64,000 bases of DNA from Nitrospirota bacterium. GTDB lineage: Bacteria; Nitrospirota; Nitrospiria; SBBL01; JAADHI01. The DNA is taken from NCBI GenBank assembly GCA_029261165.1, contig JAJDBV010000037.1:1-64000 (forward strand), in the 5' to 3' direction. The position numbers were made by a program, and so were the translations under genes. Below are positions 1 through 64,000 of the stretch, piece by piece; the first letter of the stretch is position 1; each line of letters opens with the position of its first letter. The notes beneath the pieces are model-generated. The model worked only from the letters and a program-made list of their open reading frames with translations. It was not told where the DNA came from and ran no database searches.

Positions 1-35
1 TTAAAATGTGAGAAAAGAGTGTATTATTATGAGCC

Positions 36-110
36 ATGGCCTAATTCTCCTTTTTGATTCAATGAGTTATCGCAAACCCATTTTACCAAATCGGCTCGGA
101 ATTAGGCCAT
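36..110. repeat. 12-bp perfect inverted repeat
   Basis: The 12 bases at 36-47 are the exact reverse complement of 99-110, with about 50 bases between them. The right arm overlaps the beginning of a decayed gene. It could be a hairpin or the footprint of a lost element. No transposase is nearby, so its origin is open. Confidence 0.5.
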
Positions 111-377
111 CTTTTTCATCCGTTAACGGGACAGTAATGACTTGATTTTGCAGTTAAAAAGAACTTTTCGTCAAATCACTACGCCTTTAAAGTCAGTGAT
201 CAGCAGTTCGATGAAATACTTGACCATATTAAAACGGACAATATTACTTTTGGAAGTGAGCCTAATTCTGTGGACAACGGGAAAATCAATAATAATGATG
301 AAGGGCGGGGACTATATTTTGAAGATCCGAATGGCCATGTCCTAGAAATAATAACCAAAGATTATGTCATCGACTAA
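105..377 (+). pseudogene. Broken VOC (glyoxalase/bleomycin-resistance) family gene
   Basis: From 141 to the stop at 375-377 one frame reads LDFAV, then SSNHYAFKVSDQQFDEI, a D-N-G-K-I-N stretch and GRGLYFEDPNGHVLEI. This is the typical C-terminal half of a VOC-superfamily metalloprotein. Directly upstream, another frame (about 109-140) gives FSSVNGTVMT, which fits the residues expected before LDFAV, but a TGA at 138-140 blocks the downstream frame. At least one frameshift therefore separates the halves, and no convincing N-terminal half is visible. Family assignment is from remembered motif similarity. The substrate cannot be guessed. Confidence 0.6.
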
Positions 378-444
378 TTTTGTTAGGTCGGGATGTTCGC
401 GTAAACGGTATACAGCACTGGGCTCAAAATAAGCAGGAGGTGTA

Positions 445-1974
445 ATGTCAAAAGCACGCATAGTTGACCGCAAGCCAATGAAAACCGAACTTGATGCCGG
501 TGAACACTATTGGTGTGCTTGCGGGAAGTCGAATAACCAACCGTTCTGCGATGGTTCACATACAGGAACCGGTATTACGCCGCTTTCCTTCAAAGTCGAC
601 AAAAAGTCGGAAGGATGGATGTGTCTTTGCAAGCAAACCGGGAATGCCCCTTATTGTGACGGCACGCACAAATCTTTGCCGCCAGATGTTGATGAATTGG
701 ACTATCCGCCGAAACCGCGAACGGGGATGCCCACGCCAACAAAGACGGCTGAAGAACCAACGCTGGAACTAATCCATGCCCTGGCCCAGGATGGGCTTGA
801 AAAATTCGGGCATCACGGCGAAATGGGGGCAATGGGTGTCCCCCGTGCAGATCTTCCGTTGTGGGATGACATTCAACTACTCACTGCTCAGCTCCATCAT
901 CGGCCCTTGCTTGAAGACACACCGGTTGAAACGAATCTCGTCATCGGGCCAAACGCACAAAAGCCGCTACGTCTTGAGATCCCGATATTTGTATCCGACA
1001 TGAGTTTTGGTGCCCTTTCCGAGGAAGCCAAGACAGCGATGGCGCGTGGTGCTGAGTTGGCCGGAACCGGGATTTGTTCGGGTGAAGGTGGCATGCTGCC
1101 CGAAGAACAAAGATCCAACTCGCGTTACTTTTACGAGCTCGCTTCTGCAAAATTCGGGTATGAGGAGGCGCTTTTGACACAGGTGCAGGCATTTCATTTT
1201 AAGGCGGGGCAAGCGGCAAAGACCGGCACAGGAGGCCACCTGCCGGCTGCGAAAGTCACCGAGAAGATTGCCGCAGTTCGCAATCTGCCGCTTGGGCAGT
1301 CAGCGGTCTCACCACCTGCTTTCTGTGAGTTCGAGACGCCAGCCGATTACAAAGTATTTGCGGATCGCGTCAGGGAAATCTCAGGGGGTATTCCTGTTGG
1401 TTTTAAGATGTCCGCACAACACATCGAGAAGGACATCGACTTTGCGCTTGAGGCGAGTGCCGACTACATTATTCTCGATGGTCGAGGCGGTGGGACCGGT
1501 GCGGCCCCGCTGCTGTTTCGAAACAACATTTCTGTTCCGACAATCCCGGCGCTTGCCCGTGCGCGGCGTCATCTTCACACGCGCAAGCGCGAAGATGTAA
1601 CGCTTATCATTACGGGTGGTATTCGCACGCCAGCTGATTTTATTAAGGCTCTGTGCCTTGGTGCTGATGGCATCGCGGTCGCCAACAGTGCCATGCAGGC
1701 AATCGGCTGCATCGCAGCGCGCATCTGTCACACGAATAACTGCCCCGCCGGCGTTGCGACACAAAAGGAAGAACTCCGGGCGAGACTTCAAATAGACGTG
1801 GCGGCAGAACGCCTTGCGCGCTTCCTAAAGGCGTCGGTAGAACTCATGCAGATAATGGCACGCGCTTGCGGACACAGGCATCTCCGGGAGTTCAACTCGG
1901 GTGACATCACATCTTGGAAAAAATCGATGGCCGATCTGACAGGCATTCAATACGGCGGCGTACCGACAGAGTAA
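445..1974 (+). CDS. CDGSH iron-sulfur domains fused to FMN-binding glutamate synthase domain
   Basis: The 509-residue protein has two domain types. The N-terminus carries two CDGSH motifs (CACGKSNNQPFCDGSH near residues 24-39 and CLCKQTGNAPYCDGTH near 60-75), each expected to bind a 2Fe-2S cluster through three Cys and one His. Residues of about 120-480 form a glutamate-synthase-type TIM barrel with SDMSFGALS, GEGGM, a glycine-rich DGRGGGTGAAP and a terminal CHTNNCPAGVATQ motif like the cluster-binding segment of GltB. There is no glutamine amidotransferase domain, so ammonia or electrons must come from a partner, or the reaction differs from classical glutamate synthase. A strong Shine-Dalgarno (AGGAGGTG) lies 5 bases before the ATG. 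It stands alone, with tag convergent downstream. The domain assignment is secure; the reaction is unknown. Confidence 0.9.
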   Translation: MSKARIVDRKPMKTELDAGEHYWCACGKSNNQPFCDGSHTGTGITPLSFKVDKKSEGWMCLCKQTGNAPYCDGTHKSLPPDVDELDYPPKPRTGMPTPTKTAEEPTLELIHALAQDGLEKFGHHGEMGAMGVPRADLPLWDDIQLLTAQLHHRPLLEDTPVETNLVIGPNAQKPLRLEIPIFVSDMSFGALSEEAKTAMARGAELAGTGICSGEGGMLPEEQRSNSRYFYELASAKFGYEEALLTQVQAFHFKAGQAAKTGTGGHLPAAKVTEKIAAVRNLPLGQSAVSPPAFCEFETPADYKVFADRVREISGGIPVGFKMSAQHIEKDIDFALEASADYIILDGRGGGTGAAPLLFRNNISVPTIPALARARRHLHTRKREDVTLIITGGIRTPADFIKALCLGADGIAVANSAMQAIGCIAARICHTNNCPAGVATQKEELRARLQIDVAAERLARFLKASVELMQIMARACGHRHLREFNSGDITSWKKSMADLTGIQYGGVPTE

Positions 1975-1998
1975 AAATATCACCACGCGCAAGATCAA

Positions 1999-2613
1999 TC
2001 ACATTTCAGTGCATTCGTCTCTCGGAGTAGATTCAGACTTTCGGAAACAGTCGACGGCATGATCATCCACCATCCCTGTCGCCTGCATATGCGCGTAGCA
2101 AATCGTAGAACCCATGAATTTAAACCCCCGCTTCCGCATATCTTTGCTCATGGCATCCGATTCTTTTGTGGTGACTTTATAGTCTTCTTCCGTTCTGATC
2201 TCGTTGATGATCGGCTTTCCATCTACAAATTTCCAGATATATTTATCGAAGCTTCCAAATTCTTCCTGTACGTTCAGGAAAAGCTGCGCGTTATTTATTG
2301 TGGAAAGCACCTTGAGGCGATTGCGAATAATGCCTGGATTCTCTAACAGCAAGGCAACCCGCTTTGCATCATATCTTGCAATTTTCTCCGGGTTAAACTG
2401 GTCAAAGGCAAGTCGGTAGTTTTCCCGCTTTCGCAAGACGGTATACCAGCTTAATCCGGCCTGAGCAGATTCGAGTGTCAGAAATTCGAAGATGAGTCTG
2501 TCATCATGAACGGGAACACCCCATTCCTTGTCATGATATTCAATGTAATCGGGTTTGGTGAGGTCCACCCAGGGACAGCGGGTGGGCGTGTCTTCATTAT
2601 TGTGGATCTTCAT
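1999..2613 (-). CDS. tag: DNA-3-methyladenine glycosylase I
   Basis: The 204-residue protein matches Tag, which excises 3-methyladenine from alkylated DNA in base excision repair. It shows RCPW near the N-terminus, YHDKEWGVPVHDD, the QAGLSWYTVLRKRENYR core, GIIRNRLK, KRGFKFMGSTICYAHMQ and a late DHAVDCF. The N-terminal Cys and His and the late His and Cys fit the zinc site of the family. Length is close to the E. coli enzyme. The gene converges on the CDGSH-glutamate synthase gene with about 24 bases between them. Confidence 0.95.
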   Translation of the reverse strand: MKIHNNEDTPTRCPWVDLTKPDYIEYHDKEWGVPVHDDRLIFEFLTLESAQAGLSWYTVLRKRENYRLAFDQFNPEKIARYDAKRVALLLENPGIIRNRLKVLSTINNAQLFLNVQEEFGSFDKYIWKFVDGKPIINEIRTEEDYKVTTKESDAMSKDMRKRGFKFMGSTICYAHMQATGMVDDHAVDCFRKSESTPRDECTEM

Positions 2614-2935
2614 CGTTATATATCGGCCCTGTCAGATAATTTCTCATCAACACGCATAGCGAGCGCAATCCCAGCCTTTCTCGGACAGGATTCGGCGAGT
2701 GGAAACCTTTAGGAGGTTACTCGCTTTCGGGTAGGAGAATCCCCGCCCCACTTAGAGAACCGGTTTCTTCAATATATCGGACCTGCATGTCGATGGCAAC
2801 CTTTCGGGAGGCGTGATCTCTCGGTCACAATGGTAATGCGGCAAAGAAAGAGAGCAGGTGGCCAATTTTTGATTTTTAATATCTTCAATGTTAGACTTGG
2901 ATTCACAAATCAAACTAGAAGGAAACGTACAAACC

Positions 2936-3832
2936 ATGCCGGAACAACATTTTTTGACGTCGCCGCAGCGCCGGACGGAGCGGCTGCCTTCCTGGTTCAG
3001 GGTTAAACGGGAAACGGGGAAGCATTATCTGAGGATCCGTCATCTCGCAAAGCGCCTCAACCTTCACACCGTCTGCGAAGAGGCGCGTTGTCCTAATATT
3101 TGGGAATGTTGGAATAATGGCACGGCAACCTTCATGATTCTTGGAGAGATCTGCACCCGAAGCTGCGGGTTCTGCGCGGTCACGTTCGGTCTTCCGAATG
3201 AACTGGACCGCTCTGAACCGGCCCACTTGACGGAAGCGGTCGCCGCGTTGGACTTGGGGCATGCCGTGATTACGTCCGTGAACCGGGACGAACTGGAAAA
3301 CGGCGGGGCCGAGATCTTCTCCGAATCAATCACGCAAATCCGTGCGCGTTCCCCGAAATGCACGATTGAAGTTCTCATCCCCGACTTTCAGGGGAAGAAA
3401 AGCGCGCTTGAGATCGTTCTGGACGCGCGTCCCGACATCCTGGCCCATAATATGGAGACGGTCTCACGGCTCTACCGACATGTCCGACCGCAAGCCCAAT
3501 ACACGCGATCCTTACAGGTTCTGACCTGGGCGAAGGAAGAAGGCCTGCTTACAAAAACAGGCCTGATGCTCGGTCTCGGCGAGACGATTGATGAGGTCCG
3601 CACCGTGATGGCCGACCTGGTGGCCGTTGGCTGCGACATTCTCACCCTCGGACAATATCTCCAGCCAACGGAAAAACACCTCCCCATTGCTCGCTTCGTC
3701 CACCCGGATGAATTTACGCAACTTAAAGAAGAGGGAGAGGAAATGGGACTCTCCCATGTCGAGTCCGGTCCTCTCGTCCGAAGCTCCTACCACGCCGAGG
3801 CACAAGCCGGCGCGCTGCCCATGGCGCGATAA
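2936..3832 (+). CDS. lipA: Lipoyl synthase
   Basis: This radical SAM enzyme inserts two sulfurs into protein-bound octanoyl groups to make lipoyl cofactors for 2-oxoacid dehydrogenases and the glycine cleavage system. Both cluster motifs are present: CEEARCPNIWEC (auxiliary 4Fe-4S) and CTRSCGFC (SAM-binding 4Fe-4S), followed by TSVNRDEL, VLIPDFQG, HNMETV and GLMLGLGET. An upstream ATG at 2888 would add 16 residues but has no ribosome-binding site. The ATG at 2936 follows AGAAGGA by 12 bases and gives a normal-length N-terminus (298 residues). A TPR gene starts 15 bases downstream and may be co-transcribed. No lipB is in the window. Confidence 0.95.
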   Translation: MPEQHFLTSPQRRTERLPSWFRVKRETGKHYLRIRHLAKRLNLHTVCEEARCPNIWECWNNGTATFMILGEICTRSCGFCAVTFGLPNELDRSEPAHLTEAVAALDLGHAVITSVNRDELENGGAEIFSESITQIRARSPKCTIEVLIPDFQGKKSALEIVLDARPDILAHNMETVSRLYRHVRPQAQYTRSLQVLTWAKEEGLLTKTGLMLGLGETIDEVRTVMADLVAVGCDILTLGQYLQPTEKHLPIARFVHPDEFTQLKEEGEEMGLSHVESGPLVRSSYHAEAQAGALPMAR

Positions 3833-3847
3833 AGACAGATCAACTGA

Positions 3848-4615
3848 ATGGACCCCTATACCTTCATGCGACAAGGCAATGACGCGTTCTCAAAAGGAGA
3901 CTACGGGAGTGCCTTGTCACTTTACCTCAAGGCTGTAGAAGGGATTCGCGAAGATCCTGATCCGCTGGCAGATCTTTATGGGAACATCGGAAACGTTTAT
4001 GGGGCTATCGGAAAGATCGATGAGGCCATCGGATATTACAAAAAGTCCATGGAGATTTTACGACGTATGGAAGATTATGGCCGCCTGGGCGTCACCTATG
4101 TGAATATCGGGAATCTCTATGCCGATCGGGGGAATTCGGAGCAAGGCATTCACTATTACAAGCAAGGCGTCCTCCTTCTGGAACGGTCGGAGAAATGGGA
4201 GGAATTGGCTGTGCTTTACGGGAATATCTCCCTTGCTCTGGTTCAGCATTCAGAACAACAAACTTCCCTTGAATATGCCGAAAAGGGGATGGCCCTGGCG
4301 AGCAGGCTCAATCGACCCAAGTTGACCGCCGATGCCACTCATCGCCTTGCAAAGGCAAAGGAAGGGGTCGGAGAGCTCACAGACGCGCTCCGTCTGAGTA
4401 AATCGGCCTATTTTCTTTATCATCAGATCAAGGACGAGATGGGCTGTGCTGCATCTCTCTACCACCAGGTTTCATTGTATGAATCAACGGGGGATCTGAA
4501 AGCGGCGATTCGCTGCCTAAAGGGAGTGATCGTCATCGATGAAAAATATGCACTCCCAAAATTAAACAAGAACAAGAAACGGTTGAAGAAACTTCAAGAC
4601 AGGTGCTCAGAATAG
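3848..4615 (+). CDS. Tetratricopeptide repeat protein
   Basis: The 255 residues consist of successive TPR units. Examples are LADLYGNIGNVYGAIGKIDE, LGVTYVNIGNLYADRGNSEQ, LAVLYGNISLALVQHSEQ and CAASLYHQVSLYESTGDL. There is no signal peptide or enzymatic domain, so a cytoplasmic protein-protein scaffold is likely. The gene begins 15 bases after lipA and could share its transcript. No specific partner can be inferred, and the repeat family is common. The ribosome-binding site before the ATG is weak. Confidence 0.8.
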   Translation: MDPYTFMRQGNDAFSKGDYGSALSLYLKAVEGIREDPDPLADLYGNIGNVYGAIGKIDEAIGYYKKSMEILRRMEDYGRLGVTYVNIGNLYADRGNSEQGIHYYKQGVLLLERSEKWEELAVLYGNISLALVQHSEQQTSLEYAEKGMALASRLNRPKLTADATHRLAKAKEGVGELTDALRLSKSAYFLYHQIKDEMGCAASLYHQVSLYESTGDLKAAIRCLKGVIVIDEKYALPKLNKNKKRLKKLQDRCSE

Positions 4616-4853
4616 ATCCCGAAAAAAATAAAGGGAGCGACCTGATTAAGTCTAGAATCCGTTTTATTGCCTACCATCAGAAGCTTCCCTCTCCGGAAAG
4701 ATATCCCCCTGCAGTAGGGTAAAGCCCCAATCGTTTTCTCATCGGAAAGTTTACCTTAAAACCGAATCCTTCATGGGCGAGACCTCCACTTCGGGAAAAT
4801 CATTTCCGGAGAAACCTCAAGTTTTCATCCCTTCCATCCGATAAGTGAGGAAT

Positions 4854-6650
4854 ATGGAAAATAAACTCAAAAACAAGGCACAGAAGCATTCAAATAACGG
4901 GTTGGATGTAATGCCTGAGGAATTGGATATCCTTAAGCATGTTCTGAATCACTCTATCATGGTCACCATCTCTGATGAAGAGGGGATCCTTCAATATGTG
5001 AACAAGAAGTTTTGTGAAATTTCAAAATTCAGCAGAGAAGAACTCATCGGGAAGGACCACCCCATTGTCAATGCAAGCTGCCACTCAAGAGATTTTATGG
5101 CAAAAATGTGGGACACGATTACTTCCGGAAAAACCTGGAAGGGTGAACTCAGGAACAGGGCGAAAGATGGGTCGTTTTATTGGGTCGATACAACGATCAC
5201 ACCTTTTCTCGACGGGGAAAACAAACCCTATCAGTATCTCGCAATACACACGGATATCACAAAGCAGAAAGAGATCGAAGAACATGTACATCATTTGGTC
5301 CATTACGATACGCTAACCGGACTTCCCAACCGCACCATGTTTCTCGATCGTCTCACGCAAGGGCTCGCTCAGGCAAAACGGCATGATCAAAAAATGGCCA
5401 TTCTATTCCTTGACCTTGATCGTTTTAAATTGACCAACGAGAGCATGGGACACCATGTCGGTGATCGTTTACTGGAGATTGTGGCAGATCGCCTAGGACA
5501 ATGTCTGCGCAAGGACGACTTCCTGGCAAGAATGGCGGGGGACGAATTCGGTCTGCTGCTCACGATGATCTCAAGAGATGAGGACGTTATCCTGGTCAGT
5601 GACAGGGTACTTAAGACCCTGAACCAGCCGATCCAGATCGAAGTGCAGGAGATAATGATTAAAGGAAGTATCGGGATCAGCATTTATCCAAGCGATGGGG
5701 ACGACACTGAAACCCTTCTCAAGAATGCCGATCTGGCGATGTCACATGCAAAAGAAAAAGGGAAAGGACAATTTAACTTCTATTCACCCAGACTGAATAA
5801 CAAGCTTCATCAGAACCTAAAAATAGAGTCTGCCCTGAGCCATGCCATAGAACGAAGTGAATTTAAACTGAACTACCAACCCCAAATCTGTCTCAGGACA
5901 GGAAAGATCATTGGCATGGAAGCTCTCATTCGCTGGGAACGGCCTGGGGTGGGACTGGTCTCCCCCGCAGAGTTTGTCCCGGTTGCTGAAGAAACGGGCC
6001 TTATTGTCCCAATCGGGGAGTGGGTACTACGCACCGCCTGCGCGCAAAACAAGGCCTGGCAGCTTAAGGGTTTACCGAAAATATCCATGGCAGTCAACGT
6101 CTCTGCCGTTCAATTCAAGAAGGAGGACTTCATCGAGATTGTGGCCCGGGTTTTAAACGAGACCGGACTGGACCCCGCTGATTTGATCTTGGAGATGACC
6201 GAGTCGATGTTAATGGAAAATACAGATATGACGATTAAGCAGTTCAATAAATTGAAAAAGGCAGGCGTTACCCTTTCGATCGATGATTTTGGTACCGGCT
6301 ATTCTTCTTTGGGCTACTTGAAGCGTTTTCCGATCAATTCATTAAAAATTGATCGATCTTTTGTCAATGATATCGCACAGGATGAGGATGATGCCGTGAT
6401 TACCACTGCGATCATTTCCCTTGCACACAATTTGAGAATGGATGTCGTGGCTGAAGGGATAGAAACAGAAGAACAACTTATTTTTTTGCAGGAAAACGAG
6501 TGCGATAGCGGACAGGGATTTCTCTTCAGCCGTCCTGTGCCGGCGGATGCAGCTGAAGCACTCTTACAAAAAATAAGATGGTCTCCATCCTTGGACAAAC
6601 CACCGAGTCATAAACAACTCGGGGAATCTCTATCCGAGGGTTCTTTCTAA
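4854..6650 (+). CDS. PAS-GGDEF-EAL cyclic-di-GMP signalling protein
   Basis: The protein of about 598 residues has a PAS/PAC sensor (residues of about 25-150, with GKDHPIVN and a KDGSFYWVDTTI stretch), then GGDEF and EAL domains. The GGDEF site is the variant AGDEF, preceded by an RKDD inhibitory site exactly five residues upstream. The EAL domain keeps EALIRW, NVSAVQF, EMTESMLM, DDFGTGYSSL, KIDRSFV and AEGIET, so phosphodiesterase activity is likely. Diguanylate cyclase activity is possible but less certain. No membrane segment is seen, so sensing is probably cytoplasmic. A GTG at 4845 is an alternative start. The next genes are also signalling genes on the same strand. Confidence 0.92.
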   Translation: MENKLKNKAQKHSNNGLDVMPEELDILKHVLNHSIMVTISDEEGILQYVNKKFCEISKFSREELIGKDHPIVNASCHSRDFMAKMWDTITSGKTWKGELRNRAKDGSFYWVDTTITPFLDGENKPYQYLAIHTDITKQKEIEEHVHHLVHYDTLTGLPNRTMFLDRLTQGLAQAKRHDQKMAILFLDLDRFKLTNESMGHHVGDRLLEIVADRLGQCLRKDDFLARMAGDEFGLLLTMISRDEDVILVSDRVLKTLNQPIQIEVQEIMIKGSIGISIYPSDGDDTETLLKNADLAMSHAKEKGKGQFNFYSPRLNNKLHQNLKIESALSHAIERSEFKLNYQPQICLRTGKIIGMEALIRWERPGVGLVSPAEFVPVAEETGLIVPIGEWVLRTACAQNKAWQLKGLPKISMAVNVSAVQFKKEDFIEIVARVLNETGLDPADLILEMTESMLMENTDMTIKQFNKLKKAGVTLSIDDFGTGYSSLGYLKRFPINSLKIDRSFVNDIAQDEDDAVITTAIISLAHNLRMDVVAEGIETEEQLIFLQENECDSGQGFLFSRPVPADAAEALLQKIRWSPSLDKPPSHKQLGESLSEGSF

Positions 6651-6672
6651 TGTCTTCTATAGAGAGGTGTGC

Positions 6673-7002
6673 ATGAGAAATATCCTGTTAGCGTCGGCAA
6701 GAGAAAAGATGATTCTGGCGAAGGACATCGCCCACCCAAGCGGTCCAGACCGGCTTCCGATCTATAGAAAAGGGACGGAATTGACCGAAGCACTCATTGA
6801 GCGTTTGGCAGGGATGGGAATCCAATCTCTCGCCGTGAGCGAGCGGTCAGACAATGGGGAGGAAGACCGTGATCTCCAAGAGCGTCTCGATGCATTGGAG
6901 TATCGATTCAAGCGTCTGGACGGGAATCAACTCATGATGAATCTAAAGGGGATCGTGAGAAAACAATTAATTTATTCGATGGAAAATGACCATGGAGACT
7001 AA
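6673..7002 (+). CDS. Small conserved protein of the c-di-GMP block
   Basis: About 109 residues, starting at the ATG that follows AGAGAGG by five bases. The N-terminal half (SAREKMILAKDI, LPIYRKGTELTEALIERLAG, then MGI) resembles the short domain often found before HD-GYP or HDOD domains in signalling proteins. The C-terminal half is charged and probably helical. Its last codons overlap the start of the HDOD gene by 17 bases, so the two are translationally coupled and probably work together. Its biochemical role is unknown. Confidence 0.65.
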   Translation: MRNILLASAREKMILAKDIAHPSGPDRLPIYRKGTELTEALIERLAGMGIQSLAVSERSDNGEEDRDLQERLDALEYRFKRLDGNQLMMNLKGIVRKQLIYSMENDHGD

Positions 7003-7840
7003 ACGCCATCCGTTTATGAAGGTGATCAAAGACGTCCGGTCTCTGCCCACCATCCCCGGGATCATCGCAAAGGTCTTACTTTTGCTGGACGACAACAAGA
7101 CTTCTTTTAAAGAGATCTCCAGGTTGATCTCGTCTGATCAGACCTTGTCCTCCAGGATTCTACGCCTTGCAAATTCCCCGTTCTATAGATTTCCGGGCCA
7201 TGTCTCAACCATCCCGGCAGCAATGCTCATGCTTGGCTCTAAAGCCATCAAGGGACTTGTCTTGACCTCAATTATTTTTGAGATGACGGATAAAAATAGC
7301 TTGGGATACTGGGAACATTCACTCGGTACGGCCACTGCCGCCAATATCATTGCGAAACGACTAAGAGTGGCAAAGCCAGAAGAGGTCTCAACGGCAGCCC
7401 TTTTGCACGATATCGGAAAAGTGATCATTAAGTCAAAACTTAGAGATGACTATGAAGCGCTCCTCACTCAGATCAAGGAGAAGGAGGTCTCCATGAGGGA
7501 GGCGGAATTGGAGATGTTCGAAGTAGACCATGCCGAAGTTGGAGGATGGGCCGTAAGTTCTTGGGGGCTCCCTGAAGTATTATGTGAACCCATTGCTTGT
7601 CATCATGATGTTGAAAAGGCGGAAACTTACCGGGTAGAGGCCGCCATTGTCCACTTGGCCGATATTTTGATCAAGGCGAATGGATTTGGTTTTACCGGAG
7701 ACGATTTTGTCCCTCCTATCCAGCCCGCTGCTTGGGAGGTCCTGAATGTCAATGAACCTTTTCTGGAAGAGATCACTGTAGAGCTTGGCCATAAATTAAT
7801 CGAGGTGCACGAATTTAGTCAAGGAATCCAATCCGTATAA
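6986..7840 (+). CDS. HDOD domain signalling protein
   Basis: The 284-residue protein shows the HDOD pattern: VRSLPTIPGIIAKVL, ISSDQTLSSRILRLANSPFY, an SKAIKGLVLTSI helix, ALLHDIGK and later CHHDVE. HDOD proteins are HD-superfamily members usually linked to signal transduction or regulation; many lack catalytic activity. The ATG at 6986 lies inside the preceding gene; an ATG at 6992 is the alternative. The gene sits between a PAS-GGDEF-EAL and a CBS-GGDEF gene, which suggests involvement in c-di-GMP signalling. Confidence 0.88.
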   Translation: MTMETKRHPFMKVIKDVRSLPTIPGIIAKVLLLLDDNKTSFKEISRLISSDQTLSSRILRLANSPFYRFPGHVSTIPAAMLMLGSKAIKGLVLTSIIFEMTDKNSLGYWEHSLGTATAANIIAKRLRVAKPEEVSTAALLHDIGKVIIKSKLRDDYEALLTQIKEKEVSMREAELEMFEVDHAEVGGWAVSSWGLPEVLCEPIACHHDVEKAETYRVEAAIVHLADILIKANGFGFTGDDFVPPIQPAAWEVLNVNEPFLEEITVELGHKLIEVHEFSQGIQSV

Positions 7841-7919
7841 CAATTGTATGGAGACCGCGTGTTTGACCTTTATTTTCGTAAGATTGGTCACCTTTAAAGA
7901 ACGAAGGGATGAATGAACA

Positions 7920-8927
7920 ATGAATGAACTTAAAAGCGAGCAGCTGATGACAACGGAAGTCACCTGCGTCGATCCGGAAACAAAGATCGCAGAGGTGGTT
8001 CGCCTAATGCACGAACACCGACATTCGTGCCTTGTTGTCACCGAGAGGAAAATTCCAGTTGGAATCATCACGGAGCGGGACCTGGTCCGTATTATGGCAC
8101 ACTCGCTCGACCATCCAGATGCCACCACCGGTTTTGCCTCTGAGATAATGTCCTCGCCCCCGATAACGCTTGATCTCAGCGTCACTGTATTCGATGCACT
8201 CGTCGTCGCACGGAGCAAGAGGGTTCGCCATCTCCCGGTTGTCAATCCGAACGGCGAGATCGCCGGCCTTCTTACGCAAACGGATCTCGTACGCTCCCAT
8301 TTTCTGATGATTGAGAAGATTCGGGAATTGGTGGAACTCTCTGTCACCACAAAAACAGAGGAACTGAAGGAAGCCAATAAAGAGCTGAAAGCACTGGCAC
8401 TGGAAGATGCCCTCCTCGGAATCGGGAATCGCCGTGCCATGGAGGTTGATCTGCAATACACGCATAGCGCAGCAATGCGCCACGCGTGGTCTTACTCGGT
8501 CATCATCCTCGATATTGACCACTTTAAAGAATATAATGACTACTACGGCCACTTGATGGGAGACAAGGCACTGAAAGAGGTGACAGACAGTTTAAAATTG
8601 TCTATCCGGAAGTCGGATCGACTCTACCGCTACGGCGGTGAGGAGTTTCTCCTGCTCCTGCCTGAGACAAGAGGAGACCAGGCCGAGATCCTGGCACGGC
8701 GGATGGTCAAACGTCTTGCTGATATGGGCATTTCTCACAGCAAGAACCCGTTCAATGTGGTCACAATGAGCGGTGGGATAGGAACAAACGGCGCTGGATT
8801 AAAACGAAAATCAAAGTGGGAAGAGGTCGTTGCCGAAGCGGATCTGGGGTTATATAAAGCCAAGCGAAATGGCCGCAACCAGATCGCAATCGATATCATA
8901 GAACATGATGTTCAGATCGCTGAATAA
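7920..8927 (+). CDS. Tandem CBS domains with GGDEF diguanylate cyclase
   Basis: Residues of about 5-125 form a CBS pair (MTTEVTCVDPETKIAEVVRL, GIITERDLVRIMAH, then MSSPPITLDLSV and GLLTQTDLVRSHF). A short helical linker leads into a GGDEF domain at about 160-330. The catalytic motif is GGEEF and is preceded by an RKSD inhibitory site five residues upstream, so an active, product-inhibited diguanylate cyclase is likely. CBS pairs bind adenine nucleotides, which may tie c-di-GMP synthesis to energy state. No membrane segments are present. A broken receiver gene follows 39 bases downstream. Confidence 0.92.
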   Translation: MNELKSEQLMTTEVTCVDPETKIAEVVRLMHEHRHSCLVVTERKIPVGIITERDLVRIMAHSLDHPDATTGFASEIMSSPPITLDLSVTVFDALVVARSKRVRHLPVVNPNGEIAGLLTQTDLVRSHFLMIEKIRELVELSVTTKTEELKEANKELKALALEDALLGIGNRRAMEVDLQYTHSAAMRHAWSYSVIILDIDHFKEYNDYYGHLMGDKALKEVTDSLKLSIRKSDRLYRYGGEEFLLLLPETRGDQAEILARRMVKRLADMGISHSKNPFNVVTMSGGIGTNGAGLKRKSKWEEVVAEADLGLYKAKRNGRNQIAIDIIEHDVQIAE

Positions 8928-8966
8928 AATGGCGGACGGGTTTCATAAAATGAACGAGAACATTTC

Positions 8967-9265
8967 GTGAAAAATAAGAGGATCCTCATTGTTGATGACG
9001 ATACCACCGTGTGAGAACTGTCCGCCTTTTGTTAGAGAAAGATGATGTCGGGGACATCATCGAGTGCCCTGATGGAATTGATGTCCTGGAAAAAGCCGTA
9101 GATGTGAAACCGGACCTGATTCTCATGGACATTATGATGCCCAAGGTGGGCGGCCTTGAAGCATTCCGCTGCTTAAAAGCCAGCCCCATCACTGCAGAGA
9201 TTCCTGTCATCATGCGCACTGCGAAGGGAGATCAGGGTTTGCTACAACAAGCAAAGGAGGCCTGA
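8967..9265 (+). pseudogene. Frameshifted response regulator receiver
   Basis: Starting at GTG 8967 the frame reads KNKRILIVDDDTTV and then hits TGA at 9012-9014. Shifting the frame gives RTVRLLLEKDD, VKPDLILMDIMMPKVGGLEA and VIMRTAKGDQGLLQQAKEA. Together these are a CheY-like receiver with the acidic pair and phospho-acceptor Asp of LILMDIMMP. Loss of a single base near 9011-9012 explains the break. The 3' end is also degraded: after KEA a second shift would be needed to read NRY and the lysine region near position 9290. The gene would have been the output partner of the upstream c-di-GMP block. A sequencing error is the alternative explanation for one break but less likely for two. Confidence 0.75.
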
Positions 9266-9330
9266 ATCGTTATAAAAGATTCCCTCTCGTAAATCGTGGT
9301 ACTATTTGCCAGAGATGTAGTGTATCCTGA

Positions 9331-9807
9331 ATGATCATCATGGTGGATTTTCTCGGGGGATCTGTCATTCGAAAGAATCAGCAGAAAAAAAGGGTAATCA
9401 CCCTTCGTTTTGTCGTTCTCTCCCTCGTGATTTTATTATCCGCCCCTGCCCATCCCAACGATTCCCCTGTACAAGACGTCAAGTCTGTCATACAACAACA
9501 GCTTGCGGCTTTCAATGCTGACGACTATGATGTCGCATATCAGTATGCTTCAAGAGACATTCAGTCGGTATTCTCGCGTTCAGAATTTGAAATGATGGTC
9601 CGCACCGGCTTTCCACAAATCGCAAATTCACGCAGGACGTCGTTCGAAAAGATTGACCTGTCCAATGACGGAACCCATGCTGAAGCCATTGTCCATGTGA
9701 CCGGAATGAATCATGTCACTGTAATCGTCCAATATAGACTGGTACGGGAAAAGGGAGGATGGAAGAACAATGGGGTCGTCATCCTGGAGCAGATCACACC
9801 GATATAA
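9331..9807 (+). CDS. Exported DUF4864-type protein
   Basis: The 158-residue protein has an N-terminal hydrophobic segment (about residues 26-42, RFVVLSLVILLSAP) that looks like a signal peptide or anchor. The mature part (IQQQLAAFNADDYDVAYQYA, MVRTGFPQI, then VQYRLVREKGGWKNNGVVIL) fits the DUF4864 family with an NTF2-like fold. Function is unknown. An in-frame ATG a few codons downstream (position 9340) is an alternative start. It is a single gene, with the next gene on the opposite strand. Confidence 0.7.
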   Translation: MIIMVDFLGGSVIRKNQQKKRVITLRFVVLSLVILLSAPAHPNDSPVQDVKSVIQQQLAAFNADDYDVAYQYASRDIQSVFSRSEFEMMVRTGFPQIANSRRTSFEKIDLSNDGTHAEAIVHVTGMNHVTVIVQYRLVREKGGWKNNGVVILEQITPI

Positions 9808-9893
9808 GATAATCGAAAAGCCCGCCGGGATGTTTATTGAGGTCTGTCACGGATGAGAGTCAGCACTCTTCTCATGGGGGATCTCTTTTTTGC

Positions 9894-10274
9894 TCAAGAG
9901 GTTTTTCCCATCTCAACAAGGACGAGCCGGTTGCCGTCGGGATCATAGACAGAGGAAAAGTCCGCCCCGCCAGGTGCATGCGCAATCTTTGTGCTCTCAA
10001 GTCCTTCGCTTTTCAAATTGCGCACAACTTCGCCCAGGTTTTGAACCCGGAGCATCATTACAAAACCATTCTTAGAGGTCCTCTCTGTTTGACCCATGGA
10101 CTCATCCTTCGATACTTGATGAAGCCCCAAAACGGTCCCTCCCGGCAAAGCCAACTCTGAATAGGACGGAACTTTCATCGTGGGTTTCAGTCCGAGTTTG
10201 GCGTAAAAAGTAAGGGCAATATCCATATCGCCGACATCGGCCTTCACCCAGGAATCAGTAATGTTGATCGCCAT
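9894..10274 (-). CDS. VOC family (glyoxalase-like) protein
   Basis: The 126-residue protein has the paired beta-alpha-beta pattern of the VOC superfamily. MDIALTFYAKLGLKPTM forms the first half, and NGFVMMLRVQNLGEVVRNLK followed by SSVYDPDGNRLVLVEM forms the second. Members are often metal-dependent lyases, dioxygenases or drug-binding proteins, and the substrate cannot be read from sequence. It is unrelated in detail to the decayed VOC gene at the window start. Confidence 0.85.
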   Translation of the reverse strand: MAINITDSWVKADVGDMDIALTFYAKLGLKPTMKVPSYSELALPGGTVLGLHQVSKDESMGQTERTSKNGFVMMLRVQNLGEVVRNLKSEGLESTKIAHAPGGADFSSVYDPDGNRLVLVEMGKTS

Positions 10275-10355
10275 ATTTTCTCCTTATTGTCTTGAGCTTA
10301 AACGACATTTCCAAGCCTCTTATATTTGGAAGACCACATTCCGGCAGGAAGGGAA

Positions 10356-11531
10356 TTACTGAAATAAAACAAAGCCGCGTGCGGGATCATGCCCTTTGGG
10401 ACCACCGGTCCCGAGCTGTCCGCTGTCATTGGCCCCCCAGCATTCGATCTTCCTTTCCGAATCAAGCACACAAGTATGAAATGCCCCGGCACTGACCGCA
10501 ACCGCAGAGGTCAACCCAGGCACCACCACCCAACCTCCTTTTCCGGAGAGGTCGGTGACGCCGATCTGTCCGTTGACGTGTCGTCCCCAGCATTTTAACC
10601 GGCCTTCTTTAAGAAGGGCACAACTGTGAAACGCCCCGGCGGTCACTGCCACGGCATCTGTGATATCAGGGATTCTCACCGGGCTATGGGAATTTCCAGG
10701 GGCTTCTGTTCCAATCTGTCCATCGTTATTTTCACCCCAACACCAGATTGACCCATCCGAGACCAGTGCGCAGGAATGTTCTCCTCCGGCGGCGACGGCG
10801 GTAACTTTTTCAAGTCCTGAGACCACCGAGGGTTCGCCAGTGGTGCTGAAGATGCCCCTCCCGAGCTGGCCTTTGTCGTTGCCTCCCCAGCAGGCGACTC
10901 GGCCGACCTGAAGGAGGACACACGTGTGACTCCCGCCGGCAGAGACTCCTCTGGCCTTGGTAATCTTCGGCACCGTGACCGGTATGGAAGAGGTGGCGGG
11001 CACAGTTCCTGTTCCAAGCTGACCATCCTGGTTCCCACCCCAACATCGAACCGTTCCGCCCAAAAAAACAGCACAAGTATGACGCGACCCTGCCGCGATG
11101 TCGATGGCATTGTCGATCTGTGCGATTTCTTTTGGGTGTGATCGGCCTGAAAAAGGACCCTCCCCGATTTGACTGCTGTCGTTGATCCCCCAGCAACTCA
11201 CTTTTCTACTGAGTAAAAGAACGCAGGTGTGAAACCCACCCGTCGAAACCACGCTCACTGAAGTGATTTTCGAGACGCCCTGTGGGAGAAGCGCCCCTTT
11301 AAAGTTCTCATTCCCCAGTTGGCCGTTTCCATTTCTTCCCCAGCATTTTAGCGTGTTGTCAGAAAAGAGGCTGCAGGTATGGTAGGCCCCTGCGGCAATC
11401 TGAACCGGATAGGCTTCCTTGTCTTTCTGTTCTGACGTTAAAACGAAAATGCCCCACCCAGTGAATACGATCAAAAAACATCCGAGAAGTATGCAGCTTT
11501 TCCTGACCGGATTTTCACGAAACCAATGCAT
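10356..11531 (-). CDS. Membrane-anchored RCC1-repeat protein
   Basis: After a short basic start, residues of about 10-35 form one transmembrane or signal segment (SCILLGCFLIVFTGWGIFVL). The rest is seven RCC1-type repeats, each with the signature AGxxHTC(V/A)L followed by xCWGxNxxGQ(L/I)G; one reads VSAGGSHTCVLL and VACWGGNDKGQLG. Seven such units make a seven-bladed propeller, probably facing the periplasm. Each blade has two cysteines in fixed positions, suggesting disulfides. An upstream ATG at 11579 exists, but the ATG at 11531 follows a GAGG motif at good spacing. Bacterial RCC1-like proteins have no common assigned function. Confidence 0.85.
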   Translation of the reverse strand: MHWFRENPVRKSCILLGCFLIVFTGWGIFVLTSEQKDKEAYPVQIAAGAYHTCSLFSDNTLKCWGRNGNGQLGNENFKGALLPQGVSKITSVSVVSTGGFHTCVLLLSRKVSCWGINDSSQIGEGPFSGRSHPKEIAQIDNAIDIAAGSRHTCAVFLGGTVRCWGGNQDGQLGTGTVPATSSIPVTVPKITKARGVSAGGSHTCVLLQVGRVACWGGNDKGQLGRGIFSTTGEPSVVSGLEKVTAVAAGGEHSCALVSDGSIWCWGENNDGQIGTEAPGNSHSPVRIPDITDAVAVTAGAFHSCALLKEGRLKCWGRHVNGQIGVTDLSGKGGWVVVPGLTSAVAVSAGAFHTCVLDSERKIECWGANDSGQLGTGGPKGHDPARGFVLFQ

Positions 11532-11691
11532 GCTCATCGCCTCGTTGATCTGGTGATACTTTACTCTGAACAAGTACATACCACAATATGGTTTTTTGGG
11601 AAGGGGTCAGATCTAAGAACACACCATTCCTGAAAAGTGGTATATTTTAACGAGTGTTCCCCAATGATGATAAATAACTAAGAGGACAAAT

Positions 11692-12255
11692 ATGAATCGT
11701 AAATTGGTCGCCATTTGCTTCGTCCTGATCTTCACGCTTGGAGGATGTGCTACGACGGGTGAAAAAACCTTGTCAAAAAAACAGCAGTCTATTCTCACAA
11801 TGAAAAATGAGGTCCTCACGGATCTCTTTAAATTCAAGCCGGACGTAAGATCGCAAATTAAAAGTGCTCCGGGTTATGCCGTCTTCAGCAACGTGAACGT
11901 CAATATCATCTTTGCCAGTTTTGGAGGTGGAAAGGGTGTCGTTAAAAATAATAAGACCGGGAAGCACACCTTTATGAGAATGGCCGAAGTGGGTCTCGGC
12001 CTGGGCATGGGTGTGAAAGATTTTCGTGTGGTATTCGTCTTCCACAGTGCTGCCAGCATGAACCGCTTTGTAGAGCATGGCTGGGCTTTCGGCGTTCAAG
12101 CGGATGCAGCGGCCAAGGCGAGCGACAAAGGAGCAGCTATTGGAGGTGAAGCAACTATTGATAACATTACGATCTATCAGTTGACAGAGAGCGGTCTGGC
12201 CCTCCAAGCCACGGTGAAAGGCACGAAATACTGGAAAGATGATTCCCTAAACTAA
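11692..12255 (+). CDS. SYLF-domain lipoprotein
   Basis: The 187-residue protein starts with a lipoprotein signal ending LGGC (Cys at residue 22). The mature part matches the SYLF (YSC84-like, lipid-binding) domain: SAPGYAVFSNVNVNI, SFGGGKGVVKNN, MAEVGLGLGMGVKDFR and FVFHSAASMNRFVEHGWAFG. Bacterial members are outer-membrane or periplasmic proteins with proposed lipid or phosphoinositide affinity. A Shine-Dalgarno (AGAGGAC) precedes the ATG. It is monocistronic. Confidence 0.85.
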   Translation: MNRKLVAICFVLIFTLGGCATTGEKTLSKKQQSILTMKNEVLTDLFKFKPDVRSQIKSAPGYAVFSNVNVNIIFASFGGGKGVVKNNKTGKHTFMRMAEVGLGLGMGVKDFRVVFVFHSAASMNRFVEHGWAFGVQADAAAKASDKGAAIGGEATIDNITIYQLTESGLALQATVKGTKYWKDDSLN

Positions 12256-12523
12256 GGTCTACCGTTGAAACGCGCACTCTAGGAATCTATTTTATGCTTG
12301 CTTTCCCGGCTCCGGTTTGGTATGGTGGGATTTGGAAATATGCTCTCACGTAACAGATTCCCTGTTGCGCGTCCTCACGATCCCAAAGCGATTTCTAAAA
12401 AAACAAGCGGTACATCCCGGTATTGAGAGCGGGGATGTTCAAATTTATCCGCAATCTTTGCGGTCCTTTCTTTCCCACGCGTCCGGCGGGTAGAGAAGTG
12501 CAAAACCCCGGACGAGGAAAAAC

Positions 12524-13888
12524 ATGAAAGAAACGACTGGTACACCCGCGTCAAGTACGCACCCCAACCCATCGACCACGCAAACAGAGCCCCCGCTTCC
12601 GAAAGGCGCCTTTGGCACCTTAATCCCAGAGCTTCAACGGGCGGTCTCCGCTGAGAAATACCACACCCCTACACCCATTCAGGAGCAGAGTATTCCGCAC
12701 CTGCTTGAAGGAAGAGACCTTCTGGGCAGCGCCCAGACCGGCACAGGAAAAACCGCCGCCTTTACCCTGCCACTCCTGCAGCGGCTTTCCAGCAAGACCC
12801 GACGGCCCCGGAGAGGTACCCCCAGGGCGCTCATTCTCGCCCCGACCAGAGAACTTGCAGCACAGATCGGGGATAGCCTCCGAACTTATGGACGGTTTCT
12901 ACGCCTGCGCCATACCGTGGTCTTCGGCGGGGTCAACCAAACCCCTCAGGTCCAGACGCTGAACCGCGGGGTCGATATGCTCGTGGCCACACCGGGCCGA
13001 TTATTGGATCTGATGCAGCAGGGATTCATTCATCTGAACGAAGTGGAAGTCTTTATTCTTGACGAGGTAGACCGGATGTTGGACATGGGTTTCATTCCCG
13101 ATATCAAGCGTATCCTGTCCCATATCCCCGCTGAGCGGCAGACTCTGTTTTTCTCAGCCACTATGGCTCCGAGAATGTTGGAATTGGCCCACACCATGGT
13201 CAAAAACCCGGTGCGCATCACCATCACGCCAGACAAACCCGCGGTAGAAAGGATCGAACAGAAGGTCCTCTTCGTGGGTAAAAAGAACAAAGACGCGCTC
13301 CTGGTCTCCCTCTTAAACACTCCAAAGATTAATAAGGCCATCATCTTCACACAGATGAAACACGTCGCCAACCGTGTGGTCACCAAATTGTCCACTGCAG
13401 GCATTCGCGGTACCGCCATCCACGGTAACAAGAGCCAGGCCGCCCGTACGAAGGCGCTGGACGATTTCAAACGGGGTCGCTCCCGAGTACTGGTCGCCAC
13501 CGATGTTGCGGCACGGGGATTGGATGTCGACGACATCACGCATGTGATCAACTATGACCTTCCTGTAGAGGCCGAGACTTACGTACACCGCATCGGACGC
13601 ACCGCCCGCGCCGGCGCAAATGGCGAGGCCATTTCGTTCTGCTGCGCTGAGGACAGGGCCAACCTTCGGGACATCGAACGCCTATTGGGCAAACCGGTTC
13701 CCGCCGAGATGGAACATGCCTATCATTGCGATGTGGCTTTCCGGTCCAGGCAACCTGCCCCAAAACCTTTTAACCGAAGGAATGACGCTGGACGGCGGAC
13801 GGGACGCTCACTCGGACGCTCACCCGGGCGCTCACAGGGCAGCTATTCCTGGTCAGATAGCCGAAACCGTAACGGTGGAAATCGCTGA
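12524..13888 (+). CDS. rhlE: DEAD-box RNA helicase, RhlE-like
   Basis: The 454-residue ATP-dependent RNA helicase carries AQTGTGKTAAF (motif I), PTRELAAQI (Ia), TPGRLLDL, DEVDRMLDMGF (II), FFSATM (III), IIFTQMKHV (IV), VATDVAARGLDVDD (V) and HRIGRTARAG (VI). Motif II reads DEVD where nearly all relatives have DEAD. The C-terminus is a basic Arg/Gly/Ser-rich tail (about residues 415-454, with repeated GRS), probably for nonspecific RNA binding. RhlE proteins act in ribosome assembly and RNA turnover, often in the cold. GAGGAAAA lies just upstream of the ATG. A leader of about 150 bases or more without an ORF precedes it. Confidence 0.93.
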   Translation: MKETTGTPASSTHPNPSTTQTEPPLPKGAFGTLIPELQRAVSAEKYHTPTPIQEQSIPHLLEGRDLLGSAQTGTGKTAAFTLPLLQRLSSKTRRPRRGTPRALILAPTRELAAQIGDSLRTYGRFLRLRHTVVFGGVNQTPQVQTLNRGVDMLVATPGRLLDLMQQGFIHLNEVEVFILDEVDRMLDMGFIPDIKRILSHIPAERQTLFFSATMAPRMLELAHTMVKNPVRITITPDKPAVERIEQKVLFVGKKNKDALLVSLLNTPKINKAIIFTQMKHVANRVVTKLSTAGIRGTAIHGNKSQAARTKALDDFKRGRSRVLVATDVAARGLDVDDITHVINYDLPVEAETYVHRIGRTARAGANGEAISFCCAEDRANLRDIERLLGKPVPAEMEHAYHCDVAFRSRQPAPKPFNRRNDAGRRTGRSLGRSPGRSQGSYSWSDSRNRNGGNR

Positions 13889-13952
13889 GGAAATGCCAAA
13901 AAGGGTGTTGGGCCGAGGGTTCTTTTGAAGTCGGGAAGCGGGAGACCCGCGG

Positions 13953-14687
13953 TTACTTGATTAACAGGGGCTCTAAAATATCCCATATCTGCTCAACGAT
14001 GATCTCATACCCCTTTGCCGTCGGGTGGATACCGTCGGATTGGTTCAGGAGGGGCTCTGCGGCAACGCCTTCCAGAAAAAATGGGATGAGTGTAATCTGA
14101 TGATGTGCCGCTAAGTCTCGATAAATCTGCTCAAAGGCTTCGGTGTAGACCTTTCCATAGTTCCGAGGAATTTTCATTCCGGCCAGAACAACCTCAACCC
14201 CTTTTTCCTGCAACCTCTCAATGATCTTCGAGAGGTTTTTTTTTGCCTCATCAACATCGAGCCCTCGAAGTCCGTCGTTGGCGCCGAGTTCGAGGATGAC
14301 AAGGTCGGGCTGGTTGCGAAGAACCCAATTGACCCGCCTGAGACCGCCGGCCGTCGTGTCGCCGCTGACCCCCGCATTAATCACGCGATAGGAATAACGG
14401 TTTTTTTGAAGCCTCTTTTCCAGGATGGCCGGATATGCCTCGTCCGCCGGAAGTCCCAGACCAGCTGTCAAGCTGTCGCCAAAGGCCACGATGACCCGTT
14501 CTTTATTGATAGAGGCATCAGCACTTGAGAGCTCTTGGACGGCGCTCTTCCTCGCCTCCAAGTGGTGCCCGGGGATTCCGATAAAAAACAAAAGCACGGT
14601 GAAATATAATATATAGCCTTGGACCGTTCTCGATTTTTTCCTCAAGCTCAGACTCCATAATACAGATTTCAAGTGTAGCGTATTCAT
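13953..14687 (-). CDS. GDSL/SGNH arylesterase (TesA-like), secreted
   Basis: The 244-residue protein has a hydrophobic N-terminal segment (GYILYFTVLLFFIGIPG, residues of about 24-40), then the SGNH blocks: VAFGDSLTAGLGL (catalytic Ser), NAGVSGDTTAGG (Gly), LELGANDGLRG (Asn) and SDGIHPTAKGY (Asp-His). This matches TesA-type multifunctional esterase/lysophospholipase/thioesterase. It probably acts in the periplasm on acyl esters or lysolipids. It lies tail to tail with the rhlE gene, and a dispersed repeat copy lies just upstream of its start. Confidence 0.92.
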   Translation of the reverse strand: MNTLHLKSVLWSLSLRKKSRTVQGYILYFTVLLFFIGIPGHHLEARKSAVQELSSADASINKERVIVAFGDSLTAGLGLPADEAYPAILEKRLQKNRYSYRVINAGVSGDTTAGGLRRVNWVLRNQPDLVILELGANDGLRGLDVDEAKKNLSKIIERLQEKGVEVVLAGMKIPRNYGKVYTEAFEQIYRDLAAHHQITLIPFFLEGVAAEPLLNQSDGIHPTAKGYEIIVEQIWDILEPLLIK

Positions 14688-14702
14688 AAACCCACTTCAA
14701 TC

Positions 14703-14803
14703 GTCGATTCGCCTTCGGATACTGCCTTATCGGTCCGAGGGCTCCCCACCGTACGGGAGAGTACGCATCGGTCGCCCGTATGACCTCTGGTCTTGTCTTT
14801 CAG
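14703..14803 (+). repeat. Dispersed intergenic repeat, diverged partial copy A
   Basis: This stretch aligns with two better-conserved copies at 48955-49128 (inverted) and 55743-55916. Shared blocks in order are a CGATTC-x-CCT stretch, ACTGC-x-TTATCGG, a CTC-xx-CACC block and TGACCTCTGG-x-CTTGTC. The hairpin-forming ends seen in the other copies are not clear here, so this copy looks degenerate or truncated. Confidence 0.6.
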
Positions 14804-14849
14804 ACGTTTCCCTGGATCTGCAAGAGGGTTCTGGAAGATGTATTTTCCC

Positions 14850-14878
14850 GTGACAAGTTTTTTTTAGAGTGGTAAAAT
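14850..14878 (+). promoter_or_regulatory. Putative sigma-70 promoter of the SNF transporter gene
   Basis: GTGACA at 14850-14855 and TAAAAT at 14873-14878 are separated by 17 bases, 67 bases before the ATG of the transporter gene. The spacer includes a run of eight T. This is a pattern match only. Confidence 0.4.
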
Positions 14879-14944
14879 CCCAAAGAGGTGTCGAGTTCCG
14901 TCCATTCAAAGGTTACTTGAAACAATTGAAAGGGGTCATTCGGA

Positions 14945-16417
14945 ATGGCTAGAGCCAGGTGGTCTTCTCGGAGAATTTTTTTATTCGCGGCCATCGGAAG
15001 CGCGGTTGGGCTAGGAAACGTGTGGCGTTTCCCTTATCTGACCTACAAGTTCGGGGGTGGGGCTTTCCTTGTCCCTTACTTGATCGCCTTATTCTTTTTA
15101 GGGATTCCCTTACTTATTCTCGAGTTTTCACTGGGACAAAAACTGCAGAAAGGTGCGGTAGGTGCCTTCACGACGATTGATTCCAAATTTAGAGGAATCG
15201 GTTTTTGCGCCATATTCTCCGGGTTTATCGTCGTCATCTATTATGCTGCGGTCATGGCCTGGTCCCTGGTCTTCTTTTTGAATTCGTTCACGACAACGCT
15301 GCCCTGGAGCAAAGATGCCAAAGGTTTTTTCTTCAACGATGTGTTACAGATCTCTGATGGCATCGGGACGATGGGGGGTATCAATTGGCGGCTGTTCTTC
15401 GCCTTACTTGCCGTTTGGGTCATGATTTATTTCTCCGTCTGGAAGGGGGTTAAAAGCGTCGGTCAGATCGTTAAAGTTACCATGCCGCTACCGATTCTAC
15501 TCTTGTTTATTATTTTCTTGCGGGGGATTACTTTAGACGGAGCAATGCTGGGAATTTATCATTACCTGACGCCGGATTTCTCGGCCTTACTGAATACAGA
15601 AATCTGGCTGGCCGCCGCATCGCAAATCTTCTTTACCTTAAGCCTTGGGTTTGGAATTATGATCGCTTACGCCAGTTATAATGAGGAAGGGCAGGACATT
15701 ACAGGAGATGCATTAATCACCTCACTCGCCAATTCCGCGATCAGCTTATTCGCAGGTTTTGTCGTCTTTTCCATCCTGGGATATATGGCAACGGCCACGG
15801 GTGTCGGTGTCGAAGACGTCGTCGCCTCCGGGCCTGGACTCGCGTTTGTGGTTTTCCCGCAGGCCCTCTCCTTAATGCCGGGAGCCTGGTTCTTCGCGAT
15901 ATTATTCTTCGTGACGCTTCTTTCCCTGGGGATCGATAGCGCTTTTTCCCTGGTTGAAGCCGTGAATACCGTTTTTGCAGATAAGGCAAAAAAACCAATG
16001 TTAAAACAGATTTCTTTCTGTGTTTGTAGCGTTTGTTTCTTCCTGGGTATTCTCTTTACCACTCGGGCAGGCCTCTATTGGCTTGATCTGATCGACCATT
16101 TCATTACAAGTTTTGGCCTTGTCCTGGTGGGAATATTTGAATGTCTTGTCATTGGCTGGGTCTACGGAGCGGATCGTTTACGAGAATATATTAATCATGT
16201 CAGCCATCGGAAGTTGGGAAAGTGGTGGAGTCATGCCATCAGGTGGTTCATTCCAGGAGTCCTGGGAATACTTGTTGCTGTACAATTTGTAACAGAAATA
16301 AAAGGCAACTATGAGGGTTATCCTGACTGGGCGATTGGAATAGGATGGGCAACCGTGATTCTTCCCGTAATGATCGCAGTGGGTCTGGCGTTAAAACCAA
16401 AAGAAGCAAAAGCTTAA
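14945..16417 (+). CDS. Sodium-dependent transporter, SNF (NSS) family
   Basis: The 490-residue membrane protein starts with the NSS signature: GSAVGLGNVWRFPYLTYKFG, then GGAFLVPYLIALFFLGIPL and LEFSLGQ. About eleven to twelve hydrophobic segments follow. The family couples Na+ entry to uptake of amino acids or related solutes (LeuT fold). The glycine-rich unwound segment of TM1 is intact. The particular substrate cannot be predicted. A promoter-like sequence lies upstream. The downstream gene is 74 bases away and unrelated in sequence. Confidence 0.93.
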   Translation: MARARWSSRRIFLFAAIGSAVGLGNVWRFPYLTYKFGGGAFLVPYLIALFFLGIPLLILEFSLGQKLQKGAVGAFTTIDSKFRGIGFCAIFSGFIVVIYYAAVMAWSLVFFLNSFTTTLPWSKDAKGFFFNDVLQISDGIGTMGGINWRLFFALLAVWVMIYFSVWKGVKSVGQIVKVTMPLPILLLFIIFLRGITLDGAMLGIYHYLTPDFSALLNTEIWLAAASQIFFTLSLGFGIMIAYASYNEEGQDITGDALITSLANSAISLFAGFVVFSILGYMATATGVGVEDVVASGPGLAFVVFPQALSLMPGAWFFAILFFVTLLSLGIDSAFSLVEAVNTVFADKAKKPMLKQISFCVCSVCFFLGILFTTRAGLYWLDLIDHFITSFGLVLVGIFECLVIGWVYGADRLREYINHVSHRKLGKWWSHAIRWFIPGVLGILVAVQFVTEIKGNYEGYPDWAIGIGWATVILPVMIAVGLALKPKEAKA

Positions 16418-16491
16418 ATCCCAAGTGCCGCTCCTGTACGACGATATTTCGCTCTCCGTCTCAATCGATAATAATCTGTTAGGACAAGTCG

Positions 16492-17034
16492 ATGAAACGA
16501 CTTCTGTTTTCCTCAGTTATTTTGATGGTCTCCGTTCTTTATTTGCCCGCGGCCTTCGCGTTAAATCAAGAAGCGGAGGCGATCCTCGATATGCTCTATG
16601 AACAGGGAAGAGCTGCCAGCAAGGAAGAGCTAATGGGCATGTTGGTTGCGATCGCAAAGGATGAATCCCTTGAGAGAAAAAAGAAAGTCAAGGAGATGAA
16701 CTTTGTTATTCACCTGGCCGGGGGCCGTCTTTCAGAGGAGGAAAAACGGGTAGCCCGCCGAGCTGCCTTTAAAGCCGTCGACCGGGCAAGGGCAGAGGCC
16801 TTCTTAGCGCGTCATCCGGAAATTGACGATAAGAGAAGAAAGATAATCAGGGAGGGACGACTCGAGAAGGGAATGTCAAAAGAGGAGGTCATCGCCAGCC
16901 TCGGCTCACCTGAAGAAATCAAAAAAGTACTTAGAAGGTCCGAATTTGATGAGCGGTGGAATTATTACACCAAGAGACTTTTTATTTATTTCGGTGGTGG
17001 CAGGCTGCGCGCCTGGGCGGATTCCGGCAGTTGA
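16492..17034 (+). CDS. Exported protein with SmpA/BamE-like C-terminus
   Basis: The 180-residue protein has a signal peptide (MKRLLFSSVILMVSVLYLPA, cleavage near AFA). A charged helical middle region follows. The end (GRLEKGMSKEEVIASLGSPE, then RWNYYTKRLFIYFGGGRL) has the shape of a BamE/SmpA-like domain, in which a GMSxEEV-LG-P motif precedes a beta hairpin. Probably periplasmic; role unknown. Confidence 0.65.
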   Translation: MKRLLFSSVILMVSVLYLPAAFALNQEAEAILDMLYEQGRAASKEELMGMLVAIAKDESLERKKKVKEMNFVIHLAGGRLSEEEKRVARRAAFKAVDRARAEAFLARHPEIDDKRRKIIREGRLEKGMSKEEVIASLGSPEEIKKVLRRSEFDERWNYYTKRLFIYFGGGRLRAWADSGS

Positions 17035-17101
17035 ATGTTCCTTCTCATTGTGCTAAAACGGTGAAAAGAGGATTCTTGTCAAACGTCGTTGGGAGGAGAA
17101 C

Positions 17102-17494
17102 ATGACACCACTTGCCCTATTGATGCAGCGCGAACTAGAAGAAGTTTCTCCGAAAGCACGCCTTCGAGAGGCCGCTGTACAGATGCGGGAAAAAGCGGTG
17201 GGTTCCCTGCTGGTTTGCGAGGGGGAGGAAACGATTGGCATCTTGAGTGAAGGGGATCTTGTTCGAAAGGGGATGGCCTGCAATCTCGACTTAGACACAA
17301 CGTTGGTCGAATCGATTATGAGTACCCCGATTATCTCGATCGACATTGATGAGACCGCAAAAGAGGCCAATGACCTGATGGCCAATAAAGCAATACGCCA
17401 CCTTGCCATCACAGACAAGGGGAAGGTTGTCGGAATCATTTCTGTCAGAGATCTGCTGATCTGTTATAAGAACAGATATAAGAACAGAATGTAA
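17102..17494 (+). CDS. Stand-alone CBS-pair protein
   Basis: The 130-residue protein is almost entirely two CBS motifs: PKARLREAAVQMREKAVGSL with GILSEGDLVRKG, then MSTPIISIDIDETAKEANDL with AIRHLAITDKGKVVGIISVR. CBS pairs bind AMP, ATP or SAM and regulate partners. A clear GGGAGGAG ribosome-binding site precedes the ATG. It ends just upstream of a bidirectional terminator. Confidence 0.88.
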   Translation: MTPLALLMQRELEEVSPKARLREAAVQMREKAVGSLLVCEGEETIGILSEGDLVRKGMACNLDLDTTLVESIMSTPIISIDIDETAKEANDLMANKAIRHLAITDKGKVVGIISVRDLLICYKNRYKNRM

Positions 17495-17542
17495 TGGTGA
17501 TGCTTTATGGGTTGCGTAGCTGACGTGCAGCCCTTAGACAAT

Positions 17543-17582
17543 AAAAATGCCGGAAGACTTGTGCTCATCTTCCGGCATTTTT
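17543..17582. terminator. Bidirectional rho-independent terminator
   Basis: A perfect 15-base inverted repeat (17543-17557 with 17568-17582) with a 10-base loop is A-rich on one side and T-rich on the other. It sits between the plus-strand CBS gene and the minus-strand ferredoxin gene and can serve both. Confidence 0.85.
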
Positions 17583-17627
17583 GGTCTGGGTATTCCCAAG
17601 GGATGACCTTATTTCTTTGAAAACCTG

Positions 17628-17996
17628 CTAATTTCGAACGCCGCTCCAAACTTTCTCGGCATCGATTTCTTTGTCAGGATTCAACTCTATGGCTTTGGCC
17701 AGAAGAACCTCTGCTGTTTCCGCATAGGTCGGGTCAGAAATACAACAATCAGAAACCGGACAAACTGCAGCACACTGGGGTTCATCAAAATGGCCGACAC
17801 ATTCCGTACACCGCTCATAGGTGATGACATAGATGTTATCGCCGTCGACATGTGATAGCTGACCGTCCCCTTCTTCCCCGGTCAATTTGAGTCCTTCTGC
17901 CTCGCAATCGCCCTCGTTTTCGAAGATCGCTTCGTTGGGACATTCAGGCAGGCAGGCCGCGCAGGCGATACACTCATCGGTGATCAATAGTGCCAT
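17628..17996 (-). CDS. 2[4Fe-4S] ferredoxin with long inter-cluster insert
   Basis: The 122-residue protein has CIACAACLPECP near the start and CTECVGHFDEPQCAAVCP later. The eight-residue spacing inside the second motif is typical of Alvin/YfhL-type ferredoxins with very low-potential clusters. Between the motifs is an acidic insert of about 35-40 residues, and a C-terminal tail of about 30 residues follows, so it is longer than typical YfhL (about 85 residues). It is the last gene on the strand after bcp, 102 bases downstream, and is followed by the shared terminator. It is a plausible electron carrier for nearby reductases. Confidence 0.88.
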   Translation of the reverse strand: MALLITDECIACAACLPECPNEAIFENEGDCEAEGLKLTGEEGDGQLSHVDGDNIYVITYERCTECVGHFDEPQCAAVCPVSDCCISDPTYAETAEVLLAKAIELNPDKEIDAEKVWSGVRN

Positions 17997-18098
17997 ATTT
18001 GATTCCCCTCCCCAGTAATGTAAAAAGTAGTAAGCTTCGAGCTCAAGTTTTCAAAATATATCATGGCATTTCTCGGCGTGTCAATTATTTTTGTCGCT

Positions 18099-18572
18099 TC
18101 ATTTTTTTCCTTCCAGGGCATCTATGACCGCGTCGACATGGCCGTCGACCTTGACCCGAAGAAATGACGTAATGATCTTGCCCTTTTTATCGATTAAGAA
18201 GGTTGAACGCTCTATTCCCCAGAATTCCTTACCATACATTTTCTTTAATTTATAAACCCCGTAGGCCTGGGAGACCTTCTTATCCGTATCGCTCAGCAAG
18301 GGGAAGGGAAGTTCATACTTTTCAATGAACCGTTGGTGTGATTTTTCAGAATCCAGGCTGACACCGAGAATGACAGTCCCTGTTTTTGTTACTCTTGCGA
18401 GTGCATCACGAAAGGCACAGGCCTCTTTCGTGCACCCCGGGGTGCTGTCCTTAGGATAAAAGTAGAGAACAACATTTTTTTTCCCCCGGTAGGTCTTCAG
18501 GTCAATGTCCGCTCCTTCGGAGGAAGGGAGGGTAAAAACAGGCGCTTCATCGCCGGGTTGAAGGTTTGGCAT
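18099..18572 (-). CDS. bcp: Thiol peroxidase, Bcp/PrxQ type
   Basis: The 157-residue peroxiredoxin shows GDEAPVFTLPSSEG, VVLYFYPKDSTPGCTKEACA (peroxidatic Cys in PGCT, resolving Cys five residues later), then GVSLDSEKSHQRF, PFPLLSDTDKKVSQAYGVYK and RSTFLIDKKGKI. It reduces peroxides using thioredoxin. It starts 8 bases after the HdrB-like SdhE gene and is probably co-transcribed with sdhB-sdhE. Confidence 0.95.
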   Translation of the reverse strand: MPNLQPGDEAPVFTLPSSEGADIDLKTYRGKKNVVLYFYPKDSTPGCTKEACAFRDALARVTKTGTVILGVSLDSEKSHQRFIEKYELPFPLLSDTDKKVSQAYGVYKLKKMYGKEFWGIERSTFLIDKKGKIITSFLRVKVDGHVDAVIDALEGKK

Positions 18573-18580
18573 TTCTTCTC

Positions 18581-19483
18581 CTAATTTTGTGATTCAATCT
18601 TATCAATGAATGACCCCGTCGGACTCAGATGTCGTTTCATCCCAAGTTCATCCGGGGTAAATCCCATGGCAAGCCCCAGGAGTTGGGGAAGGTGAAGAAT
18701 CGGCATATCCAGTTTTTCAGTAAACCCCTTTTCACGCTGGCGATTTTTCTCCGCCCGCTCCTGGTAGATGTCAAGGCTCATGTGGCAAAGAGGACATGGA
18801 GTCACCATTGCATCACCGCCTTTTTCCTTTGCTTCCCCGATACGTTCTCCAACCATGCTTAATGCGATCTTTTCCTTTTCGAGAAAAACCGGAAAGCCGC
18901 AACATTTTGTTCGTCCGTCATAGGGAACCGGATGGGCCCCAATTGCCTGAATCAATTTCTCAAGAGAAACCGGATTTTCCCAGTCATCAAAACGGCTGGT
19001 GCTGGAAGGACGCAGGATATAGCAGCCATAAAATGGTGCGATCGACAGGTCGGTCAGAGGGTGTGAGATAAATGTTTTCAAAGCATCGATCCCAAAGTCT
19101 TTCACCAGGATCCATTGAAGATGCTTCACTTCCACCGTCCCATGATATTCCAGGCCGGTCGATTCCTTTAAGGCCACGTTAATTCGTGCTCTGAGTGCAT
19201 CATCTCCCTGCAATTTTTTATTTATCCCACCCAGAACGCCCTGGCAGGTCCCGCAGACCGTCATGATATCCAGATGATCCTTTTCAGCCGTTGCAAGGGT
19301 TCTTGCGTTGAGGGTATAGGCGAGATCCGGGTCGGCCTCGGTAATAACTCCGGCGCCACAGCAGTTGAACGCCATAAGCTCCTTGATTTCAATCCCGAGT
19401 TTTTGGACCACCTTCATCGTGGCTTGATGGAGTTCAGGAGCCGCCCCTTTGGCGGCGCATCCAGGGTAATAAGCATATTTCAT
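18581..19483 (-). CDS. HdrB-like CCG-domain subunit, SdhE of type-E succinate/fumarate reductase
   Basis: The 300-residue protein contains two CCG cysteine motifs. The first is YYPGC, FNCCGAG and VCGTC. The second is YGCY, TKCCGFP and TPCPLCH. This is the layout of HdrB/SdhE, which in type-E succinate:quinone reductases replaces the usual transmembrane anchor. It is coupled to sdhB (7 bases apart), which strongly supports this reading over a methanogenic or flavin-based heterodisulfide reductase. No SdhA flavoprotein is encoded beside it. Confidence 0.85.
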   Translation of the reverse strand: MKYAYYPGCAAKGAAPELHQATMKVVQKLGIEIKELMAFNCCGAGVITEADPDLAYTLNARTLATAEKDHLDIMTVCGTCQGVLGGINKKLQGDDALRARINVALKESTGLEYHGTVEVKHLQWILVKDFGIDALKTFISHPLTDLSIAPFYGCYILRPSSTSRFDDWENPVSLEKLIQAIGAHPVPYDGRTKCCGFPVFLEKEKIALSMVGERIGEAKEKGGDAMVTPCPLCHMSLDIYQERAEKNRQREKGFTEKLDMPILHLPQLLGLAMGFTPDELGMKRHLSPTGSFIDKIESQN

Positions 19484-19490
19484 TGTCTAT

Positions 19491-20441
19491 TTACCTCTTG
19501 CTTTCCTGTTTCCTTTTGAATATCGCCTGTATTTCGTGGACATCCGGGACCTTGTGGGGTGTGATCGGTGCTTTTCCATGAAGCAGCATCTTAATCCCTA
19601 AAGGGATGATCCGCAACATTTTTTTAAGCGACCCCCAGGTCATCATGATCGGAAGGCGGGCCTCATTGAGGCGACCCTCTTCGCCTACGATTTTGACAAA
19701 TTTTGTAATGTGCCGCGCGCCGACTGAGTCGGTCAAACCTTTTTCGATGGAGCGGCGGCGGAGCCGGACAATCTGCTCCATTGGCTGGACATCCTTCGGG
19801 CAGACCTGAACACATGAGACACAGCGGACACAATCCCAGATGCCATTGGATTCCTGGAGGGCATTAAGGCGTGTATCGTGTTGCTCATCTCTCGGATCGA
19901 CCTGGAAGCGGATCGCCTTGGCCAGAGCCGCCGGCCCTAAAAACTGATCAGAGGCCTCAAAGCTGTTGCATGCGGAGAGACAGGCCCCGCACATGATACA
20001 CGCATCCGCATTCTCCAAATCGGTTTGAATCGTCTTGAGCGCCTCCGTCGGGATGGGCCGTTCCCCATCATCCGACGAGATCACATAGGGCGTCACCGCT
20101 CTGATCTTCTCCCAGAACGGATCCATTTGAACCACCATATCCTTAATGACCGGCATGTTGGCCATTGGACCGACCGAAATTTTCTGATGGTGTTCCAATT
20201 CTTCAAAAATGGAGGTCCTGCAGGCAAGTTTCTGGCTTCCGTTGATCTGCATCGGGCAAGAGCCGCAGATCGCGGCACGGCAGGAGGCGCGAAAGGTGAG
20301 GGTCCCGTCAATCTCCGCCTTAATCTTCATGAGCGCGGCCAGAACGGTGGTTTCCCGGCCCGCCTCGACAAAGTAGTCTCGGTTATGAGGCTTTACGTCT
20401 TGTTCAGGATCAAACTTTTGGACGGTCAGCTTAACGCGCAT
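19491..20441 (-). CDS. sdhB: Succinate dehydrogenase/fumarate reductase iron-sulfur subunit
   Basis: The 316-residue protein has a plant-type 2Fe-2S domain (SCRAAICGSC and ACRT), then CIMCGACLSAC and CVRCVSCVQVCPKDV for two further clusters. This matches SdhB/FrdB, which carries electrons between the flavoprotein and quinone or another acceptor in the TCA or reductive TCA cycle. The C-terminus is extended by about 60 residues relative to classical SdhB, as in type-E enzymes. It precedes sdhE by 7 bases. Its upstream region is filled by an inverted-ended repeat rather than sdhA. Confidence 0.92.
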   Translation of the reverse strand: MRVKLTVQKFDPEQDVKPHNRDYFVEAGRETTVLAALMKIKAEIDGTLTFRASCRAAICGSCPMQINGSQKLACRTSIFEELEHHQKISVGPMANMPVIKDMVVQMDPFWEKIRAVTPYVISSDDGERPIPTEALKTIQTDLENADACIMCGACLSACNSFEASDQFLGPAALAKAIRFQVDPRDEQHDTRLNALQESNGIWDCVRCVSCVQVCPKDVQPMEQIVRLRRRSIEKGLTDSVGARHITKFVKIVGEEGRLNEARLPIMMTWGSLKKMLRIIPLGIKMLLHGKAPITPHKVPDVHEIQAIFKRKQESKR

Positions 20442-20518
20442 CGTACGCCGTAGTCACTCCCCTCAGATTCAGTCCCTTACCCTTCCTGGGGAAAGAAGGA
20501 AAAGAGGTCTCGATAAAC

Positions 20519-20667
20519 CATACTTGTAACGATCCAGCATGCCTCTTCTTCAGGGCAAGGCACGAGGAGCGCAGAACCGCAACGCATCCTTACATACGTG
20601 AGGATTTGAGTACCGCAGAACGCCGCCATGGAGGAAACCTAGGGCATGCTGAACGTTACCCGTATTT
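20519..20667. repeat. Intergenic element with about 24-bp imperfect inverted ends
   Basis: The sequence at 20522-20545 and the reverse complement of about 20643-20667 match at most positions (shared blocks GTAACG and CAGCATGCC). The right end includes the final codons and stop of fixX. The interior contains the short inverted repeat ATCCTTA...GTGAGGAT and related CCGCA blocks. This looks like a dispersed, hairpin-forming intergenic repeat. It fills the gap between fixX and sdhB and could act as an RNA hairpin in their transcript. Confidence 0.6.
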
Positions 20668-20937
20668 GTAGCTGATCCCGTATCCTCCCCGCGGGTAGAT
20701 CATGTCGATGTTGTCAAACTCGTTACAGGCCACCATGCAGGCGCCCATTTCAATACAGTTTTCCCAGCCCACGATGATCTTTTTCTCGTCAGAATCCCAT
20801 TTATAGACACCGACCGGACAAACAAGGGTGCATTGCTTTTCTTTACATTTAAGACAGGCTTCCGGGTTCTTAATTTTGAGGTGGGATTCGGAATCGACCC
20901 GGTATTTATCCAGAAAAAGTTTATCTTCCAGCCGCAC
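20656..20937 (-). CDS. fixX: FixX-type ferredoxin-like protein
   Basis: The protein of about 93 residues starts at a GTG preceded by AAGGAGAG. The sequence (RLEDKLFLDKYRVD, CLKCKEKQCTLVCPVGVYKW, GWENCIEMGACMVACNEFDN, PRGGYGISYKYG) is a good FixX match. FixX is the ferredoxin partner of electron-transfer flavoprotein:quinone oxidoreductase in FixABCX, which bifurcates electrons from NADH. No fixA, fixB or fixC is in the window, so the partner is elsewhere or differs. It follows def by 16 bases. A longer open frame upstream overlaps def and lacks support. Confidence 0.88.
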   Translation of the reverse strand: MRLEDKLFLDKYRVDSESHLKIKNPEACLKCKEKQCTLVCPVGVYKWDSDEKKIIVGWENCIEMGACMVACNEFDNIDMIYPRGGYGISYKYG

Positions 20938-20953
20938 GATCCCTGTCCTCTCC

Positions 20954-21502
20954 TTAGACAACTTCTGTCGGTTGCGGAATCCAATACCTTTCAAATTCAG
21001 CAAGGTGTGTCAGTGTGGAGAAATCTTCCATACGGTCGAGGAAGACTTTGCCCTGAAGGTGATCAATTTCATGCTGGAGCACAACAGAGAGGAAGCCTTC
21101 GGCTTCAAATGACATCGGCTCCATCGACCGATTAAACCCGTCCACGGTAACCCGAAGGGAGCGCGGAACTTTCCCCCTGAGATTATCCAGGCTCAGGCAT
21201 CCTTCCCATCCTTCGACCTTTTCTTCCGACAGAAAGGTCAGCCTGGGGTTGAGCAGGACCAGGAGGGACACATCCGGAGCATCCGGATAGCGGGAACTTG
21301 ATCCCGAATGAATGACGATGGCCTGTTTCGAACGGAAGACCTGGGGCGCGGCCAAGCCAACCCCGTCGCGTTTCTGCATCGTTTCAATCATATCATCCAG
21401 AAACAATTGAAAAGCGGGGTCACGGCATTCCTCGACCGCGATCGGTTCGGCAATTTTTCTGAGGATCGGATTTCCAAGCTTTGCGATTTCTAATAGAGCC
21501 AA
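20954..21502 (-). CDS. def: Peptide deformylase
   Basis: The 182-residue metalloenzyme removes the formyl group from nascent N-terminal methionine. All three motifs are present: GVGLAAPQV (motif 1), EGCLSL (motif 2, metal Cys) and LQHEIDHLQG (motif 3, two metal His and catalytic Glu). It is the first gene of a minus-strand unit with fixX. The usual partner fmt is absent. Confidence 0.95.
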   Translation of the reverse strand: MALLEIAKLGNPILRKIAEPIAVEECRDPAFQLFLDDMIETMQKRDGVGLAAPQVFRSKQAIVIHSGSSSRYPDAPDVSLLVLLNPRLTFLSEEKVEGWEGCLSLDNLRGKVPRSLRVTVDGFNRSMEPMSFEAEGFLSVVLQHEIDHLQGKVFLDRMEDFSTLTHLAEFERYWIPQPTEVV

Positions 21503-21757
21503 TTACTTTTCCTGACAAGTTCCTAAAATAAGGACCTCTGGATACAACCCCCAGCAGTTCACTAAAATATACCATACCATATTGCATATATCCAACCTTT
21601 CCCTTCCAGCTCTATTCGAAATATGATCCTTGAATATCCCCGCAAGTCACTTCATATTCGGTTGTAAAAATGCTGTTGGTGAGACAGTCGGCTCATCTTA
21701 AAAAGTCGTCAACGATCCCTCCTCAGGCACCGCTTTGGTCGGCTGTAAAAAAGGATC
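21503..21757. other. Intergenic stretch between def and the secreted-protein gene
   Basis: Together with the leader up to 21960 this is about 460 bases without a supported gene. Apart from the promoter at 21758 I see no hairpin, repeat or coding signal. An open frame at 21758-21964 overlaps the promoter and ribosome-binding site and has no family resemblance. Confidence 0.5.
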
Positions 21758-21786
21758 TTGACAAATATATACTGTTGCAATAAGAT
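21758..21786 (+). promoter_or_regulatory. Strong sigma-70-type promoter
   Basis: A perfect TTGACA at 21758-21763 is followed after 17 bases by TAAGAT at 21781-21786. It lies about 175 bases before the ATG of the secreted protein gene, leaving a long 5' leader. The ribosome-binding site AAGGAGA directly precedes that ATG. Confidence 0.65.
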
Positions 21787-21960
21787 GATCGCGCTTTGCC
21801 CCTTACGCTTTGAATTGTGTTACTCTCGTGTCGTGTTTCTTGGTTTGGGCGTATTGACGCGTTTTAAGATTTTAGTAGAGAAGAAGAAGGTTTGGATAAG
21901 TAAAGGGACTTACAAATTGACTTCTTTCATTCAGGACAGAGAAAATAAGGAGATGAACAG

Positions 21961-22818
21961 ATGAGTAAGTTGTTTAAACTGGTTGGTTTATCGGTTGCTT
22001 ACAGCGTGTTGTCTGTATCGCTTGTGTTTGCAGCCAAGTACTCAGAAGGACCCGTCAGCAACGGGGGATCGATTTCAGGGAAGATTACGCTCAAAGGGGA
22101 TGCACCTGCGCCGAAGGAATTTAAGCTCGGCGGTTTCCCTCAGCCGGAATTTTGTGGTAAGACAAAAAGTAAAGGCGGAATGCGGCTTCGTCAAGATGTT
22201 AATGTCACGGGTGGCGGACTCGGCGATGTTGTCGTTTATATTGAAAAAATTGCAAAGGGGAAGGCCTTTGACGGCGTTCCCGAAGCAAAGCTTGTTGCCG
22301 ATGGCTGCGAATTCCTCGTTGCCGAGGGTGAAGGGCCTTCCAGAATGGTGACGGTTGTTCTGAATGCCAAGAAAACCGGCAAGAAGGCTGTCATCAAGGT
22401 GAAGAACCTTGATGCTGATCCGAGTGATCCGAAGACTGCGGCAGGTATTCTCCACAACCCGCATGGTTATGATGTGAAGGGTGTCTTACGGAAGACAATC
22501 TTCAACAAGCCGGTTCCGAAGAAGGATCAGGAGATCACAATTAAAGTGAAGAAGACCTGGTTCAAGAAGAACCAGACCTTCATGTTGGTTGAGTGCGACC
22601 AGCACAACTACATGAATGTCTGGGCCCTGCCGGTCCGGAACCCGTACTATGCGGTCGTTAATGCGGATGGGACCTACAAGATTGGCGATATCCCTGCGGG
22701 AAGCTATGAGGTCAAGGCCTTCCATCCGGCCCTGGGATATGTAAAGCAAAAAATCACGGTTAAAGGCGGTGCGGATTCTGCCGGTAACTTTGAATTTACA
22801 CCAAAGAAAAAGAAGTAG
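21961..22818 (+). CDS. Secreted protein with cupredoxin-like core and carboxypeptidase-regulatory-like end
   Basis: The 285-residue protein has a signal peptide ending near VFA (residue 23). An early GKITLKGDAP segment is typical of peptide-associated beta folds. The middle has FMLVECDQHNYMNVWALPV, with Cys, His and Met spaced like a copper or structural site. It ends with DGTYKIGDIPAGSYEVKAFH, a carboxypeptidase-regulatory-like motif. It is probably an abundant periplasmic protein, given its promoter, ribosome site and strong terminator. Its specific function is unknown. It is convergent with the radical SAM fusion gene. Confidence 0.75.
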   Translation: MSKLFKLVGLSVAYSVLSVSLVFAAKYSEGPVSNGGSISGKITLKGDAPAPKEFKLGGFPQPEFCGKTKSKGGMRLRQDVNVTGGGLGDVVVYIEKIAKGKAFDGVPEAKLVADGCEFLVAEGEGPSRMVTVVLNAKKTGKKAVIKVKNLDADPSDPKTAAGILHNPHGYDVKGVLRKTIFNKPVPKKDQEITIKVKKTWFKKNQTFMLVECDQHNYMNVWALPVRNPYYAVVNADGTYKIGDIPAGSYEVKAFHPALGYVKQKITVKGGADSAGNFEFTPKKKK

Positions 22819-22833
22819 TAAGGATTTATAAGT

Positions 22834-22872
22834 AAAAAGGGGAGCGCTCTTAAAGGCGCTCCCCTTTTTTTT
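22834..22872 (+). terminator. Rho-independent terminator
   Basis: An inverted repeat with AAAAAGGGGAGCGC on the left and GCGCTCCCC on the right, then eight T, lies 16 bases after the stop of the secreted-protein gene. On the other strand it can also stop the radical SAM fusion gene. Confidence 0.85.
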
Positions 22873-22900
22873 GCCCAAAATCCTGGTTTTCGACGGGTTC

Positions 22901-25393
22901 CTAGCAGCAGTTTTCCGGTTCGCAACAGGCCTCATCATCGTCAGACGCGGATTCCCTGACCCTGAATGCGTCTCCCTCAGTAACCACAAAGGAGGATCGA
23001 TAAGGGGCCTCCTGGAGTTTGGCCGCCGTATCGGTGCAGACCTCAACCTCCTGATCTCTTGGAAAGAGATGCCCCTCTTCATCAACGACGGCCTGCATCG
23101 GCCCGAGGTAAACCGCCTTCTGGCCGATATAGGTGCACCCCGCCTTTTTCTCAAATTTGTAGCCTCGAATCACCACGGAATAAAAGCGGTACCCTTCAAC
23201 CTCTTTCCAGAGATCTTTCTTAATGATTGAAAGTCCGTAAAAACCGGCCCGTTCCAGGTCGGCCAGATATGCTTCCTCTGTAAGCGCCCCAGAAACACAC
23301 TCTCCCCATAAACGGGGATTGGCCTTCATTCCCTCTGGAACCGGTTTTTCCGAGATTGTATCGGAGATGACGATTCTGCCGAAATCTTTCAAAGCACGCC
23401 AGATCTCGATGAAGACCCTTTTTTTATCGGGGGAGAGGTTGATCACGCAGTTGGAAGTGATGAGGTCGGCAAACTGATCCGGCAGGGGGATCTCTTCAAG
23501 ATAACCTTTCCTGAACTCAATATTCTCATACCCGAGGTTCCTGACCACCTTTTCTTTTGCCGCATGTGCTTTTTTCAACATCCGGTCCGTCATGTCAATT
23601 CCAATCACTTGCCCCTCGGGTCCCACCTTTTTTGCGGCGATAAAACAGTCGATTCCGCCGCCGGAGCCGAGATCAACCATCACCTCTCCGGCTTGTATCC
23701 CGGCAAGCCCGACCGGGCTCCCGCAGCCATAGGAAATCTCCAGGACTTCTTTCGGGATATGGTCGCAATCCTCTGTCGGGTATCCTTCCGGGCAGCAAAG
23801 TTCGGGCTGGGGTGTTTCCGCGGCATCCCCGTAGAAATCACTGACCACCCGTCTTGAATGGTCGAGATCGACAGACAAAACACAGGCCGAGCGGGAAAGC
23901 GCCACTTCAAAGCCGTCGCGAGAGGGCGCCCCGGGCTTCTCATCGTCTCGAATGGCATGTTCTCCCATTGAAGCAAAGAGGACGGGCCGGTCATATCCGG
24001 AAGGGGTTTTTCGATGAGATCCTTCTTCTGCAAGGGTGGAAAGGACTTCCAGTATCCATTTTTCATGAAATTCCGAGAAGGGGTCTTCTCCCATCAGTTG
24101 TGTGCTGTAGAGGAAGGTATGTTCCAGGTCTCCGCCGCCACAGAGATATTTGAGATAACAGTCTTTACACTTGGCCTTTCTTTGTACCGTCTCCTTTCGG
24201 ATTTCATCGGCGACAGGCGATGTTCTCCAGATATTTTCAAGGGAATCTTCTACAGGATTTCCCATCTGAAGCGAGGAGATTCCCGCCAGGGCCGCTGATG
24301 GATAGACCTGCCCGTCGGCATAAACACAAAGGGATTCGTAAGCGGTATTTGAAAGGTCGGATTTTACACCGGAACGGCCCATTAGACGGCTTTTGAGAGA
24401 GTCGAGATTGTCGAAGGTCATACCCGCCTGTTCTGTCGCCTCTCTAACCTTCGTGAAGGCCTCAAGCAATGCCGTTGCGGGAGGAGAGGAGAGCGTTTCC
24501 GACGCAAGCCCTCTCCCGCGGTGATGACTCAGGAGGAGATGGATGTTTTTGATCCCGAGTGAGGAGGCAAGGTGGACCATCTCTGTGAGAGAGGAAATAT
24601 TGGCACGGTTCACAACGGTCGTCAGGGTAGGAGAAAAACCCAGGCCGATCGCTTCCTTGATCCCCCGGACGGCGGCGTCAAAGGTTCCCTTTCCCCGAAT
24701 CGGATCATTGATTCCTGCGGTGGGGCCATCCAGACTGATTTGTAGTCTTAGACGCAGTGGATCATAGTCGGCCAGGCGTTTCAATTTCGCACCGCGAAAG
24801 AGCATGCCATTTGTCAGGATGATCAACTCGGTTTGCGTATTGGGGGCTAAGATCCGGTCGATCAGATCAAAGATATCATCACGAAGAAAGGGCTCTCCTC
24901 CGGTGATGTAAAACCGGGTCACACCCAGCGCACGCCCCTGATCGATTGTGTTATACCAGAATTCTGTTCCCTCCCCCGGGAGACCGCTTGGAGAGGAATC
25001 GACCAGGCAGTGGGAACAGGAGAGGTTGCAGGCATTAGTCACGTGGAGCCATAAGTCTGAAAGATGATCGAGTTGAAGAACTTCTGCTCTTCCGGGATAA
25101 GGTGCGCGGTGAAAGGGATGCGTGGAAACAAAACCGCTCCGAATGGCATCCTGCAGAAAGGTTCGGCAATGCAGCCAGCCTTTTGTCCAATCCACCTTTT
25201 CTTCCCGGCAATATCTGGCAACGATCTCGGTAAAGTTTCTCCCTTCGATGGATCGCATCAGGTCCGCACCGCGCGTGTCTGTGGCAATCCAATGAGGTGC
25301 CTCCGGATCGATCAGAACATTCCGCCCTCGACTGACATGCTCCTGATAGACTGGAACGAAGAATCGACTATTTTCTTTAAAATGATCAGACAT
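22901..25393 (-). CDS. PqqD-like / radical SAM-SPASM / ArsM-like methyltransferase fusion
   Basis: The 830-residue protein joins four parts. Residues of about 1-105 resemble a PqqD-like peptide-recognition domain. Radical SAM motif CNLSCSHC is at C122, C126 and C129, followed by an ITGGEP-type motif and a SPASM region with CKDCYLKYLCGG. Residues of about 530-743 are a SAM methyltransferase with DLGSGGG (574-580) and cysteines C557 (YGCGSP), C649 (SNCVINL) and C699 (ECVSGAL). This spacing closely matches the As(III)-binding triad of ArsM, and an extra CC lies at 533-534. A C-terminal domain (from about 744: CTYIGQKAVYLGP, VCTDTAAKL) ends in CCEPENCC. Inference: it methylates and alkylates an arsenical, or modifies an arsenic- or metal-bearing substrate. 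No precursor peptide gene is adjacent. A Crp/Fnr gene is divergent. Confidence 0.88.
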   Translation of the reverse strand: MSDHFKENSRFFVPVYQEHVSRGRNVLIDPEAPHWIATDTRGADLMRSIEGRNFTEIVARYCREEKVDWTKGWLHCRTFLQDAIRSGFVSTHPFHRAPYPGRAEVLQLDHLSDLWLHVTNACNLSCSHCLVDSSPSGLPGEGTEFWYNTIDQGRALGVTRFYITGGEPFLRDDIFDLIDRILAPNTQTELIILTNGMLFRGAKLKRLADYDPLRLRLQISLDGPTAGINDPIRGKGTFDAAVRGIKEAIGLGFSPTLTTVVNRANISSLTEMVHLASSLGIKNIHLLLSHHRGRGLASETLSSPPATALLEAFTKVREATEQAGMTFDNLDSLKSRLMGRSGVKSDLSNTAYESLCVYADGQVYPSAALAGISSLQMGNPVEDSLENIWRTSPVADEIRKETVQRKAKCKDCYLKYLCGGGDLEHTFLYSTQLMGEDPFSEFHEKWILEVLSTLAEEGSHRKTPSGYDRPVLFASMGEHAIRDDEKPGAPSRDGFEVALSRSACVLSVDLDHSRRVVSDFYGDAAETPQPELCCPEGYPTEDCDHIPKEVLEISYGCGSPVGLAGIQAGEVMVDLGSGGGIDCFIAAKKVGPEGQVIGIDMTDRMLKKAHAAKEKVVRNLGYENIEFRKGYLEEIPLPDQFADLITSNCVINLSPDKKRVFIEIWRALKDFGRIVISDTISEKPVPEGMKANPRLWGECVSGALTEEAYLADLERAGFYGLSIIKKDLWKEVEGYRFYSVVIRGYKFEKKAGCTYIGQKAVYLGPMQAVVDEEGHLFPRDQEVEVCTDTAAKLQEAPYRSSFVVTEGDAFRVRESASDDDEACCEPENCC

Positions 25394-25544
25394 TATCCCG
25401 ATACTCCAATCTTATTATTTTGTCTTTTAACGATGCATTCTATCAATAGCTTGTCGGAAAAAATGTATCCCAACATACAAACACATTTTCGCTTAGGCCC
25501 TCTTCTATTGCTTTATCCCCTCTTTTGAACTATCATCCTTTTCC

Positions 25545-26237
25545 ATGCAGAAAAGTAAGATATGGTACCTTAAAAAAATACAACTTTTTAAAGAAATGAC
25601 CTCGGAAGAGATGGGAGAGTTGGACCGAATTACCCGAATGGAATCGGTCAAGAAAAAAACCCCCATTTTCTTCCCTGGTGATCCAAGCCAGCAAGTCTAT
25701 CTCTTAAAGGAAGGACGTGTCAAGATTTCTCGGGTTTCAGAGGATGGGCGGGAGGTGACGATCGCCCTCCTGGAGCCGGGGGAGATTTTTGGCGAGCTGA
25801 ATGTTCTTGACGATTCGCCCCGGGACACCCTGGCAGAAGCCTTGGACGACAGTCAGATCTGTGTGGTCAATAAAGAACTCTTTCTTTCCATGGTCCAGAA
25901 AAAACCGGAATTTTCCTTTCGTTTGACGAAGTTGATCGGCCTTCGCTTAAAACGAATCGAAAGCCGGGTAGAGGATCTTGTCTTTCGGGATGTGCCGACA
26001 CGGCTGGCACATCTCCTTCTGGAACTTTCAAAAGACTACGGAAAGGCAACAAAGGATGGAATCCAACTTCAGATCAAGATTACGCACCAGGAAATAGCGA
26101 ATCTTATCGGGTCGATTCGGGAAACGGTGAGTGCCGTCCTCGGAGACTTTAAAAGAGAGGGATTGATTGCCTTTGAGGGGCGGATCATTGTCCTTCTCAA
26201 ACCCGAATCCCTGGAAAAACGCCTCGATCCACGCTGA
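25545..26237 (+). CDS. Crp/Fnr-family transcriptional regulator
   Basis: The 230-residue protein has a cyclic-nucleotide-binding fold (VYLLKEGRVKISRVSEDGRE, GEIFGELNVLDDSPR) and a C-terminal winged helix with ITHQEIANLIGSIRETVSAV as recognition helix. It lacks the cysteine cluster of FNR, so it is not an iron-sulfur oxygen sensor. The ligand is unknown. It is divergent from the radical SAM-ArsM fusion with a 151-base shared region, so it may control that gene; no clear FNR-type palindrome was found there. Confidence 0.9.
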   Translation: MQKSKIWYLKKIQLFKEMTSEEMGELDRITRMESVKKKTPIFFPGDPSQQVYLLKEGRVKISRVSEDGREVTIALLEPGEIFGELNVLDDSPRDTLAEALDDSQICVVNKELFLSMVQKKPEFSFRLTKLIGLRLKRIESRVEDLVFRDVPTRLAHLLLELSKDYGKATKDGIQLQIKITHQEIANLIGSIRETVSAVLGDFKREGLIAFEGRIIVLLKPESLEKRLDPR

Positions 26238-26485
26238 ATTCCCCCCCCCATCTTCCTAACGCTAACGCAAGGCCAAGAAATAAGCCCTGTTGCTTTTATC
26301 TCTCTTCAACAATTTTAGAGAAAAGATCGCCTTCTTAAGGTTTCGTAGTTCCCACTACATTATTCCTCCCTCAAATCGCATTATATTGCAGCATGGCTGA
26401 ATGGACCTGTCCTTTCCGCGGGCAGTGTCGCCATGATACCAGCCTGGTACTCCGTACGACCCGTTGCTGAGAGGAGGTGATTTTC

Positions 26486-26896
26486 ATGCTCCGTAAAACA
26501 ACCTCAATTCCGGGGACCATTTTTGTATTCTTGGTCATTTTAGTCATTTTTAATTTACCCTCGCCGTCGCTTGCTGATTCCACAAATTGGAAGTCTGGTG
26601 GAAAGCTGGTCCGCGGTGTTGTGAATGCTTCAACAGGGTGGGTTGAGGTTTTTCAAGGAATCTATGATGTCAGTAGGGAGAAAGACCCGGTTACCGGGGT
26701 CTTGTACGGTCCGATTCTGGGTGTGGGCATGGCCATTGTTCGTACAGGGTCGGGTGTATACGAATCGGTAACATTCCTCTTTCCATTTCCGGCCCGATAT
26801 CGATCAACGATTGATCCAGCCTTTGTCTGGGATCATTGGGAATTCTTTGGGGGATTAGAGGAATTCGGTGTTCGTCAGGACCTGGAGGCCCCGTAG
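26486..26896 (+). CDS. TIGR04073-type (exosortase-associated) secreted protein, copy 1
   Basis: The protein of about 136 residues has a signal peptide ending near SLA, then the family core: GKLVRGVVNASTGWVEVFQG, DPVTGVLYGPILGVG, VRTGSGVYESVTFLFPFP and STIDPAFVW. It starts at the ATG that follows GAGGAGGTGA. Two paralogues lie at 30581 and 32793. The family name comes from co-occurrence with exosortase genes; none is in this window. A c-type cytochrome gene follows. Confidence 0.85.
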   Translation: MLRKTTSIPGTIFVFLVILVIFNLPSPSLADSTNWKSGGKLVRGVVNASTGWVEVFQGIYDVSREKDPVTGVLYGPILGVGMAIVRTGSGVYESVTFLFPFPARYRSTIDPAFVWDHWEFFGGLEEFGVRQDLEAP

Positions 26897-26945
26897 CATC
26901 TTATCCGGGGGAGGGATGAAACATTTAAAATGGGAGGCAAAGTTT

Positions 26946-27557
26946 ATGAAAAGATACCTGTTTTTTCTGATGCTCGGGGGAATTTCCATGGTGATGCTCA
27001 GTGCGTGCTCGTCGATGGGAGATCGGCATGCGATGGGTGCCACGATGGATGGAGGCGGGATGTCATCACAGATGAAGATGGGCACCGGTTCATATCTGGT
27101 TCCACCCGAAAAGGTCAAGATGATGATGAAGATGATGATGTCGATGAAGCCAGACACATTGGCGGCCGGCTTGAAGCGGGGCGAGAAATTATTTTACTCT
27201 GAGACCCTCGGAGACAATAAAAGCCGAAAGAGCTGCGGAACCTGCCACGAAGACGGAGGAACCGTGGGTGGTGCAGCCGAAATGAAGTGGAAGGGGATGG
27301 CGATGAAGGTAAACATCCCGACCCTCAAAGGGGCGGCGGCTCATTTCCCGAAGCCGATGGGACCCATGAAAGCACTTGTTGATCTGGCGGGCATGAACAA
27401 CATGTGCATTATGACTTTTCTGAAGGGGCGGCCGATTGATAAGAACAGCCAGCAGGCCGTTGATCTGGTTGCGTATGTGACCTCCTTCAGTCGGGGAAAA
27501 AGACTAGAACCCGGCAAAGACAAGATCGTGCCTCGCCCGGTACCGGGTGCGATGTAA
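26946..27557 (+). CDS. Lipoprotein monohaem cytochrome c
   Basis: The protein of about 203 residues has a lipoprotein signal (lipobox ending LSAC) and one haem site, CGTCHEDGG. An unusually Met-rich segment precedes the haem motif (KMMMKMMMSM, residues of about 58-68) and many more Met occur near the N-terminus. The start follows GGGAGG by eight bases. Met-rich stretches can bind Cu(I) or offer axial ligands, but this is inference. It lies directly before a dihaem cytochrome gene and probably shares a periplasmic electron-transfer role. Confidence 0.82.
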   Translation: MKRYLFFLMLGGISMVMLSACSSMGDRHAMGATMDGGGMSSQMKMGTGSYLVPPEKVKMMMKMMMSMKPDTLAAGLKRGEKLFYSETLGDNKSRKSCGTCHEDGGTVGGAAEMKWKGMAMKVNIPTLKGAAAHFPKPMGPMKALVDLAGMNNMCIMTFLKGRPIDKNSQQAVDLVAYVTSFSRGKRLEPGKDKIVPRPVPGAM

Positions 27558-27644
27558 AGGCAAAAACCAAGGGAGGGGTGGCGGGAAGGCCATTCCTCCC
27601 TTATTTTGCGTTTAAACGGACGAAAGCGTCGAGAGGGGGGGGAC

Positions 27645-28298
27645 ATGAGGAGAAACAGTAAAGTTTGGAAAGGGTTGGTGTTGGTCTTGGCCCTATTGGT
27701 GTGGATCTTAGTCTTCCTCTCTTTTCAAGGCCCAGGGAGGTCATGGGCAGAGGAAGAGGATGAGTATGCCGGTGATCCTGTTGCCGGCGAAAAACTCATG
27801 AGGGACCTGGACTGTTATCAATGTCATGGCATCGGAGATGAAGGGGGAGATGTTGGCCCTGATCTGACCAATGTCCGCTTACGGCGTTCTAAAAAATGGT
27901 TATTTGAATGGCTTGAAGATCCCAGCCTCTCCCGCCCATCTACCGGAATGCCAGCATTTACCTGGAATTCATACAAAGAGATTAATAATATTATTGCCTA
28001 CCTGGACACACTGAAGACACCGGTCGACACCAAAAAGATTCTCAAGGAAAAGAACCTTGTTAAGGCGGGCGAAATGTTGGTGAAGGCCTACGACTGCCGC
28101 GCCTGCCATACCATCAAAACAGGTGGGTTGGATATTTACCCCAATCTGACGAAGGCTGGGGAGAAACTTCGGCCCGAATGGGATAAAAAGTTCCTCAAAG
28201 ATCCATCTGCATGGGACATTTATACCTTTATGCCAAATTTTCATCTTTCGGATCCTGAGATTGAAGCAATCGTGGCGTATATTCTGAGCAAAAAATGA
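27645..28298 (+). CDS. Dihaem cytochrome c, membrane-anchored or secreted
   Basis: The protein of about 217 residues has an N-terminal hydrophobic segment (LVLVLALLVWILVFLSF) and two class I cytochrome c domains. CYQCH with GPDLTNV and GMPAF marks the first; CRACH with YPNLTKAG and FMPNF marks the second. Each has the distal Met expected for His/Met coordination. The start follows a G-rich ribosome site. It lies in the run monohaem cytochrome, dihaem cytochrome, YCF48 lipoprotein, all on the plus strand with short gaps. Confidence 0.9.
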   Translation: MRRNSKVWKGLVLVLALLVWILVFLSFQGPGRSWAEEEDEYAGDPVAGEKLMRDLDCYQCHGIGDEGGDVGPDLTNVRLRRSKKWLFEWLEDPSLSRPSTGMPAFTWNSYKEINNIIAYLDTLKTPVDTKKILKEKNLVKAGEMLVKAYDCRACHTIKTGGLDIYPNLTKAGEKLRPEWDKKFLKDPSAWDIYTFMPNFHLSDPEIEAIVAYILSKK

Positions 28299-28311
28299 AG
28301 GTGGTGTATTG

Positions 28312-29280
28312 ATGCAACGATGGCGTATTCTGCTCGTTATTTTATTTGTTCTTCAAGGTCCTATCCTGTCATCATGTTCTAATCCATCCGATCCAAAATC
28401 GAAAGAAGGTCATTGGAAACTCCAGAAGAGTGGGACCCAGGCAAATCTTAGCAGCGTCATCTTTGTCGACGATCGAGAGGGCTGGGTGGTGGGAGAAAAA
28501 GGGACGATTCTTCACAGCGAGGATGGAGGGGAGACCTGGACGCCCCAGGAAAGTAACACGAAGGCCGACCTGTTTGCTGTCGACTTTATCAACACGCAGA
28601 TTGGATGGGCCTCAGGAAATCAAGGGCTGACCCTCCAAACCCGGGATGGAGGGCGATCATGGCGGGTGGTCTCTGAAGATTCTGAAAAGACCGTTTTGGA
28701 TATCGATTTTGTCACCCATGAGATCGGTTGGTCTGTCGGAACCTTTCAGGATGTGCTGCTTACAAAGTCGGGCGGATCTCAATGGGAGGCCCAGTCTACT
28801 GAATCCACCTTTAACTGGACCAGTGTCTTCTTCCTCGATTCCCGGGTCGGTTGGGCAACCAGCATGCGGGGAGACATTATCCATACCCTGGATGGCGGGA
28901 AGACCTGGACCGGACAGGTCAGGTTGATTCATCCTTTGTCGTCTATTTATTTTATAGATACCGGTCAGGGCTGGGCGGGCGGTTCCGACGGCAGGTTGAT
29001 GGCGACCAAGGATGGCGGACTAAATTGGGTTCAGCAGACCTCCGGGACCACGGAAAACCTCTGGGGGCTTGTTTTTATGGACAAAGAGACCGGCTGGGCG
29101 GTGGGGGAAGGCGGTTTGGTCCTGCATACGAAGGACGGAGGGGAGCAGTGGTTGCAAAGCAAGAGCGGGACAAATGAAGATCTGTGGAGTGTAAGCTTTA
29201 CGAATGCCTCGCACGGCTGGGCCGTGGGCCATGGAGGAACAATTCTCCAGTATGTTGATAAATCCCGGGAAAAAAGTTAG
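28312..29280 (+). CDS. YCF48-like beta-propeller lipoprotein
   Basis: The protein of about 322 residues has a lipoprotein signal (lipobox LSSC). The rest is about six to seven repeats with the YCF48/BNR pattern, such as GWVVGEKGTILHSEDGGETW and GWAVGEGGLVLHTKDGGEQW. YCF48 (HCF136) aids photosystem assembly, but bacterial non-phototroph relatives have undefined roles. Here it follows two cytochrome genes with a 13-base gap, suggesting a role in assembly or placement of the redox proteins. TTG at 28309 is an alternative start. Confidence 0.88.
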   Translation: MQRWRILLVILFVLQGPILSSCSNPSDPKSKEGHWKLQKSGTQANLSSVIFVDDREGWVVGEKGTILHSEDGGETWTPQESNTKADLFAVDFINTQIGWASGNQGLTLQTRDGGRSWRVVSEDSEKTVLDIDFVTHEIGWSVGTFQDVLLTKSGGSQWEAQSTESTFNWTSVFFLDSRVGWATSMRGDIIHTLDGGKTWTGQVRLIHPLSSIYFIDTGQGWAGGSDGRLMATKDGGLNWVQQTSGTTENLWGLVFMDKETGWAVGEGGLVLHTKDGGEQWLQSKSGTNEDLWSVSFTNASHGWAVGHGGTILQYVDKSREKS

Positions 29281-29297
29281 GGCACTTAGTTGTTGTC

Positions 29298-29467
29298 GTG
29301 GGTTCTTATTTCTGGTTGCCGGTCTTATGGGCGCGGCTTCTCATTATTCCTCTCATCATGTGCGTTGTCTCCGATATGTTGCAGACTAGCCACACCATTC
29401 AGCCATGAGTTTTGGGGCCTTAAGTCAAGACGCGATTTTAGCACTCAATAGAGGAGGCCACTTCTAA
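29298..29467 (+). pseudogene. Remnant of membrane-anchored FMN-binding glutamate synthase
   Basis: One frame (29298-29408) reads GSYFWLPVLWARLLIIPLIM then SDMLQTSHTIQP and stops. A second frame (29405-29467) reads MSFGALSQDAILALNRGG and stops. These match the membrane N-terminus and the MSFGALS segment of a glutamate synthase subfamily other than the CDGSH fusion at 445. About 50 residues between them and the whole barrel after them are missing, so this is a heavily deleted fossil. Confidence 0.6.
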
Positions 29468-29595
29468 AAGCTTTGCATCAAGAGCTTGCACAGCCTTTGT
29501 GGGAGAGGAATTAAAAGAAATTTCTTGCCCACCTCACGCATCTGGTCTGCGGTAACCGCCGGAACTTCAAATCCTTTGTCTGTCTTGAATATCAT
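29464..29595 (-). pseudogene. Possible remnant of NAD(P)H-hydrate epimerase N-terminus
   Basis: The 43-codon frame begins with a short lead and then EVPAVTADQMREV, which resembles the start of YjeF_N / NAD(P)HX epimerase proteins. Nothing recognisable follows and the frame ends at TAG. The match is short, so the family call is weak. Confidence 0.3.
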
Positions 29596-29628
29596 CACAG
29601 TCCAACATTAAACAGGTATATTCTCACT

Positions 29629-30193
29629 TCAATTCCGCTCACGGCGTAGGTTTGGATGAATCTCCAATCGATCATAGAGCCCCCATGGATTGTGTCGTCT
29701 CAACAACCTTGGGGCAAGCAATGAGAAAAGCACGAGGAACCCGCCTAGAATGAGCGAGATGCCGGAACCGTAGCTGACCAGGTCAAACGAGAAAGCTGGC
29801 AGCAGTCGGGAAAAGAGGATGACATAAAACAGGTTTCTTTCACTACATCGTTGGCAGAATTCGATACCACTTTTTAACAACCGGGTTATGACCTCTCTTC
29901 CCAAGGCCCGTGCGATGAAAAAACTCACCAATGCGCCTGCCCCGGCACCGATTACTGAATAGACGGTCCCCACCAAAGGCGATACCGGCTGCGGCATCCA
30001 GGGGGAGGCTTGGGATTGGGCTGATGACGACGGCCAATGCCATCACGAACAGATAGACAAAAGGAGCGAGTGGACCCTATCCCTCGATCAGTGCCTTGAT
30101 CCGGTCGGGATCCATTCAATCTTTCAGACCATTCTTCCAGGAAAGGACCGTCACTCCACCGACTAAAAGGGTCAACAGAGAAAACTTGATCAT
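29629..30193 (-). pseudogene. Disrupted TVP38/TMEM64 (DedA-like) membrane protein gene
   Basis: From ATG 30193 the frame reads IKFSLLTLLVGGVTVLSW, is cut by TGA (30116-30118) and TAG (30077-30079), then continues LAPFVYLFVMALAVVISPIP and DAAAGIAFG. A frameshift near 29975 is needed to continue with VYSVIGAGAGALVSFFIARA, RLLPAFSFDLVSYGSG and finally LRRHNPWGLYDRL. The segment normally between SYGSG and the C-terminus is short, indicating a deletion. There are two nonsense codons, a frameshift and a deletion. An intact relative lies at 46246. Confidence 0.8.
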
Positions 30194-30580
30194 TGACACA
30201 TCCTGCCGCCAGACTTTTCCTGATTCGGCGGAATGATTGGGCAAGTAAAATCGCTCTCTTCGTCTCCCTTCCCTTGAAGTATTTCTGGTGATGTCACCTC
30301 ATTCTATCTCCTTGATCTCTCACGGACCTTCCAGACCTCTCCCTTAAAACCGAATATGATCACTACCTCTTCTCAGAACGATCAGACCGTACAGAATTTT
30401 GACTGGCGAACTATTCTTTTGCAATAGATCGTTACTCCCACACCTATTCTATCGGCCCGCGATCAAGGGGCCAAGGAGGGTTTTATCCTTATTTGTATAG
30501 GGGCCTACATCTATATCAAATAATCTCTAATAATATAGAATGTAGACAACAACATTAAATTATTACAAAGGAGGTACGCT
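30194..30580. other. Intergenic stretch before TIGR04073 copy 2
   Basis: About 390 bases without a supported gene. Near its end is an imperfect inverted repeat, TACATCTATAT at 30506-30516 and ATATAGAATGTA at 30533-30544, followed 36 bases later by the start codon with a strong AAAGGAGG ribosome site. The repeat may be an operator or leader hairpin. Confidence 0.45.
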
Positions 30581-31096
30581 ATGAAGAGGTTACTTTCCAA
30601 TAAGGTGATTCGGACGATGGAGGCAGAGTCGGCCGCTACAGCTTACCTCGACAGGTTTGCCCTGATATCGTTATTCTTCGGTCTTGTGGTCTCGTTTATT
30701 TTAGTTTTGCCGAACATTTCATTCGCGGATGCTTCATTTGACCAATACGTAAAAGACACAGGGGCGAAATTGACAACCGGTGTCGTGAGGATGTCTACGG
30801 GATGGGCCGAAATTTTCAGTAAACCTCATGACATCGAGGTGAAAGATGGGCCGATCGAAGTGGTGTCCTTCGGTCCACTGGGTGGGCTTTTAAAGACTAC
30901 CCTGCGGACAGGATCAGGGGTCTATGATGCAGCCACTTTTTTGTTCCCATTACAGGATAAGAATCAAACAAGGATAGAGTCAGGCTTTGCGTGGCGGGAT
31001 TTGGGATCAGGCTATGAAAAATTACGAGGTCGGCATGTCGTAGAAATGGACCCCCTGGCTTTAACAGAGGCCAGGATTTTCCCTCTTAGAGATTAA
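30581..31096 (+). CDS. TIGR04073-type secreted protein, copy 2 (long form)
   Basis: The 171-residue paralogue has an extended N-terminus of about 25 residues before the signal-like segment LISLFFGLVVSFILVLP. The core is KLTTGVVRMSTGWAEIFS, VVSFGPLGGLLKTTLRTGSG, VYDAATFLFPL and a shortened IESGFAW. It lacks the DPVTG segment of the other copies and carries about 35 extra C-terminal residues. AAAGGAGG precedes the ATG and a terminator follows the stop. Confidence 0.8.
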   Translation: MKRLLSNKVIRTMEAESAATAYLDRFALISLFFGLVVSFILVLPNISFADASFDQYVKDTGAKLTTGVVRMSTGWAEIFSKPHDIEVKDGPIEVVSFGPLGGLLKTTLRTGSGVYDAATFLFPLQDKNQTRIESGFAWRDLGSGYEKLRGRHVVEMDPLALTEARIFPLRD

Positions 31097-31098
31097 CC

Positions 31099-31137
31099 GA
31101 GGATCGTCGGGGAAGAAACCCGATCCTCATATTTTTT
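31099..31137 (+). terminator. Rho-independent terminator
   Basis: A perfect 8-base stem (GAGGATCG at 31099-31106 with CGATCCTC at 31121-31128), then a T-run, follows the stop of TIGR04073 copy 2 by two bases. Confidence 0.7.
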
Positions 31138-31410
31138 ATCCCCTCCCTAAAATTAAATCTGCGGCCTTTTGCGCCTGTGATGCGGTTTTGACGAGCATCT
31201 TGGGTTTGTCTTTGAACTTTCTCCCTCATCTTCGGATATAGGCGGCGGAATTATCTATGGTCCTGTTTTTTATCCCGGCATGGCCGCAAAGAAAAGCGGC
31301 TCCCATCTCTGCGATGAGTTCCTCTTTGCTGTAGTTGGTTGATCCAAAGGGGCAAAGATCGGTCAAGGTCTTGCGGTTTAGGCCGGTTTTGTGGCCTGCG
31401 GGCGAACCGA
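31136..31410 (-). pseudogene. Remnant of ArdC-like / zincin-like metallopeptidase (DUF1738) gene
   Basis: The minus strand reads TKTGLNRKTL, FGSTNYSKEELIAEMGAAFL, GHAGIKNRTIDNSAAYIRR and then TGA, followed by KFKDKPKMLVKTASQAQKAA. This matches the C-terminal half of ArdC-type antirestriction / MPTase-PolyVal proteins, in which FG..NYA.EELVAELGAAFL is highly conserved. The gene has lost its N-terminal half and contains a frameshift. ArdC-like genes travel on plasmids and integrative elements, so this may mark a past insertion. It runs antisense through the 5' end of the MaoC gene frame. Confidence 0.6.
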
Positions 31411-31817
31411 AAGTCGGTCAGAAGGAAGCGCTAACGCGGGAAGCATCGATGCATGATATTGAAATGTTCACTGCCATATCTGGTGATCGGAATCCGCTAC
31501 ATTACGGCGAAGAACTCGCGAACACGACAAAGTTTGGTGGGGTTATTGTGCAGGGAGGAGTAACGAGCGCTATTCTGAACGCGGTTGTTGCCGAGAAGAT
31601 GCCTGGCCCGGGGACGGTATTCCTGCACCTGGACTGGAACTTCAGAACACCTGTAAGACCGGGAGACAAGATCACCGGGACCGTGGAAGTTATCAAAGTC
31701 CGTACCGATAAGCCGATTACAGAACTAAAGACGACCGAAACGTGCGAAGACGGTACGGTCGCTCTTGAGGGAAAAGCTCCCTGTTCCACGATGTCATTAC
31801 GGCGTCTTGCAGGATGA
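31335..31817 (+). CDS. MaoC-like dehydratase domain protein, start unresolved
   Basis: From about residue 24 the protein is a full MaoC-type hotdog hydratase: KVGQKEALTREASMHDIEMF, AISGDRNPLHY (catalytic Asp/His region), FGGVIVQGGVTSAILNAVVA and PVRPGDKITG. These hydrate enoyl-CoA type substrates. The codons before about 31400 overlap an antisense ArdC remnant and do not look native, and no ATG occurs until 31449, inside the domain. The 5' end was probably replaced by recombination. It may still be translated from a TTG (31335 or 31389), or it may be dead. Confidence 0.65.
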   Translation: MVDPKGQRSVKVLRFRPVLWPAGEPKVGQKEALTREASMHDIEMFTAISGDRNPLHYGEELANTTKFGGVIVQGGVTSAILNAVVAEKMPGPGTVFLHLDWNFRTPVRPGDKITGTVEVIKVRTDKPITELKTTETCEDGTVALEGKAPCSTMSLRRLAG

Positions 31818-31854
31818 TCAATGATTGTTGTCGTTCTTTCTGCATTCACGCGAC

Positions 31855-32280
31855 TTACTCAGAGGTTCCTTGAGAAGAGGTGACGGAAAGAGGGTCGTCC
31901 CAATCGCGGATAATGGCATCCGCGACGATGAAATGTCTGGCAAGGAGCCCCCCAAATCGACCTTCATGGTGATAGACTCCTTGAACGATGATTCTATTAT
32001 CGATGATGTTATAGGGGGAGAAAGAGCTAAATACCGTTACGGTGTTTTCTCCTTCTCCCAGTTCCGTCTTGACGAAATCTGAACCCATCCTTCCTCTCCG
32101 GATCTCAGCGGATCGCGCCCAACCGAAAATAGTAACGCGCTTGCTGTCGTATTCCTCTCCGAGTTCTGAAACATCGACTAGGAGGGGGAGTTCCCTGGCC
32201 AGGATCGTGAGGGTCATCAGAAAAAGAACTGAAATTGAGATTAAAGATGCCAATGTGATGATTTTTTTACTATTATTCAT
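31855..32280 (-). CDS. Exported OB-fold-like protein
   Basis: The 141-residue protein has an N-terminal signal or anchor (IITLASLISISVLFLMTLTI). The mature part (DSKRVTIFGWARSAEIRRGR, FVKTELGEGENTVTVFSSFS, NRIIVQGVYHHEGRFGG) has the alternating strand pattern of a small OB-fold, as in exported tRNA_anti-like proteins. It could bind an oligonucleotide or oligosaccharide, but no partner is evident. Confidence 0.6.
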   Translation of the reverse strand: MNNSKKIITLASLISISVLFLMTLTILARELPLLVDVSELGEEYDSKRVTIFGWARSAEIRRGRMGSDFVKTELGEGENTVTVFSSFSPYNIIDNRIIVQGVYHHEGRFGGLLARHFIVADAIIRDWDDPLSVTSSQGTSE

Positions 32281-32792
32281 GGTACACCTCCCTTATGATA
32301 TGAATAATATGCTTCGCAGAGATAATTTGATGTGCTACAAAGCCAGATCGTTCAAAAGGAGAGACTGCGAGGTGCTATATTCTTACAGTACATTATCTCG
32401 CCATTATAATCAGTACGCTTGCATACAATGAGTGATTCCAGTCGAAACTCGAATTCTACGATTATGGCTTGAGAAACCATCACTTTCTCCTCACATCATT
32501 CCTTAGACGTAACAGTAGTCAGAAGAGTCATACAGCCCCCCTAAAGTGCACATTAAAGTAATTCCTTTCGCGATATAGCATTTAGAAACTCAGCATAACG
32601 GCTCCAAAATCGCTGTTTGCTCAAGGCCACGGATGCTCCTATGAAAGTGTTGGTCATAGCAATCCGAACTTTGCAACAGAAATGAATAAGGATCAAATTG
32701 AGATTCTAAACGATGTATGAGGGAATACATCATTCTGAATGCCAGATGCGGGATAATGTCGATATAACCTATAAAAGAGAAGGAGGAATATC
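32281..32792. other. Divergent intergenic region with a short palindrome
   Basis: About 510 bases separate the OB-fold gene and TIGR04073 copy 3, with no supported gene. At 32712-32718 and 32725-32731 the bases GATGTAT and ATACATC form a perfect 7-base inverted repeat with a 6-base spacer, 62 bases before the ATG. It is a candidate operator. I see no other structure. Confidence 0.45.
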
Positions 32793-33164
32793 ATGAAAAA
32801 GTATTTTTCAAAGATATTTATAGCCTTGTTCGCCTTTGCCCTGATTGGCTTTGCAGTCCCTGCAACCTCTTTTAGTGCAACGGGATCTGATATTGCCGAT
32901 TATGCCGTCGGATCAGGGACAAAATTGACGCGAGGCGTTGTGAATGCGTCTACAGGATGGGTTGAGGTTTTCCGTGGCATCTACGAAAAGACAATAAAGC
33001 ATGATCCTGTAACTGGGTTGATTTATGGATCTCTCTACGGGACGGGGATGACGGTGGTCCGAACCGTTTCAGGAGCCTACGAGGCGGGGTCATTCTTTTT
33101 CCCGACACCCAAAAAGTTCAAATCGACAATTAGTCCGGAGTTTGTCTGGGAAGATCTGGAGTAA
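32793..33164 (+). CDS. TIGR04073-type secreted protein, copy 3
   Basis: The 123-residue paralogue has a signal peptide ending near SFSA, then GTKLTRGVVNASTGWVEVFR, DPVTGLIYGSLYGTGMTVVR, SGAYEAGSFFFPTP and STISPEFVWEDLE. It is the closest of the three to copy 1. A strong AAGGAGG site precedes the ATG. A 17-base hairpin follows the gene. Confidence 0.85.
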   Translation: MKKYFSKIFIALFAFALIGFAVPATSFSATGSDIADYAVGSGTKLTRGVVNASTGWVEVFRGIYEKTIKHDPVTGLIYGSLYGTGMTVVRTVSGAYEAGSFFFPTPKKFKSTISPEFVWEDLE

Positions 33165-33198
33165 TGCGTTGAACCCGCAGGTGTATTAAAGGGCGTTT

Positions 33199-33236
33199 CG
33201 TTATTAGGGCAGACCCTTAGGTCTGCCCTGATAACG
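33199..33236 (+). terminator. Long hairpin after TIGR04073 copy 3
   Basis: A 17-base stem (33199-33215 with 33220-33236, one G-T wobble) and a four-base loop lies 34 bases after the stop codon. It lacks a T-run, so it is either an atypical terminator or an RNA-stabilising hairpin. Confidence 0.55.
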
Positions 33237-33343
33237 ATGTCGATACGTGTTCAAATTTATTGTTATTGCGACGTTCAGTAGAATGTTCAAAATAACTTTC
33301 AGCCAGGGGGTCATCGTTCTGTGAACGATTACAAAAAGAGTGT

Positions 33344-33724
33344 ATGGACCAGATGGAAACAACACAAGCATTTCAGACGGAAATTCAGGAGGTTCCTGGC
33401 CGCCCCGGTGTTATTAGAATCGTCGTTCAGGGAAGGATTACCTACCATGAGGCGCCGGAATTTCGAGAGGTCATTCTCGGAGAGATCGCAAGTACCTCCG
33501 GGATGGTCCTGGTAATAGAACTGGGTCGCGTTGAGCGGATAGATACGGCAGGGCTGGCGGTGTTGGTTGAAGGCCTCCTGGCCAGTCGTCAGCGGAATCT
33601 TAAGATGTTCCTTTGTCAGCCGAGCCAGTCGGTTTTACAGCTATTCAGAATGGCAAATCTTCGCGATGCGCTTGAGGCATCCTGTGCCACACCGGGAGAA
33701 ATTGAGCAGCGGCTGATGTCTTAG
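33344..33724 (+). CDS. STAS-domain protein of the Mla-type system (MlaB-like)
   Basis: The 126-residue protein has the STAS pattern (IRIVVQGRITYHEAPEFREV, VLVIELGRVERIDTAGLAVL, LKMFLCQPSQSVLQLF). It lies 7 bases before the permease gene, the expected position for an MlaB-like subunit that binds and stabilises the ATPase-permease core. Ser/Thr follows ID in IDTAGLAVL as in anti-anti-sigma factors, so phosphorylation cannot be ruled out. ATG 33353 is an alternative start. Confidence 0.8.
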   Translation: MDQMETTQAFQTEIQEVPGRPGVIRIVVQGRITYHEAPEFREVILGEIASTSGMVLVIELGRVERIDTAGLAVLVEGLLASRQRNLKMFLCQPSQSVLQLFRMANLRDALEASCATPGEIEQRLMS

Positions 33725-33731
33725 GATCATT

Positions 33732-34529
33732 ATGATAAAGATATTTATCGGGGGCGTCGGGCACAAGGTCCTCGGTCTCCTTGCGGAGGCCGGGGGATTA
33801 TGGCAATTGGCCAGGGCAAGTCTGAAACGTTTATTGGTCGGTCCTTTCCATAGCGACCCGGTTCGGATCCGCTCCACCATTTTTCTGATGGTGAAGGCAG
33901 GATATGATTCACTCCCACTCGCCGCACTCATTGCGCTACTCACCGGCATGATCATGGCCCTTCAATCGGCACAACAATTGACTGAGGTCGGGGCCATCGG
34001 CCTGATGCCGAACCTGGTGGCTGCGTCAATTATCCGGGAACTTGCGCCACTCCTTACCGCCATCATTGTGGCAGGCAGGTACGGGTCTGCGGTTGCTGCG
34101 GAACTCGGAACGATGAAGGTATCACAGGAGATTGATGCTCTGACTGTCATGGGCCTGGATACAATTTCTTTTCTCGTTGTTCCCCGGATACTGGCCCTCA
34201 TCATCTCTCTGCCTTGCCTGGTCCTCTTTGCTGATTTTGTGGGTATTTCCGGGGGCTTGATAATTGCCGTCGGCGTCTTGAATCTCGGGGCAAATGGATA
34301 TATGCAGAGTACCTTTGATACCTTGGGAATGGAGGATCTGGCAATGGGTCTTGTGAAAGCTTTTGTCTTCGCCGTGATCATCGCCCTCGTCAGCTGTCAA
34401 CAGGGACTTAAGACCAGGGGTGGTGCGGAACAGGTTGGACAAGCCACGACAATATCTGTTGTCCATTCTATTGTCCTGATTATTGCTGCCGATCTTTTTG
34501 TGACGGCAATTTTTTACCTAAAAGGGTGA
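33732..34529 (+). CDS. mlaE: MlaE-type ABC permease
   Basis: The 265-residue inner-membrane permease shows the MlaE signature: LPLAALIALLTGMIMALQSA, RELAPLLTAIIVAGRYGSAV, AAELGTMKVSQEIDALTVMG and CQQGLKTRGGAEQVGQATT. It forms the core of the phospholipid transporter that keeps the outer membrane asymmetric. It overlaps the start region of the ATPase gene. Confidence 0.93.
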   Translation: MIKIFIGGVGHKVLGLLAEAGGLWQLARASLKRLLVGPFHSDPVRIRSTIFLMVKAGYDSLPLAALIALLTGMIMALQSAQQLTEVGAIGLMPNLVAASIIRELAPLLTAIIVAGRYGSAVAAELGTMKVSQEIDALTVMGLDTISFLVVPRILALIISLPCLVLFADFVGISGGLIIAVGVLNLGANGYMQSTFDTLGMEDLAMGLVKAFVFAVIIALVSCQQGLKTRGGAEQVGQATTISVVHSIVLIIAADLFVTAIFYLKG

Positions 34530-34534
34530 TTATT

Positions 34535-35368
34535 ATGGCCGAATCAAGACCACAGATTGAGGCACGGGGGTTGGTGAAGACCTATGGTGAACATCGCATC
34601 CTGGACGGCCTTAATTTAAGTGTGAACCGTGGTGAAACCCTTGTCATTCTCGGGGCAAGCGGGAGCGGCAAGAGCACCCTGCTCCGAAGTCTCATTGGTC
34701 TGGGGCGTCCCGATGATGGTTCTGTTCTCGTTCAAGGAATCGACATTTTTTCCACCGATCGACTTAGCCTGAAAGCACTGCGATGCCGGATGGGGGTGGC
34801 GTTTCAGGGCGGGGCGCTCTTCGGATCAATGACACTCGCAGAAAATATCGACCTGCCCTTGTCGGAATTTACAGGACTCCCGGCCTCAACGCGGAGGATC
34901 ATTACCCAAATTAAGCTTGGAATGGTGGGTCTTGAGGATGCAATGGATTTACTGCCTTCACAAATCAGCGGCGGAATGAGAAAAAGGGCCGCGCTCGCCC
35001 GCGCTCTTGCCCTTGACCCCGAAATACTTTTTTTTGATGAACCCTCGGCAGGTCTGGATCCTGTCACTGCCGCAGGCCTAGATCTCCTCATCCTGCAGCT
35101 CAAGAAGGTATTTCATGTCACCCTTGTGGTCGTCACCCACGAATTGACGAGTGCTTTCTCCATCGCGGATCGCCTGGCATTGATGCACGAAGGTCGATTT
35201 CTGATCATCGGTTCCCCTGCCGATGTTCAAAAGAGCAAAGACCCAATCGTCAGAAGATTCCTGGACCGACTTCCCGAAGATAAACGGAAGACTTCAGATT
35301 TCTATCAAAGGTTCATAGAAGAAGAGGGAGATGCCCAATCGATCCCGGAGGTGGACAATGAATCATGA
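34535..35368 (+). CDS. mlaF: MlaF-type ABC transporter ATPase
   Basis: The ATPase of about 277 residues has Walker A (GASGSGKSTL), Q-loop (GVAFQGGALFGSMT), signature (QISGGMRKRAALARAL), Walker B (EILFFDEPSAGLDPVTA) and a switch His (VVVTHEL). It powers lipid transport with MlaE and MlaD. GTG at 34526 would overlap the mlaE stop; the ATG at 34535 is as likely. The 3' end overlaps mlaD by 11 bases. Confidence 0.93.
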   Translation: MAESRPQIEARGLVKTYGEHRILDGLNLSVNRGETLVILGASGSGKSTLLRSLIGLGRPDDGSVLVQGIDIFSTDRLSLKALRCRMGVAFQGGALFGSMTLAENIDLPLSEFTGLPASTRRIITQIKLGMVGLEDAMDLLPSQISGGMRKRAALARALALDPEILFFDEPSAGLDPVTAAGLDLLILQLKKVFHVTLVVVTHELTSAFSIADRLALMHEGRFLIIGSPADVQKSKDPIVRRFLDRLPEDKRKTSDFYQRFIEEEGDAQSIPEVDNES

Positions 35369-36353
35369 GACAAAAAGGAGAGCTGAATTCAAAGTAGGGA
35401 TTTTCGTTATTGGGGCACTTGTGATTCTTATCGCCGGGGCCCTATGGATCAGCGGATCCCAATATTTCAGGGGTAACCGAAATGACTACTGGGTGCTTAT
35501 GAAAAGTTCCGGAGGGATAGACGTTGGAGATCGAGTTCGGATGGCCGGGGTTACTATTGGACGCGTCAATGAAGTCAGGCTGCGTCCAAGCCAGGCATGG
35601 CCGGTGGCCTTTCAGGTCGGGCTGCGAGCCGATGTTCCCATCAAAACAGACAGTAAGGCCCGGATCGTGTCATCCGGGCTTCTCGGAGACGGCTTTCTTC
35701 AGATCGACCCCGGCAATGCTAAGTCGCCGAGTCTCAAGCAGGGAGGAGAGATCCTGAGTCAAACCACTCCGGATCTCCAGGATATCCTGACAAAAATGGG
35801 AAAGATCTCAACCGAGGCCGTGGGTGGCCTGGACCAGGTCACGGCATTCATGGATCAAGTCTCTCTTGAGGTTGTCCCGTTATTAAAGAACATGAACACG
35901 CTTGTCTCGGAAGAGAATGCCAGCCATGTTCGGCGGATACTTTCAAATTTAGATGAAACGGTCGATCAGGCTGGAACTCGTTTTTCTTCCTTATCTGAAC
36001 GCCTAGAACCCCTTTCGAATCATCTGGACAAAACCCTGGGTGAAGCGTCTGTGATGATGAAAACTTTTACGGGGGTCGGAAACGACTTTCGTACAGCAAT
36101 CGGACCCGAGGGCTCACGTATCACAACAGTCCTTGATCAGGCAGAGAATACATTGATTTCCGCGAAGAGATCCCTGTCGGTTATCGAGGACAATCGGGAA
36201 GAACTTACTGCGACCATGAGTGATCTTCAGATAAGCGCATCGAATCTTAAAGCCTTTTCGCAGCAGATCAAGGAGAGACCTTTCAGTCTCATCCGAATGA
36301 ATCCTGAACCAGATCGCCGGCCCGGACAAGGCTTAAGGAAAAGAAAAAAATGA
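35358..36353 (+). CDS. mlaD: MlaD/MCE-domain substrate-binding protein
   Basis: The protein of about 331 residues has one N-terminal transmembrane segment (FKVGIFVIGALVILIAGALW) and a periplasmic MCE domain (SSGGIDVGDRVRMAGVTIGR, ARIVSSGLLGDGFLQIDPG). A long helical region at about 150-310 follows and is longer than in E. coli MlaD, which could form a bridge to the outer membrane. The ATG follows GGAGGTGGACA. The stop overlaps the start of the lipoprotein gene by 4 bases. Confidence 0.92.
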   Translation: MNHETKRRAEFKVGIFVIGALVILIAGALWISGSQYFRGNRNDYWVLMKSSGGIDVGDRVRMAGVTIGRVNEVRLRPSQAWPVAFQVGLRADVPIKTDSKARIVSSGLLGDGFLQIDPGNAKSPSLKQGGEILSQTTPDLQDILTKMGKISTEAVGGLDQVTAFMDQVSLEVVPLLKNMNTLVSEENASHVRRILSNLDETVDQAGTRFSSLSERLEPLSNHLDKTLGEASVMMKTFTGVGNDFRTAIGPEGSRITTVLDQAENTLISAKRSLSVIEDNREELTATMSDLQISASNLKAFSQQIKERPFSLIRMNPEPDRRPGQGLRKRKK

Positions 36354-36967
36354 GAAAATCTTTCATCATTTCAGTTTTTCTGGCGATCCTTTTTTCAGTC
36401 GCTGGAATAGGCTGTGCGACGATTCCTCAGACGCATTACTATATTCTGAGGCCCGAGAATACCGCAACGCTCTCGAAGAGAATAGACGAACAAGGCCTTG
36501 AGATTGGGGTCAAAGATTTTCTTATCGATCCCCCTTATGATCAGGACCAAATCGTGTATCGGATCGGTTCAGGAAGTGCTGAAGTTGGTTTTTATACCTA
36601 TCATCGTTGGGCGGTTCCCTTGTCACAGATGCTACCCAGCTTGGCTGCAGATGGTTTCAGGGGAATATCCGGGATCGCATCCATTGAGCCGATTCGCACA
36701 GGCCGGGCCTATACCGCTATACTGGAAGGACGGGTCATCTCCCTGGAGGAAATTGACACCCTTGAAGGAATACAAATTCATACTCGAATCTTCCTGTCGC
36801 TGCGACTTCGCGATGGAAGCGTCATTTGGTCCGATGTCCTTACCGAGCGGAGCCTGGCCGAAGCGAACACGGTCGGAGACATCGTTGAGAAAATGAGAAA
36901 TGCCCTGGTTGCTCTCCTGACCCGGGGACGTGAAAGCCTCGCGCTCAATCTAAGGAATTTCGGATAA
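36350..36967 (+). CDS. PqiC-like auxiliary lipoprotein of the Mla-type transporter
   Basis: The 205-residue lipoprotein has a lipobox ending GIGC (Cys of about residue 22), then THYYILRP and VGVKDFLIDPPYDQDQIVYR-type features of the ABC transport auxiliary (PqiC/YmbA) family. It overlaps mlaD by 4 bases, so it is translationally coupled and probably contacts the MCE protein at the outer membrane. The operon order is STAS-permease-ATPase-MCE-lipoprotein. Confidence 0.85.
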   Translation: MRKSFIISVFLAILFSVAGIGCATIPQTHYYILRPENTATLSKRIDEQGLEIGVKDFLIDPPYDQDQIVYRIGSGSAEVGFYTYHRWAVPLSQMLPSLAADGFRGISGIASIEPIRTGRAYTAILEGRVISLEEIDTLEGIQIHTRIFLSLRLRDGSVIWSDVLTERSLAEANTVGDIVEKMRNALVALLTRGRESLALNLRNFG

Positions 36968-37109
36968 AATCCGGGTTGAAGACACATCGGACAAGCATGA
37001 GAATAAATCGATTCTTTCCGTAACGAAGGATCTCTTAAGCTTGCTGATAGGTTTATGAGAAAGTAAGGACTTATCCTGTTACTGCTATTAGATTATTCTT
37101 TTTTCTTCA

Positions 37110-38003
37110 ATGGAAATCGTTGTGATTTTGGAACGATCCGCACCATTCTGGAAGACTTTGTTTTATACGGCCTTTGCCCTGGTGGCCTTCGCTGCGAATT
37201 CCGTCCTGGGTCGAATCGCACTTGGAACTCATTCACTAGACCCATCCAGTTTCACGATTGTTCGTTTATTGTCCGGGTGTGCCGTCTTGTTGCTGATCTT
37301 GAAACTGAGCAATACCAAGAACCCCGAAGCGAAACAAACAAGCCGAATTGCGGCGTTTATACTTTTTGTATATGCCGTCACTTTCTCATACGCATATATC
37401 ATCCTGGACACGGGAACCGGAGCGCTTATTCTATTTGGTTCAGTGCAGTTGGCAGTCGTTTTTACCTCACTTTTTTCAGGAGAGCGCCTGCATTACCTGG
37501 AATGGTTAGGGCTGTTCTGCGCCCTGGCGGGTTTCTCGGTTTTGGTTTTGCCCGGCGTAACGGCTCCTTCGCCTGTCGGTTTTTTCCTGATGGCGACTTC
37601 GGGTATTGTGTGGGGGGCATATACCCTCATCGGCAGAAAAAGTCAGAACCCGCTCTTCGATACGGCGATTAATTTTTCCCGTACCATTCCTTTTGTGCTG
37701 GTCCTGGCGCTATTCGCGTGGATTCAGGGGGAAGTTCATTTGTCACAAAAGGGGTTTTTATTGGCATTTTCATCCGGAGGAATTACCTCTGGAATGGGTT
37801 ATGCGCTCTGGTATAGGGCTCTTTCCGGCTTGTCGGCAATGCAAGCCGGTGTGGTGCAGCTCGCCGTTCCGGTGATCGCAGCACTCGGAGGTTTTGTTTT
37901 TATGTCTGAGGGGATTTCACTCCGCCTATGGGTCTCCGCGTCCATGATTCTGGGCGGCATCATGGTGGTTTTTATGGGCCGGGGGCGGATCGCACTCTCT
38001 TGA
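37110..38003 (+). CDS. EamA/DMT-family transporter
   Basis: The 297-residue protein has about ten hydrophobic segments and two EamA repeats (AANSVLGRIALG with RLLSGCAVLLLIL; MATSGIVWGAYTLIGRKSQN with GYALWYRALSGLSAMQAGVV). The family exports or takes up small metabolites; the substrate is not predictable. It lies 142 bases after the Mla operon and is probably a separate unit. Confidence 0.9.
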   Translation: MEIVVILERSAPFWKTLFYTAFALVAFAANSVLGRIALGTHSLDPSSFTIVRLLSGCAVLLLILKLSNTKNPEAKQTSRIAAFILFVYAVTFSYAYIILDTGTGALILFGSVQLAVVFTSLFSGERLHYLEWLGLFCALAGFSVLVLPGVTAPSPVGFFLMATSGIVWGAYTLIGRKSQNPLFDTAINFSRTIPFVLVLALFAWIQGEVHLSQKGFLLAFSSGGITSGMGYALWYRALSGLSAMQAGVVQLAVPVIAALGGFVFMSEGISLRLWVSASMILGGIMVVFMGRGRIALS

Positions 38004-38215
38004 ATTTTGATATCGGTCTCATTTGTAGTCCAGGCTACATTTATTCGATCCCATAAGGCCTTATCTTACGGGGTGTTTTCTTGTCTGATTGAAAATATTG
38101 TGGCTTCTGTGCTTTACTGAAAATGGGATCGTTAATTGCGGATAAGGGTAAGTCAAGCCTTTCGTAAAACGAGGGAGATCTGTTTCCCAAAACAGTGACA
38201 GGGAGGGAACGAACA

Positions 38216-38749
38216 ATGAAAAGGTTGTTTTGGATATTTGCTTTGGTTTTATCTTTTTCTGCCTGGGTGGGGTATTTGACCCCCGTTTACGCGAGTGGAG
38301 ACCATGCGGGAGGCCATGATGATTCACTTCATGCTTCAGGGGGAACCCTCCACTCCGTTGGGGTCAAATTAGGAAAGCAATTTACTTTTGAGCCGGTGAA
38401 CCCACCGCTTAAGAATCATATCTGGATGAAAACCGATCCCGGAAAAGTGGCCTTTTTTCACTTTGCGAAGCCGGTCAACGCGAAGAAAAATAAGCTCCTC
38501 TTTATGGGAGACGCCATCAAAGGCCGGTTTTGTGCTGAAGACCAACCCGACGGCGGGAAGACCGGCTTTGTCCATTTCCATAGCGCCAAGGTTGCACCCG
38601 GACATAAACATGGGCATGGCGGAGAGAAGGGTCAGGAAGGATATTGGCTGCGCCACATAGCCCTCGGAGAGTTTGACATGATGGGGATTCACTTCACCCC
38701 TGGCATTGCTCACAATTTTAAAGCAACAAAAGCTCCGAGCTGTAGCTGA
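38216..38749 (+). CDS. His-rich secreted protein of unknown function
   Basis: The protein of about 177 residues has a signal peptide ending near VYA. The mature N-terminus is His-rich (GDHAGGHDDSLHASGG) and another His cluster occurs later (APGHKHGHGGE, about 130-140). The body (HIWMKTDPGKVAFFHFAKPV, FDMMGIHFTPGIAHNF) is unrecognised. The histidines suggest metal handling in the periplasm, an inference. A GGGAGGG site precedes the ATG and a strong terminator follows. Confidence 0.7.
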   Translation: MKRLFWIFALVLSFSAWVGYLTPVYASGDHAGGHDDSLHASGGTLHSVGVKLGKQFTFEPVNPPLKNHIWMKTDPGKVAFFHFAKPVNAKKNKLLFMGDAIKGRFCAEDQPDGGKTGFVHFHSAKVAPGHKHGHGGEKGQEGYWLRHIALGEFDMMGIHFTPGIAHNFKATKAPSCS

Positions 38750-38771
38750 AGGCCGTTGAGTAAAAGAACAC

Positions 38772-38814
38772 AAAAAGGGGGTCGACATATTTAAGGGTCG
38801 GCCCCCTTTTTTTT
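38772..38814 (+). terminator. Rho-independent terminator
   Basis: An A-run and GGGGGTCGAC pair with GTCGGCCCCC (one G-T wobble) followed by eight T, 23 bases after the His-rich gene. On the other strand the A-run also allows termination of the HD-GYP gene. Confidence 0.8.
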
Positions 38815-38820
38815 AAGATA

Positions 38821-39618
38821 TCAGCCCGTTAGTTTGACTTCCCATGCGTCCTTATTTCGGGCAAGGATAAAACGGGTCTTACAAACCGGACAAAAAGCAC
38901 CATCTCCTTCCGATACCTCTTCACCCAGTGCAATCGTCTGCCCATCCTTCGGGCAAGCAAGAAGGGGGATCGCTCCGTCGCTGTGTAAAACGGTTTTTTT
39001 GAACATCCCTTCATCCCAGATCGATGAAAAGAGAACGACCAGTTTCGGGTCAAAATGCGTTCGCGTATGGCCTTTTAAATAGGCAAGCGCTCCTTCGGGC
39101 TTGAGTGGCTGGCGGTAGGGGCGATGGCTGGTCAGCGCGTCAAAGACATCGGCAATTGCGATAATCCGCCCCTCCACAGGGATCTCTTCTCCTTCCACTC
39201 CTTCCGGATAGCCGGAGCCGTCATAATGCTCGTGATGGGCATAGATTCCTGCGACGGCGGGTTTAAGAAATTTAAGCCCTTGGAGTAAGCGCTTCCCTTC
39301 TGCAGGGTGGGCCTTGATTTTTTCAAACTCATCATGTGTTAGCTTGCCGGACTTTTTTAAGATGTGGTCTTCCGTTGAGATTTTCCCAAGATCATGAAAG
39401 AGGGCTCCCAGTTCGATAGAGGCGACTCTTTCCTTTGTCCATTTGAGATGCCTTGCCATTGTGGTCACATAGCGGGAGACCCGCCAGGTGTGCCCCGCCG
39501 TATAAGGGTCTCTCCCCTCGACCACATTGGCCAGGAGGTTCAATGTGTCGAGATCCGGACCGGTTAAATGACGGCGGCGATCACGCCCGAAACCCTTCAG
39601 GAAATCCAACCCAACCAT
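38821..39618 (-). CDS. HD-GYP phosphodiesterase with C-terminal zinc ribbon
   Basis: The 265-residue protein contains an HD-GYP domain: AGHTWRVSRYV, HDLGKIS (metal-binding HD), KAHPAEGKRLL, YAHHEHYDGSGYPEG (HHExxDGxGYP) and DVFDALTSHRPYR. This predicts c-di-GMP hydrolysis. A C-terminal segment (ACPKDG and FCPVCKTRF) provides three cysteines plus neighbours that could bind zinc. No receiver or membrane sensor is fused. Confidence 0.92.
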   Translation of the reverse strand: MVGLDFLKGFGRDRRRHLTGPDLDTLNLLANVVEGRDPYTAGHTWRVSRYVTTMARHLKWTKERVASIELGALFHDLGKISTEDHILKKSGKLTHDEFEKIKAHPAEGKRLLQGLKFLKPAVAGIYAHHEHYDGSGYPEGVEGEEIPVEGRIIAIADVFDALTSHRPYRQPLKPEGALAYLKGHTRTHFDPKLVVLFSSIWDEGMFKKTVLHSDGAIPLLACPKDGQTIALGEEVSEGDGAFCPVCKTRFILARNKDAWEVKLTG

Positions 39619-39710
39619 GATATCTCCTCACAAAAAGACTAGAGACTTTATCAGATCTTTTCTTCAGTATAGTTATTTTTAATAATACGATGCTGTAGCG
39701 TCTCCTACAA

Positions 39711-39743
39711 TAAAAAGAGTCCCCCTGTTTCCAGGGGGACTCT
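39711..39743 (-). terminator. Rho-independent terminator of the 763-residue lipoprotein gene
   Basis: A perfect 12-base stem (39716-39727 with 39732-39743) is followed on the minus strand by five T. It lies 33 bases after the stop of the large lipoprotein gene. Confidence 0.85.
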
Positions 39744-39775
39744 GGTGAAGCACCCGTTAAGCCGAGAATGAAGGC

Positions 39776-42067
39776 TTATCTGGCATGCGGAGAAAAAATC
39801 GCGTTGTCGTGGAAGAGATCATCGAACTGATAGAAGATCTCTCCGGAAGCGCGTGGCGCTTCAACCGTGGCATCAAGAGATGTTCCGCCGGGGATTGGAC
39901 GTCCATGCGCATAGGTCCGATCAGCCCAGTACGCTGTCGCGGGGTCTGTCGGATTAACAGGCTCAACTTCAGTATCATCCTTGAGAAAAAGAGTTCCGTT
40001 GTTGGGGTTGATCCATAGGAAAGGCTTCCAGATCGGTGTCGGCGGGATGATATCTCCGCCTTCCGTATTAGGGTTCCGAAGGAAGGGAGGGAACCTGAGT
40101 GAATTGGCTACCATCCCACTTGGCGGAGGTGGGAAGTTGAGTGCGCCATTCGGGTTGTATTCTTTTGGGATGGGTCCACAGAAACCCGTTGGAAAATCTT
40201 CCCTACTGCACATCTTCGCAACACCATATCCTTCGGTCAGTTGCCCGATGACTAATCCATTGGACGGGGATTCGCCTGGGATCGGGCTGGGCTCTTGAAG
40301 CCGCTGTGAACTCGGTTCTGCAAACGATTTACCGATGATAAATGGTGGAGGATTGAATCTAAAAGGCAAAGATGCCGTTGAGAACTGGTAACCGTTCAGC
40401 CTGTTCCCCTTACCATCAATGAAAGGCAGCAGGCCATCCAGGTCTCCAGGTGCAGGAAAGACATCCGGTTGCTGGATGACGTCAAAGTGAGGACGGAATC
40501 CCCAACCGGCCCGCCACTGCATCTCAGCGACTTTCGGCGCGCCGTAGGTTGGTTTGAAGTTGAATATCTCGAAGCTGTGGCTCCCTCCATTGCCCAGTTT
40601 GGAGATATCGTCATGGAGCGGCTTGCTGAAATCGACATTTCGGAAAAAGTGAGTTTGCTTGTCAAGGTTAATGATCTTTACATTCACCATCTCTCCCTGG
40701 GTAAACTTCTCGATCGCACCTCCTCCCTTTGGCCCGGCTCCGTACATCTCATTATTCATATAGACGGATACAAAGCGGTAGTCCCCAAAATCTCCGGGAG
40801 ATAACGCGTCTTCATCATGGAGAACTTTCCAGGCCTCGGGGGGAAGCTGTTTCTGGTTTTTCGTCAGATCGGCCCACTCCTGCCATGTCCCCGCAGATGT
40901 TTCGTGAAGCATTGTGTAAACGGTTGCCGCATCAGATCCATTGATAACTGCCTGTGCCACGTTATACATTTTTTTCTCCGGAGCGGCCTCTCCGATCCAG
41001 GCGATGGATAGCAGTTTATTGCGTTCTGCAAAGCTTCTCCCCTGAGGATCCAGTTCAGTGTCGCCCGTATGGGCATTCACGATTTCAAAGACGGGCTGGA
41101 GAAAATGAATTCTCGGGGGATGTTCCCGCCATCCCCAGGTATAGACGCCCCGAAGCATCCCCAGAGGCGGGTGTTTTACCGTCACTTGGGTCACTGATGG
41201 GGCTTCGATCGGAACCCAAACAGAATCGAGTCCCTTATAAGGCAAGGCGACGCTGGTTTTTTTGTCGAGCATGACCGTTGCTGGCGCGAATTCTTCCCGA
41301 ACCAGTGAATAGATATTATAGTTCACATGAAGGAGGTCTTCTTTTGCCCCGAATGGGACCTTGATCAAAAAAGTATCGGCGTCGAACTGCCCATCATACC
41401 AGAGCATATTGACATCAACTTCCCATACTTTCACCCTGATCTCGTTTCCTTCTTCGTCTACCTTAGGGTCCAATCCTAGCGCTGTTTTCCCGGTGTCGCG
41501 GAGGGTCTTCATCTTATATTCACCAGGAGCAAAGTCTGAATCAATCGCTTCCAGGAGGTTGCTGTTGTAATTAAGCATTGGGAAACCATCGTAGATCTTC
41601 CCTTGTGTTCGCCCGAGAAGGATATCCATTAATTCATTGGCCGGAGTTATCATTCCGGCTTTGTCCCCCGAAGTTGCCGCCGAATTAATGTCCCGGAGTG
41701 CCTTCCTCATATCATCATTCGGGCTTGTTGCACTTGTAATGATATGCCCCGTCAAACTCGTGGCGCCCACAGCGGTCTCTGTTATGACAGGACCACCGAG
41801 GTTTTTTTGGACATCCCCTTCGACCTGATCGGTATTCGGAATGACCTTTCCGCTTACCGGTTCAATAATTCCTGGCCCATTATTAGAAGTCCCTTCCAGA
41901 GCATGAGGTGCAGACTTTGCAAAAACAGCCTCCTCAGAGGCAAGGGGCGTCGCATTTGATCCGGCCCCGACGACATCTGTTTCCCCGCTGCTGCAAGCAC
42001 CCATGAATAAAAGTGAAACAATAATGCCGGGCATTAATTTACTTTTCTTGAAAATCTTCATATTCAA
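39776..42067 (-). CDS. Large lipoprotein of unknown function
   Basis: The 763-residue protein has a lipoprotein signal with a lipobox ending MGAC (Cys at about 25). A low-complexity linker of about 100 residues follows. The central part contains LGMLRGVYTWGWREHPPRIH, FVSVYMNNEMYGAGPKGG and a His-bearing beta-like stretch (LDKQTHFFRNVDF, GGSHSFEIFNF, GFRPHFDVI). Near the C-terminus are MCSREDFPTGFCGP (possible disulfide) and many Pro-rich segments. No family was recognised. It is probably anchored to the outer membrane or faces the periplasm. It is monocistronic with its own terminator and is divergent from the DUF3179 gene. Confidence 0.85.
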   Translation of the reverse strand: MNMKIFKKSKLMPGIIVSLLFMGACSSGETDVVGAGSNATPLASEEAVFAKSAPHALEGTSNNGPGIIEPVSGKVIPNTDQVEGDVQKNLGGPVITETAVGATSLTGHIITSATSPNDDMRKALRDINSAATSGDKAGMITPANELMDILLGRTQGKIYDGFPMLNYNSNLLEAIDSDFAPGEYKMKTLRDTGKTALGLDPKVDEEGNEIRVKVWEVDVNMLWYDGQFDADTFLIKVPFGAKEDLLHVNYNIYSLVREEFAPATVMLDKKTSVALPYKGLDSVWVPIEAPSVTQVTVKHPPLGMLRGVYTWGWREHPPRIHFLQPVFEIVNAHTGDTELDPQGRSFAERNKLLSIAWIGEAAPEKKMYNVAQAVINGSDAATVYTMLHETSAGTWQEWADLTKNQKQLPPEAWKVLHDEDALSPGDFGDYRFVSVYMNNEMYGAGPKGGGAIEKFTQGEMVNVKIINLDKQTHFFRNVDFSKPLHDDISKLGNGGSHSFEIFNFKPTYGAPKVAEMQWRAGWGFRPHFDVIQQPDVFPAPGDLDGLLPFIDGKGNRLNGYQFSTASLPFRFNPPPFIIGKSFAEPSSQRLQEPSPIPGESPSNGLVIGQLTEGYGVAKMCSREDFPTGFCGPIPKEYNPNGALNFPPPPSGMVANSLRFPPFLRNPNTEGGDIIPPTPIWKPFLWINPNNGTLFLKDDTEVEPVNPTDPATAYWADRTYAHGRPIPGGTSLDATVEAPRASGEIFYQFDDLFHDNAIFSPHAR

Positions 42068-42424
42068 CTTCTCCTTTGTTCATGAGATCAACCCAAGGAA
42101 TCTTAAAGTAATTCCTATTTTCGAATAGCAAACGAGAATCAACATAGCAAAGCGTCTCAGGAATGTTTGTAAGCTCCCATACACTTTTCAATATTTTTTA
42201 ATTTTTTCTGAGGGATCTCTCTACAAAAAAAGAGTCATAGATATAAGTCAGACCGACTGTACGCCAGACTACATCATCAAAATCCCAGACCTGATATCTA
42301 TGGTCTTTATTAAGCAGGTATCTCTCTGAGGGAATGCTTTGATAAATTGTGGAGATCAGATCTTGTCTCGCACCTCAGTTTGCCGGGTAATGCGTAAAGT
42401 GGTATTCTAATTCAGGAGGTTGAT
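42068..42424. other. Divergent promoter region with an imperfect inverted repeat
   Basis: About 360 bases separate the large lipoprotein gene and the DUF3179 gene. AGAGTCATAGATATAAGTC near 42229 and GACCTGATATCTATGGTCT near 42287 are imperfect inverse copies, and TCTGAGGGA motifs occur on either side. These may be regulatory. The minus strand also has a 57-codon open frame without a start codon, not counted as a gene. Confidence 0.4.
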
Positions 42425-43330
42425 ATGAAGACCTTTAATGGTATTTTCCTCATAGTACTCGTCATTTTTTTGATGGGTTTCAATTTTTCAAAACTTAGTA
42501 TCCCCCGCTCTGAGATTCTCTCCGGGGGACCTCCCAAGGATGGCATCCCAGCTATCTTGCAACCCAAGTTTGTTCGGACGGACCAGGCAACGTTCATGAA
42601 GGATCAAGATCGCGTACTCGGCCTGGTGCATCATGGTGAGGTCAAGGCCTATCCGATTAATATCTTAAACTGGCATGAAATCGTCAATGATGTTGTCGGT
42701 TGCAGGCCGGTGTTTATCTCTTATTGTCCGCTTTGCGGGACGGGGATGGCTTTTGACCCGACCTTTAAGGGAATTAAATATACCTTTGGGGTTTCCGGCC
42801 TCCTCTACAAGAGTGATGTTTTGATGTACGATCACCAGACCGAAAGTCTCTGGTCTCAAATCCAGAAAGAAGCCGTCACGGGGGAGATGATGGGAACCCG
42901 ACTGACACTTCTGCCGCTCATTCACACGACCTGGAAATCCTGGAAAAAAGAGCATCCAAAAACGCTGGTCCTTTCTACCGAAACCGGCTACCGTAGGGAC
43001 TACAGCCGTGATCCCTATGCGGACTATGAAACCTCAGACCGACTCATGTTTCCGGTTGGAAAGATCGATCGGCGCTTTCCTCCAAAAACCTGGGTCCTGG
43101 GTATTGAGAGAAACGGCAATACAAAAGCTTACCCTTTTCCGGACCTGGCAAAAGGTCCTGCTTCAATTACCGATTGGCTTGGGTCGGAAGAGGTTCGCAT
43201 TGAGTATGATCGAGGCTCCCGGACCGCACGTATTAAAAACAAGGATGGGGCCGATCTTCCAACCGTGGTGGCTTACTGGTTTGCATGGGCTGCCTTCCAT
43301 CCAAAAACGGAGGTCTATACTCGCCCTTAG
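42425..43330 (+). CDS. DUF3179 domain protein, exported
   Basis: The 301-residue protein has an N-terminal signal or anchor (GIFLIVLVIFLMGFNF) and the DUF3179 hallmarks: VKAYPINILNWHEIVNDVVG, VFISYCPLCGTGMAFD, FGVSGLLYKSDVLMYD and ESLWSQ. The CPLC cysteine pair might bind a metal or form a disulfide. The biochemical function of the family is not established. AGGAGGTTGAT precedes the ATG. It starts a plus-strand run of five genes to 46974. Confidence 0.9.
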   Translation: MKTFNGIFLIVLVIFLMGFNFSKLSIPRSEILSGGPPKDGIPAILQPKFVRTDQATFMKDQDRVLGLVHHGEVKAYPINILNWHEIVNDVVGCRPVFISYCPLCGTGMAFDPTFKGIKYTFGVSGLLYKSDVLMYDHQTESLWSQIQKEAVTGEMMGTRLTLLPLIHTTWKSWKKEHPKTLVLSTETGYRRDYSRDPYADYETSDRLMFPVGKIDRRFPPKTWVLGIERNGNTKAYPFPDLAKGPASITDWLGSEEVRIEYDRGSRTARIKNKDGADLPTVVAYWFAWAAFHPKTEVYTRP

Positions 43331-43388
43331 GCATCTTCCAGAGAGGGACTCTGGATAAACAGTGAAGCTACATTATGGAGGTCAAAGT

Positions 43389-43739
43389 ATGAAAATAGAT
43401 CTGACTAAAATTCAAAAGAAGTTGAATGCCGCATCCTGTCCTGTTTGCCAGAATGCTACAATTGATGTTGCATTACGATGTGATCTGGGCTATGGAGAAT
43501 GTCTCTCAACGGGAACGTGTCGGACCTGTGGAACCGTGTATGAGATCTCGAATGAACGCCGTGCCCTGGAGAAGAAGAAAGATCTCCCTCCCCCGGTTTG
43601 TCCGCGATGCAAGGCTTCAAAAGATTCAGAGATTGATCTGGAGATGAGATGTGAACTGCCTTCACGGCAATGCTTCTATGTTGCCCATTGCCGAAAATGT
43701 GACCATCCGTTTTTCCCCGAAACGGTTAAGGATTCATAA
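43389..43739 (+). CDS. Tandem zinc-ribbon protein
   Basis: The protein of about 116 residues is two similar units. Unit 1 is CPVC, then VALRCDLGYGEC and CRTC. Unit 2 is CPRC, then LEMRCELPSRQC and CRKC. Each has a fifth and sixth cysteine in an RC(D/E)L...C pattern between the CxxC pairs, indicating internal duplication. It is probably cytoplasmic and metal-binding; no enzyme domain. ATGGAGGTC precedes the ATG. It follows DUF3179 by 58 bases. Confidence 0.75.
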   Translation: MKIDLTKIQKKLNAASCPVCQNATIDVALRCDLGYGECLSTGTCRTCGTVYEISNERRALEKKKDLPPPVCPRCKASKDSEIDLEMRCELPSRQCFYVAHCRKCDHPFFPETVKDS

Positions 43740-43767
43740 CTATTTTGTGATTTGTTGATATATATAA

Positions 43768-43795
43768 TTGACATATCCCATACATTGGTTAAGAT
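43768..43795 (+). promoter_or_regulatory. Putative sigma-70 promoter of the DUF3047 gene
   Basis: TTGACA at 43768-43773 and TAAGAT at 43790-43795, spaced by 16 bases, about 75 bases before the ATG. The same -10 hexamer occurs in the promoter at 21781. Pattern match only. Confidence 0.5.
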
Positions 43796-43868
43796 AGAGC
43801 GTAAGTTATTTCAGTTTGGGCCACCGAAGTACCCAACATCCTATTGTGTATGAAAGGAAAAAACTTTA

Positions 43869-44645
43869 ATGAAACGTGATGAGCGCCTATCCCTCATCTT
43901 GATCGTATGGGTGATCAGTATCGGTTTATTTGAATCTCTATCGGCAGGCCCTTCTTTCGCCCTGGAAGAGTCTTTACACCTCTTAAGTGATCAGAAGGGA
44001 GAAAATGGCCTCCCCTCGGATTGGAAACCTTTAACCTTCAAAAAAATAGAGCGTCATACCCAATACCGATTTGAACAGGAGGAAGGCCGTCTGGTGATTC
44101 AGGCAAAAAGCGACCGATCCGCATCCGGTATTTCCCGACCGCTTGATATTGACCCGAAGGTCTACCCGATCCTTTCCTGGTGTTGGAAGGTTGACGGAAT
44201 CATTTCAAAAGGAGACGCACGAAAGAAAAAAGGGGATGACTACCCTGCGCGGATTTATCTCACCTTCAAATATGATCCGGACAAGGCCGGTTTTCTCGAA
44301 CGTTCTAAATTCAGCATCCTCAAGACATTAAATGGAGGGGAATATCCCCCGAAAGGCGCGCTGAATTATATCTGGGCCAATCGGCTTCCGAAAGGAAAGG
44401 CCCTGCCCAACGCCTATACAGGTCGTGTCCAGATGGTCGCGGTGGAAAGCGGTGAAGAGAAAGTGGGGCAATGGCTCTGTGAAGAACGAAATATTTATGA
44501 GGATTATCAATCCCTTTTTGGAGAGGCCCCGCCAAGATTGTCCGGGGTGGCGGTCATGACCGACACCGACAACACGGGTGAGACTGCAAGTGCATACTAT
44601 TCAGATCTGGTATTACATGCTGTGACAAATAAACAGCCAGATTAA
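43869..44645 (+). CDS. Exported DUF3047 protein
   Basis: The 258-residue protein has a signal peptide ending near SFA and the DUF3047 pattern: SGISRPLDIDPKVYPILSWC, KKGDDYPARIYLTFKYD, ALNYIWANRLPKG and GVAVMTDTDNTGETASAYYS. The family is periplasmic with unknown function. It has its own promoter-like sequence and is followed 23 bases later by the flavoprotein gene. Confidence 0.88.
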   Translation: MKRDERLSLILIVWVISIGLFESLSAGPSFALEESLHLLSDQKGENGLPSDWKPLTFKKIERHTQYRFEQEEGRLVIQAKSDRSASGISRPLDIDPKVYPILSWCWKVDGIISKGDARKKKGDDYPARIYLTFKYDPDKAGFLERSKFSILKTLNGGEYPPKGALNYIWANRLPKGKALPNAYTGRVQMVAVESGEEKVGQWLCEERNIYEDYQSLFGEAPPRLSGVAVMTDTDNTGETASAYYSDLVLHAVTNKQPD

Positions 44646-44668
44646 TCACGTTTTGGAGGGAAAGGCGA

Positions 44669-46231
44669 ATGACGTCTTCGGACGAACGAAAGAAAGAAAT
44701 ATTGATGTTGCCCGACGACGAGTACAATCGCGCGCTGGTTGACAACGTCCACCCGCATGGATGGATCAATCCGGAGCCAGCCGAAAAGTACAACCTGGTT
44801 GTCATTGGTGCCGGCACGGCAGGCTTGATTTCGGCGGCGATTGCCGCCAGCCTGGGTGCCCGGGTTGCCCTGATCGAGCGACATCTCATGGGGGGAGATT
44901 GTTTGAATGTCGGATGCGTTCCTTCAAAGGGGGTCATTCGTGCCTCGCGTGTGTGGTCTCAAGTCCGAAACGCAAAGACCTTCGGGGTGGAAGTTCCAGA
45001 CGGGACGCAGTATGATTTCAGTGCCGCAATGACCCGAATGCGGAAGTTACGGTCCCGCATCAGTCATGTGGATTCGGCCCACCGCTATCAGAAAATGGGA
45101 GTTGATGTCTTCATCGGAGAGGGGCGCTTCACCGGGTCCGACTGTGTCGAGGTCGATGGAAAGGAGCTGCTCTTTTCAAAGGCTGTGATTTGTACCGGTG
45201 CCCGCGCAGCCGCACCGGATATCCCCGGCCTGAAGGAAGCCGGTTTTCTGACCAATGAGACTGTCTTCTCCCTGACGGCGTTGCCGCCACGATTGGCTGT
45301 TATTGGGGCGGGTCCGATCGGCTGCGAACTGACACAAAGCTTTGCCCGTTTTGGAAGCCATGTCTGCATCTTTGAAAAAACCGACCACATCCTTCCCAGG
45401 GAAGATGCCGATGCGGCATCTATTGTTCAGGAACGGATGAAACAAGATGGCGTCTGTTTTGTATTCGAATCAGAGATTAACCGAATCAAAAAAGAAGGAA
45501 ACGAAAAGGTCATCCATTTTGAGGTCGAGGGTGAGAAAAAAACACTGGTCGTCGATGAAATCCTGGTCGGCGTCGGTCGCGCCCCGAACGTCGAGGGTCT
45601 CGGCCTGGAACGCGCGGACGTCGATTTTGATCCGCGGAGCGGGGTCAAGGTAAATGAACGGCTCCAGACGGAAAACCCTCGAGTATATGCAGCGGGAGAT
45701 ATCTGCTTTCCCTTCAAGTTTACCCACACGGCCGATGTCTTGGCCCAAATTGTTATACAGAATGCTCTCTTCCCTCACCCTTTTGGTCTGGGGTATGCCA
45801 GCACCGAGTCCCTGATCATCCCTTGGTGTACCTTTACCGAACCAGAGATTGCCCATGTCGGCCTTTATGAAACGGAGGCAAAGGCAAAAGAAATTGAAGT
45901 GGATACTTTTACCTTCCACTTAAATGAGGTAGATCGCGCCATCCTCGATGGGGAAGAAGAGGGATTCGCGAGAGTCCATTTACGCAAGGGAACGGACAAA
46001 ATCGTCGGAGCAACGGTGGTTGCCGCCCACGCCGGAGACTTAATCTCAGAAATTACCCTTGCCATGCAGGCCGGGATTGGACTCGGAACCATCGGAAAAA
46101 CCATCCACCCTTACCCCACACAGGCAGAGGTCATGAAGCGGGTGGCAAACGCATGGCGAAAAGAATCTTTCACGGAAGGGAAGAAGAATATTCTTCGTAA
46201 GTGGTTTTCCTGGGTGAGAAAAACAGCTTAA
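44669..46231 (+). CDS. Pyridine nucleotide-disulfide oxidoreductase, MerA/Lpd family
   Basis: The 520-residue FAD flavoprotein shows GAGTAGLISAAIAASLGA (FAD site), GGDCLNVGCVPSKG (redox disulfide), a second GAGPIGCEL (NAD(P)H site), YAAGDICF and HPYPTQAEVMKR (His-Glu dimer pair). It lacks the C-terminal vicinal cysteine pair and the N-terminal metal domain of mercuric reductase, so Hg(II) reduction is not supported. An extra N-terminal segment of about 40 residues precedes the FAD site. It is linked to a TVP38 gene by a 14-base gap, a pairing seen in many bacteria. Confidence 0.9.
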   Translation: MTSSDERKKEILMLPDDEYNRALVDNVHPHGWINPEPAEKYNLVVIGAGTAGLISAAIAASLGARVALIERHLMGGDCLNVGCVPSKGVIRASRVWSQVRNAKTFGVEVPDGTQYDFSAAMTRMRKLRSRISHVDSAHRYQKMGVDVFIGEGRFTGSDCVEVDGKELLFSKAVICTGARAAAPDIPGLKEAGFLTNETVFSLTALPPRLAVIGAGPIGCELTQSFARFGSHVCIFEKTDHILPREDADAASIVQERMKQDGVCFVFESEINRIKKEGNEKVIHFEVEGEKKTLVVDEILVGVGRAPNVEGLGLERADVDFDPRSGVKVNERLQTENPRVYAAGDICFPFKFTHTADVLAQIVIQNALFPHPFGLGYASTESLIIPWCTFTEPEIAHVGLYETEAKAKEIEVDTFTFHLNEVDRAILDGEEEGFARVHLRKGTDKIVGATVVAAHAGDLISEITLAMQAGIGLGTIGKTIHPYPTQAEVMKRVANAWRKESFTEGKKNILRKWFSWVRKTA

Positions 46232-46245
46232 AGGAGCGAGAACAC

Positions 46246-46974
46246 ATGGAGACTGCCCAACAGAATATAAACAGAATGCTTGTGAAAGGGGTAATCATCG
46301 GATTATTTGTGATGGGGATCGCTGGCTTCTTTTATTTTGATCTGGGACAGGTCATCACGCTCGAATCTTTAAAAAACAACAAGGATGCCCTTCGCAGTTA
46401 TACTGAAATAAACTATCTGTTGATGGTTGTTCTCTATATCGCCGCTTATGCCCTCCAAACCGCCCTATCGCTCCCTGGCGCGACCATATTCACGATATCG
46501 GGCGGCTTTCTCTTTGGTTCTCTGCTTGGAACTGTCTATGTGAATGTTGCCGCGACAACAGGCGCGGCACTTGCTTTTCTCGCAGCGCGGTATCTCTTTC
46601 GGGACACTGTTGAGAAAAAACTGGGAAAAAGACTAACGACCTTTCAGAAAGGGTTTTCAGAAAATGCCTTCAGCTATCTCCTGACACTCCGCCTGATTCC
46701 GCTTTTTCCCTTTTTCCTCGTCAATATTGCATCGGGATTGACACGCATCCGTCTAACCGCGTACCTGGCGGCCACCTCCATCGGCATCCTTCCGGGAAGC
46801 TTCGTCTTCAGCAACGCGGGAAAACAGCTCGGCAACATTGAATCGGTACAGGACATTGCCTCTGTTGAGGTCCTGGGCTCGTTTGTCCTCTTGGGTGTAC
46901 TTTCCCTTGTTCCAGTCATTTACCAAAAGCTTAAGAAGCCTGAGATAGCCCGTCCTGCGCCCCCCCTGAAATAA
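46246..46974 (+). CDS. TVP38/TMEM64 family membrane protein
   Basis: The protein of about 242 residues has several transmembrane segments and the SNARE-associated/DedA-like core: LSLPGATIFTISGGFLFGSL, VNVAATTGAALAFLAARYLF, LLTLRLIPLFPFFLVNIASG and TSIGILPGSFVFSNAGKQLG. Such proteins may be lipid scramblases or transporters. It follows the MerA-like gene by 14 bases with AAAGGAG before the ATG, so the two are co-expressed. A decayed relative lies at 29629. Confidence 0.9.
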   Translation: METAQQNINRMLVKGVIIGLFVMGIAGFFYFDLGQVITLESLKNNKDALRSYTEINYLLMVVLYIAAYALQTALSLPGATIFTISGGFLFGSLLGTVYVNVAATTGAALAFLAARYLFRDTVEKKLGKRLTTFQKGFSENAFSYLLTLRLIPLFPFFLVNIASGLTRIRLTAYLAATSIGILPGSFVFSNAGKQLGNIESVQDIASVEVLGSFVLLGVLSLVPVIYQKLKKPEIARPAPPLK

Positions 46975-47111
46975 GGCTCCCGGCGATCTTCTGTAAATTC
47001 CGAAGTTCGGAAGTTGGTCCGTTGACTTCTTGCTGATAAGCCGGTTAGAATCCCTTCTAGGTAGTTACAGTTTGATTTAAGCCCACTCCATTTTTCCCGA
47101 CGAGAATCCCG

Positions 47112-48302
47112 ATGATCTACTCTCCATCCCGATTAGAGTCCTATCGCCAATGCCCCCAGAAATTTAAATACACTTATATCGATAAAATTCCATCGGAAAT
47201 GGAAGGCATTGAAGCCTTCATGGGATCCCGGGTCCATGAGACCCTGGAGAAACTCTACACGCATCTTCGATTTTGTAAAATGATCTCGCTCGAAGAGCTT
47301 CTTGATGACTACCGTCAGATCTGGGAGGAAAAATGGCATGATGAGATTCGGATCGTTCGCGCTGAGATGACGCCCGATGACTATCTTGCGTTGGGAGAAA
47401 AATGCCTCACCGATTACTATCAGCGCTACCATCCCTTCGACCAGAGCCGGACGCTGGGGATAGAGCATCCCGTTAAATTTTCCCTTGATGATACGGGTCA
47501 ATATATGATTCAGGGCTTTATAGATCGCTTGAGCCAGCCCAAAGACGGCGTCATCTGGATACATGATTACAAAACCAAGGGCTTCTTCCCCACGCAACAG
47601 GACCTGGATGAAGATAGGCAACTCGCTTTCTATCAATTGGCCATAGAAAAACTCTGGCCTGAAACAAAAGAAGTTGAGCTGATATGGCACTATCTCATTT
47701 TTGATCAGGAGATTCATTCCCGTCGAAGCCCGGATGAACTGGAAGAACTCCGCCAGGAGACCATCGCCTTGATTCAGGAGATTGAAGGGGCTGCGCTTTA
47801 CCCCCCGCGTCAGAGCGGCCTTTGCAACTGGTGTGGATTTCAAAAAATTTGCCCGCTCTTCCGGCATCAATACGAAACCGAATCGCTTCCTGAAAATGAA
47901 TATATGGGGGAAGAAGGGGTTCGGTTGGCCGGTCGGCTGATCACGTTACAATCTGAAGAGGCCAGCGTGAAAGGGGAAATAGCAAAGATAAAGGAAGCCC
48001 TAGGGGATTACGCCCGGAGGAAGGGTGTGGAGGCTGTCTTCACGAAGGACCACAAGGTTCGTATCAAGGTCTACGAAAATATCAAATTTCCCAGTTGGAA
48101 GGACCCCGGCCGGGCTGCCCTGGATAAACTGATCAAATCCTCGGGAAAATGGGATGAGGTCTCATCGCTCGATATTTTTGCCCTTTCAAAGGCGGTACAG
48201 AGCGGGAACTGGGATCTTGAGATCCTGGAACAAATCAAGGAACATGGCAATACCGATCCGACCCTTTGGATCAAAGTCTTCCCGAAAAAATGGGGGAAGT
48301 AA
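47112..48302 (+). CDS. RecB-family PD-(D/E)XK nuclease with Fe-S site
   Basis: The 396-residue protein starts with MIYSPSRLESYRQCPQKFKY and contains GFIDRL and HDYKTKG (PD-(D/E)XK nuclease), then CNWCGFQKICPLF. One N-terminal Cys plus three later Cys give the 4Fe-4S arrangement of AddB, Cas4 and related exonucleases. A C-terminal helical region of about 120 residues follows. It is separate from the addAB genes and not near CRISPR genes. It is probably a stand-alone DNA repair nuclease. Confidence 0.88.
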   Translation: MIYSPSRLESYRQCPQKFKYTYIDKIPSEMEGIEAFMGSRVHETLEKLYTHLRFCKMISLEELLDDYRQIWEEKWHDEIRIVRAEMTPDDYLALGEKCLTDYYQRYHPFDQSRTLGIEHPVKFSLDDTGQYMIQGFIDRLSQPKDGVIWIHDYKTKGFFPTQQDLDEDRQLAFYQLAIEKLWPETKEVELIWHYLIFDQEIHSRRSPDELEELRQETIALIQEIEGAALYPPRQSGLCNWCGFQKICPLFRHQYETESLPENEYMGEEGVRLAGRLITLQSEEASVKGEIAKIKEALGDYARRKGVEAVFTKDHKVRIKVYENIKFPSWKDPGRAALDKLIKSSGKWDEVSSLDIFALSKAVQSGNWDLEILEQIKEHGNTDPTLWIKVFPKKWGK

Positions 48303-48323
48303 CGATTTATCACACCCATTCTT

Positions 48324-48899
48324 CTACTCATTCCCCTGCAGGATAGAATCAAGCATCTTTTTTCGTGCCTGCTCTGCCTCCCCAACTGCATCCTTCACCT
48401 CATTGGCCTTTTGAATCGTCGAAAAACCTTGGGAAATGCGTGAGCCCACGTGTTCTAATGGAGGTTGCTTGAGGTGTGCGGCCCTAGGGACAACAAAGCT
48501 GTAAAGGATCGATCCAAACAGAACAATACCGGCAAGAAATAAAGCGAACTTGAAGGAAGATCTTTTCGCCCCTCTCCAAACAAGAAAGAGCAGCAGGAAG
48601 GCAAGGCCTGAGGGGATCAGGATATTTCTGACACTCGGCGGTCCAAACCACTTTTGGAACCCTTCCAGTAGGCGGCTTTGTTCCTCTCCTTGGACTGCGG
48701 GGAAGTCGGAAAGGGTGAGCGGAGCGAGATCTGACTCCCCCAGAACCTCAATTGTCTTTCTGTATTCGAGAGGAACTTTGCTCAGGGTGTCGGTCAAAGA
48801 GATCACCCCTTCGTGGTTGGTATACCTGTAGATCTCTGCCCGGATGCCGCTTGGGCTAACTAGAAATAAGATCAATAAAATCAAAATGATCCGATTCAT
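48324..48899 (-). CDS. DUF4124-type exported membrane protein
   Basis: The 191-residue protein has a signal peptide (MNRIILILLILFLVSPSGIR), a DUF4124-like segment (EIYRYTNHEGVISLTDTLSK), two transmembrane segments (about 95-110 and 120-138) and a charged C-terminal helix. DUF4124 segments often occur in cell-envelope proteins. It is convergent with the nuclease gene; its specific role is unknown. Confidence 0.7.
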   Translation of the reverse strand: MNRIILILLILFLVSPSGIRAEIYRYTNHEGVISLTDTLSKVPLEYRKTIEVLGESDLAPLTLSDFPAVQGEEQSRLLEGFQKWFGPPSVRNILIPSGLAFLLLFLVWRGAKRSSFKFALFLAGIVLFGSILYSFVVPRAAHLKQPPLEHVGSRISQGFSTIQKANEVKDAVGEAEQARKKMLDSILQGNE

Positions 48900-48954
48900 T
48901 TCGTCCCCCAGTCTATAAAAACTCTATCGGATGAATACGGATCTGTCAACGTGT

Positions 48955-49128
48955 CCCAAGATCGTCGGGATCTTGGGGTAAACCCGTCAAGTCTCCTGCG
49001 AGGACAAGGCCAGAGGTCACAAGGGCAAGCGGGACGTAATCATCTGTATGGTGATGAGTCCGTTGGCCGATAACGCAGTATTTTCAGGAGAATCGGCGGT
49101 TTCTAATTCCGTAATCGCGGAATTAGAA
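48955..49128 (-). repeat. Dispersed intergenic repeat with hairpin ends, copy B
   Basis: The reverse complement of this stretch aligns over its whole length with copy C at 55743-55916. One end is an 11-base perfect inverted repeat (49101-49111 with 49118-49128, six-base loop). The other end is a 9-base inverted repeat (CCCAAGATC with GATCTTGGG). The shared core includes TGACCTCTGGCCTTGTCCTC and GCAGGAGACTTGA. It lies 55 bases upstream of tRNA-Leu. Confidence 0.8.
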
Positions 49129-49183
49129 GTGGGTCGATGATCTTGATTAATCCAATAAGATATGCTAGAAGGAGCCTTCTAAT

Positions 49184-49270
49184 GGGCGTGTGGCGGAAAC
49201 GGTAGACGCAGCAGTCTCAAAAACTGCCGAGGGTAGCCTCATGCCGGTTCGATTCCGGCCACGCCCACCA
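49184..49270 (+). tRNA. tRNA-Leu, anticodon CAA
   Basis: The 87-base gene has the acceptor stem GGGCGTG paired with CACGCCC, anticodon stem GCAGT/ACTGC with loop CTCAAAA (anticodon CAA, reads UUG), a long variable arm, GGTTCGATTCC in the T arm and an encoded CCA. The long variable arm is typical of class II tRNA-Leu. pyrF starts 13 bases downstream. Confidence 0.96.
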
Positions 49271-49282
49271 GTGAAGGAACGG

Positions 49283-50017
49283 ATGCCAACTGAGCCAAAA
49301 GACAGGATCATCTTGCCCCTCGACTTTGATTCCGGGGATGAAGCCTTAAGGGTTGTGGATCAATTGAAGGACCATGTTGGCATGTTCAAGATCGGTCTTA
49401 CGCTATTTATGTCTGCAGAGGGCACAAAAATTGTGCATCGGGTTCAAAGGGCGCTTGGCGGAGGAGAGCGGATTTTTCTCGACATCAAGTTTAGCGATAT
49501 CCCGCATACCGTTCGTGGCGTTTCATCGGCGGTTGTCTCAAAGACAGAGGTCAAATTTTTTACGGTACACGCGCAGCAGGGCGAGAGGGCGTTAAGCGCG
49601 GCGGTTGAAGCGATGCAAAACAGGACAAATGTCCTCGCGGTGACCGTATTGACAAGCATGAGTGAAGAAGAATCACAAGATCTTGGCTACACAATACCCG
49701 TTTCAGAACGCGTTCTAAAGTATGCTAAAATGGCCAAAAGGGCCGGATGTACGGGTGTGGTTTGTTCTGGTCTAGAAGCGCGGGCTGTAAAGGAAGAATG
49801 CGGTCGTCATTTTGTTGTTGTGACGCCCGGCATTCGTCCGGTCTCCATGCAGGTAGAAGAGGATGACCAGCGGAGGACCATGTCTCCAAGAGAGGCCATT
49901 AGAGGCGGGTCGGATTACCTGGTCATAGGTAGGCCGATCTATCAGGCAGGCGATCCGGTTTATGCCGCGCAAAAAATCGCCGAAGAAATCCGAATTTCGC
50001 TCGAGAAGACTTCCTGA
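49283..50017 (+). CDS. pyrF: Orotidine 5'-phosphate decarboxylase
   Basis: The protein of about 244 residues decarboxylates OMP to UMP in pyrimidine synthesis. It has IILPLDFDSGDEAL, KIGLTLFMSAEG, FLDIKFSDIPHTVRG (catalytic Asp-Lys-Asp), VTPGIRP and YLVIGRPIYQAGDP. An upstream frame extends into the tRNA and is rejected; the ATG at 49283 follows GAAGGA. The start is only 13 bases after the tRNA-Leu CCA, so the two may share a transcript that is processed at the tRNA. Confidence 0.95.
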   Translation: MPTEPKDRIILPLDFDSGDEALRVVDQLKDHVGMFKIGLTLFMSAEGTKIVHRVQRALGGGERIFLDIKFSDIPHTVRGVSSAVVSKTEVKFFTVHAQQGERALSAAVEAMQNRTNVLAVTVLTSMSEEESQDLGYTIPVSERVLKYAKMAKRAGCTGVVCSGLEARAVKEECGRHFVVVTPGIRPVSMQVEEDDQRRTMSPREAIRGGSDYLVIGRPIYQAGDPVYAAQKIAEEIRISLEKTS

Positions 50018-50130
50018 TCGTCAGTCCCGTTTGCCGGCCCCCAAATCTTATGCCATACTCCTTATGAGCCTCTCCAATAGGTTTATGAAAATTCAATTAG
50101 TTTGAATTCGGTTCATTCAGAGGATTAACG

Positions 50131-50931
50131 ATGCGACACTTAGTTCTGGCAACATTATTTCTTCTTCTCGTCTCTTGTACCAATAGTGCGCTATTGCAAC
50201 GGACCGCCCATCAAGCACCCGACCTCCTTATCGTTTTAGATAAAGGAGGGGGACAGGCCTCTGCCCTCTCTTCTTCCTACGATCACCCCGCGACGATCTC
50301 ACCGGAACGCCTTGAGTTGCTCCTGACGTCTGTCAAGGTTCAACCTCGTACGGGCCTTCTAAATTCTATTATTTCAGGGGATAAAAAACGACGACCCCTC
50401 TTTGATTCGGAAACAGCCCAACACCTTGCACCACGGTTTTCTCAGGCGCTGGCAGAGGCCGGTCCCTCGGAACGGATCGATTTTTACCACACCCTTCCAA
50501 AGGACGCTCACCGCGTTTCTATCACCTCGGGGTTTCTTCTGGTCAAAGGAGAACAGCTTCATCTCCGGATCAATCACTATAAAGTTCCCCTCAGGAAGGA
50601 CTTCCCCCCCTCTTCCGTGGGGAAGGGGATTCTCCCTTCGGAACAAGGGAAGTACGCTTTTGCTTTATCTGAGGCTGACTATATGGTGCACCGACGTTTC
50701 AAAAATGTGATCGGCCTTTCCGGATCTGACCCTCATTGGCTGATCATTGATTATGCCGCACTTTCTTCCCCTCCTCCCAGTCCCCCTTCTCCTTCAGAGG
50801 TCTCCCCGGTACTTTCTGAGACAAAGGCCCTGGAAGAGAAACTACGTGCACTGAAACGCCTCCGGAAAGAGGATCTGATTACTGAAGAGGAGTACCTCGA
50901 AAAGAAAAGATCCATTCTCAAAAGCTTTTAA
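50131..50931 (+). CDS. Lipoprotein with SHOCT-like C-terminus
   Basis: The 266-residue protein has a lipobox ending LVSC (Cys of about 16). The body is not recognised. The last 35 residues (LEEKLRALKRLRKEDLITEE, EYLEKKRSIL) form a SHOCT-type helix pair, often an oligomerisation module. A short Pro/Ser-rich linker precedes it. The next gene encodes an M48 protease on the same strand. Confidence 0.75.
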   Translation: MRHLVLATLFLLLVSCTNSALLQRTAHQAPDLLIVLDKGGGQASALSSSYDHPATISPERLELLLTSVKVQPRTGLLNSIISGDKKRRPLFDSETAQHLAPRFSQALAEAGPSERIDFYHTLPKDAHRVSITSGFLLVKGEQLHLRINHYKVPLRKDFPPSSVGKGILPSEQGKYAFALSEADYMVHRRFKNVIGLSGSDPHWLIIDYAALSSPPPSPPSPSEVSPVLSETKALEEKLRALKRLRKEDLITEEEYLEKKRSILKSF

Positions 50932-51034
50932 TGACCCCAGGCAGAGGTCTTTTGAGAAGCTTTAATTAAACCATAAACACCTTTGCGATTTCTCACTTCA
51001 AAATTGTGGGAATGAAGGAAAGACCGGACCTTTG

Positions 51035-52465
51035 ATGCGATTTGTACTTCTCTTCCCTCTGATATTGCTTTTGAGCTGCGCTGGGGGCAGACCCCATCGG
51101 AATCCTGATACCACTCCAAAGTCCCCGCAAGTCAGTCCTCGGGATCATGCACTTGATCATGATCTTGATCCGAAAAAGGCCATTGGAAAGAAATTCCTTC
51201 AGGCAGCAAGAAAAGAATTCTCCTTCATCAAAGAACCGGAAATCGTAACAGCGGTGAACCAGGTCGGAAGGGAAATTCTTGAAGCCATTGGAGAAGATCC
51301 TTCAGCCTTTCATTTCTTGATCGTGAAGCAGAATCAGGCCAATGCCTTTGCCATTCCGGGAGGCTATATTTTTATCTTTGATGGTTTGCTCAATAAGCTC
51401 GACAGCATAGATGCTTTGGCGGGGGTACTCTCTCACGAGATTGCCCATGTCACAAGGGACCACCATTTTAAGGATTCAAAAAAGATGGGGGCGATTGACC
51501 TGGCCACTATGGCCGCTGTCATAGGGGCCGTGCTCGCGGGAGAAGGAGAAGCGGCTGCCAGCGTCATCGCACCGGCGACGAATATCGCGCTTAAACTCCA
51601 GTTCAGCCGGAAAAATGAGGAGGAGGCCGATTTTTTCGCCATCAAATACCTTCAGGAAACACAATATGATCCAGCCGGTTTGTCTGATTTTTTCAAGACC
51701 CTGGCCTTCTACAAACGATTTGCCGGTGCACCTATTCCAGCTTATCTCTCGACACATCCGGGTGTTGAGGGACGACGTGCCAAGGTGGATGCCTTTCTTA
51801 GAAATCGTTCCGTGAAGAGAAGGACTGAGAATGCCGGGAATCAGGATTGGGGGCGACTCCTGACCATCTTGAGGGCAAAAGAGGGAGAAGAGATGGAAAT
51901 GACGACGACCCACCCTTCGGGTCAGGAGAAGGCTGTCTTGAGCAAGGAGCGGGGTCATTATCTCTCCGGCCTTTTTGCCCTGAAATCCGGGCGGCTCAAA
52001 AGGGCTGAGCGTGAATATCAAGAGGCGCTTCGCCTTCATCCGGACAATCCGCGTTACTACGCCGATCTTGCCCAAGTTTATACGAGATTACAAAAGGTCG
52101 TCCTCGCAAAAGAAGCGGCATTGAAGAGCCTTCAGCTCTCTGGAGAAGAGGCCGCCCCTCATGCGGTCCTCGGGATGATCGCACAGGCCGAGGACCGCCA
52201 CGAAGAAGCGATTGACCATCTCGAAGCGGCAAAAACACGTTCCCCGAACGATCCTTTCCTCCATCTTCAACTGGCCCAATCTTTCCATGCGTTATCGATG
52301 GTTGCGGAGGAGTATTTTCATCTGGGCCGGTATCACCGCCTCGACCTCGCGCCTGAGAAGGCGCTTCGTTGGTTTAATAAGGCCCGCCTTAAGATTAAAA
52401 AGGGAAACCCCCTTATGCGGTTCATCAAGAGAGAGATCGAGGGGATTAAACGGGAAGGGATATAA
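51035..52465 (+). CDS. M48-family metalloprotease lipoprotein with TPR domain
   Basis: The protein of about 476 residues has a lipoprotein signal (lipobox LLSC), a zinc protease domain with LSHEIAHVTRDHH (HExxH) and EEEADFFAIKYL (third ligand Glu), then about five TPR units from about residue 300. This is the BepA/YfgC architecture, which assists assembly and quality control of outer-membrane proteins. TTG 51032 is an alternative start; ATG 51035 is preferred. Two lipoprotein genes lie in a row here. Confidence 0.92.
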   Translation: MRFVLLFPLILLLSCAGGRPHRNPDTTPKSPQVSPRDHALDHDLDPKKAIGKKFLQAARKEFSFIKEPEIVTAVNQVGREILEAIGEDPSAFHFLIVKQNQANAFAIPGGYIFIFDGLLNKLDSIDALAGVLSHEIAHVTRDHHFKDSKKMGAIDLATMAAVIGAVLAGEGEAAASVIAPATNIALKLQFSRKNEEEADFFAIKYLQETQYDPAGLSDFFKTLAFYKRFAGAPIPAYLSTHPGVEGRRAKVDAFLRNRSVKRRTENAGNQDWGRLLTILRAKEGEEMEMTTTHPSGQEKAVLSKERGHYLSGLFALKSGRLKRAEREYQEALRLHPDNPRYYADLAQVYTRLQKVVLAKEAALKSLQLSGEEAAPHAVLGMIAQAEDRHEEAIDHLEAAKTRSPNDPFLHLQLAQSFHALSMVAEEYFHLGRYHRLDLAPEKALRWFNKARLKIKKGNPLMRFIKREIEGIKREGI

Positions 52466-52628
52466 GCTGCTATTTTGAGATAAACGGATCCGGAAGGCGC
52501 TCTACCTTGCCGTTCACGTACATTATGCTAAACTAGTTGTTTAAGACCTCTTTCCTCACCCTACCCATACCCCACCCTGAAGGTGAGAGGACAAAGATAA
52601 CCAGGTTCATGCTCTAGGGGAAGGTCAA

Positions 52629-53681
52629 ATGCCGCAAATTGATACACTTTTTAAAGCGCTGAAAGAGAAGGGGGCGTCCGACCTCCATCTGTCCCCAGGG
52701 AGTCCCCCCTTGATGCGGGCCGCAGGGGACTTGGTTCCGGTCCTGGAACAAAAAACGACCCATGCAGGAAATCGGACGATTCTGTATGAAATCATGAGCG
52801 AGTCACAGCGAAAGAAGTTTGATGCTGAGCATGATATTGATTTTGCCTATGATGTTCCCAGCCTCCAAGCGCGCTTTCGCGCCAATATTTTTTATGGCCG
52901 TCTCGGTATCAGTGCTGTTTTTCGGATGATCCCGGGGAAAATATTAACAGTGGAACAACTCGGCCTTCCCCCCAGCGTCTTAAAGTTTACCCAGTTAAAA
53001 AAGGGGCTGGTGTTGGTCACAGGGGCTACGGGCAGCGGAAAGTCAACGACCCTCGCGGCGATGATCGATCACATCAATAATACCCAGAAGGAACATATCC
53101 TCACCATTGAAGATCCTGTCGAATTTGTGCATAACAGCAAAAAATGTCTCGTGAATCAGCGGGAGGTGGGACGGCATACACGGTCTTTTGCCACGGCCTT
53201 GCGTGCTTCACTTCGGGAAGATCCCGATATTATTTTGGTGGGTGAGATGCGTGATCTTGAAACCATTGAACTGGCGATTACCGCTGCTGAAACCGGACAT
53301 CTGGTCTTCGGGACACTCCATACAAGCAGTGCGGCAAAAACAGTTGATCGTATCATCAATGTTTTCCCGACAGAACAGCAAGAGCAGATTCGGGCCATGC
53401 TGTCGGAATCGCTCAGGGGGGTTATCGCGCAGCAACTGTTGAAAACGGTCGATGGCAAACGCTGTGCTGCTTTGGAAATCTTATCGGTCACCACGGCCGC
53501 TTCCAACCTCATTCGGGAGGGAAAAACCTTCCAGATCCCTTCCGTCATTCAAACAGGAAAAGGGGAAGGAATGCAGTCGATGGATCAGGCGATTCAGGCT
53601 TTATTTAAGGCGAAAAAGGTCACGGTGGACGAAGCACGCAAGTTTGCAGTCAATAAAGCCCTCTTTCCAGAAACCCACTAG
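52629..53681 (+). CDS. pilT: Type IV pilus retraction ATPase
   Basis: The 350-residue secretion ATPase shows SDLHLSPGSPPLMR, Walker A GATGSGKSTTLAAMI, the Asp box HILTIEDPVEFVH, Walker B ILVGEMRDLETIEL, the His box VFGTLHTSSAAKTVDRI and the PilT-specific SNLIREGKTFQIPSVIQTGK. PilT drives pilus retraction and twitching. No pilin or pilBC genes are in the window. A small gene follows 12 bases downstream. Confidence 0.95.
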   Translation: MPQIDTLFKALKEKGASDLHLSPGSPPLMRAAGDLVPVLEQKTTHAGNRTILYEIMSESQRKKFDAEHDIDFAYDVPSLQARFRANIFYGRLGISAVFRMIPGKILTVEQLGLPPSVLKFTQLKKGLVLVTGATGSGKSTTLAAMIDHINNTQKEHILTIEDPVEFVHNSKKCLVNQREVGRHTRSFATALRASLREDPDIILVGEMRDLETIELAITAAETGHLVFGTLHTSSAAKTVDRIINVFPTEQQEQIRAMLSESLRGVIAQQLLKTVDGKRCAALEILSVTTAASNLIREGKTFQIPSVIQTGKGEGMQSMDQAIQALFKAKKVTVDEARKFAVNKALFPETH

Positions 53682-53693
53682 GAAGACGACACC

Positions 53694-54119
53694 GTGAATG
53701 AACGATGGATTGAAAAGAAGCAGCAGGTGGTCGAGATTGCTCTCTCGGACGGAAGCGGTGTTGAGGGGGAAGTCTTTCTCCTGTCCGAAACGCTTTCTGA
53801 TATTCTCAACGGTAAAAATACATTTATTCCGTTGAAGACAACAACAGAGGTGCTGCTCCTGAATCTCTCACAGATTGTTTCAGTCACGATCCAGTCCCCT
53901 TGGGAACAGGATGAATTACTTACATTGGGGAATCAATACACCACCCGACTGACAATGATCCATGGGAGAGAATTGGAAGGAGACATCTTTGCCGATCTCC
54001 CCGAGAACTTTGTCCGAGTCAAAGATTTCCTCAATCAACCCCTCTCCTTTCTCCCTCTTTTTCAGCCAGGATTAATTATCTATTTCAACAAGAAGTTTAT
54101 TCTCTCCGCTCAGGACTAA
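53694..54119 (+). CDS. Small conserved protein downstream of pilT
   Basis: The 141-residue protein starts at GTG 53694 after AGGAAG. It contains two similar strands-turn-strand units: IALSDGSGVEGEVFL with FIPLK, and LTMIHGRELEGDIFA with VRVKDFLNQPLSFLPL. It looks like a duplicated small beta-barrel-like domain without signal peptide. Its coupling to pilT (12-base gap) suggests a role in type IV pilus or surface regulation, but this is inference. Confidence 0.65.
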   Translation: MNERWIEKKQQVVEIALSDGSGVEGEVFLLSETLSDILNGKNTFIPLKTTTEVLLLNLSQIVSVTIQSPWEQDELLTLGNQYTTRLTMIHGRELEGDIFADLPENFVRVKDFLNQPLSFLPLFQPGLIIYFNKKFILSAQD

Positions 54120-54144
54120 GCTTCCCAGTGGGGAAATAGCCACA

Positions 54145-54681
54145 ATGGAAATCATAAACAAAGATCTTCTGCCGGACAATGACTGCTTCGGTTGCGGACA
54201 TAAAAATACAGCAGGGCTAAAGATCGAGGTTTTTCGAGACCCCGAGAATGGTGATCAACTTCTCGGGAGGTTTCAGACATCGAGAAATACCACCGGGTTC
54301 CCCGGCATCACGCATGGAGGGGCCATCTACACGGCCATGGACTGCGTGGCTTCATGGGTTCCGACCATTCTACGAAGTGAAATCAAAGCCGCCTGGGTGC
54401 TCCGCTCTGCAAACATCAAGTATCTTCGACCGGCCCTGGCGGGAATACGGATATCACTCTTTGGATTGATCATCCGGGAGGGAAAGAAGGGAGAACCCGT
54501 GATGGTTCAAATCAAGGCCCGCAACCCAAAAGGAGACTTATTTGCGGAAGGACGATTTAGGGTGGTTCCTCTCTCGATGAAAAGGTTCAAGGAAATTTCC
54601 GGAATCGACCCACTCTCGGAAAACTGGAAGGTTCTTTTGGATGATAGGGAACCGCCACCCCTGATCAGAGGCCGAACGTAG
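54145..54681 (+). CDS. PaaI-like hotdog thioesterase
   Basis: The 178-residue protein begins with NDCFGCGHKNTAGLKIEV, then GITHGGAIYTAMDCVASWVP (hotdog helix with active-site region) and TSIKYLRPALAGIRIS-like strands (ANIKYLRPALAGIRISLF). This is the PaaI/YbgC hotdog pattern, hydrolysing acyl-CoA. The N-terminal CFGC motif is common in one PaaI subgroup and may bind metal. It follows the pilT unit by 26 bases. Confidence 0.85.
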   Translation: MEIINKDLLPDNDCFGCGHKNTAGLKIEVFRDPENGDQLLGRFQTSRNTTGFPGITHGGAIYTAMDCVASWVPTILRSEIKAAWVLRSANIKYLRPALAGIRISLFGLIIREGKKGEPVMVQIKARNPKGDLFAEGRFRVVPLSMKRFKEISGIDPLSENWKVLLDDREPPPLIRGRT

Positions 54682-54726
54682 TCGTTCTCATACTCAAAGA
54701 AGGGGAATTCCGTATGTGAAGCGCAT

Positions 54727-55254
54727 TCAATCTTCACCCAATGTGGATTTTTCCAGAACGTCAGTCCTTTGAAACTCATTTGTAACTTCTTGTGCGGAGT
54801 AAACCAGAATAGCCGCTAACAAACAGATGATAAGTGCGATCAGAACACGATTCTCTCTCAAAAAATGTATTTGTAATCCACCGCAGTATGGACATTTATT
54901 CGTGTGCGCTCCTGAATATTCTTGATGACACCAACGGCAGGATCGCACCGTCCCAGGCGTCTTTGGCTCGGCCTCTGGCTGAGGCGATCCTGCCTGCAAG
55001 GTGGTCTTACAATGCCTGCATAATGATGCTTCGCGCCTGACCATTTCAGCGCAGGCGGGGCATTTGATATACCCCATCTCTTTCAAGTCCTGATCTTCAT
55101 ATTTTTTGTCGCCGATGACCGCGATATGTATGATTGCGACAAAGAAGAAAAAGAATCCATAGAGGGCCCAGGGGAAAAAAGAACGGTTCTTCTGTTCCGC
55201 GATTACACCAACAATCGCCCCGAGAATGATGCCGATAATAAGGGTTAAGGTCAT
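54727..55254 (-). CDS. Membrane protein with two zinc-ribbon motifs
   Basis: The 175-residue protein has N-terminal hydrophobic segments (LIIGIILGAIVGVIAE and WALYGFFFFFVAIIHIAVI), then CPACAEMVRREASLCRHC and CRWCHQEYSGAHTNKCPYC. A third hydrophobic segment (VLIALIICLLAAILVYSA) follows. The two four-Cys ribbons are cytoplasmic or periplasmic depending on topology. It starts 6 bases after the receiver gene and is probably co-transcribed with it. Confidence 0.75.
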   Translation of the reverse strand: MTLTLIIGIILGAIVGVIAEQKNRSFFPWALYGFFFFFVAIIHIAVIGDKKYEDQDLKEMGYIKCPACAEMVRREASLCRHCKTTLQAGSPQPEAEPKTPGTVRSCRWCHQEYSGAHTNKCPYCGGLQIHFLRENRVLIALIICLLAAILVYSAQEVTNEFQRTDVLEKSTLGED

Positions 55255-55259
55255 ACGCC

Positions 55260-55631
55260 CTATACCGACCCATTCGTTTGAGGATTAATCTTGTTAATCT
55301 TGCGCATAAGCGTTTCAAAAGAAAAGGGCTTTGGAAAATAGTCATCTGCACCCGCCCGATAGACATCCTTGATCAGAGACTGGGTATCTTTTGCTGTCAT
55401 GATAAAAATAGGAGTGGTCACCTTGCTTTCTCTTAATTGTTTACAAACGTCCAAGCCATTTTTTACCGGAAGGAAGATGTCAAGAAGGATCACATCAAAG
55501 GAACCCGAACCAGCCATGTCGACTCCCTCCTGGCCATTGTGGGCAACCTCTACATCATGTTCTTCGGCCTCCAATCCTCTTTTCATATACCCCGAGATCC
55601 GTTCGTCATCTTCAACGATTAAAATACGCAT
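55260..55631 (-). CDS. Stand-alone response regulator receiver
   Basis: The 123-residue protein is a complete CheY-like receiver: ILIVEDDERISGYMKRGLEA (acidic pair), DVILLDIFLPVKNGLDVCK (phospho-acceptor Asp in LLDIF), IFIMTAKD (Thr) and FPKPFSFETL (Lys-Pro). There is no output domain. The cognate kinase is not nearby. Confidence 0.92.
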   Translation of the reverse strand: MRILIVEDDERISGYMKRGLEAEEHDVEVAHNGQEGVDMAGSGSFDVILLDIFLPVKNGLDVCKQLRESKVTTPIFIMTAKDTQSLIKDVYRAGADDYFPKPFSFETLMRKINKINPQTNGSV

Positions 55632-55742
55632 GTTCCTCCCCGATCCAAGTAACGATACTCCTCCGACGCAGAGTTGCTACAAAATACCTCCATTGGACCG
55701 CTCTAACATAGCATACGATTTCGTGAAGTCAATCCCCGTTCC
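55632..55742. other. Intergenic stretch before repeat copy C
   Basis: The intergenic space between the receiver gene and addA is about 370 bases. Its middle half is repeat copy C, and the remaining flanks show no gene or other structure. Confidence 0.4.
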
Positions 55743-55916
55743 CTCATTCCGGGATTACGGGATTAGAAATCTCCGATTCACCTGAAATGACTGCGTCATC
55801 GGCCAATGGACTCCTCACCGTATAGGTAAGTGTGTCTCGCTCGTCCTTATGGCCTCTGGCCTTGTCTTCGCAGGAGACTTGATGGTTTACCTCAAGATCC
55901 AACCGCCGATCTTGGG
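55743..55916 (+). repeat. Dispersed intergenic repeat with hairpin ends, copy C
   Basis: It aligns with copy B (inverted, 48955-49128) over about 174 bases and partly with copy A. The left end contains ATTCCGGGATTACGGGAT, a weaker form of the copy B hairpin. The right end contains CAAGATC...GATCTTG. Core matches include ATCGGCCAA-x-GGACTC and GGCCTCTGGCCTTGTC. Confidence 0.8.
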
Positions 55917-55998
55917 CCGTTGTAGGAAGCGGAGTATTCTAAAGGGAAAAACGCTGTTTAGAGAAATCACACATCATGGGTGAAGAGATTAGATTTCA

Positions 55999-58900
55999 TT
56001 ACATCTCAATCTCTTCACCGGTTCTCAGAAAAATAAATCGTGTGGCGGCCACCTCTCTCTGAAGACTCCGCCGGACTGCTTCGGGGTAGATCCGACTCTG
56101 GTGACGATAGCCTTCTGCCGCCTTCCGTAAATCTTCTTTTTTGACCCGGTCGGTTTTATAGTCGGCAATATAAAGTTTTCCATCTTTTTCATAAATCAGG
56201 TCGATCACACCTTCCATGACTTGGCCCTCCCATGAGATCAGGAAGGGGATTTCACGTCCTAAAATGTTAGCATGACAAAGGGTTTCATACGGTCCTGATT
56301 TCAAGAAAACATTGAATATTGCTTCAAGGTCACGGCGGATCTCCATTCTGTTTATTTCCGGTTTAGCCTCAAAGTGCTTGCAGAGAAAGGGGGTGAGGGC
56401 TTCGCGGAAGGATTCCGGATCGGACGAGAAATCCCAGTCCTGTAGAAAACGATGTGCCAACTGTCCAATCAGCGCGGCTTTGCCAGTCAAAGATTTTCCT
56501 CTCTTTTGCGGTGTGCGCTCCGACAAGGTTATCTCACTCTGCTTCAGCGAGGTCGGTGTGACAAAGACTTCCCGTCTGGCTGTTTCATCATATCGCTGCG
56601 TCCGTGCTGTCCATTGATCCGCATATTTTTTCCAGTCGATCTGGAAGGGGTTTCTGATTCTTCCTGACGTTGTTGTCTTTTCGTCTGCTTGTTCTAATCC
56701 TTCTCTGAGCATCACCGTATCAATCGTTCCTTCGCCCGTCTCAATGATTTCCGGCGTATTTCTTTCGTTGAGGTTTCTCGTGAATTCAGACAACATTGTG
56801 AGGAAACTCCCCTTGCTTCCACGGCCGTTGGGAGCGCAGAAGATTGTCAGGTGTTCACGGGCACGGGTCATGGCAACGTACAACAATCGTTTTTGCTCTT
56901 CAGCTTCCCGGAGCTTCTCTTTTTCCGAAAGGTAGATTCCGGATAGATCCCAGGACTCCCCGACCTTAAGACCAACAAGATCACTGAACCAGTCATGCAA
57001 TACCTTAATATTATCATCCCCGCTCCGGTTTCCGGAACTGTGACAGCCTGCGAGGATCACGACTGGAAATTCCAGGCCCTTGGCTTTGTGCACGCTGAAT
57101 ATTTTTACCGCATCGACTGCTTCCTCCGCCAGAGGGTTTTCCCCTTCCTCCTTCATCTCTGAAACCGATCGCTCCAGCTCGGCAATAACCTGCCTGAATG
57201 TTCCCTGGCCTTTTTCCGCCAGGGCCTCGGCCACCCGCCTGATCTTTTCAAGGTTTGCCACCGCTTGTTCCCCATGAAGAGACTCTGCCGCCAGGATCAT
57301 CACCGGAGTCTCCGCAAAGGCAAGGGACACTGCCTCTCCGACAGGAAGCTTTTGGGTTTCGTGATGCAGGTGATCGAGGCAGAGATACAACGCTGTAACG
57401 ACAGGACCGATCTTCCCTAAATCCGAAAATACCTTATCGCTCTCTTTCGTCCTCGAAACCACATGATAATCCAGAAGGTTTTTCTGGCGCAGCGCGTAGA
57501 TCTCGGCATCGCTGAACCCTCCCAGTGCGGATCGCAAAATACCAACGAGGGCGATCGTATCTTTCGGGTTCGCAATTGCTCTCAGCAGGTTGATGGCGTC
57601 AACGACCTCCTGACAGCCGAAAAACCGCTTCTCTCCTTCTACTACATATCGAATGCCCCTTCTTTTCAGTGGTTCTAGAACTTCATGAACGTGGGTCAGG
57701 GTTCGCATCAGGATCGCCACATCCTTCAGCTGAACAGGTGCGGGCTGACCATTTTTGTTCATAACGATCGCGTTACCCAAGACCTCTCCGGAAAGCCAAC
57801 GGGCGATGGCCTCCCCCTCCAGCCGCCTGGCAAGGGCCGCATTCATTTTTTCTCCCGTGCCCCGAACACAACGCAATACCACAGTTCGAAAGGGATATCC
57901 CTGTATATTCGTGGGGGACTCTGCTTCCTTTCTCTCTTTTATTCTGGGAGGATGGATGTCGACATAGGACGGCTGCAAGCCCTTTTTCTGTCGGATGAGT
58001 CCCTCAAAAACACCGTTTACCACGTCCAGGATTTTTGCATGGCTTCGGAAGTTTGTGGTCAGTCTGAGGTGAATTCCGCCCTGTGCTTCGATCAGATCCT
58101 GGACAACATGCAGATAAGCCTCAATGTCAGCCCGCCGAAAACCATATATCGACTGCTTGGGGTCACCCACCACAAAGAGCTTTCCTGCTTCAAGAGAAAC
58201 CGTTCGCCAGTCCTTTGACTTCTGTTTCGGCACTTCAGAGAGGTAGAGGAGGATCTCATATTGTACCGGATCGGTATCCTGGAACTCATCGATCAGGATG
58301 GCCCGGAACCGCCTCTTTAACTCCTCTCGAACCCATGGACAATCACGGACCAGATTTCTCGCCCTGACCAGAAGCCCATCAAAAGAGATTGCGCCGGTCC
58401 TGAGAAAACGATCACGGAAGGGCACGACAAAAGGGATGAGGAGCTCATGGAGGAGGCGGAACCGATTCACATCCATCAGAAGAAGCCGACGAGCCACTTC
58501 TATCAGGTCCTTTGCCTGTTCGACTTCTTCTTCCTCCCAGCCCTTGACCGCCGAGACCTTCTTTCCGGACGCGATCTCTTTCTGTGCTTCTAAAATACTC
58601 TCCGGCCTGACCCTGCGGTGAACCCGGACTTCCCTGATGATTTCTCCCGCCGCTTGGGTCAAGACCTCGATGCTTCGGGTTCCGGGGTGCCGTGTGCGCA
58701 GATCTGAGGCAAGCCCTTCAAGTTCCTCCAGCCAGGCTTGTATCGGGGCCGGGATCTTTTCCTGGTGAAGGAGTACATCCAGCCGTTTCAGGGGGACGTT
58801 CTCAGAACAGAGGGCGAGGGCAAGATCATGGATCTCTTCCAGGGAAAAACGCCTAAGGGTGGTCTTCCACTTATGCTTTCTCGGAGAATGAAGGGATAAT

Positions 58901-59442
58901 TCCCCCGCCAGCCAGTCTGCCCACTGGGCTTCAAAATAGTTCTCAAGTGCGGTCTCTTCTCCCTCATTAAAATCGGGGTCCACCCCGGCCTCAAGGGGAT
59001 ATAAACGAAGGAGGGTCGCGGCAAAGCTGTGAATCGTCCCGATGTCGCTGCGCTCCAGTTGTCGTAAGGCCTCTGCCGCCCTTTCATCAATCTCCTCCTT
59101 CGAGAGGCGGTAGCGGTCAATCAACCCTTGAAGTTGTCTTCGTGTTTTTTTCTCAAATGTATCCTCAGAGGAAAGATCCAAGTTCAGATGAATGTATGAT
59201 TCCAGTTCTTCCCTGAGACGCGCCTTCATTTCATTGGCGGCCTTGTTCGTAAAGGTCAAGGCAACCATCTCCGTGATCCGGACCGGATCCGGTTCCCGCA
59301 TCAGGAGATGGACCAGGCGGTTAACCAGCAAAGAAGTCTTCCCCGTCCCGGCACCGGCTGTCACAACGACATTCTGCTGGAAAGTTGTTGCGGCGAGGTC
59401 GCGCTCTACTTGATCATCCAAGAGGTCATTGTCCATCTTCAT
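55999..59442 (-). CDS. addA: AddA-type helicase-nuclease subunit
   Basis: The 1147-residue protein is a UvrD-family helicase with a C-terminal nuclease. Motifs: VVTAGAGTGKTSLLVNRLVH (I), ALTFTNKAANEMKARL (Ia), DEFQDTDPVQYEILL (II), VGDPKQSIYGFRRAD (III), TTNFRSHAKILD (IV), SVHKAKGLEFPVVIL (V) and LLYVAMTRAREHL (VI). The nuclease part has GVIDLIYEKDGKLYIADYKT. With AddB it processes double-strand breaks for RecA recombination. It starts one base after the addB stop. Confidence 0.9.
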   Translation of the reverse strand: MKMDNDLLDDQVERDLAATTFQQNVVVTAGAGTGKTSLLVNRLVHLLMREPDPVRITEMVALTFTNKAANEMKARLREELESYIHLNLDLSSEDTFEKKTRRQLQGLIDRYRLSKEEIDERAAEALRQLERSDIGTIHSFAATLLRLYPLEAGVDPDFNEGEETALENYFEAQWADWLAGELSLHSPRKHKWKTTLRRFSLEEIHDLALALCSENVPLKRLDVLLHQEKIPAPIQAWLEELEGLASDLRTRHPGTRSIEVLTQAAGEIIREVRVHRRVRPESILEAQKEIASGKKVSAVKGWEEEEVEQAKDLIEVARRLLLMDVNRFRLLHELLIPFVVPFRDRFLRTGAISFDGLLVRARNLVRDCPWVREELKRRFRAILIDEFQDTDPVQYEILLYLSEVPKQKSKDWRTVSLEAGKLFVVGDPKQSIYGFRRADIEAYLHVVQDLIEAQGGIHLRLTTNFRSHAKILDVVNGVFEGLIRQKKGLQPSYVDIHPPRIKERKEAESPTNIQGYPFRTVVLRCVRGTGEKMNAALARRLEGEAIARWLSGEVLGNAIVMNKNGQPAPVQLKDVAILMRTLTHVHEVLEPLKRRGIRYVVEGEKRFFGCQEVVDAINLLRAIANPKDTIALVGILRSALGGFSDAEIYALRQKNLLDYHVVSRTKESDKVFSDLGKIGPVVTALYLCLDHLHHETQKLPVGEAVSLAFAETPVMILAAESLHGEQAVANLEKIRRVAEALAEKGQGTFRQVIAELERSVSEMKEEGENPLAEEAVDAVKIFSVHKAKGLEFPVVILAGCHSSGNRSGDDNIKVLHDWFSDLVGLKVGESWDLSGIYLSEKEKLREAEEQKRLLYVAMTRAREHLTIFCAPNGRGSKGSFLTMLSEFTRNLNERNTPEIIETGEGTIDTVMLREGLEQADEKTTTSGRIRNPFQIDWKKYADQWTARTQRYDETARREVFVTPTSLKQSEITLSERTPQKRGKSLTGKAALIGQLAHRFLQDWDFSSDPESFREALTPFLCKHFEAKPEINRMEIRRDLEAIFNVFLKSGPYETLCHANILGREIPFLISWEGQVMEGVIDLIYEKDGKLYIADYKTDRVKKEDLRKAAEGYRHQSRIYPEAVRRSLQREVAATRFIFLRTGEEIEM

Positions 59443-59443
59443 C

Positions 59444-62400
59444 TTAGGGTTTCCCTTTTTTTGCGGTCTTTTTTTTCGGAATCTTTAATGTGCGAAGTGC
59501 CTGATGTTCCTGTGTGAGCAGATCTTCTGCGACGCGCCGTGAGGATTGACGGTGGTTCAGTCGGCAGATTGTTGAAAAATCACAGTAATCACAGTGGGTT
59601 CCGGGATGAATAAAAAATCGCCCCTCATAAATCCCTTTTAATAAAAGAGTAAAGGTGTTTCTCAGCATGCCACCGGCCTCCCCCTCCCAGCCGTTCGCCG
59701 GAAATTGGCTAACGACAATGGGACCTTTGTCCCAATTCGGAGCCAGGAAATAGAATGCTGCCTCCGCGGAGAAATCAGTATCACGAAGCTCCCGCGCGGC
59801 GGCATAAAATTTCGCGAGGAGAAGGTAGAGCGGAGGCTGAAGGCGCTGCCCTCGAACCGCGGCCTGCATCAGGTCTTTATCCTCCGGTTTTTGATTTTTT
59901 CCCGTTTTGACCTTGTAATCAATTACACGATAGCGCTTCTGCTCCGCGTGGTAATCGATCCGGTCAAGACGGCCCTGTACAGGGAACCCTTTTATGATAT
60001 CCGGCCATGTGCCATTAAGCCGACCCTCGCATTTAATCTCCAGAGCGAGGGGTGCATATCCGGATTGAAGCAGATCAAGCCTGTCACGCTTTATCAAAGC
60101 TTCGATCAAGTCCACGATCCGTTCTTTCAGGTCTTCCCAGACAACCGGGTAACTGACCGGATGGTCTAACTCATATCTGGAAAATATCTCCTCGCTGAGC
60201 TTTGAAACGATGTCACGACATTCGATCTCCGAGACATTGTCCTGAAAATAGGCCTGTGCCATCAGCGACGCGTAGACCTCCTTCAGTATGGCATGGCACA
60301 GCTCTCCGGTGTCTGAAGGTTTCAAGTCTTCACTTTCTTCAGGACGCTCTACATAGGAAAGCCCCAGAAGTCGGGTCGAAAAGTATTTGAAAGGGCAGAG
60401 GGCGTATTCTTCTAGCGCCGTGGGTGATACCCCTTTCTGTTGAAGCGTTTTCCAATGGTCAGGGAGCGGACCGACGACTCCGTCGTAGGGGCTAAGTCGG
60501 ATTTCATCTTCGATACGGTTCAAGGCTTGATGGCCATGGGCGTAAAGCATTTGGTACAGGGGGTGCTGTTTGAAGAGCGGGCCTGGGTCCTGTGTACTCA
60601 AGGCCAGGAACACGGCAAGCTCCCGGGCCGTTTGCAGATCGGTCCGGTCAAAGGGCGCGGTTCTCTGCTTTTCCAGGAGGCTTCGTGGGATGACGCGCTC
60701 TGAAGCCCGGCCGCTTTCACCAAGTGATTTGTTAAGTTCGCTCAGATACCATGAGGGGGCCAGAGGCTTCCCTTGTTCATCCGAACGTTGGTAGAGACAG
60801 TAGAGTCGTTCTTCGGCGGCCCCCACCAATAGTGTGAAGAGAAGTTTTTCTTCATCGTAGCCGGCCAGTTTTTCACCAACCTTATATCCTAAAGTTGTAT
60901 CAATGATGCGGCGGTGGCCGGCTCTCAGGAAGGCGTCTTCCCGGATGGTCCTGGGAAAAACTCCCTCGTTGATCCCACGACGAAAGAGAACCTTGAAAGG
61001 GAGTCCCCGCGCCGCCATCGTATCCATAACGGATACTCCGGAAATATTTCGCTTAGCCATTGGAATGGTCGCCCGTTCCAGCCAACGGTGAAAGGTCTGG
61101 ACAAAATAATGCAGAGAAATAGGAGAAATGACCGCGTCCATTGCGGCAAGGTTTTCCAGATTATCCAGGATCACTTCTCGGAGCGCGCCTTCTTCGCTTT
61201 CTACCTCTCCTTTTCCCCTTTGTTCCACGACCTGCTCTTCCCGGCGCACAAGATTGAAATACTTCATGAAGAGCTGCTTCCAATCCTTCACGTAGGATGA
61301 CCAAAGCGCCTTGCCGGGGAGAGCGCTCAGGTCCTGATGTAACTGTTTAAAGGTCTTCCAAAGGCAGTCTGCCTGTTCATGATTTTCTCCGTTGTGTTGC
61401 CTTCCATTCTGTTCAATAAGTCTTTTTAGACCTTTCCATTTTTCCATGCCCCGGGTGATACCGAAATTTCGGGTTAATTTATCCCAAAGATCAGGACGCG
61501 TTTCGATTCCTTTAGGGTAGACCTCTTTTGCATTCAGATAAGGGGAAGTCAGAAGGTCGATCACCTCGGAACGGACATAATCCCTTGATGTTAGACCCGT
61601 GAGAAGAAGGACCATTTTTGTCAGAGGAAACCGAATGACCGCTTCCTTGGCCGTACTTGAAACGGGAATCTTATGACTTTGAAAGATATCGGAGACAGCA
61701 CTTGCGTAGGTGGAAAGGGTCCGGGCAACGACGCCGATATCACAAAAAGAGAGTCCTTCATCTGTTGTAAGTCGCAATATTTCCTTCGCCACCGTCAAGG
61801 TTTCATCCCGGGTTCCGGAACAAGAAATAATGGTAGTATAGGTCGGAGCTGTTTCCTGGACTTCGGCAGAACCTGCTGGGGATTCTTCAGAGAATAGACG
61901 ATCATGAACTGAATCTGTATTCCGCTGTTGGTTTTTTATGTCGATGACGAGGCTTTGATCGCTGATACAAGCCTGGACAGATCTATCGTAAAACTTCTGA
62001 GCAAAGACCCATCCGGGATGCCCTTGCAACAAAGGGAAAAACAGGGTGGTCGAAAAGGATCGTGCCACCGCCTGAAACTGGTCGGTCTGAACCTGGGTCA
62101 GGTCATAAAAACCATAATGAAATATATGGTGAAATTGTTTTAAAAAACTTGATGCCGGTATATGATCCATCACCTTGCGATCAAGGTCGGTGTAATCTCG
62201 GATCGCCCAGTTTCGGGAGCGTTCTTGAAAATCAAGAGAAAGCTTCAGCAGCGGGATGAGCTTTGAAATGCCCTCTTTTCCAAAGTGGCCTTCTTTCACA
62301 GCCTGAATCACGACATCAGAGGGAACCAGTCCGTCCTTCAGGTCACGGAGGGTCTGCCATAAGGCAGCGCATCCCCCTTCCATTTCGTCAAGCCCGGAAA

Positions 62401-62734
62401 AAGGAGAACCGATGGCGTAATCCTTCCTGATCAGGCTTCGTAAGGACTCCTCGAATAATATATCCTCACGCAATTTTAGATCACAGGACGCGTGTTGCTC
62501 TTCATGAAGCTTTAGAGAAAGTTGATGAAAGGTATGGATCTTAAAATTTATGAGGTCAAGGCCGTGATCGATGGTGAGGAGTAACTGCAACCGTCGCAGG
62601 ATTTCGTCAGAAGGAACCAGAACAAGAAGCGGTGCAAAACGATCCGGCGACTTGTACCGGCGCACTTCATTGACGAACGCATCTTCTAGATAAGGATGAA
62701 AAGGACCCAAAAATACATTCATTTTTGACGACAC
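59444..62734 (-). CDS. addB: AddB-type subunit with PD-(D/E)XK nuclease and Fe-S site
   Basis: The 1096-residue protein has a helicase-like N-terminus without an intact Walker A (GPFHPYLEDAFVNEV in the expected region) and motifs such as GINEGVFPRTIREDAFLR. The C-terminal nuclease includes GRLDRIDYH and YRVIDYKVKTG, framed by LEEYALCPFKYF and CDYCDFSTIC (4Fe-4S cysteines). This is AddB. Loss of Walker A means only AddA is likely to be the motor. It abuts addA and lies 39 bases after a small zinc-ribbon gene on the same strand. Confidence 0.88.
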   Translation of the reverse strand: MSSKMNVFLGPFHPYLEDAFVNEVRRYKSPDRFAPLLVLVPSDEILRRLQLLLTIDHGLDLINFKIHTFHQLSLKLHEEQHASCDLKLREDILFEESLRSLIRKDYAIGSPFSGLDEMEGGCAALWQTLRDLKDGLVPSDVVIQAVKEGHFGKEGISKLIPLLKLSLDFQERSRNWAIRDYTDLDRKVMDHIPASSFLKQFHHIFHYGFYDLTQVQTDQFQAVARSFSTTLFFPLLQGHPGWVFAQKFYDRSVQACISDQSLVIDIKNQQRNTDSVHDRLFSEESPAGSAEVQETAPTYTTIISCSGTRDETLTVAKEILRLTTDEGLSFCDIGVVARTLSTYASAVSDIFQSHKIPVSSTAKEAVIRFPLTKMVLLLTGLTSRDYVRSEVIDLLTSPYLNAKEVYPKGIETRPDLWDKLTRNFGITRGMEKWKGLKRLIEQNGRQHNGENHEQADCLWKTFKQLHQDLSALPGKALWSSYVKDWKQLFMKYFNLVRREEQVVEQRGKGEVESEEGALREVILDNLENLAAMDAVISPISLHYFVQTFHRWLERATIPMAKRNISGVSVMDTMAARGLPFKVLFRRGINEGVFPRTIREDAFLRAGHRRIIDTTLGYKVGEKLAGYDEEKLLFTLLVGAAEERLYCLYQRSDEQGKPLAPSWYLSELNKSLGESGRASERVIPRSLLEKQRTAPFDRTDLQTARELAVFLALSTQDPGPLFKQHPLYQMLYAHGHQALNRIEDEIRLSPYDGVVGPLPDHWKTLQQKGVSPTALEEYALCPFKYFSTRLLGLSYVERPEESEDLKPSDTGELCHAILKEVYASLMAQAYFQDNVSEIECRDIVSKLSEEIFSRYELDHPVSYPVVWEDLKERIVDLIEALIKRDRLDLLQSGYAPLALEIKCEGRLNGTWPDIIKGFPVQGRLDRIDYHAEQKRYRVIDYKVKTGKNQKPEDKDLMQAAVRGQRLQPPLYLLLAKFYAAARELRDTDFSAEAAFYFLAPNWDKGPIVVSQFPANGWEGEAGGMLRNTFTLLLKGIYEGRFFIHPGTHCDYCDFSTICRLNHRQSSRRVAEDLLTQEHQALRTLKIPKKKTAKKGKP

Positions 62735-62773
62735 TCCTGCATGATGCTCCCGACCATCCCCTGTCTTATTGCC

Positions 62774-62917
62774 TTACTTTTCTACCTGAAACATCTTTTC
62801 GCAATATTCACAGTTGTACAAGCGATCATCGACAGGTTTGACTGTATTTCGCCTCCCGCAAAAGGGGCATTTTGGAATGTTCGGGTCAACCGCTTTCTTT
62901 TTCTTATTTTTCTTCAT
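62774..62917 (-). CDS. 47-residue zinc-ribbon protein upstream of addB
   Basis: The frame starts at ATG 62917, preceded by a good AAGGAG site six bases upstream, and ends at TAA 62774-62776. The protein is very basic at the start (KKNKKKKAVDPNIP) and has CPFCGRRN and CEYCEKMFQ, a single zinc ribbon. It is too short for routine gene calls but well supported. It is 39 bases upstream of addB and could share its transcript. It may bind nucleic acid. Confidence 0.72.
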   Translation of the reverse strand: MKKNKKKKAVDPNIPKCPFCGRRNTVKPVDDRLYNCEYCEKMFQVEK

Positions 62918-63336
62918 GGCGAGGCTCCTTCAAAAATGGTTACTACGGCGCAGTTATCTCAGTGTGCTTCAATGTGATCCTCACAAAAAGTCAAACCCTT
63001 GGAGTCAGTGGGAGAAAGGAACAATCTACTACAGCGATCCTTTTTTCCAACAGACGTCTACCAGATATTACACATAATTTTTAATCTTTTCATCTTATTC
63101 TCAAGGGCAAGGGTTTATTCTTGTTATTACCGTCCTGGATCGAAACAGAAGCTTTCATGAGAAACGCAACCCAGCCTTAATCAAAGGTTCCTTATCAAGG
63201 CCTTTTTTCTTTTCGTTATCTCAGTTACAATATTCAGGTATTGGTTATTTAATCAAGGAAGAAGGAATACGTTGTAAGTAAGGAATGATCCCGGACGGAG
63301 GGGCCTTTAATCGGATGACCGTCGAGGTCATTATCC
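62918..63336. other. Intergenic stretch without a supported gene
   Basis: About 420 bases with only short open frames. No repeat copy, hairpin terminator or promoter was clear. Confidence 0.4.
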
Positions 63337-63546
63337 ATGCAGAGGCAACGCAGCGCTCTCCCAGCAAAAGTCGGTAAAGATGACTGGGAAGTGGCACGAT
63401 TTTTAGCCGCCTTTGGAATTCCCATCATGATGTCCCGACCGACAGTGGGGAGCTTACACGCAGAAGATGAGTGGATCGATATTAAATCAATGACGGTTTT
63501 CTACCAGATATACGATAATTTTTTGATCCAGAAGTTGAAGGTTTAA
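63337..63546 (+). pseudogene. Possible C-terminal remnant of an M20-type peptidase
   Basis: The 69-codon frame contains WEVARFLAAFGIPIMMSRP and GSLHAEDEWIDIKSM. These resemble the end of M20 metallopeptidases, where a G-x-x-HAEDEWI segment contributes metal-binding His and Glu. No upstream catalytic part is seen. The start codon has no ribosome site. It could equally be a spurious frame. Confidence 0.3.
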
Positions 63547-63581
63547 AGTATCAGGACTCTCATCAGAGTTGATCTTATGGA

Positions 63582-63929
63582 TCAGTTTGCGACGCATTCT
63601 ATACAGCGCGTATTTGTTGGATCGGCGGAAAGCCGGAGAGCGACGATCTCTTCGCCACAAATAAAGCAGTCGCCATACTCGCCCGACGCAATGCGGCGCA
63701 AGGCCCCCTCAATCTTCAAGAGCCGATGCTGGCGTCGTCTGGCTGCCTCCAGTGCCATTTGTTGTGCCTGCATCGCATCCATGCGGGAGAGCCTGCCCAC
63801 TCTGCTTTGATCTAGCTCTACGGGCTCACTCGTCTTCTTGAATGCTTCTTCCAGCTCTTGAAGCTCTGACCTGAGAGAAAGCAGTTTTTGCCTGAATTGT
63901 TCAATCTCTTCGCATGTCATCAGGGCCAT
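63582..63929 (-). CDS. DksA/TraR-type zinc finger protein
   Basis: The 115-residue protein has a coiled-coil N-terminal half (residues of about 8-80) and a C4 zinc finger, GDCFICGEEIVALRL with RCIECV. This matches DksA/TraR-family RNA polymerase accessory proteins. The usual DxxDxA tip of DksA reads SRVGRLSRMDAMQAQQ here, so it may be a TraR-like or YbiI-like variant rather than true DksA. ATG 63920 is an alternative start. Confidence 0.85.
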   Translation of the reverse strand: MALMTCEEIEQFRQKLLSLRSELQELEEAFKKTSEPVELDQSRVGRLSRMDAMQAQQMALEAARRRQHRLLKIEGALRRIASGEYGDCFICGEEIVALRLSADPTNTRCIECVAN

Positions 63930-64000
63930 CCTGTTTTTTAGCTTGTCTACGCGAAGGCAGTAAGGATAAAAATACCGATAAGAAGGCGGGACAAACTACC

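Follow-up and report, generated by a model that had tools for sequence, protein, structure and literature searches.

Why does a single bacterial polypeptide join an RRE domain, a radical SAM enzyme and an arsenic methyltransferase? Could such a protein do alone what elsewhere takes the separate proteins ArsM and ArsS, or does its N-terminal domain point towards a peptide as the acceptor of arsenic? The question is raised by positions 22901-25393 of the window, by which we mean the whole analysed stretch of 64,000 nucleotides of a Nitrospirota contig. A first-pass annotation, made from the letters alone, had placed a multi-domain fusion here and suggested that it makes an organoarsenical, possibly on a peptide or carrier. 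An open reading frame encoding 830 aa with this architecture does occupy the interval, though on the minus strand; the plus strand is riddled with stops. No account of an RRE / radical SAM / ArsM fusion was found in the open-licence PubMed Central literature. On the strength of homology and genome context, we regard the protein as probably a single-chain organoarsenical synthase that replaces the ArsM and ArsS pair in arsenosugar-type biosynthesis. Its parts, and the gene that diverges from it, are as follows.

22901..25393, minus strand: RRE / radical SAM / ArsM fusion protein, 830 aa, whole ORF
25136..25369, minus strand: N-terminal RRE (PqqD-fold) domain, residues 9-86 (AlphaFold2 and Foldseek; no Pfam match)
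24494..25057, minus strand: radical SAM core, residues 113-300 (PF04055, E=4.6e-19; Foldseek)
25007..25030, minus strand: CX3CX2C motif C122/C126/C129 (CNLSCSHC, residues 122-129), invariant in 73/73 homologues
24122..24343, minus strand: SPASM-like region, residues 351-424, with C356, C409, C412 and C418 (PF13186, E=3.4e-6)
23156..23857, minus strand: ArsM-type SAM methyltransferase domain, residues 513-746 (NF008823; PDB sequence and fold matches)
23792..23797, minus strand: CC pair C533-C534, position of the first ArsM cysteine, invariant in 73/73
23723..23725, minus strand: C557, corresponding to C72 of CmArsM (alignment, homologue conservation)
23447..23449, minus strand: C649, corresponding to C174 of CmArsM (alignment, homologue conservation)
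23297..23299, minus strand: C699, corresponding to C224 of CmArsM (alignment, homologue conservation)
22976..23155, minus strand: ArsM C-terminal domain, residues 747-806 (phmmer)
22904..22960, minus strand: disordered Cys tail CCEPENCC, residues 812-830 (pLDDT <50)
25545..26237, plus strand: Crp/Fnr-family regulator, divergent, 151 bp from the start of the fusion, conserved there in same-family genomes

AlphaFold2 modelled the fusion, with 73 homologues, at a mean pLDDT of 88.5 and a pTM of 0.86. In Foldseek, the full model matched ArsM structures best, followed by SkfB, SuiB, anSME, ChlB and PqqE, the last five of which correspond to the radical SAM core. Because a Pfam search for PqqD gave no match at E-values up to 10, the RRE domain was assessed through its fold: the first 104 residues alone (pLDDT 93) match TbiB1, lasso B1, McbB, PqqD (5sxy) and CteB, in agreement with the PqqD-like domain originally read from the sequence. 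The radical SAM motif CNLSCSHC, also picked out at that stage, sits within the Pfam Radical_SAM match, and Methyltransf_31 is matched further downstream (E=1.4e-29). What had been described as a further C-terminal domain proves to be that of ArsM, the phmmer alignment to 4kw7 and 5evj reaching residue 803-804, and the CC...CC tail is present at the C-terminus.

Is the methyltransferase half a genuine ArsM? By sequence as well as by fold, CmArsM, CrArsM and AS3MT are the best PDB matches of the domain. The top Foldseek matches are 6cx6, 4fr0, 5evj and 8xt7, all of the ArsM fold, and the best single match is 6cx6, CmArsM with As(III) and SAH bound. Cysteines 44, 72, 174 and 224 form the ArsM signature (PMC5552862). 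In the phmmer alignment, C557, C649 and C699 fall on positions 72, 174 and 224 of the 4kw7 chain, with the CC533-534 pair upstream and all of these residues kept in 73/73 homologues; the ArsM-like spacing claimed for the triad is thereby an exact alignment to C72, C174 and C224 of CmArsM. These three positions are the As(III) ligands of CmArsM. From this alignment and the fold match to ArsM, the three cysteines of the fusion are expected to converge. Homologues devoid of the triad would have spoken against an organoarsenical role; all 73 possess it.

The fusion scores 234.6 bits with the ArsM model NF008823 and so misses the cut-off of 263, as does the ArsS-linked ArsM of Nitrospira (237 bits); none of the NCBIfam models reaches its cut-off on the fusion. 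In a tree of 57 methyltransferase domains, in which rooting is undefined and some branches are long, the fusions and the ArsS-linked ArsM proteins split from 18 other stand-alone ArsM with a support of 96/97. ArsS-linked ArsM proteins further resemble the fusion in their C-terminal domain and in the type of their CC tail. Those of Nitrospira (395-411 aa; L044-L047, L144, L145, L153-L156) carry this C-terminal domain twice and end in CAPxGxCC. A separate canonical ArsM is present in several fusion genomes as well.

The radical SAM half has a different affiliation. ArsS adenosylates arsenic during oxo-arsenosugar synthesis (PMC12159101), and membership of its family was ruled out for the window protein, which scores 51 bits with TIGR04167 (ArsS; cut-off 300) and reads TGGEP where ArsS has TGGAPE. 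Profile comparison with ArsS finds only the common radical SAM core to be shared. Since the radical SAM half is not an ArsS, the fused pairing seems to have arisen separately. The window has another radical SAM ORF (2888-3832, plus strand), which reads like lipoyl synthase and is ordinary.

How widespread is this architecture? The database search that the first-pass annotation had called for recovers the full-length fusion outside the genome of the window, mostly in MAGs, with at least 80 loci from about 12 phyla: Nitrospirota, Acidobacteriota, Planctomycetota (including the anammox bacterium Scalindua), Elusimicrobiota, Omnitrophota, Zixibacteria, Latescibacterota, Lindowbacteria, Wallbacteria, Armatimonadota, Nitrospinota, Hydrogenedentota and others. 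Full-length relatives show 47-72% identity, 68-72% within the family of the window, and copies occur across its class. The fusion is far beyond chance, being found at full length both in relatives and in these other genomes. One Nitrospirota genome (G023) holds three full-length copies, on contigs C18, C2 and C47. Two loci (L104 and L105) have matching neighbourhoods with identical spacings, yet are titled Acidobacteria and Chloroflexi, so one of the two MAGs is probably mislabelled or mis-binned; the same may be true of a Hydrothermarchaeota copy (L062).

Conservation within the family is uneven. C122, C126, C129, C504, C533, C534, C557, C649 and C699 are unchanged in all 73 aligned homologues, as are GGEP of the radical SAM part and GGGD at residues 419-422, and the tail cysteines C829 and C830 are kept in 72/73 and 71/73, respectively. 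The SPASM-like cluster noticed at the outset is a different matter: C356, C409, C412 and C418 are present in the window protein, but all four occur in only 42 of the 73, and we dropped the cluster as a family feature. Most of the 31 homologues lacking the full set have D/N and T/L/S at the last two cysteine positions. The auxiliary cluster can therefore be dispensed with, whereas the arsenic site and the cluster of the radical SAM core cannot. A divergent 833-aa fusion with 38% identity (L177:797-3298, Acidobacteriota genome G132), whose genome also encodes a separate ArsS, keeps the As triad and is without the CC533-534 pair, the SPASM cysteines and the CC tail.

Does the fusion take the place of ArsS? 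Among 58 Nitrospirota genomes, 20 encode a full-length or nearly full-length fusion and 33 an ArsS (TIGR04167 over its cut-off), while only one (G014) encodes both (Fisher p=3e-9). With fragments counted, 55 of the 58 have a fusion or an ArsS and 2 have both. Counted by genus, the fusion is found in 15 and ArsS in 9, with both in 1 and neither in 1 (p=1e-4). Three families (f5, f9 and f10) contain fusion as well as ArsS genomes, so the pattern is not one of clade versus clade. Across many phyla, ArsS occurs in 2/50 fusion genomes. TIGR04283, the arsenosugar glycosyltransferase (here and for TIGR04282, the names are those of the NCBI annotation), is found in 57/58 Nitrospirota genomes and in 37/50 fusion genomes of many phyla; the remaining 13, many of them incomplete, have no TIGR04283 over the cut-off. 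Of 119 Acidobacteriota, TIGR04283 is encoded by 5/5 genomes with a close fusion, 13/15 with ArsS and 13/99 with neither; exclusivity of fusion and ArsS is not significant in this phylum alone, because only 5-6 fusion genomes were sampled. The genome of the window itself carries TIGR04283 on contig C17 and TIGR04282 on contig C63, and a search for ArsS (TIGR04167) found none. As the fusion resides mostly in genomes without ArsS, it probably builds arsenic-carbon compounds, for example arsenosugars, in the place of ArsS. The organoarsenical product proposed earlier is supported on this basis of homology and context, which points to the arsenosugar type. Where the first-pass annotation had described ArsS and ArsL as neighbours of ArsM, the fusion appears to do duty here for both ArsM and ArsS.

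The gene neighbourhoods tell a similar story. Among the 80 fusion loci listed, the partners are PiT (32), VTT/TVP38 (26), a MerA-like FAD oxidoreductase (23), DUF547 (18), TIGR04283 (15) and TIGR04282 (10); within the DNA available around each locus, at least one of these six families is present in 53/80 and at least two in 32/80, against a rough chance expectation of at most about one locus per family, assuming 1-2 copies per 3-4 Mb genome. The PiT transporter gene is adjacent and co-directional in 23 of the 80. ArsS loci likewise contain VTT and MerA-like genes and, overlapping downstream, PiT: the order ArsM-ArsS-PiT is found in G041 and G046, whereas in G013 and G014 ArsS is accompanied by genes for a sigma factor, VTT and a MerA-like protein. 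ArsM-ArsS adjoins arsC, ACR3 and arsR in G044, G046 and G018. A search of the fusion neighbourhoods for ars genes, also advised at the outset, was rewarded with an ArsC-like gene after PiT in G014 and G028, and with an ArsC-ACR3 gene together with ArsR in L086. In the family of the window, the fusion stands alone beside the Crp-like gene, outside the PiT/VTT/MerA-like cluster; this divergent Crp/Fnr-family gene is a possible regulator of the fusion. The isolated position counts against the synthase reading, as do the 13 fusion genomes without TIGR04283 over the cut-off and the low ArsS score of the radical SAM half. A VTT/TVP38-type gene of the window (29464-30244, minus strand; PF09335 match in ORF 29629-29997) appears to be split over several frames and is therefore either disrupted or misassembled. 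The VTT genes found with the fusion in other genomes are intact.

Could the RRE domain nonetheless bind a leader peptide, with the radical SAM and methyltransferase domains installing an arsenical on an arsenic-containing RiPP? The N-terminal fold and the resemblance of the radical SAM part to SuiB, SkfB and PqqE would fit. Yet the small precursor genes expected beside the fusion did not turn up: of 659 small ORFs lying up to 2.5 kb from 75 fusion copies, none forms a conserved recurring family beyond a thioredoxin-like ORF shared by four close relatives. A peptide substrate is unlikely given this lack of recurrence. The SPASM cluster, on which RiPP maturases rely, lacks some or all of its cysteines in 31/73, and the partners are glycosyltransferases, PiT, VTT and MerA-like proteins rather than proteases or peptide exporters. 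The proposed link to a peptide or carrier is thus not borne out, and we judge the RiPP route very unlikely. An ArsL-type transfer of an aminocarboxypropyl group to arsenic, in an arsinothricin-like route, has a precedent in ArsL plus ArsM, which make arsinothricin (PMC8552651), and the arsinothricin ArsM model gives the second-best NCBIfam score of the methyltransferase domain. This score, 198.6 bits, is far under the cut-off of 500, however, and both the arsenosugar-type partner genes and the exclusivity with ArsS argue against such a route, which we consider unlikely.

Two further readings set aside the arsenic-carbon chemistry of the radical SAM half or the arsenic itself. The methyltransferase might merely detoxify, producing methylarsenicals, with the radical SAM domain as an accessory or acting at a later stage on some other substrate. 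ArsM by itself often serves as a resistance enzyme, and the window gene is monocistronic beside its Crp-like neighbour, which is compatible with this idea; the invariance of the radical SAM motif and GGEP in 73/73, the additional canonical ArsM of several genomes and the replacement pattern with ArsS make it quite improbable. Could ArsM-like chemistry instead act on another metalloid or acceptor, such as selenium, antimony or tellurium? The MerA-like FAD oxidoreductase in the gene context may hint at this, but the exact As(III) triad, the ArsC-like and ACR3/ArsR genes near some fusion copies and the partners common to ArsS loci (one such locus borders on arsR-ACR3-arsC) leave it with very little probability indeed.

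How, then, would a single-chain arsenosugar-type synthase work? C557, C649 and C699 would bind As(III), which would be methylated with SAM in two steps, probably to the dimethyl state, as deduced from ArsM and ArsS. By analogy with ArsS, the radical SAM domain would then add a 5'-deoxyadenosyl radical to the trivalent methylarsenical, and the product would be carried on by TIGR04282/TIGR04283 glycosyltransferases, neighbouring or distant. More speculatively, arsenic may be ferried between the two active sites by the flexible CC tail together with C504, a cysteine of the linker. The RRE domain, which has no peptide partner in view, may dock the tail of the same chain or some other protein. A bolder and rather doubtful version combines these steps: the RRE, normally a reader of leader peptides, would be re-used to dock the Cys tail of its own chain when loaded with arsenic (or else a partner protein) and would hand arsenic from the methylating to the radical site, in a one-chain arsenosugar-precursor synthase whose evolution was independent of ArsS and which has reached a dozen phyla. 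If the synthase reading is right, the radical formation of arsenic-carbon bonds has a second enzyme that is not orthologous to ArsS. This enzyme would be common in genomes from groundwater, the ocean, anammox bacteria and Nitrospirota that current ArsS-based surveys score as negative, and it would explain how arsenosugars or arsenolipids could arise in those lineages. It would also exemplify an RRE fold in use with no peptide substrate in view, and would provide one purified protein for studying methylation and radical transfer together.

How does the fusion compare with known systems? Like the RRE-radical SAM/SPASM maturases of RiPPs (SuiB, SkfB, CteB, and PqqE with PqqD), it combines an RRE, recognised here by fold only, with a radical SAM core and a SPASM-like region; unlike them, it has an ArsM attached, its auxiliary-cluster cysteines are often lost instead of conserved, and no adjacent precursor peptide gene was found. 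With the ArsM/ArsL pair (PMC8552651) it would share the action of a radical SAM enzyme and an ArsM on arsenic, although ArsM and ArsL are separate genes in a different context. Fold, SAM site, As(III) triad with N-terminal cysteine, and C-terminal domain are those of ArsM (CmArsM, AS3MT, NF008823), but the fusion carries its methyltransferase behind a radical SAM/RRE half and scores 235 bits against the ArsM cut-off of 263. The ArsM/ArsS arsenosugar pair (TIGR04167, NF038099) consists of two genes, its ArsS has no RRE domain, and the radical SAM half of the fusion lies outside the ArsS family; nevertheless, both systems have in common the methyltransferase clade, the CC tail and the partner genes, and the fusion also occupies the genome and cluster role of ArsS among arsenosugar genes, with shared partners and mutual exclusivity.
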